A DNA stretch of 36,967 bases from Ramlibacter sp. (GTDB taxonomy: Bacteria > Pseudomonadota > Gammaproteobacteria > Burkholderiales > Burkholderiaceae_C), in contig JAQGMU010000381.1 in assembly GCA_028292195.1 (NCBI GenBank), positions 1 through 36,967 of the forward strand, in the 5' to 3' direction. Position numbers and translations under genes: made by a program. Under the pieces are notes generated by a model that saw only the letters and a program-made list of their open reading frames with translations, was not told the origin of the DNA and did not search any database. This document shows, one piece after another, positions 1-36,967 of the stretch; the stretch's first letter is position 1, and the number at the start of each line of letters is the position of its first letter.

Positions 1-253
1 TGAGGTTGGGCGTGAGCACCGAATACCGCACACCCGGCTGGCGCGTGATGCCGGCCATGACATCGGTGGCATCGGCCATCTGCGGCACCCATTTCGGTGA
101 CACGAAACTCGTGACCTCGATCTCGCGCAGCCCGGCCTGCTGCAGACGCTGCACAAGCTCGATCTTGACAGCCGCCGGCACCATCTGTTTTTCGTTCTGC
201 AGCCCGTCGCGCGGGCCGACGTCGACGAGCTTCACTTTGCTGGGGTAGCCCAT
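1..253 (-). CDS. mvaB/liuE: Hydroxymethylglutaryl-CoA lyase, N-terminal part (runs off the window start)
   Basis: Reverse-strand translation [62 protein letters not shown], with the HMG-CoA lyase signature [12 protein letters not shown] and [16 protein letters not shown]. Confidence 0.93.
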
Positions 254-258
254 GAGAC

Positions 259-1179
259 TCAGTATCCTCTCTGCCGGTCAACCACTCCGACGATGGGTTC
301 TCCGCGACTGAACGCGCGGATCTTGCCGGCGATCTGCGCGATGCTCTCCTCGCGCAGCGTGCGTGCCGAGGTGTGCGGCGTGACCGTGATCTTCGGGTGC
401 GCCCAGAACGGATGCTCAGTCGGCAGCGGCTCGATGCGGAACACGTCCAGCGCCGCCCCGGCCAGCCGGCCTTCGTCCAGGAGCGCGATCAGGTCCTCGT
501 CGACCAGGTGGGCGCCGCGCGCCACGTTGATGACATAGCCGCCGGGCAGCAGTTGCGACAGCGTGGCGCGGTTCATGATGCCGCGCGTGTCGTCCGTCAG
601 CGGCAGCAGGCACACCAGCACCCGCGTGCCGGCGAGGAAGTCGGCGAAGCCCGCGTCGCCGGAGAAGCACTGCACGCCGGCCACGTCCCTGGCGCGGCGG
701 CTCCAGCCGCGCACCGGGAACTCGAAGGCGGCCAAGGCCTGCGCCACCCGCTGGCCCAGCACGCCCAGGCCCATCACGCCCACCGGGAAATCGGCGCGCA
801 GCCGCGGCTTGCGAAAGCCCCACCTGGATTGCGCTTCGTCGCGCGCGTAGGCATCGAGTTCGCGGAAATGGCGGATGACGGCATGGCAGACGAACTCCGC
901 CATCTGTACCGACATGCCGGCATCGTCCAGCCGCACCACCACCGCGTCCGGCGGCAGCCGCAGCTTGAGCAGGGCGTCGACACCGGCGCCTGTGTTGAAG
1001 ATGCCCTTGAGTTGCGGCTGGTCGTCGCAGAAGGCCTGCGGCGGCGACCACACCATGGCGTAGTCGGCCGGCGGCGCGCCGGGCTGCCATTCGGAGACTT
1101 CGGCCTCGGGCAGGGCGGCTTGCAGGCCATCGACCCAGGGGGCGGCCTTGGTGTCGGAGCAGCAGACGGTGATTCGCAT
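259..1179 (-). CDS. D-2-hydroxyacid dehydrogenase, glyoxylate/hydroxypyruvate reductase A (GhrA)-like
   Basis: [28 protein letters not shown]...[16 protein letters not shown]...[38 protein letters not shown]; Rossmann GxGxxG and C-terminal 2-HADH signature. The longer 259..3696 ORF is a frame artefact. Confidence 0.88.
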
Positions 1180-1225
1180 GGGGATATTGTGGCGCGGGCG
1201 GCGCCGGGGTTGCCCCACCCGCCTT

Positions 1226-1257
1226 CGTAGGCTGGGGTGACCGGAGGGAACCCCAGC
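1226..1257. repeat. Short palindromic intergenic repeat (CGTAGGCTGGGGT...ACCCCAGC)
   Basis: 8-bp perfect arms GCTGGGGT/ACCCCAGC; a related inverted copy lies at 36812-36843 (26/32 identical by hand alignment). Confidence 0.65.
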
Positions 1258-1259
1258 GT

Positions 1260-3251
<1,992 letters not shown>

Positions 3252-3890
3252 CTAAGGGTTTCCTTGGGGAGCGCCGCGGCCGGCGACGAAGCTTTGCAGC
3301 CCGCGCAGCACCGTGCGCAGGAACTTGACCAGCACCACCAGCAGCACGATGGCAAGCGCGATCGACAGCAGCAGCACGACGGCGAACAGCGCGGGATGGG
3401 TGGCGGCCAGCCACAGCATGAAGACGACGAAGCCGTCTTCGAACAGCGATACGAAGATGTTGGAGAAGGGCTCGGGCGAGGTGTTCACCGCCGCCCGCGT
3501 GGTGAGCTTGGCCGCGTGGCTGGTGGCCGCGAGCGTGCCGCCCAGGATCGCGGCGATCCAGGCCGCGGCGGGGCCGTCGGCGCCCAGCACTCCGGCCGCC
3601 AGCGCCGCGCCGGCCGGAATGCGGATGAAGGTGTGGACCGTGTCCCAGACCGTATCGATGAACGGGATCTTGTCGGCGAAGAATTCGATGAAGCACATGA
3701 AGCCGCTGGCGGCCAGCACGCCCGGGTGCTCCAGCACCTGCAGGCCGGCCGGCAGGGCTATCCAGCCCAGGTAGCCGGCGGCGCCCACCAGGAACACCGC
3801 GGCGTACAGGCGGATGCCGCTCACCCAGCCGAGCGCCGCCGCCAGCGCCAGCAGCTGCGGGGTGCCCATGAGGTGGCCGAGCGAGTCCAT
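3252..3890 (-). CDS. DUF4126-family integral membrane protein
   Basis: MDSLGHLMGTPQLLALAAALGWVSGIRLYAAVFLVGAAGYLGWIALP...; multiple hydrophobic helices; stop codon directly abuts the mccA ATG. Confidence 0.75.
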   Translation of the reverse strand: MDSLGHLMGTPQLLALAAALGWVSGIRLYAAVFLVGAAGYLGWIALPAGLQVLEHPGVLAASGFMCFIEFFADKIPFIDTVWDTVHTFIRIPAGAALAAGVLGADGPAAAWIAAILGGTLAATSHAAKLTTRAAVNTSPEPFSNIFVSLFEDGFVVFMLWLAATHPALFAVVLLLSIALAIVLLVVLVKFLRTVLRGLQSFVAGRGAPQGNP

Positions 3891-3900
3891 GGCGAAGCGC

Positions 3901-4680
3901 TCAGGATTCCGGCAGCCAGTTCGGCTTGCGCTTCTGCAGGAAGGACTGCACGCCCTCGCGGCCCTCGGGCGTGGCGCGGATGTCGGCGATGCCGGCCACC
4001 GTCATCGCCACCAGCTCCGGCGTGATCTCGCGGCCCGCCACGTCCTGCACCAGCTTTTTGCAGGCGCGCACCGCGGCCGGGCCGGCACTGGCCAGCGCGT
4101 TGGCGATCTCGGCCACCTTGGTCTCGAGGTGGCCGCTGCTCACCACCTCGTGGAGGAAGCCGATGCGATGCGCCTCCGCCGCGGTGAAACGCTCGGCCGA
4201 CAGGAAGTAGCGGTGCGCGGCCCGCGCGCCCATGGCGCGGATCACGTACGGGCTGATGGTGGCCGGGATCAGGCCCAGCCGCGTCTCGCTCAAACAGAAG
4301 TGCGCCGTGTCCATCGCCACCGCGATGTCGCAGGCCGCGACCAGGCCGGTGCCGCCCGCGTAGACGTCGCCCTGCACCTTGGCGATGGTCGGCTTCGGGC
4401 ACTCGTAGACGGCGCGCAGCATCTCGGCCAGGGCCGCTGCATCCGCGAGGTTCTCCTCGCGGGTGTAGTCGGCCATGCGCTTCATCCAGTTCAGGTCGGC
4501 GCCGGCGCAGAAGGCCGGCCCCTTGGCCGCCAGCACGATGCAGCGCACCGCATCGCGCCCGCCCAGGTCGCGGAAAGCCGCCGTCACCATGGGAATGAGT
4601 TCGTCGTTGAAGGCGTTGCGCACCTCCGGCCGGTCTAGCGTGATGGTGGCGATGGCGCCGCTGACGTCGGTTTGCAGCAT
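3901..4680 (-). CDS. liuC: Enoyl-CoA hydratase/isomerase, methylglutaconyl-CoA hydratase (LiuC)-like
   Basis: MLQTDVSGAIATITLDRPEVRNAFNDELIP...FCAGADLNWMKRMADYT...; crotonase fold motifs plus operon context. Confidence 0.85.
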   Translation of the reverse strand: MLQTDVSGAIATITLDRPEVRNAFNDELIPMVTAAFRDLGGRDAVRCIVLAAKGPAFCAGADLNWMKRMADYTREENLADAAALAEMLRAVYECPKPTIAKVQGDVYAGGTGLVAACDIAVAMDTAHFCLSETRLGLIPATISPYVIRAMGARAAHRYFLSAERFTAAEAHRIGFLHEVVSSGHLETKVAEIANALASAGPAAVRACKKLVQDVAGREITPELVAMTVAGIADIRATPEGREGVQSFLQKRKPNWLPES

Positions 4681-4697
4681 GGGGCTCTCCTTGCCGG

Positions 4698-5552
4698 CTA
4701 CTTCGTCCAGACGACGGAGCGGTTCACCGCATACAGCTTGCACTGGACCCTGGCCGCGCGTTCGCAGCCGACCACGGCGCGTTCCACCGGGTCGGTCGGC
4801 AGCGTCGAGTCCTGCGGCCGCAGGCCCGCGGCGCCAAAGAAATAGCCGGTCGCCGAAATGGCGTAGGCCTTGGGGGTCGGGAAGGCCAGCCAGTCGCGGT
4901 AATGCTGGCGGCCGCGGTCGGACAGGTAGGGAATGGCGTCGACGTCGTCGATGGCGGCGAACCCGCTGGCGATGCGGGCCGGCTGGGCCGGCGCCGGCTG
5001 TGCGGCCTGCGGCGCGGCGGCTACCGGCTGCTGCGGTGCGTACTGCGGCACCGGCGGCGCCATCACCGGCTGCGCGCCGCGGCTCACCACGCCCTTGAGG
5101 TCGACCACGCCGCGCGAGTGGCCGATGTGGCACTCGTACACCTGCGGGCTGTCCATCACCACGTTGTTGTAGTTGCCGACGATGCCGACCACTGCCGTCG
5201 CGCCTTGGGTGCGCGCCCGCTGCTGCAGGTCCATCAGCGCCTTGCGGAAGGCGTCGAGGCAGACGACTTCGTCGGCGCGCCGGACGCGGGCGCCGCCGCC
5301 ATTGGGGGGACCGAACGGATCGGCAACTGCGTGCACCGTAACGAACCCGGCCTCATTGGCGGACGCGCTGGCGGCGCCGAAGCGCAGTGCGATGTCGCCG
5401 GCGAGCAGCGCCCGCGTACCCGGGCTGCGCAGGGCGGGCTCGATCGGCAGCAGCAGCCTGTCGTTGCGCGCCGAGGCAATGCCCGCGGCAAGCAGCAGCA
5501 CGGCGGCCAGCAGCCAGCGGGCGGCGGAATGACGGGAAAAGGCACTGTTCAC
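4698..5552 (-). CDS. Secreted protein of unknown function with Ala/Pro/Gln-rich linker
   Basis: GTG start; signal peptide MNSAFSRHSAARWLLAAVLLLAAGIASA; conserved-looking segment GATAVVGIVGNYNNVVMDSPQVYECHIGHSRGVVDLKGVVSR, then a PQYAPQQPVAAAPQAAQPAPAQPA linker. Confidence 0.7.
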   Translation of the reverse strand: MNSAFSRHSAARWLLAAVLLLAAGIASARNDRLLLPIEPALRSPGTRALLAGDIALRFGAASASANEAGFVTVHAVADPFGPPNGGGARVRRADEVVCLDAFRKALMDLQQRARTQGATAVVGIVGNYNNVVMDSPQVYECHIGHSRGVVDLKGVVSRGAQPVMAPPVPQYAPQQPVAAAPQAAQPAPAQPARIASGFAAIDDVDAIPYLSDRGRQHYRDWLAFPTPKAYAISATGYFFGAAGLRPQDSTLPTDPVERAVVGCERAARVQCKLYAVNRSVVWTK

Positions 5553-5588
5553 GCGGTCTCCTCGTTTTCAGGACTTTCGATTCTGCAA

Positions 5589-6722
5589 TCAATAGCGCTT
5601 GGCCGCCTCTTCCAGCATCACCTCCGTGGCGCCGCCGCCAATGGCCAGCACCCGGGCGTCGCGCCAGAGCCGTTCCACCGCCGTTTCGCGGATGAAGCCC
5701 ATGCCGCCGTGAAATTGCTGGCAGGTGGACACCACCTCGTTGACCAGCTCGCCGGTCAGGGCCTTCAGCATCGAGACTTCCTGCACGATGTCGTGGCCCT
5801 GGGTCACGCTCCAGGCGCAGTGGTACATGAACTGGCGGGCGGCGCGTGTCTTGGCATCCAGCATGGAAATGCGCTGGCGGATGGTCTGCTGGTCCCACAG
5901 CACGCCGCCGAAGGCCTGGCGCTGGCGCACGTAGTCCAGCGTGTGGCGCAGCGCCTGCTGGCAGTGGCCCACCGCCATCGCGGCAAGGGCGATGCGCTCG
6001 GTCTGGAAGTTCTTCATCACCGAGTAGAAGCCCTTGCCCTCCTCGCCCAGCAGGTTGGCGGCCGGCACGCGGACCTGGTCGAACACCAGTTCGGCGGTGT
6101 CGGAGGAAAGCCAGCCGGTCTTCTTCAGCGCCCGGCCGACGCTGAAGCCGGGCGTGCCCTTCTCCACGATGAACATCGACACCTCGCGTTTGCCGGGGCC
6201 GCTCTTGGCCGCGACGAAGTAGAGGTCGGCATGGACGCCGTTGGTGATGAACATCTTGGTGCCGTTCAGCACCCAGTCATTGCCATCCCGCTTCGCCGTG
6301 GAACGGATGCCGGCCACGTCCGAGCCGGCGCCAGGTTCCGTGATGGCGACCGCGCAGATCGTCTCGCCCGCCGTCACGCGCTTCAGGTATTTGTCCTTCT
6401 GCGCCGCGTTGCCGGCGTGGTGCAGGTGCGGGCCGGCCATGTCGGTGTGCACCAGCACGGTGATGATGAAGCCGCCGAAGGTGGACTGCGACAGTGCCTC
6501 GGCGAACACCAGGTTGGTCAGCGCGTCGGCACCGGCGCCGCCGTATTCCGGCTCGAACATCAGGCCCAGCATGCCGGCCCCGCCCATGCGGCGCAGCACC
6601 TCGCGCGGCACGCAGCCCTGCTCTTCCCAGGCCTGGGCATGCGGCTCGACTTCCTTCGCGATGAAGCGGGCGACCTGGTCGCGCAGCAGTTCGTGTTCGG
6701 GGGTGTTGTAGATCGATTCCAT
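5589..6722 (-). CDS. liuA: Acyl-CoA dehydrogenase, isovaleryl-CoA dehydrogenase-like
   Basis: MESIYNTPEHELLRDQVARFIAKEVEPHAQAWEEQGCV...AVAITEPGAGSDVAGIRSTA...; putative catalytic Glu242 in QTERIAL; LAIGGGATEVMLEEAAKRY at the C-terminus. Confidence 0.85.
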   Translation of the reverse strand: MESIYNTPEHELLRDQVARFIAKEVEPHAQAWEEQGCVPREVLRRMGGAGMLGLMFEPEYGGAGADALTNLVFAEALSQSTFGGFIITVLVHTDMAGPHLHHAGNAAQKDKYLKRVTAGETICAVAITEPGAGSDVAGIRSTAKRDGNDWVLNGTKMFITNGVHADLYFVAAKSGPGKREVSMFIVEKGTPGFSVGRALKKTGWLSSDTAELVFDQVRVPAANLLGEEGKGFYSVMKNFQTERIALAAMAVGHCQQALRHTLDYVRQRQAFGGVLWDQQTIRQRISMLDAKTRAARQFMYHCAWSVTQGHDIVQEVSMLKALTGELVNEVVSTCQQFHGGMGFIRETAVERLWRDARVLAIGGGATEVMLEEAAKRY

Positions 6723-6738
6723 GGGACTTGATGTGCGG

Positions 6739-7140
6739 TCAGTGACGCCAGGTTCGGAGGCCACGCAGTTGCTCGAATGCATCGAAATCACGGTCGCGGT
6801 GCAGAAGGCTGTAGCCCTTCTCGATGCAGAAAGTTGCGATGAGGACATCGAAGCCGCGCCGCACCGCGAATCCGGCCGCGCGCAGCCCGCGATAGTGCTG
6901 TGCCGCCTCCAGCGCAGTGGCCACGCCGCCGGCCGTTTCGATGCCAAGACCTTCCATCAGCGCGCGTGCCTGGCGGAATTCGCGCTCGTGGCGGAAACCG
7001 CGCAAGACTTCGTAGAGAACCAGATCCGGAACGACGATGCGTACTTCACCGTCCTGCAGGAGGCGGCGCAGCGTGGCGCCCTCAGGGCTGGACCTGCCGC
7101 TGAAGAAGTCGATCCAGACCCCGGAATCAACGACCAGCAC
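6739..7140 (-). CDS. vapC: PIN-domain ribonuclease toxin of a type II TA system
   Basis: MLVVDSGVWIDFFSGR...VVPDLVLYEVLRGFR...RRGFDVLIATFCIEKGYSLLHRDRDFDAF; acidic PIN residues D, E, D, D present. Confidence 0.9.
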   Translation of the reverse strand: MLVVDSGVWIDFFSGRSSPEGATLRRLLQDGEVRIVVPDLVLYEVLRGFRHEREFRQARALMEGLGIETAGGVATALEAAQHYRGLRAAGFAVRRGFDVLIATFCIEKGYSLLHRDRDFDAFEQLRGLRTWRH

Positions 7141-7381
7141 GGCGCCGCCTCGGCGTGGGCTGCTGGACCTCCACGCGAGTCGCCGGACTCGGTGTCGTCC
7201 AGTCGGATTTGTCGTCCCCCTCCCACTTCAGGCGGCCTTCCCACTTGAGGATTTCGCGATAGGCCGCCTGGCGTGCCAACAACTTGAGCCCGGCTTCCAC
7301 CGCGTCCTTCTTGGTCTGGAACGGGCCGGCCTTCATGGCTTCCGCCAACAAGTCGTCGTCGATGTCTATGTTGGTGCGCAT
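7127..7381 (-). CDS. vapB: VapB-family antitoxin
   Basis: MRTNIDIDDDLLAEAMKAGPFQTKKDAVEAGLKLLARQAAYREILKWEG...; overlaps vapC by 14 bp; alternative TTG start at 7399. Confidence 0.87.
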   Translation of the reverse strand: MRTNIDIDDDLLAEAMKAGPFQTKKDAVEAGLKLLARQAAYREILKWEGRLKWEGDDKSDWTTPSPATRVEVQQPTPRRRRAGR

Positions 7382-7413
7382 AATGTGTATTAAGCTCAAT
7401 ATCTATACACATT
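7382..7413. promoter_or_regulatory. Candidate VapBC autoregulatory operator
   Basis: Perfect 9-bp inverted repeat AATGTGTAT (7382-7390) ... ATACACATT (7405-7413) with a 14-nt spacer, immediately upstream of the vapB ATG, in an AT-rich island. Confidence 0.7.
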
Positions 7414-7419
7414 GTAGGC

Positions 7420-9042
7420 TTACATCCGGAACACGCCGAACTTCGGCTCGCCGATGGGGGCGTTCATGGCGGCCGACAGGCCCAGGGCCAATATCCGGCG
7501 CGTATCGGCCGGGTCGATCACGCCGTCGTCCCAGAGCCGCGCGCTGGAGTAGTAGGGGTGCGACTGGCGGCCGAACTGGTCGAGGATGGGCTGCTTGAAG
7601 GCCGCTTCCTCCTCCGCGCTCCAGGTGCCACCGCGGCCTTCGATGCCGTCGCGGCGCACCGTGGCCAGCACGCTGGCGGCCTGCTCGGCGCCCATCACGC
7701 AGATGCGCGCGCTGGGCCACATCCACAGGAAGCGCGGCGAATAGGCGCGGCCGCACATGCCGTAGTTGCCGGCGCCGTAGCTGCCGCCGATGATGACCGT
7801 GAACTTGGGCACGCTGGCCGTGGCCACCGCCGTCACCAGCTTGGCGCCGTGGCGGGCGATGCCTTCGGCCTCGTACTTGCGGCCGACCATGAAGCCGGTG
7901 ATGTTCTGCAGGAACAGCAGCGGCACCTTGCGCTGGCAGCACAGCTCGATGAAGTGCGCGCCCTTCTGCGCCGACTCGGAAAACAGGATGCCGTTGTTGG
8001 CGAGGATGCCGACCGGCATGCCCTCGACGTGGGCGAAGCCGCAGACCAGCGTGGCGCCGTAGCGGGCCTTGAATTCGTGGAACTCGGAGCCGTCGACGAG
8101 CCGGGCGATGATCTCGCGCACGTCGAAGGGCTTGCGGTTGTCGGTGGGAATGACGCCGTACAGCTCCTTGCCGTCGAAGCGCGGCGCCGCCGGCTTGCGC
8201 AGCCGCACCGGCGGTTCCTTGGCGCGGTTCAAGGTGGCCACCGCCTGCCGGGCCAGCGCCAGGGCGTGCTCGTCGTTCATGGCCAGGTGATCGGCCACGC
8301 CGGACAGGCGCGTGTGGACGTCGCCGCCGCCCAGGTCTTCCGCCGTCACCACCTCGCCGGTGGCCGCCTTCACCAGCGGCGGGCCGCCCAGGAAGATGGT
8401 GCCCTGCTCCTTGACGATGATGGTCTCGTCGCTCATCGCCGGCACGTAGGCGCCACCGGCCGTGCACGAGCCCATCACCACGGCGATCTGGGCGATGCCC
8501 TGGGCGCTGAGATTGGCCTGGTTGTAGAAGATGCGGCCGAAGTGGTCGCGGTCGGGGAACACCTCGTCCTGGTTCGGCAGGTTGGCGCCGCCGGAATCCA
8601 CCAGGTAGACGCAGGGCAGCCGGTTCTGCTGCGCGATCTCCTGCGCCCGCAGGTGCTTCTTGACCGTCATCGGGTAGTAGGTGCCGCCCTTCACCGTGGC
8701 GTCGTTGCAGACGATCATGCAGTCGATGCCGCTGACGCGCCCGATGCCCGCGATCATGCCGGCGCAGGGTGCCGCCATGACGCCATCCTTCTCCAGGTAC
8801 ATGCCGTGCGCGGCCAGCGGCGCGATCTCCAGGAAGGGCGTGCCGGGATCCAGCAGCATCTGCACCCGCTCGCGCGGCGGCAGCTTGCCGCGCCCCTCAT
8901 GCTTCTTGCGCGCCGCCTCGCCACCGCCGGCGGCATGCAGCGCCACCTGCGCCTCCAGGTCGTCCACCAGGACCTGCATGGCCGCGGCATTGGCCTGGAA
9001 GTCGGCGGAACGGGGATTCAGTTGCGATTCGAGTACCGACAC
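7420..9042 (-). CDS. mccB/liuB: Carboxyltransferase subunit, methylcrotonyl-CoA carboxylase beta
   Basis: GTG start ([22 protein letters not shown]...) with AGGAGA upstream; [26 protein letters not shown]...[59 protein letters not shown]. Confidence 0.93.
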
Positions 9043-9079
9043 GGGGTCTCCTGATGTCTTCTTTTCTTCCTGACTTGCT

Positions 9080-9118
9080 CCCTCTCCCGCCCCGCGGGAG
9101 AGGGCTGGGGTGAGGGCC
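9080..9118. repeat. Palindromic intergenic repeat (REP-like)
   Basis: CCCTCTCCCG ccccg CGGGAGAGGG perfect 10-bp stem (9080-9104) followed by GCTGGGGTGAGGGCC; spurious translation '[13 protein letters not shown]'. Confidence 0.75.
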
Positions 9119-9217
9119 AGCGCCACGATAGCGCTTTGCGCCCGAGCTTAGTGCCCCCCTTCCCGCAGCAAGCGCCTCCCAGGTTGCAAATCCCGCCACC
9201 GCTCGTACACTCCCTCC

Positions 9218-10246
9218 ATGCCCGCCCCCGCCCCCGCGCCCCGCCGCGCCCCCGCCGCCGTCACCCCGATGGCCTTCGCACTAGCCTTATCGTCAGCCTA
9301 CAAGCGCTACGGCCAGACCCCCGACGCAGCCCTCAAGGCGGCACAGATCACGCCAACCCAGCTGCACAAGGCCGACGCCCGCATGAGCGCCCGCCAGATG
9401 GAGCAACTCTCCGCCACGGCGATGCGCGAACTGGACGACGAGGGCCTGGGCGCCTTCCGCCGCAAGCTGCCTTGGGGCAGCTACGGCATGCTGGCCCGCG
9501 CCTCGTTGACGGCACCCGACCTGGCCACGGCCTTGAAGCGCTGGTGCCGCCACCACGGCCTGATCACCGACGACATCCGGCTGGAACTCACAGTGGCCGG
9601 CACCACGGCCACTTTCACGGTGGAAGAACTGCGCCCGCTGCCTCCGGAGGTGCGCGAACTCAGCCTGGCTTTCCTGCTGCGCAACGTGCACGGCCTGGCC
9701 TGCTGGTACGTCGATTCGCGAATCCCGCTGCAGGAAACGCGTTTCCCGTTCCCCGCGCCGGCCCATGCCGGCGCCTACGCCCACATGTTCCCCGGCCCGC
9801 TGCAGTTCGACGCCGCGCAGGCGGCGCTGCGCTTCGATGCCCGCTACCTGAAGCTGCCCTTGCGGCGCGACGAGAAGGCGCTGGCGCAGATGCTGCAGCG
9901 CGCGCTATCGATCACGGTGCTGCCCTACCGCCGCGACCGCCTGCTGGTACCCCAGGTGCGCCAGGCCCTGGCCGCGCATCCCGACCGCAGCCACAGCGCC
10001 GAGGCGCTGGCCGAACTGCTGAACGTCTCGGCGCGCACCCTGCACCGCCAGCTGAAGGAGGAAGGCGCGGGCCTGCAGCAGCTGAAGGACGAAGTGCGGA
10101 TGGAGCGGGCCAAGGACCTGCTGTACCGGACGAAGAAGCCGGTCAAGCAAGTCGCGGCAGAGGTCGGGTTCCGGAACGAGAAGAGTTTTGCGCGCGCGTT
10201 CCGGGTCTGGGCGGGGGTGGCGCCGGGGCAGTTTCGGGACGGCTGA
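9218..10246 (+). CDS. AraC-family transcriptional regulator with N-terminal arabinose-binding-like domain
   Basis: C-terminal HTH: HSAEALAELLNVSARTLHRQLKEEGAGLQQLKDEVRMERAKDLLYRTKKPVKQVAAEVGFRNEKSFARAFRVWAGVAPGQFR. Confidence 0.9.
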   Translation: MPAPAPAPRRAPAAVTPMAFALALSSAYKRYGQTPDAALKAAQITPTQLHKADARMSARQMEQLSATAMRELDDEGLGAFRRKLPWGSYGMLARASLTAPDLATALKRWCRHHGLITDDIRLELTVAGTTATFTVEELRPLPPEVRELSLAFLLRNVHGLACWYVDSRIPLQETRFPFPAPAHAGAYAHMFPGPLQFDAAQAALRFDARYLKLPLRRDEKALAQMLQRALSITVLPYRRDRLLVPQVRQALAAHPDRSHSAEALAELLNVSARTLHRQLKEEGAGLQQLKDEVRMERAKDLLYRTKKPVKQVAAEVGFRNEKSFARAFRVWAGVAPGQFRDG

Positions 10247-10274
10247 CTGCCTGCCGCTGCCTCCTGCCGCGGCC

Positions 10275-11393
10275 TCAGCGCGCGAACGACCCGTCCTTGC
10301 GGACCATGGTCAGCGCGACGAAGCGCGAGCCCAGGTTGTTCTGCTTGCCATAGCTGATCGAGAAGCCGCCGAGGTCCTCATTGGTGAGACCCTTGAGGGT
10401 GGCGATCAGCTTGGCACGGGTGTACGGCTGCGACGTCTTCTGCAAAGCGGCCGCCACCAGCTTCGCGTTGAGGAAACCCTCCATGCTGTTGTAGCTGAAC
10501 TTGCGGTCGTCGAGGGCGCCGATGACCTTCTGGTACTCGCGCACCACCGGGTTGCCGAGCTCGGTGAACGGATAGGGCACGACCTGGCTGACGATGACGC
10601 CGGAAGATTCCTCGCCGAGGTCCGCGTGCAGGCCCGAAGCCACGCTCAGCACGAAGAACTGCGGTGACAACCCCTTGGCCCGGATGCCCTTGATCAGGGC
10701 CGCGGCCGGCTTGGACTGGCCGATGTACAGCACCGCCTGGGGCTTGGCCGCGGCCATGGCGTCGACCGCCTTGGCGACGTCCACGGTGCCGCGCGGCACC
10801 GGTCCGACCGCAACCGGTTCGGAGCCACGCTTCTTCAGCGAGGCATTCAGCGCATCCAGGCCTTCCTTGCCGAAGGCGTCGTCCTGGTACGCGGCGCCGA
10901 TGCGCGTGATGCCGATGGTCCAGGCGTGGTTCACCGCCGCCTCGATCTCGTCGGTCGTGCTGGCGCGCAGGTGGAACAGCCCTTCCACGTACGGGTCGCG
11001 CAGCGACTTGGCGCCGCTGGTGTTGCCGATCTCGGCGATGCCGGCCGCCTGCACCAGCGGGATGATCTTCTGCACGTTGGCCGTGCCCCGGTAGCCCACC
11101 AGTGCCAGCGCGTTCTGGTCGATCAGCGCCTTGGTGTTCTCGGCCGTCTTGTCGGGGTTGAAGCCGTCGTCCAGGCTCACCAGCTTGATTTTCTCGCCGC
11201 GGATTCCGCCCTTGCGGTTCAGCTCGTCGAAATACGCGTTCATGCCCCGCACGTAGTCCTTGGTCAGGGCCGCCGAGGTGCCGGACAGGTCGCCGGAATG
11301 ACCGAGGACGATGTCCGCGAAGGACAGGCACGGCGCCATGACGGCGAACATGGCGAGGACGCGGCCGGCGCGGGCCAGCGGGGATACGGTCAT
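10275..11393 (-). CDS. ABC transporter substrate-binding protein, branched-chain amino acid (LivK)-like
   Basis: MTVSPLARAGRVLAMFAVMAPCLSFADIVLGHSGDLSGTSAALTKDYVRGMNAYFDELNRKGGIRGEKIKLVSLDDGFNPDKT...; no permease or ATPase partner adjacent. Confidence 0.87.
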   Translation of the reverse strand: MTVSPLARAGRVLAMFAVMAPCLSFADIVLGHSGDLSGTSAALTKDYVRGMNAYFDELNRKGGIRGEKIKLVSLDDGFNPDKTAENTKALIDQNALALVGYRGTANVQKIIPLVQAAGIAEIGNTSGAKSLRDPYVEGLFHLRASTTDEIEAAVNHAWTIGITRIGAAYQDDAFGKEGLDALNASLKKRGSEPVAVGPVPRGTVDVAKAVDAMAAAKPQAVLYIGQSKPAAALIKGIRAKGLSPQFFVLSVASGLHADLGEESSGVIVSQVVPYPFTELGNPVVREYQKVIGALDDRKFSYNSMEGFLNAKLVAAALQKTSQPYTRAKLIATLKGLTNEDLGGFSISYGKQNNLGSRFVALTMVRKDGSFAR

Positions 11394-11526
11394 GCAGAGG
11401 ACTCCCGTTGAATGTTCTCAAGGCTCAGTGGCCAACCCCGCAAGCTAGTCTAGCTCCGCAAGACGCCGCTCAGGGTTGTCCCTAGTCCACAGCAATTGTT
11501 CACGCCGCCGTGGCGTGCGTGGGCTG

Positions 11527-11730
11527 TCAGTGTTGAGTCAGGTCCTGGCTGTCCTTGACGCCGGACTTCTCGTTCTGGAGTTCCTGTCGTTGCGCGTCTG
11601 CCAGCCGATATCCCTGGATGCCAGCCTGGACGTCCGGGTCATTGAGCCGATTCAGGTCCCCTTGGGCAATGGCGGCAGTGGCCAGGGTCGCGGCGAGGGC
11701 GATTGCAGAGAAGGCGATCTGGGCTTGCAT
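11527..11730 (-). CDS. Small secreted protein of unknown function
   Basis: 67 aa with signal-peptide-like start MQAQIAFSAIALAATLATAAIAQG. Confidence 0.5.
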   Translation of the reverse strand: MQAQIAFSAIALAATLATAAIAQGDLNRLNDPDVQAGIQGYRLADAQRQELQNEKSGVKDSQDLTQH

Positions 11731-11957
11731 GGCAGGATCCTTTCGTCGGAACTTTAGGAGCCCGCCCTTAGACAGCTCTTAGTCCCGTCTTAGCCCTGAA
11801 TGAGGGCGCCGGCGGCCGGACCGGGCGAGGCGCGCTCATCCTGAAGTCCAACTAACTTATTCCTGTAGCACCAAATAGTTTCTTTTTCGAATGCACTCTC
11901 TAAACTAAGTCCATTACGGGGCCCATTCGCCGGCGCCGGTTCCCTGGAGTCGTCCTG

Positions 11958-12926
11958 ATGCGCACACGCCTGCTCTTCGTTTCGCTCGTCTTCGCGGCGC
12001 TGTTCGCGCCCTTGCAGGACGCCTTCGCGGCTTGGCCCGACAAGCCCATCCGCATGATCGTGCCCTCGGCGCCCGGCGGCGCCCCCGACGTGCTGATGCG
12101 CGCGCTGACGGTGCAGTTGTCGCAGCAGCTCGGCGTGCCGATCGTCATCGACAACAAGCCCGGGGCCTCGTACATCATCGGCACCACCGAGGTGGTGCGC
12201 GCACCGGCGGACGGCTACACGCTGGCCTACGGCAACATCGTGTCGCTCGCCACCAACCGTTCGCTGCTGCCCAACGTGCCGTACGACGTCGACAAGGACC
12301 TGACGCTGGTGTCCGGCACCTGGCGCCTGTCCAACATCATGGTGGTCAGCAACACGCTGCCGGTGAAGACCGTGCCGGAGCTGATCGCCTACGCCAAGAA
12401 GAACCCCGGCAAGGTCGCCTTCGCCTCCGACGGCAACGGCACCACGGCCCATCTCGGGTTCGAGCTGTTCAAGACCATGACCGGCACCGACATGCTGCAC
12501 GTTCCCTACAAGGCGGTAACGGCGGCGATCACGGACCTGATGAGCGGTGGCGTGCAGGTGTTGATGGTCAATGCGCCGGTGGTGGCTCCGCACCTCGACG
12601 CCGGCCGCATCCGCGCCCTGGGCATCTCGTCGGCGCAGCGTTCGCCGTTCTACCCCGCCATGCCCACCATCGCCGAAGCCGTGCCGGGCTTCGAGATCGT
12701 TTCCTGGGGCGGCATCATCGGCCCGGCCCACCTGCCGCCGGAGATCGTGGCGCGCCTGAACACCGAGCTGCGCAAGGCCCTGGCAACGCCGGCCGTGCAG
12801 GAGCGCTTCAAGGCGCTCGGGGCGGAGGCGATGCCGAGCACGCCGGAGGAATTCCGGCAACTCTCCCGCCACGAAACCGAGAAGTGGGCGAAGGTGGTCA
12901 AGATCTCCGGCGCCAAGATCGACTGA
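11958..12926 (+). CDS. Bug/TctC-family tripartite tricarboxylate-type substrate-binding protein
   Basis: MRTRLLFVSLVFAALFAPLQDAFAAWPDKPIRMIVPSAPGGAPDVLMRALTVQLSQQLGVPIVIDNKPGASYIIGTTEVVRAPADGYTL. Confidence 0.92.
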   Translation: MRTRLLFVSLVFAALFAPLQDAFAAWPDKPIRMIVPSAPGGAPDVLMRALTVQLSQQLGVPIVIDNKPGASYIIGTTEVVRAPADGYTLAYGNIVSLATNRSLLPNVPYDVDKDLTLVSGTWRLSNIMVVSNTLPVKTVPELIAYAKKNPGKVAFASDGNGTTAHLGFELFKTMTGTDMLHVPYKAVTAAITDLMSGGVQVLMVNAPVVAPHLDAGRIRALGISSAQRSPFYPAMPTIAEAVPGFEIVSWGGIIGPAHLPPEIVARLNTELRKALATPAVQERFKALGAEAMPSTPEEFRQLSRHETEKWAKVVKISGAKID

Positions 12927-12937
12927 AGCCGCCCGCC

Positions 12938-14053
12938 ATGAGCCCCTGGAAAGCCGCACAACCCGGCGACCCGCTCAGCAGGGTCGACACCCCCGCGCTG
13001 GTGCTGGACCTCGACGCCTTCGAACGCAACCTGCAGCGCATGGCCGATGCGGTGCGCGGCAGCAAGGTGCGGCTGCGCGCGCACGCCAAGAGCCACAAGT
13101 GCCCCGAGATCGCGCGCCGGCAGCTGGCGCTGGGCGCGACGGGCATCTGCTGCCAGAAGGTCAGCGAAGCGGCCGTTTTCGTGGACGCCGGCGTCGAGGA
13201 CATCCTGATCACGAACCAGGTGGTCGGCGACGCCAAGCTGGTCCGCCTGATGGCGCTGGCCAAGCGCGCCCGCATGGGCGTGCTGGTCGATCACCCGGCA
13301 CAGCTGCACGCGCTGGCCAGCGCGGCGCGGGCCGCCCAGGCTGCGCTCGACGTGTATGTCGAAGTGGACGTGGGCTCCGGCCGATGCGGCGTCCCGCCAG
13401 GGCTCGCCGCCATCCGGCTGGCGGAACTGGCGGCCGACAGCTCCCCGCTGCGCTTCGCCGGCCTGCACTGCTACCACGGCAGGGCGCAGCACCTGCGCAC
13501 CCCGGCCGAGCGCGCAGCGGCGATCACCTACGCCGTCGTGGCCGCCGCCGAGACCCGCGCGGCCATCGAGGCGCGCGGCATTCCCGTGCCCATCGTCACG
13601 GGCGCCGGCACCGGCACCTTCATGCACGAGCGCGACTCCGGCGTGTTCAACGAGATCCAGGCCGGCTCCTACATCTTCATGGACCGCGACTACGCCGACA
13701 ACCAGCGTTCGTCGCGGGACATCGTCTTCGAGCACGCGCTGTTCGTGCGCTCCACCGTCATGAGCCGGCCGTCCGCCCTGCGCGCGGTGGTCGATGCCGG
13801 CCTCAAGGCGTCCAGCGTGGACAGCGGCATGCCCGGCATCTGGCAGCGGCCCGAGCTGCGCTACCTGAAGGCGGCCGACGAACACGGCCTCATCGGCAGC
13901 GAGCAGGGCGCGGCGCCGGCGCTGGGCGAAACCCTGATGCTGATCCCCGGGCATTGCGACCCGACCGTGAATCTCTACGACGAGCTGGTGTGCTACCGCG
14001 GCGAGACGGTCGAGGCCGTCTGGCCCATCGCCGCCCGCGGCGCCCTGCTCTGA
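12938..14053 (+). CDS. Fold-III PLP enzyme, D-threonine/D-3-hydroxyaspartate aldolase-like
   Basis: MSPWKAAQPGDPLSRVDTPALVLDLDAFERNLQRMADAVRGSKVRLRAHAKSHKCPEIARRQL...; PLP Lys in HAKSHK; C-terminal metal motif GHCDPTVNLYDEL (H339, D341). Confidence 0.85.
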   Translation: MSPWKAAQPGDPLSRVDTPALVLDLDAFERNLQRMADAVRGSKVRLRAHAKSHKCPEIARRQLALGATGICCQKVSEAAVFVDAGVEDILITNQVVGDAKLVRLMALAKRARMGVLVDHPAQLHALASAARAAQAALDVYVEVDVGSGRCGVPPGLAAIRLAELAADSSPLRFAGLHCYHGRAQHLRTPAERAAAITYAVVAAAETRAAIEARGIPVPIVTGAGTGTFMHERDSGVFNEIQAGSYIFMDRDYADNQRSSRDIVFEHALFVRSTVMSRPSALRAVVDAGLKASSVDSGMPGIWQRPELRYLKAADEHGLIGSEQGAAPALGETLMLIPGHCDPTVNLYDELVCYRGETVEAVWPIAARGALL

Positions 14054-14073
14054 CGCTTCAATCCACACCAACC

Positions 14074-15534
14074 ATGCAAGACACTTTCGACATCCTTGTC
14101 CGCAACGCCGAAATCGTCGACGGCACGGGCGCCCCGCGCTTCGCCGGCGACATCGGCATCAGCGGTGACCGCATCGCGCGCATCGGCGACCTGGCCGGCC
14201 GCAGCGGCCGCACCGAGATCGACCTCGGCGGACGCATCGCCGCGCCGGGCTTCATCGACGCCCACACCCACGACGACCGCCTGCTGCTCTCCGGTGGCGA
14301 CATGGCCCCCAAGGTGAGCCAGGGCGTGACCACGGTCATCGGCGGCAACTGCGGCATCTCGATGGCGCCGATGCCGCGCGCCATCCCGCAGCCGGTCACG
14401 CCGCCGCTCAACCTGCTGGACGACCAGGGCGGCTGGTTCCGCTTCCGCGATTTCGCTTCCTACCTGCAGGCCGTGCGCGCCCAGCCCGCCGCCACCAACT
14501 GCGCGATGCTGGTCGGCCACACCACGCTGCGGGTGGCCACACTGGACGACCTCGAGCGTCCCGCCACCACGGCCCAGATTGCGCAGATGCGCGCGCTGGT
14601 GCAGGAGGCGATGGAAGCCGGCGCCATCGGCGTCTCCACCGGCCTGTTCTACGAGCCCGCGGTGGCGGCGCCGACCGAGGAGGTGATCGAGACCTGCCGG
14701 CCGCTGAAGGACTTCGGCGGCCTGTACTGCACCCACATGCGCGACGAGGCCGACCACGTCATCACCTCGCTCGAAGAGACCTTCCGCATCGGCCGCGAGG
14801 TCGGGGTGCCGGTGGTGATCTCGCACCACAAGGTGGTCGGCCAGGCCAACTACGGCCGCTCGGAAGAGACGCTCGCCTTCATCCGCCGCAACATGGCGCT
14901 GCAGCCGATCTGCCTGGACTGCTATCCCTACACCGCCGGTTCCACCGTGCTGTCGGCCGACCGCGCCGCCACTTCCACCCGCGTCATCGTCAGCTGGTCG
15001 AAGGCCCTGCCGCAGTTTGCCGGCCGCGACCTGGACGCCATCGCGCGTGAGCTCGGCGTGCCGCAGGACGAGGCGATCCGCCGCCTCGATCCGGCCGGCG
15101 CGATCTACTTCCGCATGGACGAGGCCGACGTCCAGCGCATCCTGCAGTTCGACGAGACCATGATCGGCTCCGACGGCCTGCCGCACGACGCCTCGCCGCA
15201 TCCGCGCCTGTGGGGCAGCTTCCCGCGCGTGCTGGGCCACTACGGCCGCGGCCTCGGCCTGTTCCCGCTGGAGACCGCGGTGCACAAGATGACCGGCCTG
15301 ACGGCGAAGAACTTCGGCCTGGCCGACCGCGGCGTGCTGAAGGAAGGCGCCTATGCCGATCTCTGCCTGTTCGACGCCGACACGGTCGACGAGGCCGCCA
15401 GCTACGCGGCGCCGATCGCGGCGGCGCGCGGCATCGACACCGTGGTGGTCAACGGCGCGGTGGTCTGGCGCGAGGGGCGCAGCACCGGCGCCCGCCCGGG
15501 CCAGGTGCTGCGCCGCCAGGCCGGAGGCCATTGA
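14074..15534 (+). CDS. N-acyl-D-amino-acid deacylase (D-aminoacylase family)
   Basis: MQDTFDILVRNAEIVDGTGAPRFAGDIGISGDRIARIGDL...PGFIDAHTHDDRLLL...GSDGLPHDASPHPRLWGSFPRVLGHYGRGLGLFPLETAVHKMTGLTAKNFGLADRG. Confidence 0.9.
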   Translation: MQDTFDILVRNAEIVDGTGAPRFAGDIGISGDRIARIGDLAGRSGRTEIDLGGRIAAPGFIDAHTHDDRLLLSGGDMAPKVSQGVTTVIGGNCGISMAPMPRAIPQPVTPPLNLLDDQGGWFRFRDFASYLQAVRAQPAATNCAMLVGHTTLRVATLDDLERPATTAQIAQMRALVQEAMEAGAIGVSTGLFYEPAVAAPTEEVIETCRPLKDFGGLYCTHMRDEADHVITSLEETFRIGREVGVPVVISHHKVVGQANYGRSEETLAFIRRNMALQPICLDCYPYTAGSTVLSADRAATSTRVIVSWSKALPQFAGRDLDAIARELGVPQDEAIRRLDPAGAIYFRMDEADVQRILQFDETMIGSDGLPHDASPHPRLWGSFPRVLGHYGRGLGLFPLETAVHKMTGLTAKNFGLADRGVLKEGAYADLCLFDADTVDEAASYAAPIAAARGIDTVVVNGAVVWREGRSTGARPGQVLRRQAGGH

Positions 15535-15535
15535 G

Positions 15536-16669
15536 ATGACGAGCACCCTCGAAGGGATGGAAACGCCGGCCCTGCTGCTCGACGAAGCGCGCATGGACCG
15601 GAACATCGAACGCATGCGCAAGCAGGTGCAGCGGCTGGGCGTCGCCTTCCGCCCGCACGTCAAGACCAGCAAGTGCATCGAGGTCGCGCGCCGCATGATG
15701 GGCAGCTGGGAAGGGCCCATCACCGTGTCGACCCTGCTGGAGGCCGACTACTTCGCCGGCCGCGGCGTCAAGGACATCCTGTACGCCGTCTGCATCGCAC
15801 CGAACAAGCTGGACCACGTGCTGGCGCTGCAGGCGCGGGGCGTGCGCATGTCCATCATCCTGGACAGCGTGGACGCAGCACAGATGGTCGTCGAGCGGCT
15901 GGCCGACGCGCCCGACATCGGCGTGCTGATCGAGGTGGATTCGGACGGCCACCGCTCCGGCGTCAAGCCGGATTCGGCCGAGCTGCTGCGGATCGGCCTG
16001 ACGCTGGAGGCCAGCGGCATCGCGGTGCGCGGCGTGATGACGCACGCCGGGAGCTCCTACGACTGCCGCAGCGCCGACGCGATCCGCGCCATGGCGGAAC
16101 AGGAACGCACGGCCATCGTGCTGGCCGCCGAGCGGCTGCGGGCGGCGGGCATCGCCTGCCCCGTGGTCAGCCTGGGCTCCACGCCGACGGGGCTGTATGC
16201 AGAGCACCTGGAGGGCGTGACCGAGCTGCGGGCCGGGGTCTATGTCTTCTTCGACCTCGTCATGGCCGGCCTCGGCGTCTGCGCGGTCGACGACATCGCG
16301 CTGTCGGTTCTGGCCACCGTCATCGGCCACCAGCGCGAGAAGGGCTGGACGCTGCTGGATGCCGGCTGGATGGCGATGTCGCGCGATCGCGGCACGGCCA
16401 GCCAGCCGGTGGACCAGGGGTACGGCCTCGTCTGCGACCTCGAGGGCCGGCCGCTGCGGGACTACATCCTGGTCGGCGCCAACCAGGAGCACGGCATCAT
16501 GGCGGCGCGGCCAGGCAGCGGCGCCGATGGGCTGCACCTGCCGATCGGCACGCAGGTGCGGATCCTGCCGAATCACGCCTGTTCCACCGCGGCGCAGTAC
16601 GGCGAATACCACGTGGTGGCGCCGCCCCTCCAGCTGAAGGCGACCTGGCAGCGCTTCAGCGGCTGGTAG
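15536..16669 (+). CDS. Fold-III PLP enzyme, DSD1/D-threonine aldolase family; D-serine- or D-3-hydroxyaspartate-dehydratase-like metal motif
   Basis: MTSTLEGMETPALLLDEARMDRNIERMRKQVQRLGVAFRPHVKTSKCIEVARRM...; C-terminal PNHACSTAAQYGEYHVV (H347, C349). Confidence 0.82.
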   Translation: MTSTLEGMETPALLLDEARMDRNIERMRKQVQRLGVAFRPHVKTSKCIEVARRMMGSWEGPITVSTLLEADYFAGRGVKDILYAVCIAPNKLDHVLALQARGVRMSIILDSVDAAQMVVERLADAPDIGVLIEVDSDGHRSGVKPDSAELLRIGLTLEASGIAVRGVMTHAGSSYDCRSADAIRAMAEQERTAIVLAAERLRAAGIACPVVSLGSTPTGLYAEHLEGVTELRAGVYVFFDLVMAGLGVCAVDDIALSVLATVIGHQREKGWTLLDAGWMAMSRDRGTASQPVDQGYGLVCDLEGRPLRDYILVGANQEHGIMAARPGSGADGLHLPIGTQVRILPNHACSTAAQYGEYHVVAPPLQLKATWQRFSGW

Positions 16670-16678
16670 GAAGTCCCC

Positions 16679-17647
16679 ATGCTCATACTTTCCGAAGAAC
16701 ATGCGCGGGCGCTGGTCAAGGCCTCCGACGCGATCGGCGTCATCGAGGAAACCTTCGCCGCCATGGCGCGCGGCCAGGCCCGCAACTACCCGGTGGTGCG
16801 GGAGGTGGTGGGCTACCAGGACGCCGTGTTCGGGGTCAAGACCGGAGCCGACTGCGCCCAGCCGCTGCTGGGCCTGAAGGCCGGCGGCTACTGGCCGCAC
16901 AATGCGGCCAAGGGGCTGGGCAACCACCAGTCGGGCACCTTGCTGTTCGACCCGGAGACCGGGCGCGCCAAGGCGCTGGTCAGCGCGAACTACCTGACGG
17001 GCGTTCGCACCGGCGCGGCCAGCGCGATTGCCGCCAAACACCTGTCCCGCGCGGACAGCACCGTGCTGGGCATGGTGGGCACCGGCGTCCAGGCCACGTA
17101 CCAGCTGCAGGCGATGCTGGCCGTGCGGACCATCCGGCGGGTGCGCGCATGGGACCCGCAGGCGGACAGCCTGCGCGCCTTCGGCCGCATCGTGACGCAA
17201 CTGGGGCTGGCGTTCGAGCCGCAGCCCGGCCCGCGCCAGGTGGCGGAGGAGGCGGACGTGCTGGTCACCGTCACGCCCTCGCAGCAGCCGCTGATCGAAC
17301 ACGGGTGGCTGCGTCCCGGCGCCCATGTCTGCGCGATGGGCGCGGACACCAAGGGCAAGCAGGAGCTGGCCACCGAAGTCGTGGCGAAGGCGGCGGTGTT
17401 CGTGGACGAGCCGGGCCAGGCGATCTCGATCGGCGAGTGCCAGCATGCGTTCGGCGCCGGGCTGCTCACGCTGGCCGGCCTGCGCACGCTTGGCGACGTG
17501 GTGGCCGGCAAGTGCGCCGGCCGCCAGTCCGAACAAGAGATCACCCTGTTCGACGGCACCGGTGTCGCCCTGCAGGACCTGGCGGTGGCGGAACTGGCGG
17601 TGCGGCTGGCCACGCGCCATGGAGTCGGAGCCAAGGTACAGTTCTAG
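16679..17647 (+). CDS. Ornithine cyclodeaminase/mu-crystallin family protein (possible imine reductase)
   Basis: MLILSEEHARALVKASDAIGVIEETFAAMARGQ...FGVKTGADCAQPLLGLKAGGYWPHNAAKGLGNHQSGTLLFDPETGRAKALVSANYLTGVRTGAASAIAAKHLSRADSTVLGMVGTGVQATYQLQAM; Rossmann GTGVQA. Confidence 0.88.
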   Translation: MLILSEEHARALVKASDAIGVIEETFAAMARGQARNYPVVREVVGYQDAVFGVKTGADCAQPLLGLKAGGYWPHNAAKGLGNHQSGTLLFDPETGRAKALVSANYLTGVRTGAASAIAAKHLSRADSTVLGMVGTGVQATYQLQAMLAVRTIRRVRAWDPQADSLRAFGRIVTQLGLAFEPQPGPRQVAEEADVLVTVTPSQQPLIEHGWLRPGAHVCAMGADTKGKQELATEVVAKAAVFVDEPGQAISIGECQHAFGAGLLTLAGLRTLGDVVAGKCAGRQSEQEITLFDGTGVALQDLAVAELAVRLATRHGVGAKVQF

Positions 17648-17648
17648 G

Positions 17649-18572
17649 ATGCCCAACGACGGGACGGACCTGCGTTTTTTCATCGCCATCACCGAGGCCG
17701 GTTCGCTGGCCGAGGCGGCGCGGCGCATGGACGTGACGCCCTCCGCCGTGTCGCAGCACCTGCGCCAGCTGGAAAAGCGCCTCGGGCTGCACCTGGTCCA
17801 CCGCAGCACGCGCCGCTTCAAGCTCACCGACGAAGGCGAGCTGTTCTACGCCGGCGCGCTCGGCGTGCTGGCGCAAATGGACCACCTCATCGACGACCTG
17901 CGCGCCCGCTCCGGTGAAGTCGCAGGCAAGCTGGACGTCTGCGGGCCGCTCGGCTTCGGGCGGCGCTACCTGGCGGCGGCCGTCGCCGAATTCCATGCGC
18001 TGCATCCCAAGCTGCTGGTGTCGCTGAACCTCACGGACATCATGCCGGCGTCCAACGCGCAGCGCTTCGACCTGACGGTCCACATCGGCCACCTCTCGGA
18101 CTCCAGCCTGGTGGCGTACCCGATCGCGCCGAACGCGCGCTACCTCTGCGCCGCGCCGCAATACCTGGCGCGCTGCCCGCCGCTGCTGAAGCCGGACGAC
18201 CTGGCCAGCCACGACTGCCTGGTGCTGCGCGAGAACCAGGAAGACGTGACGCTCTGGCGGCTGCGCAAGAACCGGACGGAAGTGAGCGTGCGCGTGCCAC
18301 CGGTGCTGTGCAGCAACGACGGCGACGTGGTGAAGCAATGGGCGCTGATGGGCAAGGGCATCATGCTGCGTTCCGAGTGGGACGTCGCGGACCACCTGCG
18401 CGCCGGCCGCCTGGCGCGCGTGCTGGCCGACTGGCAATTGCCCGACGCCGACGTGGTGGCCCTGGCCGGCCAGCGCGACAACATGTCGGCGCGGGTCCGG
18501 CTGTTCCTGTCGTTCCTGCAGGAACGCTTCCAGCCGGCGCCGCCCTGGCGCCCGCCAGCGGCCCCGGCCTAG
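17649..18572 (+). CDS. LysR-family transcriptional regulator
   Basis: MPNDGTDLRFFIAITEAGSLAEAARRMDVTPSAVSQHLRQLEKRLGLHLVHRSTRRFKLTDEGE; starts 1 nt after the upstream stop codon. Confidence 0.92.
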   Translation: MPNDGTDLRFFIAITEAGSLAEAARRMDVTPSAVSQHLRQLEKRLGLHLVHRSTRRFKLTDEGELFYAGALGVLAQMDHLIDDLRARSGEVAGKLDVCGPLGFGRRYLAAAVAEFHALHPKLLVSLNLTDIMPASNAQRFDLTVHIGHLSDSSLVAYPIAPNARYLCAAPQYLARCPPLLKPDDLASHDCLVLRENQEDVTLWRLRKNRTEVSVRVPPVLCSNDGDVVKQWALMGKGIMLRSEWDVADHLRAGRLARVLADWQLPDADVVALAGQRDNMSARVRLFLSFLQERFQPAPPWRPPAAPA

Positions 18573-18653
18573 GCCGCGGCGAAAAGCCGTCCCCCCGGCC
18601 CCGAGCACCGGTGTCTCGGCGATGGCGCGCACGGTGATGGGCGTCCTGCCAGT

Positions 18654-19517
18654 TCAAACCATCTCACCCGCTCCCAACGCGGGCGTCTGTGCAATCCGCT
18701 CCGAAATCGCGGCGCACGCCTCCAGCAACGGCTTCACATAAGCCTGCTCCGGATTCTCCTTCTGCCTGTAAAGCAGCGTGCTGACGCTGATCGCCGCCAC
18801 CGGCATCCCGTGATGCCCGCGGATCACGCCGCCGAAGCAGTAGATGCCGGCCTCGTTTTCCTCGTTGTCCACCGACCACCCCCGCTCGCGTGTCAGCTGC
18901 AGCTCCTTGCGCAGTGCGGCCTTGTCCATCAAGGTGTGCTCGGTATGGCGTCGGAAAGTCAGCCCCTTCATCAGCGGCTCCAGCGCCTCGCCGGGGAGCC
19001 CCGCCAGATATGCCTTGCCAACCGCCGTCGAGTGCATGGTCACGCTGGTGCCGATGCGCGAAGCCATGCGAACCGCACTCGGGCTCTCCAGCTTCTCGAT
19101 GTAGACCATGGTGTTGGCGTTGGGCACGGCCAGGTGCACCGTTTCGCCGGTGATGTCGCGCAGGCGCTTGAGTTCGTCCACCGCCACCAGGCGCATGTCG
19201 GAGCGGCCCCAGCTGCGGCTTGCCAGCTGGATCAGCCGTGGGCCGAGGGCCAGCCCGGTGGCGCCCCGCGCTTCCACCAGCAGCCGCTCGGCCAACAGGC
19301 CGGCGACGATGCGGTGCACGGTGGGCCGGGGATAGCCGCTCGCGCGCATCAGCGCGCTGACATTGGGCATCTCATTCGCGTCGGGCCAGTCGGCCACCAG
19401 CTGCAGCACGTGCATGAACTTCGAAAACGAAGCAGTCCCCGCGACCTGCGCCTGGCCGGGGGCTGCACCTTCTTCACCATCTTCGGATGGCTGGGGGAAT
19501 GACGACATGGACGCCAA
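18654..19517 (-). CDS. IclR-family transcriptional regulator
   Basis: SFSKFMHVLQLVADWPDANEMPNVSALMRASGYPRPTVHRIVAGLLAERLL...HSTAVGKAYLAGLPGEALEPLMKGL...RERGWSVDNEENEAGIYCFGGVI. Confidence 0.92.
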   Translation of the reverse strand: MASMSSFPQPSEDGEEGAAPGQAQVAGTASFSKFMHVLQLVADWPDANEMPNVSALMRASGYPRPTVHRIVAGLLAERLLVEARGATGLALGPRLIQLASRSWGRSDMRLVAVDELKRLRDITGETVHLAVPNANTMVYIEKLESPSAVRMASRIGTSVTMHSTAVGKAYLAGLPGEALEPLMKGLTFRRHTEHTLMDKAALRKELQLTRERGWSVDNEENEAGIYCFGGVIRGHHGMPVAAISVSTLLYRQKENPEQAYVKPLLEACAAISERIAQTPALGAGEMV

Positions 19518-19548
19518 TTATCCGTGCAAGAGCCCGCACGGCTGGCCG

Positions 19549-20268
19549 TCAGGCCACCATGTAGCCGCCGTCCACCGGCAGGATCACGCCTGTCATGAAC
19601 GCCGCCGCCGGCGTGCACAGGAACATCGCCGCGCGCGCCACGTCGTCGGGCGTGCCCCACCGGCCCAGCGGCGTGCGCGCCAGGATCGGGCCCGCGCGGG
19701 CCGGGTCGTCCTGCAGCGCCTTGGTCAGCGGCGTGGCGATCCAGCCCGGCGCCACGGCGTTCACGCGGATGCCGTCGGGTGCATAGGCGATCGCCAGCGA
19801 CTTCGTGAGCTGACCCACGCCGCCCTTGCTGGCGGAGTAGGCGGGCACGAGGCCGCCGCCGAAGAAGGTCAGCATCGACGCCGTGTTGACGATGCAACCG
19901 CGGCGCGCCTTGAGCTTCGCCCGCGTGGCGGAACAGACGCGCATGGTGCCGGTCAGGTTCACCGCCAGCACCTGCTCGAAGACCTCGAGGTCGTGCTCGG
20001 CGCCGCGCTTGATGATGCCGGCGCAGTTGAAGACGATGTCGAGTTCTCCGATGCCGGCGAGGGCGGCGTCCAGGCTGTCCTGCTTGCTGACGTCGGCCTG
20101 CTTCACCGTCACCGCGGCGTCCAGCGTTCCGTCGCCGCCGCCGAGGCCCAGCGCCGTCACCTCCGCACCCAGCGCGGCCAGGTGGTTGGCGATGATGGCG
20201 CCTATGCCTTGCGTGGCACCGGCCACCAGCGCCCGCTTGCCCTTGAACAGTCCGGCCTGGTAGGTCAT
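19549..20268 (-). CDS. SDR-family oxidoreductase
   Basis: KGKRALVAGATQGIGAIIANHLAALGAEVTAL...NCAGIIKRG...YSASKGGVGQLTKSLAIAYAPDGIRVNAVAPGWIATPL. Confidence 0.92.
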   Translation of the reverse strand: MTYQAGLFKGKRALVAGATQGIGAIIANHLAALGAEVTALGLGGGDGTLDAAVTVKQADVSKQDSLDAALAGIGELDIVFNCAGIIKRGAEHDLEVFEQVLAVNLTGTMRVCSATRAKLKARRGCIVNTASMLTFFGGGLVPAYSASKGGVGQLTKSLAIAYAPDGIRVNAVAPGWIATPLTKALQDDPARAGPILARTPLGRWGTPDDVARAAMFLCTPAAAFMTGVILPVDGGYMVA

Positions 20269-20275
20269 GGCTGCT

Positions 20276-21244
20276 TCAGTTCTTGATGCCGAGCTTGGTG
20301 ATCAGCGACTTGAAGTAGGTGTTGTCCCGTGCGATCACCGACTTGAAGCCGACGTCGTCCGCGTAGACGAAGCCCAGGTTCTGCTTGTCCAGCGTTTCGC
20401 GGAAGGCCTGCTCGTTCGATGCATTCAGGGCCAGCTTCTTCAGGTAGGCGATCACTTCGGGCGGCGTGTTCTTCGGCGCCGCCAGGCCGCGCCAGGTGCC
20501 GATGCTCAGGTCGATCTTGCGCTCCTTCAGCGTGGGCACTTTCTCGAAGCCCTTCACGCGCTGGTCGGCCATCACCGCCAGGGTCTTGAGCTTGCCGGCC
20601 GCCACGTAGGTGCTGACTTCGGCCGGGCTCACGGCCGCCGCGTCGACGTGGCCGCCCAGCAGTGCCAGCACACCGGGGCCGGCGCCCTGGAACGGGACGT
20701 GGTTGAACTTCACCCCGGTCTTCTCCTCCAGCGCGGCCGCGGCCAGGTGCCAGATCGAACCGTTGCCGGCATTCGCCACGCCGATCGTGCCCGGCTTGTT
20801 GCGCGCCGCGGCCAGGAATTCCTCGATGGTGTTCCAGGGCGCATCGGCGCGTACGGTGATGGCGGCCGGGTCGGCATTCAATTGCGCGATGGGCTGCAGG
20901 TCCTCGTACGTGATCTTGCCGATGCCCATGTGCGGCAGCGTCGCCAGTTCCACCGTGATGACGGCGAGGCGGTAGCCATCGGGCTTGGAGCTGGCCACGT
21001 CCTGCCAGCCGATGGAGCCGCTGGCGCCGGGCTTGTTCACGATGATGATGCTTTGCGTCGTGTGCTTGCGGCTGGCATCGGCGAAGGAGCGGGCCAGCGC
21101 GTCGGTGCCGCCGCCGGCGGCGAAGGGCACGACCAGTTCGATCGGTTTGTTGGGGAAGTCGGCTTGCGCGTGGACCGCGCCGGCGCCGAGCGCGAACAGG
21201 GCGGCGAGGGCCGTCAGGGCGCGGCGGGTGGTATTGATGGACAT
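20276..21244 (-). CDS. Bug/TctC-family substrate-binding protein
   Basis: MSINTTRRALTALAALFALGAGAVHAQADFPNKPIELVVPFAAGGGTDALARSFADASRKHTTQSIIIVNKPGASGSIGWQDVASSKPDGY. Confidence 0.92.
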   Translation of the reverse strand: MSINTTRRALTALAALFALGAGAVHAQADFPNKPIELVVPFAAGGGTDALARSFADASRKHTTQSIIIVNKPGASGSIGWQDVASSKPDGYRLAVITVELATLPHMGIGKITYEDLQPIAQLNADPAAITVRADAPWNTIEEFLAAARNKPGTIGVANAGNGSIWHLAAAALEEKTGVKFNHVPFQGAGPGVLALLGGHVDAAAVSPAEVSTYVAAGKLKTLAVMADQRVKGFEKVPTLKERKIDLSIGTWRGLAAPKNTPPEVIAYLKKLALNASNEQAFRETLDKQNLGFVYADDVGFKSVIARDNTYFKSLITKLGIKN

Positions 21245-21279
21245 GGTTCGGTCTCCGTGGGGTTTTTTGCGAGAGGGGA

Positions 21280-22008
21280 TCAGTAGGTGGCGCGCCCGCC
21301 CGAGAGGTCGAACACGGCGCCGGTATTGAAGCTGCACGAGCCGGAGCAGAGCCAGGCCACCATCTCGGCGACCTCGCTCGGCTCGCCCAGGCGCTGCATG
21401 GGGCTCTTGGAAATCATGGTCTGCACGTGCGCCGGCGCCATCTGGTCCAGGATCGCCGTGCGCACCGCGGCCGGCGCGATCGCGTTGACCAGGATGCCGG
21501 TGGTGGCCAGTTCCTTGCCCAGCGACTTGGTCAGCGCCAGCACGCCGGCCTTGGCCGCGCTGTAGGCGGACGCATTCGGCGTGCCTTCCTTGCCGGCCAG
21601 CGAGGCGATGTTGACGATCCGCCCCTGCCCGGCCTGGCGCATCAGCGGCACCACGGCGCGGCACACGTTGTAGACGCCGACCAGGTTGACGTCGACGATG
21701 CGCGTCCACTGGCCAGGGTCGTAGGCGTCAAGCGGCACGGTAGCGCCGGCGAAGCCTGCGCTGTTGACGAGGAAGTCGATGCGGCCCCAGCGCGCCGCGG
21801 TGTGGGCCGCTGCGCCGTCGACTGCTGCGCGGTCGGTCACGTCGACGCGGATAGCCGTGCCGGCGTTGTCGTCCGCGAGGTCCCACGACACCACGGTGGC
21901 GCCCGCCTCACGCAGTTGCCGCCCCACCTGGGCGCCGATACCGCTGGCCCCGCCGGTGACGACCGCGACCTGCCCCGCGAAGTCGTACTTCGCCTTGTCG
22001 TAAGCCAC
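21280..22008 (-). CDS. SDR-family oxidoreductase
   Basis: VAYDKAKYDFAGQVAVVTGGASGIGAQVGRQLREAGATVVSWDLADD...YSAAKAGVLALTKSLGKELATTGILVNAIAPAAVRT; GTG start inferred, 5 nt after the upstream stop. Confidence 0.87.
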   Translation of the reverse strand: MAYDKAKYDFAGQVAVVTGGASGIGAQVGRQLREAGATVVSWDLADDNAGTAIRVDVTDRAAVDGAAAHTAARWGRIDFLVNSAGFAGATVPLDAYDPGQWTRIVDVNLVGVYNVCRAVVPLMRQAGQGRIVNIASLAGKEGTPNASAYSAAKAGVLALTKSLGKELATTGILVNAIAPAAVRTAILDQMAPAHVQTMISKSPMQRLGEPSEVAEMVAWLCSGSCSFNTGAVFDLSGGRATY

Positions 22009-22013
22009 GGCGG

Positions 22014-22541
22014 TCAGCGGATGAACTGCTTCGTGTAGTCGGCGCCCAGGCCGACGGCTTCGAAGTGCTTGCGGCACATGTCGATCTTGGTGAACACGTC
22101 CTCGTAGCCCATGCCATTGCCGAACGGGTCGGTGTAGTACATGACACCGTTCACCTGGAAGTAGGTGATCATTTCCTCGACGTCTTCCGGCACGTACAGC
22201 GTATGCGTCTCACCGGGCGGCTCGAACACGTAGCTGCCCTCGGTGGCTTCCCAGTCGTGCTCCAGGTACTTCCAGCGGCCCTTCAGCACGAAGCCGTGCA
22301 CGGCCTGCGGATGGCGGTGGCGGCTCAGCACGCCCGACTTGCGCACGCGCAGCAGGTTCATCCAGTAACCCTGGCTGGCGTTCAGGCACAGCGGGCGGAA
22401 CCACACGTTTTCGGCCTGCGGCACCCACAACCTCTCGTCCTGCGGGATGGCGTGCTGCACCACGATCTCCGGCAGCGCGTCCGGCGGGTTCGGGTACTGG
22501 TAGGGCGTCATCGGCTCCTGGTCCAGGCGGTCAACGGGCAT
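22014..22541 (-). CDS. Cupin protein, 2,4'-dihydroxyacetophenone dioxygenase family-like
   Basis: MPVDRLDQEPMTPYQYPNPPDALPEIVVQHAIPQDERLWVPQAENVWFRPLCLNASQGYWMNLLRVRKSGVLSRHRHPQAVHGFVLKGRWKYLEHDWEATEGSYVFEPPGETHTL; cupin His/Glu motif; alternative ATG at 22565. Confidence 0.72.
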   Translation of the reverse strand: MPVDRLDQEPMTPYQYPNPPDALPEIVVQHAIPQDERLWVPQAENVWFRPLCLNASQGYWMNLLRVRKSGVLSRHRHPQAVHGFVLKGRWKYLEHDWEATEGSYVFEPPGETHTLYVPEDVEEMITYFQVNGVMYYTDPFGNGMGYEDVFTKIDMCRKHFEAVGLGADYTKQFIR

Positions 22542-22560
22542 CTCGTATCGCCTTGGGGCG

Positions 22561-22597
22561 TCCATATGGTGGATGATTGTCCATATTGTAGATGGAC
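22561..22597. promoter_or_regulatory. Candidate operator: two tandem TCCA/TGGA dyads
   Basis: TCCAtatggTGGA (22561-22573) and GTCCATattgtagATGGAC (22579-22597, perfect 6-bp arms); TCCATAT repeated directly at 22561 and 22580 (19-bp period). Confidence 0.5.
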
Positions 22598-22633
22598 CAT
22601 CCTCCAAATCCACGGGGTTTACCCGGGGTCGCG

Positions 22634-24043
22634 CTACTTCCAGTCGACCGCGCCGAAGTGGTCGTGCCCCAGCAGCGTGTAGAAGATGCCGAAGGTGCCC
22701 CGTGACTGCCCCCGGTTGCCGATGTCCGGATAATTCGCATCCCGCCGGTTCCACAGGTACTTCACCGTGATGGCATGCTGGTCCTTCACCCGCCACGTGT
22801 AGGCGATGTCGGCGCGCGCGATGTTGTCGTGGCCGCCGCGGTTGCCGACGTCCGACACGAAGTATTCGCGCAGGGTGAGGTCCAGCGAGGAGCGGTCGCG
22901 GAAGATCGCCCGCGCCGCCAGCAGCGCCTGCGGCGCCACGCCATAGTGGTAGTCACGGTCCACGCTGGGGGCGGCGCTGTTGATGGTGCCGACGGCGGCA
23001 TAGCCCAGCCCCGCCATCGCGGTGCCCTGCACCACCACGTCGTCGTGGCGCCACTGGCCGGTGGTGCCCAGCGACAGCGCGGTGCTGGAGATGCGGAAGG
23101 TCTGCGGAGAGATGTAGTCGTAGCTGCCGTAAATGCCCCAGATGCCGCGGTAGTTGGGGCCATTCTTGTAGTCGCGCCCGGCCAGCAGGCCGCGCGTCAT
23201 CAGGCTCTCGACGAAGTTGGCGGTCGTCGCCGTCGCCTGGAAGGCGAAGTAGTCGAAGGGGCGGCGGTACTGGTAGCCGTCCTTGCCCGGCATGCCGTAG
23301 TCGAGCGCGAAGTCGGCCTGCGCTTCGTTGCGGACGTTGGCGGCCGAATTGCCCTGGGCGTTCTGCACGGTGCCCATCAGGCCCAGCTGCAAGCGGCTGT
23401 AGTACTCGGCTCCGCGGCTGCTGAACACGGTCTCGGGCCGGTGGCCTTGCAGGTAGCGGTTGAACGCGGTGGAGGGCGAGACCACGGCTGCCACCGTTTC
23501 GCGCCAGAACGGATTCATGCCGCCGCCTTTTTCCAGCACCAGGCTGGCCATGCGGAACAGCGATTCGCCGAGGAAGGTGCCGCCGATGCCGGTGGAGACC
23601 ATGTCGTTGCGCGAAGGCGGCGTGCGCTCGCCCGCGATCTCCCACAGCGCGCTGCCGGCCACCGCATACCCGGCCGACTCCCAGAAGTTGAAGCCGGCCG
23701 AGCGCGCGAAGCCGTAGTACATGGAGCCCTGGTACGGGTGGCCGAGCTGGTTGACGCTGAACGGGTCCCTGTCCACCGTCCAGCTGCTGTGCAGGTTGTG
23801 GTTGATCGAGTCCAGCGTCACCGCGTAGTCGATACGGTCCGTGCCGCAGCAGTAGTTGATTCGGTTGACCAGCAGGTCGAAACCGATGATCTCGTACAGC
23901 GGCAGCAGGTAGTCCGGCTTCTGCGCGGGCAGGGGCGGGTCCGCCACCTGCGCTTGCGCCTGCATCGGCGCCTGAGCGAAGCTCGCTGTGGCCGCGAACA
24001 GCAACAGGAAAGCGGCAATACCACGGGTGTACGGATGGGCCAT
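22634..24043 (-). CDS. DUF3943-like outer-membrane-associated protein of unknown function
   Basis: Signal peptide MAHPYTRGIAAFLLLFAATASFAQA; KPDYLLPLYEIIGFDLLVNRINYCCG...NHNLHSSWTVDRDPFSVNQLGHPYQGSMYYGFARSAGFNFWESAGYAVAGSALWEIAGE. Confidence 0.72.
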   Translation of the reverse strand: MAHPYTRGIAAFLLLFAATASFAQAPMQAQAQVADPPLPAQKPDYLLPLYEIIGFDLLVNRINYCCGTDRIDYAVTLDSINHNLHSSWTVDRDPFSVNQLGHPYQGSMYYGFARSAGFNFWESAGYAVAGSALWEIAGERTPPSRNDMVSTGIGGTFLGESLFRMASLVLEKGGGMNPFWRETVAAVVSPSTAFNRYLQGHRPETVFSSRGAEYYSRLQLGLMGTVQNAQGNSAANVRNEAQADFALDYGMPGKDGYQYRRPFDYFAFQATATTANFVESLMTRGLLAGRDYKNGPNYRGIWGIYGSYDYISPQTFRISSTALSLGTTGQWRHDDVVVQGTAMAGLGYAAVGTINSAAPSVDRDYHYGVAPQALLAARAIFRDRSSLDLTLREYFVSDVGNRGGHDNIARADIAYTWRVKDQHAITVKYLWNRRDANYPDIGNRGQSRGTFGIFYTLLGHDHFGAVDWK

Positions 24044-24208
24044 GCGGAATGCTAGGGGCGGGCTTCGGCCTCAGCTGTAGGAGAGATGGCCGTGTTGAGC
24101 CTGGACGCGCCCGCGGCGCCGTACCAGCCCGACCGGCTCGCAAGCCGGCGGGCGAGCAGCGTCAGCGCCCAACTGGCGGATCGGGTCGGTCGAGATGCGA
24201 GCTGCGTT

Positions 24209-24988
24209 CTAGCGCCCGACGAACACCGGCTTCTCCTTCGCGAGGAACGCCGCCCGGCCGAGCCGGAAGTCCTCGGTGTCGAAGCACGCGAAGCTTTCGC
24301 GATTCTCGGCTTCCGTCACGGGGCGCGGGTCGGCCAGCCGGCGGGCGAACTTCTTGTGCCAGCGCGCCACCAGGGGCGCGCCTTCGGCGATGCGCTGCGC
24401 GCAAGCGAGAACTTCGGCCGCCACTTCGGCGTCGGGGACGAAGCGCGTGACCAGGCGCTTCTCCCTGGCTTCGGCGGCGCCGAAGATCCGGCCCTCCAGC
24501 AGGATCTCCAGTGCGGCGTCGGCGCCGGCCAGGCGCACCAGCGGCTCCATCTCCGCGTACGCCTCCACCAGCCCGAGGTTCTTCACCGGGACACCGAAGC
24601 GGCTGGACGCGCCGCAGATGCGGATGTCGCACAGCGACGCCAGCAACAGCCCGCCGCCCACGCACAGGCCGTGGATCTGCGCGACCAGGGGGTGCCGGCA
24701 GCTGCGCAAGCTCGTGATCGCCGCGTGCACGACACGGCCGTAGTCGGCCGCCTGCGTGCTGTCGGAGCGTTCGTTCTCGAACTCGCCGATGTCGGCGCCG
24801 GGGCAGAACGCCTTCTCTCCGGCGCCGCGCAGGACGACGCAGCGAATGCTTTCGTCCGCGGAGAGCGTGTCCATCGCCGAAGCGAGCGCAAGCCACATCG
24901 GCTTGCTCATCGCGTTCAGCTTGTCGGGGCGGTTCAGGACGACGGTGGCGATCGCGCCACTGCGTTGGACGAGGATCAGGTCGGTCAT
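24209..24988 (-). CDS. Enoyl-CoA hydratase/isomerase family protein
   Basis: MTDLILVQRSGAIATVVLNRPDKLNAMSKPMWLALASAMDTL...GEKAFCPGADIGEFENERSD...GLCVGGGLLLASLCDIRICGASSRFG. Confidence 0.9.
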   Translation of the reverse strand: MTDLILVQRSGAIATVVLNRPDKLNAMSKPMWLALASAMDTLSADESIRCVVLRGAGEKAFCPGADIGEFENERSDSTQAADYGRVVHAAITSLRSCRHPLVAQIHGLCVGGGLLLASLCDIRICGASSRFGVPVKNLGLVEAYAEMEPLVRLAGADAALEILLEGRIFGAAEAREKRLVTRFVPDAEVAAEVLACAQRIAEGAPLVARWHKKFARRLADPRPVTEAENRESFACFDTEDFRLGRAAFLAKEKPVFVGR

Positions 24989-25905
24989 GGCGGCGAGCAT
25001 AGCCGCACGCCTTTCCAGTCGCTGCCCGACGCTTCGCGCTCCAGGGTTTCGAGCAGCAGGCTCCTTACCGCGAGCAGCTGCGGCGACTGCGGCGCCTCGA
25101 TGGCGGTGGCCAGGGACACCGCGCGGCTGAGGACGGGGTTCACCAGCCGCCCGACCGGCAGGTCCGCCGGCGGGTCGCGACCGAGCATCGACCAGGGCAG
25201 GACCGTGGCGCCGACGCCCGCGCGCACCAGCTGCACCATGGTGTAGGGCGACGACGCCTCCGTCGCCACCTGAGGCACGATGCCGCGCTCGGCGCACGCG
25301 CCATCCAGCAGCTTGCGCAGGCTGTTGGGCCGCGCCGGCATCACCAGCCGCACGCCGTGCAGGCGCTGCAGGTCGACCTCGCCGCGCTCGGGCTGGATCC
25401 CGATCACGAACAGGTCCTCCTCCAGCACCGGCACCACCTGCATGCCCGAGGACGCGTACTCGCCCAGCACGATGGCGATGTCGATGCGGCCGCGCAGCAG
25501 CATCTCGCCCAGGTGCACGCCGGGGCTTTCCAGCAGCTCCAGCGTGATCGCCGGGTAGCGCTGGCGCACCGCGTTCACGAGCGGCACCGCGATCATGTGC
25601 GCCGCGCTGACGGCGGTGCCGATCACGACGTGGCCCGCAGGCGACGAGTTGTCTTCCCGGCCGATGCCCTGCAGCCCGTCCAGCATCCTCAGGGTTTCCT
25701 TCGCGCGGCGGCAGAACTCCAGTCCGGTAGCCGTGGGCACCACGCCGCGCGAACTGCGGCTCAGCAACTGGCAGCCGACCATGCCTTCCAGCTGACGCAT
25801 CTGCACGCTCAGCGCCGGCTGCGCGATGTGCAGAACCTGCGCCGCGCGCGCGATGCTGCCGGTCTCGACGACCGTGATGAAGTTCTTGAGGCGGCGGGAA
25901 TCCAT
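24985..25905 (-). CDS. LysR-family transcriptional regulator
   Basis: MDSRRLKNFITVVETGSIARAAQVLHIAQPALSVQMRQLEGMVGCQLLSRSSRGVVPTATG; ATGA overlap with the downstream hydratase. Confidence 0.92.
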   Translation of the reverse strand: MDSRRLKNFITVVETGSIARAAQVLHIAQPALSVQMRQLEGMVGCQLLSRSSRGVVPTATGLEFCRRAKETLRMLDGLQGIGREDNSSPAGHVVIGTAVSAAHMIAVPLVNAVRQRYPAITLELLESPGVHLGEMLLRGRIDIAIVLGEYASSGMQVVPVLEEDLFVIGIQPERGEVDLQRLHGVRLVMPARPNSLRKLLDGACAERGIVPQVATEASSPYTMVQLVRAGVGATVLPWSMLGRDPPADLPVGRLVNPVLSRAVSLATAIEAPQSPQLLAVRSLLLETLEREASGSDWKGVRLCSPP

Positions 25906-25931
25906 GGGCGATCGGGGGTGCGGGGCGAGCA

Positions 25932-25952
25932 GCTATCGTAAACGGCGATAGC
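25932..25952. promoter_or_regulatory. Candidate LysR box in divergent promoter
   Basis: GCTATCG-taaacgg-CGATAGC, perfect 7-bp arms, contains T-N11-A (T25936...A25948); between the divergent LysR and CoA-transferase starts. Confidence 0.65.
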
Positions 25953-26007
25953 CCTAGCCCGAACCCGTATTTCCCCGCGCGGCAGCCGATCACTACGATG
26001 CCTCCGG

Positions 26008-27246
26008 ATGAACCAACAGGCGACCGCGCCGGGGTGGCAACCCCTCAAAGGCCTCCGCGTGCTGGAGCTCGCGCAGATCATGGCCGGGCCGGTGGCCGGG
26101 CTGATGCTGGCCGACCTCGGTGCCGACGTGATCAAGGTCGAGAAATTTCCGGGCGGCGACGATGCCCGCGGCTTCAACAGCAAGGGCGCCGGCGACATGC
26201 CGGCCTCGTTCGAGGTGCTCAATCGCGGCAAGCGCTCGGTCGCCATCAACCTGAAGACCGATCAGGGCCGTGAATCGCTGAGCCGCATGGTCGCCCAGGC
26301 CGACGTGCTGACGGAGAACTTCCGCCCCGGCACGCTCGAAGGCCTCGGGCTGGGCGTCAGGCAAATGCTGGAGATCAACCCGCGCCTGATCTATTGCAGC
26401 GTCAGTGGCTACGGCAGCCGCGGCCCGCTGGCCGAGCGCGGCGGCTTCGACCTGATCCTGCAGGCCTTCAGCGGCCTGATCAGCGTCACCGGCGAACCGG
26501 GGCGGCCGCCGGTGAAGCCGGGGGTCTCCATCGCGGACGTCAATGCCGGCATCCTGGCGGCCATGGGCGTGCTCGGCGCCTATATCCACGTGCTGCGCAC
26601 GGGGCAGGGCCAGCACGTCGAAACCTCGTTGCTGCAAGCCTCGATCCAGCAGCTGTACTGGTATGCGGCGCTGTTCTTCTCGGGCGGAGCCATGCCGGAC
26701 CGCCTGGGCACGGCGCACCCCGTCATCGCGCCCTACCAGACCTTCCAGTGCTCCGACGGCGAGATCGCGATAGGTGGCGCCAACGAAGCGAACTGGGTGC
26801 GGATCGCCGAAGTGCTGGGCCATCCGGAGTGGCGCAGCGACCCGCGCTTCACGACGCCGCTGCAGCGGCTGCAGAATCGCGAAGCGCTCACGGTCTGCCT
26901 GAACGCGGCGCTTGCCGGCCACACGCGGGCCGAGTGGGAAGCGCGTCTCAGCGCCGCCGGCGTCCCGGCCGGGCCGGTGCAGTCGGTGGGCGAGGCGCTG
27001 TCGCATCCGCAGGCGCGGGCGATGGACATCGTTGTCGATGCCGATACCGCCGATGGCGGCCGCCGGCCCATGATCGGGCTGCCGCTGCACTTCAGCGGGC
27101 GCAACGCGCCGGCGACCACGGCCGCGCCGCGACTGGGCGAACACACGCGCGAGGTGCTGGCCGAGTTCGGCTTCGCCGGCGCGGAAATCGATGCATTGCT
27201 GGAGCGGCACGCGGTGCTGCAACAATCACCGGAAGGAAAAAAATGA
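26008..27246 (+). CDS. CaiB/BaiF (family III) CoA transferase
   Basis: PLKGLRVLELAQIMAGPVAGLMLADLGADVIKVEKFPGGDDARGFNSKGAGDMPASFEVLNRGKRSVAINLKTDQGRE...LLQASIQQLYWYAA. Confidence 0.92.
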   Translation: MNQQATAPGWQPLKGLRVLELAQIMAGPVAGLMLADLGADVIKVEKFPGGDDARGFNSKGAGDMPASFEVLNRGKRSVAINLKTDQGRESLSRMVAQADVLTENFRPGTLEGLGLGVRQMLEINPRLIYCSVSGYGSRGPLAERGGFDLILQAFSGLISVTGEPGRPPVKPGVSIADVNAGILAAMGVLGAYIHVLRTGQGQHVETSLLQASIQQLYWYAALFFSGGAMPDRLGTAHPVIAPYQTFQCSDGEIAIGGANEANWVRIAEVLGHPEWRSDPRFTTPLQRLQNREALTVCLNAALAGHTRAEWEARLSAAGVPAGPVQSVGEALSHPQARAMDIVVDADTADGGRRPMIGLPLHFSGRNAPATTAAPRLGEHTREVLAEFGFAGAEIDALLERHAVLQQSPEGKK

Positions 27247-28733
27247 GCAAGCCGCCCGAATCCAGTCTGTCCGTGCTGCGCGATACCGTGGTGCCGATCG
27301 AGATGATGCTGGCCACGGCCGCCAAGGTGCTGTGTTCGGCGGTGTTCGTCTCGGGTCGCGATCCCGAAGAGGCCTTCAGGCACAGCGCGCTCTGGTCGCT
27401 CAAGGCGCAGCTGCTGCCCGACGCGCTGCTGCAGCACGCGCGCTGGAACCTCGACCGCAAGGATCCGCGCGTCGACATCTCCATAGCTCTCACGCCGGCC
27501 GCGGCCGACGACCTGATCGCCGCGCATCGCGCCGCCCATCCGGGCTTCGCGGCAGACTGGGACAGCGAACGGGCGCGGCTGATCGGCCTGCGCAGCATCA
27601 CGCGCTCGGCGCAGTTCACCGGCGCCGGCCAGGGCAGCATCATCGTTCCGCGCGATGGCGACCGCGCGCTGCATTTCGAGCCCCGTGAAATCAGGCGCGG
27701 GCCGCTCGCCAGCGCGGGCTGGTCGGCCCAGGGCGCAGCGGCGCCGGCCGACGCGAACACGCGCGCAGCCGTGGCCCGGGCGCTCGAAGCGCCCTTTGCC
27801 GATCGCGAGGCTTACCACGCCGCCGTGCTGGTGGTGCAGCGTGGCCAGATCGTCGGCGAGCGCTACGCTGCCGGCTTCAACGCCGACATGCCGCTGGAAA
27901 GCTGGTCGATGGGCAAGAGCGTCATGGGCACGCTGATCTCCCAGCTGATGGGCCGCGGCGCGCTGGAACTCGACGCCCGCGCGCCGATCGCCGCCTGGGA
28001 CCGGGCCGGCGACCCGCGCCGCGAGATCACGCTGCGGCATCTGCTGAACATGTCCAGCGGCCTGCGCTGCACCGGCCAGGACGACACGCGCCCGGCCTGG
28101 CGCTACGGCCTGCCGGAACACTTCCTGCCCTATGCCGAGGCGCTGAACATCTCGGAGTGGGCCACCGAGCGGCCGCTCGAATTCGCGCCCAACACCGTCG
28201 GGCGGTATCGCAACTGCGATCCGCTCAGCCTGGCTTCGATCTTCTACGACACCGTGCGCAAGCTGGGCGGCGATCCGCTCACCTGGCCGCAGGCCGAGTT
28301 CTTCGACAAGCTCGGCATGCGCGGCCTGGTGCTGGAGACCGACCGCTGGGGCCGCTTCATCGTCAGCGGCTTCGACTACGGCACGGCACGCGACTGGGCC
28401 CGCATCGGCCTGTTGTACCTGCGAGACGGCATGTGGGATGGCCAGCGCGTGCTGCCGGCCGGCTGGGTGGAGTTCGCGCGGACCGCGGCGCCGGCCTGGA
28501 AGAACCGCGAATACAGCGCCCAGATCTGGCTGAACAGCATCAACGAGATCGCGTTGCCGCCCGACACCTTCTACTTCGCCGGCGGCGGCGGCCAGTACGT
28601 CTTCGTGGTTCCTTCGCTGGACCTGGTGATCGTGCGCCAGGGCCACACGCGCGGCTGGGAAGGCCAGCGCGAGAAGGTCAACGCCATGCTGAAGGGCATC
28701 ACCGCGGCGCTGGCGGCCAAGGTCGCCCAATGA
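27243..28733 (+). CDS. Serine hydrolase, beta-lactamase/6-aminohexanoate-dimer-hydrolase-like fold
   Basis: SxxK motif in ESWSMGKSVMGTLISQLMGRGALELDARAPI (S222, K225); YRN at Y322; HLLNMSSGLRC; C-terminal FAGGGGQYVFVVPSLDLVIVRQGHT. Confidence 0.87.
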   Translation: MSKPPESSLSVLRDTVVPIEMMLATAAKVLCSAVFVSGRDPEEAFRHSALWSLKAQLLPDALLQHARWNLDRKDPRVDISIALTPAAADDLIAAHRAAHPGFAADWDSERARLIGLRSITRSAQFTGAGQGSIIVPRDGDRALHFEPREIRRGPLASAGWSAQGAAAPADANTRAAVARALEAPFADREAYHAAVLVVQRGQIVGERYAAGFNADMPLESWSMGKSVMGTLISQLMGRGALELDARAPIAAWDRAGDPRREITLRHLLNMSSGLRCTGQDDTRPAWRYGLPEHFLPYAEALNISEWATERPLEFAPNTVGRYRNCDPLSLASIFYDTVRKLGGDPLTWPQAEFFDKLGMRGLVLETDRWGRFIVSGFDYGTARDWARIGLLYLRDGMWDGQRVLPAGWVEFARTAAPAWKNREYSAQIWLNSINEIALPPDTFYFAGGGGQYVFVVPSLDLVIVRQGHTRGWEGQREKVNAMLKGITAALAAKVAQ

Positions 28734-29851
28734 GCGGCTGCTTTCCGCCGCCGGGCGAGTGGGCGCGGGTCGAGCCGGCCGCGGCCGGGATGTCGGCGCA
28801 GGGGCTGGACGACGCCGCCGGCTTCGCGCAGGCGCACGACTCGCAGTGGCCGACGAGCCTGTACCTGCCCGACGGCCGCTACATCGGCACCGCTTATGTC
28901 GGCGACAAGCCGCCGCACGACCAGCCGATCGGCCCGGTGCGCCCGCGTGGCGGCCCGGCCGGGGTCGTGCTGCGCGGCGGCCGCATGGCGGCGCAATGGG
29001 GCGATATCGCGCGGCCCGATACCACCTACTCGGCCGCCAAGAGCTATGTCGCGCTGATGGCGGGCATTGCCCTGGACGACGGGTTGATCCGCTCGCTCGA
29101 CGACAAGGTGGCCGACTACGCGCAGGACGACGGCTTTGCCAGCGGGCACAACCGCGCCATCACGTGGCGCCACCTGCTGCAGCAGACCAGCGAATGGCAG
29201 GGCGAGCTGTGGGGCAAGCCCGACAGCGTGGACCACAACCGGCAGGCCGGCTCGCACAACGCCGACAACAGCCGCAAGGGCACGCTGCGCGAACTCGAGG
29301 CGCCCGGCACGCGCTGGGAATACAACGACGTGCGGGTCAACCGCCTCGCCTGCTCATTGACCCAGCTGTTTCGCCGCTCGCTGGCCGACGTGCTGCGCGA
29401 GCGCATCCTGGAGCCGATCGGCGCTTCGGCAAACTGGGAATGGCGCGGCTACGACAACGCGCGCCTGCATTTCGACGGCCGCCAGGTGGAATCGGTGTCC
29501 GGCGGCGGCCACTGGGGCGGGGGCCTGTTCATCTCGGCCCAGGACCATGCGCGTGTCGGCCTGCTGGTGGCGCGCGGCGGCGAGTGGGCCGGCCGCCAAT
29601 TGATCTCGCGCACGTACCTGGCGCAGATGACGGCGCCGTCGGCCGTGAATCCGCAGTACGGCTTCATGTGGTGGCTCAATACCGGCCGCCAGCTCTTTCC
29701 CTCGGTCCCGGCCGACGGGGTGTTCGCACTCGGCGGCGGCCAGCACATGGTGTGGGTCGCGCCCTCGCTCGACCTCGTGGCCGTGCTGCGCTGGGTCGAC
29801 AAGCCGCATTGCGACGCGCTGCTCGGGCGCATCGCCGCCGCCTGCCGATGA
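28730..29851 (+). CDS. Serine hydrolase, beta-lactamase-like fold (second, divergent)
   Basis: TYSAAKSYVALMAGIALDDGLIRSLDDKVADY (S101, K104); HLLQQTSEWQGELWG; EYNDVRVNR (Y198); FALGGGQHMVWVAPSLDLVAVLRW. Confidence 0.87.
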   Translation: MSGCFPPPGEWARVEPAAAGMSAQGLDDAAGFAQAHDSQWPTSLYLPDGRYIGTAYVGDKPPHDQPIGPVRPRGGPAGVVLRGGRMAAQWGDIARPDTTYSAAKSYVALMAGIALDDGLIRSLDDKVADYAQDDGFASGHNRAITWRHLLQQTSEWQGELWGKPDSVDHNRQAGSHNADNSRKGTLRELEAPGTRWEYNDVRVNRLACSLTQLFRRSLADVLRERILEPIGASANWEWRGYDNARLHFDGRQVESVSGGGHWGGGLFISAQDHARVGLLVARGGEWAGRQLISRTYLAQMTAPSAVNPQYGFMWWLNTGRQLFPSVPADGVFALGGGQHMVWVAPSLDLVAVLRWVDKPHCDALLGRIAAACR

Positions 29852-29891
29852 GCGGCCCATCGGGCGAAACTCACACCAACGGAGACAGACC

Positions 29892-31421
29892 ATGACCAGC
29901 AGAAGAACCTTCCACCGCATCGCATTGGCCAGCGCGGCCACCGCCATGGGGGGGCCGGTGTTGGCGCAGCCCAAGCCGAAGACGGGCGGCGTCCTCACCT
30001 ATGCGGCCGGTTCCGCCACGCAGACGCTCGATCCGCAGTTCATCACCGACGTGACGACCTTCCGCGGCGTCGGCGCCATGTACGAGGCGCTGACCCGGCA
30101 GGACGAGAACGGCAAGGTCGGCCCCGGCCTGGCGCTGTCGTGGACGATCTCGCCGGACAAGCGCACCTGGACCTTCAAGCTGCGCCCCGGCGTGAGCTTC
30201 CACGACGGCACACCCTTCAATGCGCAGGCCGTCAAGTTCACCTACGACCGCATCCTGAACCCCGCTACCGGCTCGCCGCGGCGCAGCACGCTGGAGATGG
30301 TGGAGTCGACCGCCGTGGTCGACGACCTGACCTTCCGCCTGACGACCAGGGAGCCGTTCGCGCCGCTGCTGGCGCAACTGAGCGCCTACAACGTCTACAT
30401 CCTGAGTCCCTCCCACGTCACGAAGGAAGGCGCGAATTTCAGCAAGACCGCCTCCGGCACCGGGCCCTTCAAGCTGCAAGCCTGGCAGCCGGGCGAAAAG
30501 CTGGTGGTGGTGCGCAACGACAAGTACTGGGGCGAAAAGCCCAGGCTCGACTCGGTGGTGTTCAGCGTGGTGCCCGAGGATTCCGCGCGCACCCTGCTGC
30601 TCCTGAGCGGCCAGGCCGATGCGATCTCCGAACTGCCGTACGTGATGGTCAAGAAGCTGGGGTCGCTGGATGCGGTGCGCGTGCTGCGCAAGCCCGGCTA
30701 CCGCACCATCTACCTCGGCATGAACCTCTCGGTGCCGCCGTTCAACGACCTGCGCGTGCGCCAGGCCGTCGGCTACGCGATCAACAAGCCGGCGTTGGTG
30801 CAGGGCGTGCTGAGCGGCATCGGCACGCTCGGCGGCTCGCTGGAATCGTCGGTGATCGAAGGCACGGCCAAGGAGCTGCAGCCCCATCCGTACGACCCGG
30901 TCAAGGCGAGGAAGCTGCTGGCCGAAGCGGGCTTGCCGAACGGCTTCACGACCGACTTCATGGTCCCCACCGGCCGCTACAACATGGACCGGCAGGTGGG
31001 CGAGGCGATCCAGGGCCAGCTCGCGACGGTCGGCATCAAGGTCAACATCCAGTCGCCGGAATTCGGGGCCTACCTGGCGGCGCTGAACAAGGGCAAGGTG
31101 CCCATGTTCCTGAGTGGCAAGGGCAGCCCGACCGGCGACATGGACTTCACCCAGGCGCTGTTGAACAGCAGCACGGGGAAGATGAACTACTTCAACTTCA
31201 AGAACCCCGAGGTCGACCGCCTGATCCAGCAGCAGCGCGTGGCCATCGACCCGAAGGAACGCGCTCGCCTGCTGTCGGAGTTGCAGACCAAGGTGTACCA
31301 GGAGGAGCCGCACATCACCCTCTATTACGAGGACCAGGTGTGGGCCACGCGCGCCAACGTGCATGACGTCAAGGTGTACGTGAACGAGTTCGTCGACTTC
31401 AGCAAGGCCTGGAAGGCATGA
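29892..31421 (+). CDS. Peptide/nickel-type ABC transporter substrate-binding protein (DppA/OppA family)
   Basis: Tat-like signal TSRRTFHRIALASAATAMG; LSWTISPDKRTWTFKLRPGVSFHDGTPFNAQAVKFTYDRIL. Confidence 0.93.
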   Translation: MTSRRTFHRIALASAATAMGGPVLAQPKPKTGGVLTYAAGSATQTLDPQFITDVTTFRGVGAMYEALTRQDENGKVGPGLALSWTISPDKRTWTFKLRPGVSFHDGTPFNAQAVKFTYDRILNPATGSPRRSTLEMVESTAVVDDLTFRLTTREPFAPLLAQLSAYNVYILSPSHVTKEGANFSKTASGTGPFKLQAWQPGEKLVVVRNDKYWGEKPRLDSVVFSVVPEDSARTLLLLSGQADAISELPYVMVKKLGSLDAVRVLRKPGYRTIYLGMNLSVPPFNDLRVRQAVGYAINKPALVQGVLSGIGTLGGSLESSVIEGTAKELQPHPYDPVKARKLLAEAGLPNGFTTDFMVPTGRYNMDRQVGEAIQGQLATVGIKVNIQSPEFGAYLAALNKGKVPMFLSGKGSPTGDMDFTQALLNSSTGKMNYFNFKNPEVDRLIQQQRVAIDPKERARLLSELQTKVYQEEPHITLYYEDQVWATRANVHDVKVYVNEFVDFSKAWKA

Positions 31422-31434
31422 GGATCCCCCTGCC

Positions 31435-32355
31435 GTGCTGCGCTTCCTGATCCGCCGCCTGCTGCAGGCGGTGCCCGTGCTGGTCGGCGTGTCGCTCGGC
31501 GTCTTCCTGATGGTCCACCTGATCCCGGGCGACCCGGCCGAGATGCTGGCCGGCCAGATGGCGACGCGCGAAGACGTGGAGAACGTGCGCCGCGCGCTCG
31601 AGCTCGATCGGCCGCTGGTGGAGCAGTACCTGCACTTCGCCGGCCGCGCGCTGACCGGCGACTTCGGCAAGTCCTTCCGCACCGGCCGGCCGGTCAGCGA
31701 GGAGATCGTGGCGCGCTTCGGCAACACCCTGCTGCTGGGGACCGTCGCCTTGATCATTGCCGCCATCGTCGGTGGCGCCGCCGGCATCGTGGCGGCGGTG
31801 AAGCGCTTCACCTGGATCGACAACCTGGCGCTGGCGCTGTCGATCCTGGCCATCTCGACGCCGGCGTTCTCGCTCGGCCTGCTGCTGATCCTGACCTTCG
31901 CGGTCTGGTTCAGCGTGCTGCCCATGACCGGCTTCGACAGCTGGCAGGCCATCATCCTGCCGGCCCTGACCCTGTCGGCGGCGAGCACCGCGGTGATCTG
32001 CCGCATCATGCGCAGCAGCCTGGTGGAAGTGCTGGACAACCAGTACGTGCGCACCGCGCGCGCCAAGGGCCTGCGCGAACACCTGGTGGTGTGGCGCCAC
32101 GGCGTGCGCAACGCCCTGATCCCGGTGGTCACGGTGGTCGGCCTGCAACTGGGCTATCTGCTTGGCTCCGCCGTGGTGACGGAGACCGTGTTCGCCTGGC
32201 CCGGCCTCGGCCGGCTGCTGGTGCAGTCGATCCTGGCGCGCGACTTCCCGGTGGTGCAGGCCGCCGTGCTGGTGGTGGCCGTCACCTTCATCGCCGTCAA
32301 CATCCTGACCGACCTGCTGTACGGCTTGCTCGACCCGAGGATTTCCGCGCAATGA
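31435..32355 (+). CDS. ABC transporter permease (DppB family)
   Basis: GTG start; MLRFLIRRLLQAVPVLVGVSLGVFLMVHLIPGDPAEML...VRTARAKGLREHLVVWRHGVRNALIPVVTVVGLQLGYLLGSAVVTETVFAWPGLGRLL. Confidence 0.93.
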   Translation: MLRFLIRRLLQAVPVLVGVSLGVFLMVHLIPGDPAEMLAGQMATREDVENVRRALELDRPLVEQYLHFAGRALTGDFGKSFRTGRPVSEEIVARFGNTLLLGTVALIIAAIVGGAAGIVAAVKRFTWIDNLALALSILAISTPAFSLGLLLILTFAVWFSVLPMTGFDSWQAIILPALTLSAASTAVICRIMRSSLVEVLDNQYVRTARAKGLREHLVVWRHGVRNALIPVVTVVGLQLGYLLGSAVVTETVFAWPGLGRLLVQSILARDFPVVQAAVLVVAVTFIAVNILTDLLYGLLDPRISAQ

Positions 32356-33262
32356 ACCCCTCCCCGACCAACAGGGTGGGTTCGCGCAGCGACCCCACCG
32401 AAAAAGCAGCTTCCGCCCGCCAGGACCGGTGGCGCGCGCAGTGGAAGCAGTTCCGCCGTTCCCGGGTCGCCCTGCCCGGCCTGGTGCTGTTCGTCCTGTT
32501 CGTGCTGGCCGGGCTGCTGGCGCCGCTGATCGCGCCGCACAGCCCTTACGACAACGACCTGGCGAACGTGATGAGCCCGCCGACCCTGCAGCACTGGTTC
32601 GGCACCGACGAACTGGGGCGCGACATCTTCGCCCGCATCCTGTATGGCGCCCGCATTTCGCTGGTGGAGGGCGTGCTGTCGGCCGCGATCGCCGCGGCCA
32701 TCGGTGTTCCCATCGGGATGCTGTCCGGCTACGCGGGGACCAAGGTCGACGCGGTGATCATGCGGCTGATCGACGTGCTGCTGTCCTTCCCCGGCGTGCT
32801 GCTGGCCATCGTGATCATCAGCATCCTCGGCCCCAGCCTGGTCAACGCGATCCTGGCGGTGGCGATCTACACGGTGCCGATCTTCGCCCGCTTCGCCCGC
32901 GGCCAGACGCTGGCCGTCAAGCAGGAGCCGTACATCGAAGCCTGCCGCGCCATGGGCATGAGCAACCTGCGCATCCTGGCGCGCCACATCTTCCCGAACA
33001 TCGCCGCCACCATCACCGCGCTGGCGACGCTGCGGGTGGGCATCAACATCCTGACCTGCGCGAGCCTCAGCTTCCTCGGGCTCGGCGCGCAGGCGCCGCT
33101 GCCGGAGTGGGGCGCGATGCTGGCCAACAGCCGAACCACGCTGTTGATCGCACCGCACCTGGCATTGTTCCCCGCCGCGGCGATCCTGCTGCTCGTGTTC
33201 GGCCTCAACCTGTTCCAGGACGGCCTGCAGGTGGTGCTGGACCCGAAGGCGCGCGGCCGCTC

Positions 33263-33266
<4 letters not shown>
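32352..33266 (+). CDS. ABC transporter permease (DppC family)
   Basis: [47 protein letters not shown]...[26 protein letters not shown]. Confidence 0.93.
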
Positions 33267-34281
<1,015 letters not shown>

Positions 34282-34285
<4 letters not shown>

Positions 34286-35388
34286 GCGGCCGCCCGACGG
34301 TCCCCGAAGGCAGCGCCCCTGTGCCGATGCTGGAGGTCGACGGCCTCGTCAAGCATTTCGGATCGACCGGCCTGTTCGCCGGCGCCCGTGCGCCGGTGCG
34401 CGCCGTCGACGGCGTCAGCTTCACGGTGCTGCGCGGCGAGACGCTGGCACTGGTCGGCGAGAGCGGTTCGGGCAAGTCCACCACGGCGCGGCTGGCATTG
34501 CGCCTGATCGAGCCGAGCGCCGGCCGCATCCGCTTCGAGGGCACCGACATCACGTCGACGTCGCAGCGCGCCCTGCGGCCGCTGCGCCAGCGCATGCAGA
34601 TGGTGTTCCAGGACCCCTTTGCTTCGCTGGATCCGCGCCTGACCGTGCGCCAGACACTGGAAGAGCCGCTGATCGTGCACGGCTTCGGCAGCGCCGCCGA
34701 GCGCCGCGCGCGGGTCGACGAACTGCTGGGCCTGGTCGGCCTGGCCATGCACCACGCGTCGCGCTACACGCACGAATTTTCCGGTGGCCAAAGGCAGCGG
34801 GTGGGCATCGCGCGCGCCCTGATGCTGCATCCCGACCTCGTGGTGTGCGACGAGCCGGTGTCGGCGCTCGACGTCTCGATCCAGGCACAGGTGGTGAACC
34901 TGCTGAAGGACCTGCAGGCCCGGCTGGGCCTGACCTACCTGTTCATCGCGCACGACCTGGCCGTGGTCAAGCACATGGCCGATCGCGTGGCGGTGATGTA
35001 CCTCGGGAAGCTGGTCGAGATCGCGCCCAAGCAGGAGTTGTTCGCGAATCCGCGCCATCCGTATACGCGCATGCTGCTGGACGCGATTCCGCGGCCCGAA
35101 GCGGCGCAGCAACCGCGCCGCCAGGCCAGCACCGCCGTCGAGCCGGCGGGCCCGGCGAGCCTGCCGGCGGGCTGCCGATTCCATCCGCGCTGTCCCTTGG
35201 CCATCGAGCGCTGTCGCGTCGAAGAGCCCGCGCTCGACCCCGCCGAGCCAGGGCACCTCGCCGCCTGCCATCGAAAGCATGAACTGCCGCCGTGGCAAGC
35301 CGCGGCTGCCGGACCGGGCACCAGTGTGACGGCGCTGCGCCTGGCCTTGTATGCGCAGCGCAAGGCGGCGGCGCAGGACGCGGGCTAG
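34282..35388 (+). CDS. ABC transporter ATP-binding protein (DppF family)
   Basis: Walker [10 protein letters not shown], signature [38 protein letters not shown]; Oligo_HPY-type [15 protein letters not shown]. Confidence 0.94.
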
Positions 35389-35454
35389 TTCCGGGTTCCC
35401 GCGCCAGGCACGACGGGCCGCTACACTGGCACGCTTTACCGCCGTCCCCCCTCT

Positions 35455-36678
35455 TTGAAAATCTTCCACGGCTGGCGCATCGTCGCGGCGAGCGTCGGCA
35501 TCCAGACCCTGCATGCCTGCCTGCTGCTGCAGGCCTTCGGCGCCTACGTGGCGGTGCTGTCCGAGGAGCAGGGCTGGAGCAAGACGGCCCTGTCCGGCGC
35601 GGCCGCCCTGCTGTCGGTCGAAGGCGCGCTGCTCGGGCCGCTGCTCGGCTACATGGTCGACCGGGTCGGTCCGCGCGTCATGGTCCGCACGGGTGTCGTG
35701 ATGGTTGCGCTCGGTTTCCTGGCCCTGAGCTTCACCCGGACGATCGCGCACTTCTACGGCGCGGTGCTGCTGATCGCGATTGCCACCAGCTTCTGCGGCT
35801 ACTTCCCGCTGTCGGTCGCCGTGGTGCACTGGTTTCGCAGGCGCCGCGCCCGCGCGTTGTCGCTCACGAGCCTGGGGCTCGCCTTCGGTGGCCTGGCCGT
35901 GCCGGCGGTGGGCTGGGTCATGCAGACCTACGGCTGGCGCACCATGGCGCTGCTGTCCGCGGTGTTGTGGCTGACCGTCGGATCGCTGCTCGCTTCGGTG
36001 GTGCGCGGCAAGCCCGGCGACATCGGCGAGACGGTGGACGGCGACCCTGCCCCGGAGCCGGAACCGGCCGGCGCCCCCGCCACCCGCGTGGTGCCCGAAC
36101 GCGCCTTCACGGCCGCCGAGGCGCTGCGCACGCGCGCCTTCTGGCTGCTCGGCCTGGGCCACGCCATCGCGCTGCTGGCCGTCACGGCGGTCAACGTGCA
36201 TGCCATCTCGCACATCAAGGAAGGCCTGGGCTACACGCTGGCGCAAGCCTCCTTCGTCATCACGCTGATGACGATGTCGCAAGGGGCCGGCGTGCTGCTC
36301 GGCGCCGCCGTGGGCGACCGCTGGGACAAGCGCCGCGTCGCCGCCGCCTGCATGCTGGGGCACGCGGCCGGCCTGCTGATGCTGACGTATGCCGTCCACC
36401 CGCTGATGCTGGGCGCCTTCGCGGTGCTGCACGGCGTGGCCTGGGGTGTGCGCGGGCCGTTCATGCAGGCGCTGCGGGCCGACTACTTCGGCCTGCAGTC
36501 CATCGGCATGATCCTCGGCCTGTCGGCCATCCTGGTTTCGATGGGCCAGGTCGGCGGCCCGCTGGTGGCCGGCGGCCTGGCCGACCTCACCGGCAATTAC
36601 CGCTTCGGCTTCACGCTGCTGGCGCTGGTGGTGGGATCGGGGTCGCTGCTGTTCCTGCTGGCGCGCAAGCCGGCCTGA
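35455..36678 (+). CDS. MFS transporter (monocarboxylate/OFA-like)
   Basis: TTG start; KIFHGWRIVAASVGIQTLHACLLLQAFGAYVAVLSEEQGWSKTALSGAAALLSVEGALLGPLLGYMVDRVGPR; about 12 hydrophobic segments. Confidence 0.88.
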   Translation: MKIFHGWRIVAASVGIQTLHACLLLQAFGAYVAVLSEEQGWSKTALSGAAALLSVEGALLGPLLGYMVDRVGPRVMVRTGVVMVALGFLALSFTRTIAHFYGAVLLIAIATSFCGYFPLSVAVVHWFRRRRARALSLTSLGLAFGGLAVPAVGWVMQTYGWRTMALLSAVLWLTVGSLLASVVRGKPGDIGETVDGDPAPEPEPAGAPATRVVPERAFTAAEALRTRAFWLLGLGHAIALLAVTAVNVHAISHIKEGLGYTLAQASFVITLMTMSQGAGVLLGAAVGDRWDKRRVAAACMLGHAAGLLMLTYAVHPLMLGAFAVLHGVAWGVRGPFMQALRADYFGLQSIGMILGLSAILVSMGQVGGPLVAGGLADLTGNYRFGFTLLALVVGSGSLLFLLARKPA

Positions 36679-36702
36679 CAAGGCGCGGCGGGCGGTGCAG
36701 GC

Positions 36703-36769
36703 GGTGCAGGCCTTGGAGGGAAGTCGGCGGAGCGAAGCGCGCCGACCGCCACCCCAGCGGCCTTGCACC
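36703..36769. repeat. Nested inverted repeat downstream of the MFS gene
   Basis: Outer arms GGTGCAGGCC (36703-36712) / GGCCTTGCACC (36759-36769, one bulge); inner arms GTCGGCG (36723-36729) / CGCCGAC (36740-36746). Confidence 0.55.
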
Positions 36770-36811
36770 GCGCATCGCTTGGCGCGACGCGCCCCGTGAC
36801 GTAAAGCAAAA

Positions 36812-36843
36812 GCTGGGGTCGCCTGCGGCGAACCCAGCCTACG
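36812..36843. repeat. Short palindromic intergenic repeat, inverted relative of 1226-1257
   Basis: GCTGGGGTCGCC TGC GGCGAACCCAGC CTACG; arms pair with one mismatch. Confidence 0.65.
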
Positions 36844-36967
36844 AAAACTTTGCGTCGCCGCCCTGGACTGGCGGCCACCCACTCAAATCGGCAGAAGCCT
36901 GCCGCTCGGCTTGCAAGGGAAAGAAAATCGGACTATTCTTGCCATAGCAAGGAAAAGACCCATGGCC

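Follow-up and report, generated by a model that had tools for sequence, protein, structure and literature searches.

A conserved Burkholderiales gene cluster that looks like a pathway for freeing and degrading D-3-hydroxyaspartate

INTRODUCTION

What substrate would call for a D-aminoacylase, two fold III PLP enzymes and an ornithine cyclodeaminase (OCD) family protein encoded side by side? We analyzed such a gene set in a 36,967-nt stretch of Ramlibacter sp. DNA (the window). A preliminary description had proposed that the cluster deacylates an N-acyl-D-β-hydroxyamino acid and then cleaves the product, or dehydrates it to an imine that the OCD protein reduces. Its expectations of co-conservation, substrate class, imine reduction and missing BhcA and BhcB genes found support here, while its framing of the cluster as a 'D-configured analogue' of the Bhc system did not. 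The four-gene set looks like an unrecorded pathway for freeing and degrading D-3-hydroxyaspartate, as judged from sequence markers.

RESULTS

Layout and conservation of the gene set

The four genes lie on one strand (+) with internal gaps of 20, 1 and 9 nt, as first described, and the Bug and LysR genes said to flank them lie 11 nt upstream and 1 nt downstream, respectively (Table 1). Pfam upholds the family assignments of two DSD1/D-threonine aldolase (DTA) family proteins, a D-aminoacylase and an OCD-family protein.

Table 1. Genes of the cluster and its flanks in the window
Product	Coordinates	Strand	Remarks
Bug/TctC periplasmic solute-binding protein	11958-12926	+	Pfam TctC 220 bits; candidate uptake receptor
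D-threonine-aldolase/BhcC-type fold III PLP aldolase	12938-14053	+	Pfam Ala_racemase_N + D-ser_dehydrat
D-aminoacylase (N-acyl-D-amino-acid deacylase), basic side-chain pocket	14074-15534	+	Pfam Amidohydro_3
DSD-type fold III PLP dehydratase	15536-16669	+	Pfam Ala_racemase_N + D-ser_dehydrat
OCD/mu-crystallin family, BhcD-like reductase	16679-17647	+	Pfam OCD_Mu_crystall
LysR-type regulator	17649-18572	+	Pfam LysR; best NCBIfam model TtdR

Seven further MAGs from the Burkholderiales share the set (loci L035–L041, from Rhodoferax, Ramlibacter and Burkholderiales); all six genes fall within ~10–12 kb in 7/7 loci and the proteins are 67–82% identical to those of the window. Gene order matches the window in L036–L041; in L035, an acylase paralogue, a LysR gene and a Bug gene lie between the aldolase and a second acylase. 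This arrangement of six genes is not due to chance, and a small number of related bacteria from soil and water share the cluster as a whole. In an eighth genome (G110), from a different genus of the same family, acylase, dehydratase and OCD genes are retained while the aldolase is absent from the locus, which indicates that the module can do without an aldolase. On a Ciceribacter plasmid (L057, an unannotated record) we found an OCD gene at 63% identity, and neither a DTA-type aldolase (best match 31%) nor a full cluster. Gene content and conservation are established observations, as are the phylogeny and residue signatures that follow.

The aldolase carries BhcC-type residues

The closest solved structures to the aldolase are 7dib, 4v15 and 6qkb, and it shares the fold III architecture, PLP lysine, catalytic histidine and metal-binding His/Asp pair of the D-threonine aldolase/BhcC superfamily. 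Residues K59, R157, H193, H347 and D349 of AxDTA are all kept in 8/8 cluster aldolases; their window equivalents are the PLP lysine K51, R149, the base H180 and the metal ligands H339 and D341. Outside the cluster aldolases, the combination of N238, S293 and K311 is found only in BhcC: K311 and S293 occur in 8/8 cluster aldolases, 6/6 BhcC proteins and 0/32 other DTAs, while N238, common to BhcC, occurs in one of those 32. These features suggest a D-3-hydroxyaspartate aldolase that would yield glycine and glyoxylate.

The cluster aldolases form a clade separate from BhcC. A sister grouping of the two is left open by the free tree and is compatible with the AU test (p = 0.145), so the BhcC-type residues may be inherited or convergent. 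Against the NCBIfam BhcC model (NF045642; cut-off 690 bits), the window aldolase scores 397 bits and that of L035 413 bits, compared with 699 bits for the control. With only 14 sequences aligned for the aldolase and 8 for the acylase, the AlphaFold models (aldolase pLDDT 71, and <50 in region 269–346, which holds S293 and K311; acylase pLDDT 40) are not good enough for residues to be placed.

The acylase has a basic side-chain pocket

The acylase's best solved relative is AfDam (1m7j; 613 bits, full length), with which its HTH, GNCG and GSDG motifs align, so that both the homology and the catalytic and metal-binding residues are those of a D-aminoacylase. It belongs to the same family as AfDam and BbDam (3gip) and shares their metal-dependent mechanism, but differs in the side-chain pocket, which includes the AfDam Met346 site (PMC12017989). 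The window's pocket residues are F192/V255/A299/R347, placing Arg where AfDam has Met346 and Ala where BbDam has Arg at the 298 site. Arg occupies the Met346 site in 8/8 readable cluster acylases and Lys in the extra paralogue of L035; neither occurs there in any of 20 unlinked acylase homologues.

The pocket also bears on a very unlikely reading, that the cluster degrades N-acetylated sugar acids such as N-acetyl-D-glucosaminate with the acylase acting as OngB and the dehydratase as OngC. The Ong pathway for GlcNAc1A in Pseudoalteromonas has the same two-enzyme logic, in which a D-aminoacylase-fold deacetylase acts before a fold III PLP deaminase, and the gene for a helper protein lies close by (PMC9537276). 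However, its substrate is a sugar acid and its helper is RidA, whereas the cluster's is an OCD reductase, and neither KDG kinase nor RidA was seen among the cluster's neighbors. The acylase is also nearer to AfDam than to OngB (414 bits), and the OngB-specific pocket residue Gln298 is replaced by Ala299 (PMC12017989), a substitution on which we rejected the Ong pathway.

The dehydratase recurrently adjoins a BhcD-like reductase

The nearest solved relative of the dehydratase is the D-threo-3-hydroxyaspartate dehydratase (DTHADH) of Delftia sp. HT23 (3wqc; 418 bits), a full-length homologue with the same PLP-lysine (K43 in the window, intact) and His/Cys metal site (motif NHAC, H347/C349). The Delftia protein is known as a single enzyme yielding oxaloacetate and ammonia, whereas the window dehydratase is linked with an aldolase, an acylase and a predicted imine reductase. 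Maeda is said to have reported in 2010 that the Delftia enzyme dehydrates D-serine too; the family name therefore does not fix the substrate. An OCD gene adjoins this dehydratase type in 5/14 sampled carriers (4/13 without the window's genome; chance probability ~4e-10 under a rough independence model), far above chance. Across the compared loci, the dehydratase's neighbor is OCD, or RidA, or neither, but never both, a pattern that fits the imine being the target of either protein.

The OCD protein and BhcD form one clade (support 100/100) in which the cluster proteins are sister to BhcD, and R41, E42, W72, H83, Q84 and Q255 are signature residues common to both. It scores 398 bits against the NCBIfam BhcD model (NF045643; cut-off 500, control 596). 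From these features it would be an iminosuccinate reductase forming L-aspartate. That it is instead an ordinary ornithine cyclodeaminase, set in a mix of unrelated D-amino-acid enzymes, has the family name in its favor and is so improbable that we nearly discount it: the protein groups with BhcD rather than with OCD proper, carries BhcD's signature residues, scores 131 bits against the ornithine cyclodeaminase model (NF005762; cut-off 350), and has both conserved synteny and a recurrent dehydratase partner.

It is quite unlikely that the cluster serves D-serine and D-threonine salvage, in which the acylase would free both amino acids, the aldolase split D-threonine, the dehydratase deaminate D-serine and the OCD protein reduce the 2-imino acids to L-alanine or L-2-aminobutyrate. 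The solved relatives do include D-threonine aldolases and a D-serine dehydratase, and the superfamily is often promiscuous, with OngC accepting both D-serine and D-threonine (PMC9537276). Yet the acylase has acidic-substrate markers, the aldolase has BhcC-type residues, the OCD protein matches BhcD (6rqa, 291 bits) better than alanine dehydrogenase (200 bits), and an ordinary DTA gene is already present elsewhere in the window's genome (L002).

DISCUSSION

A proposed route from N-acyl-D-3-hydroxyaspartate to L-aspartate

Independent markers in the aldolase, acylase, OCD protein and dehydratase point to one acidic four-carbon substrate, narrowing the class first suggested, D-β-hydroxyamino acids, to 3-hydroxyaspartate. 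We infer substrate, acyl group, stereochemistry, direction and cofactor as follows, and regard a catabolic operon for N-acyl-D-3-hydroxyaspartate as an evenly balanced proposition. The compound would enter via the Bug protein or other transporters, and the D-aminoacylase would remove its acyl group, with the pocket Arg holding the β-carboxylate. The Zn/PLP fold III enzyme would dehydrate free D-3-hydroxyaspartate to the enamine/iminosuccinate, which the BhcD-like enzyme would reduce with NAD(P)H to L-aspartate ahead of its hydrolysis to oxaloacetate and ammonia; the suggestion of dehydration followed by OCD reduction draws support from the BhcD clade, the signature residues and the repeated pairing. 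In a parallel branch, the aldolase would split D-3-hydroxyaspartate into glycine and glyoxylate, perhaps acting on a diastereomer that the dehydratase refuses. This branch makes the proposed pathway partly redundant, which counts against it, as do the aldolase and OCD scores below the BhcC and BhcD equivalog cut-offs. Siderophores are a speculative substrate source: variochelins contain β-hydroxyaspartate, but the acyl group sits on a different residue (PMC10999976).

Relation to the β-hydroxyaspartate cycle

The β-hydroxyaspartate cycle (BHAC; BhcABCD) was reportedly described in Paracoccus denitrificans by Schada von Borzyskowski in 2019. Like the BHAC, the cluster encodes a DTA/BhcC-kind aldolase together with a BhcD-clade imine reductase, and its proposed chemistry likewise leads from 3-hydroxyaspartate via iminosuccinate to L-aspartate. 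It differs in having a fold III DSD-type dehydratase in place of BhcB and a D-aminoacylase built into the operon, and probably in its threo/erythro preference. D-configuration does not distinguish the two, the BHAC intermediate being itself D-erythro (2R,3S) (PMC8166194).

The absence of recognizable BhcA and BhcB genes, first noted for the window, extends to nine carrier genomes (G000, 82% complete; G110; G301–G307). Their best scores are ≤446 bits for BhcA (NF045640, threshold >650; positive control 724 in the genome that carries L049) and ≤348 bits for BhcB (NF045641, threshold >550; control 609). We therefore rejected a full BHAC.

A BHAC variant assimilating glyoxylate is unlikely. Here the aldolase would condense glycine and glyoxylate to D-3-hydroxyaspartate, the fold III dehydratase would replace BhcB, an unlinked aminotransferase would replace BhcA and the BhcD-like enzyme would make aspartate. 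All three chemical steps are encoded side by side, the aldolase and OCD protein have BhcC-type residues and BhcD-clade membership, respectively, and BhcA-like proteins (430–445 bits, below the BhcA threshold) occur elsewhere in most carriers. However, the acylase would have no role in such a cycle, the aldolase is missing from the G110 locus, and authentic Bhc loci (L047, L048, L049, L051 and L052) have BhcA and BhcB next door while the cluster loci have neither. Moreover, the D-erythro isomer used by the BHAC is an inhibitor of the Delftia dehydratase (PMC8071972), so such a variant would require an aldolase that forms the D-threo isomer.

We consider it possible, if rather doubtful, that the cluster represents a second natural β-hydroxyaspartate route, running through D-threo-3-hydroxyaspartate with a fold III dehydratase for BhcB and serving glyoxylate assimilation or N-acyl-hydroxyaspartate salvage, in which dehydratase and BhcD-like reductase form a more widespread unit for rescuing imines, returning nitrogen as L-aspartate, whereas relatives linked to RidA let it go as ammonia. 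BhcD-type iminosuccinate reductases are known from the BHAC; the association of a sister clade with another dehydratase and a deacylase suggests that rescuing nitrogen from unstable imines is a more general strategy. The pathway would also give a physiological role to homologues of D-hydroxyaspartate dehydratase and of D-threonine aldolases, whose function has been described as largely unknown (PMC4401734), and a BhcB-independent conversion of glyoxylate or hydroxyaspartate to L-aspartate would be useful for photorespiration and ethylene-glycol engineering.

The flanking genes travel with the cluster, as the Bug gene adjoins the aldolase gene in L036–L041 and the LysR gene is found in L035–L041. 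Among NCBIfam models, the regulator scores highest against TtdR, a tartrate regulator (NF007315; 200.6 bits, below the cut-off of 398). This match favors the hydroxyaspartate reading because tartrate corresponds to hydroxyaspartate with a hydroxy group in place of the amino group.

A conserved and rare cluster of known enzyme kinds

The cluster is real, conserved and rare, and it brings known enzyme kinds into a new combination. The close packing of four genes in the preliminary description was confirmed, with intergenic gaps of 20, 1 and 9 nt; the Bug gene ends 11 nt before the first and the LysR gene starts 1 nt after the last. Their Pfam domains are TctC, Ala_racemase_N plus D-ser_dehydrat (twice), Amidohydro_3, OCD_Mu_crystall and LysR.

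Using the ornithine-cyclodeaminase-family (OCD) protein as the query against 84,980 species genomes, we obtained 22 loci. Co-conservation, proposed earlier as a check, was borne out: Bug, aldolase, acylase, dehydratase, OCD and LysR genes occur together in seven loci, spanning about 10–12 kb, all in MAGs (Rhodoferax L035, Burkholderiales L036 and Ramlibacter L037–L041), with proteins 67–82% identical to the window's. Six of the seven keep the window's gene order; in the exception, L035, the aldolase is separated from the second acylase by an acylase paralogue, LysR and Bug, which splits the cluster and gives it a duplicate acylase. Some loci add a 3-hydroxyisobutyrate-dehydrogenase-family protein, a class II aldolase or TRAP transporter parts. 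Among 300 same-family relatives sampled, only G110, of a different genus, has an OCD protein of >60% identity besides the window's own genome, and the cluster is therefore considered rare. At the G110 locus, acylase–dehydratase–OCD lies downstream of an oligopeptide ABC transporter, with no aldolase gene.

Coordinates of cluster genes and neighbouring or related features
Locus	Position	Strand	Feature
Window	11958-12926		Bug gene
Window	12938-17647	+	Four cluster genes
Window	17649-18572		LysR gene
Window	22637-24043	-	DUF3943 protein, function not known
Window	27243-29851		Two neighbouring serine beta-lactamase-family hydrolases, downstream of CoA-transferase III gene, upstream of peptide ABC-transporter operon
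Window	29892-31421		SBP_bac_5 binding protein of that operon
L035	2091-3530		Acylase paralogue, adjoining aldolase gene
L045	10001-12131		OCD–dehydratase pair
L050	8827-10954		OCD–dehydratase pair
L058	7001-8559		Same dehydratase type with RidA directly 3′ of it
L059	7001-8526		Same dehydratase type with RidA directly 3′ of it

Residues and relatives of the four enzymes

The acylase is closest to the D-aminoacylase AfDam (613 bits), whose side-chain pocket is F191, M254, L298 and M346; BbDam, which acts on N-acyl-D-glutamate, has Arg at site 298, where the GlcNAc1A deacetylase OngB has Gln (PMC12017989). The PDB chain index used equals AfDam numbering +1. At the same four sites, the window acylase has F, V, A and R. 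Of the cluster acylases, eight can be read at site 346 (window, L035b, L037–L041 and G110; L036 is masked there), and each of them has Arg; the extra L035 paralogue has Lys, and neither residue occurs in any of 20 unlinked Burkholderiaceae homologues. From these residues, we infer a substrate with an acidic side chain, the pocket charge sitting at a different site than in the D-glutamate enzymes.

The dehydratase is a full-length relative of the Delftia D-threo-3-hydroxyaspartate dehydratase (418 bits), keeping the PLP lysine K43 and the NHAC metal motif. For the Delftia enzyme, D-threo- and L-erythro-3-hydroxyaspartate are substrates, and the D-erythro form is an inhibitor (PMC8071972). Separately, contig C379 of the window's own genome (L003, L133) has a second dehydratase-type gene (54% identity), with no OCD neighbour in the short stretch examined and no NHAC motif found in its translated match.

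BhcD is the OCD protein's top match by a wide margin (6rqa, 291 bits, versus 200 for alanine dehydrogenase); its NCBIfam BhcD score, 398, does not reach the cut-off of 500. BhcD and the cluster OCDs form one clade (100/100; cluster-like side 96/91). R41, E42, W72, H83, Q84 and Q255 are common to both and to a third, dehydratase-paired Burkholderiaceae clade; the remaining family members lack E42 and W72, and have R41, Q84 and Q255 at 5–16% and H83 in about one third.

The aldolase's closest solved structures are D-threonine aldolases (DTAs; 7dib, 384 bits; AxDTA, 362), followed by BhcC (310), and all AxDTA catalytic and metal residues listed in PMC4401734 are kept. The cluster aldolases form a single clade (100/99), separate from BhcC (99/100) and from Burkholderiaceae DTAs, including the window genome's own second DTA. 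All 8 cluster aldolases and all 6 BhcC proteins share N238, S293 and K311 (other DTAs: K311 and S293 0/32 each, N238 1/32), but these columns were picked by scanning the alignment for exactly such a pattern and are therefore a lead rather than an independent test. Their sharing may reflect either inheritance or convergence (AU test of the sister grouping, p 0.145).

A proposed route to L-aspartate and its relation to the beta-hydroxyaspartate cycle

Judged by homology and residues at every catalytic step, the cluster most likely breaks down N-acyl-D-3-hydroxyaspartate to L-aspartate. The acylase would deacylate this substrate, the D-3-hydroxyaspartate would be dehydrated to iminosuccinate, and iminosuccinate would be reduced to L-aspartate; the aldolase would split some of the D-3-hydroxyaspartate, or a diastereomer that the dehydratase does not accept, into glycine and glyoxylate. 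Support is stronger for 3-hydroxyaspartate as the substrate than for the direction of flux. The main alternative, a glyoxylate-assimilating variant, has its chief problem in the acylase and the stereochemistry; D-Ser/D-Thr salvage ranks second.

The intermediate of the beta-hydroxyaspartate cycle (BHAC) is itself (2R,3S), D-erythro (PMC8166194), so that the earlier term 'D-configured analogue' fails to set the cluster apart from the cycle. The cluster differs in dehydratase class and acylase, and likely in diastereomer. The reported absence of BhcA and BhcB held: neither exceeded its cut-off in any searched genome besides the Amphritea control (L049, 4/4 Bhc models above cut-off), including nine carriers (the window's own, G110 and G301–G307) that agree, the window's being a draft of 692 contigs, 82% complete. 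BHAC loci L047, L048, L051 and L052 have BhcA/BhcB as close neighbours; no cluster locus does. Pseudorhodobacter G310 has a cluster-type OCD (L044) and, on contig C15 (L134), a BhcA-like gene scoring 577 bits against a cut-off of 650, with no recognisable BhcB (best 47 bits); it is possibly an incomplete MAG or a further variant.

Neighbours of related dehydratases

BhcD-like OCD genes adjoin the dehydratase in 5 of 14 sampled dehydratase carriers, with further pairs in G176, G254, G151, Kordiimonadaceae L050 and Burkholderiaceae L045. RidA adjoins other same-family dehydratases (L058, L059, L124, L129), and in none of the loci compared do both stand beside one dehydratase. These counts are small and come from related genomes. 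On a simple reading, RidA would aid imine hydrolysis to a keto acid and OCD would reduce the imine to an L-amino acid.

Pairs of OCD and D-threo-3-hydroxyaspartate-dehydratase type lie without acylase or aldolase in L045, L050, L083, L086, L087 and L088; the L050 OCD nests within the BhcD clade. Devosia L042, L045 and Ciceribacter L057 contain a BhcD-like OCD (54–65% identity) and a dehydratase-type gene (46–48%), and no DTA-type aldolase; the dehydratase-type gene adjoins MlrC-family (M81) genes in L042 and L045, and an Asp/Glu-racemase-family gene adjoins the L045 OCD. In Rhizobium L058, the dehydratase has a four-carbon acid sugar kinase gene and two PdxA-type genes upstream, which hints at a route for a four-carbon acid. 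Elsewhere in the window, the two hydrolases and the peptide transporter possibly serve amide or D-peptide uptake and hydrolysis.
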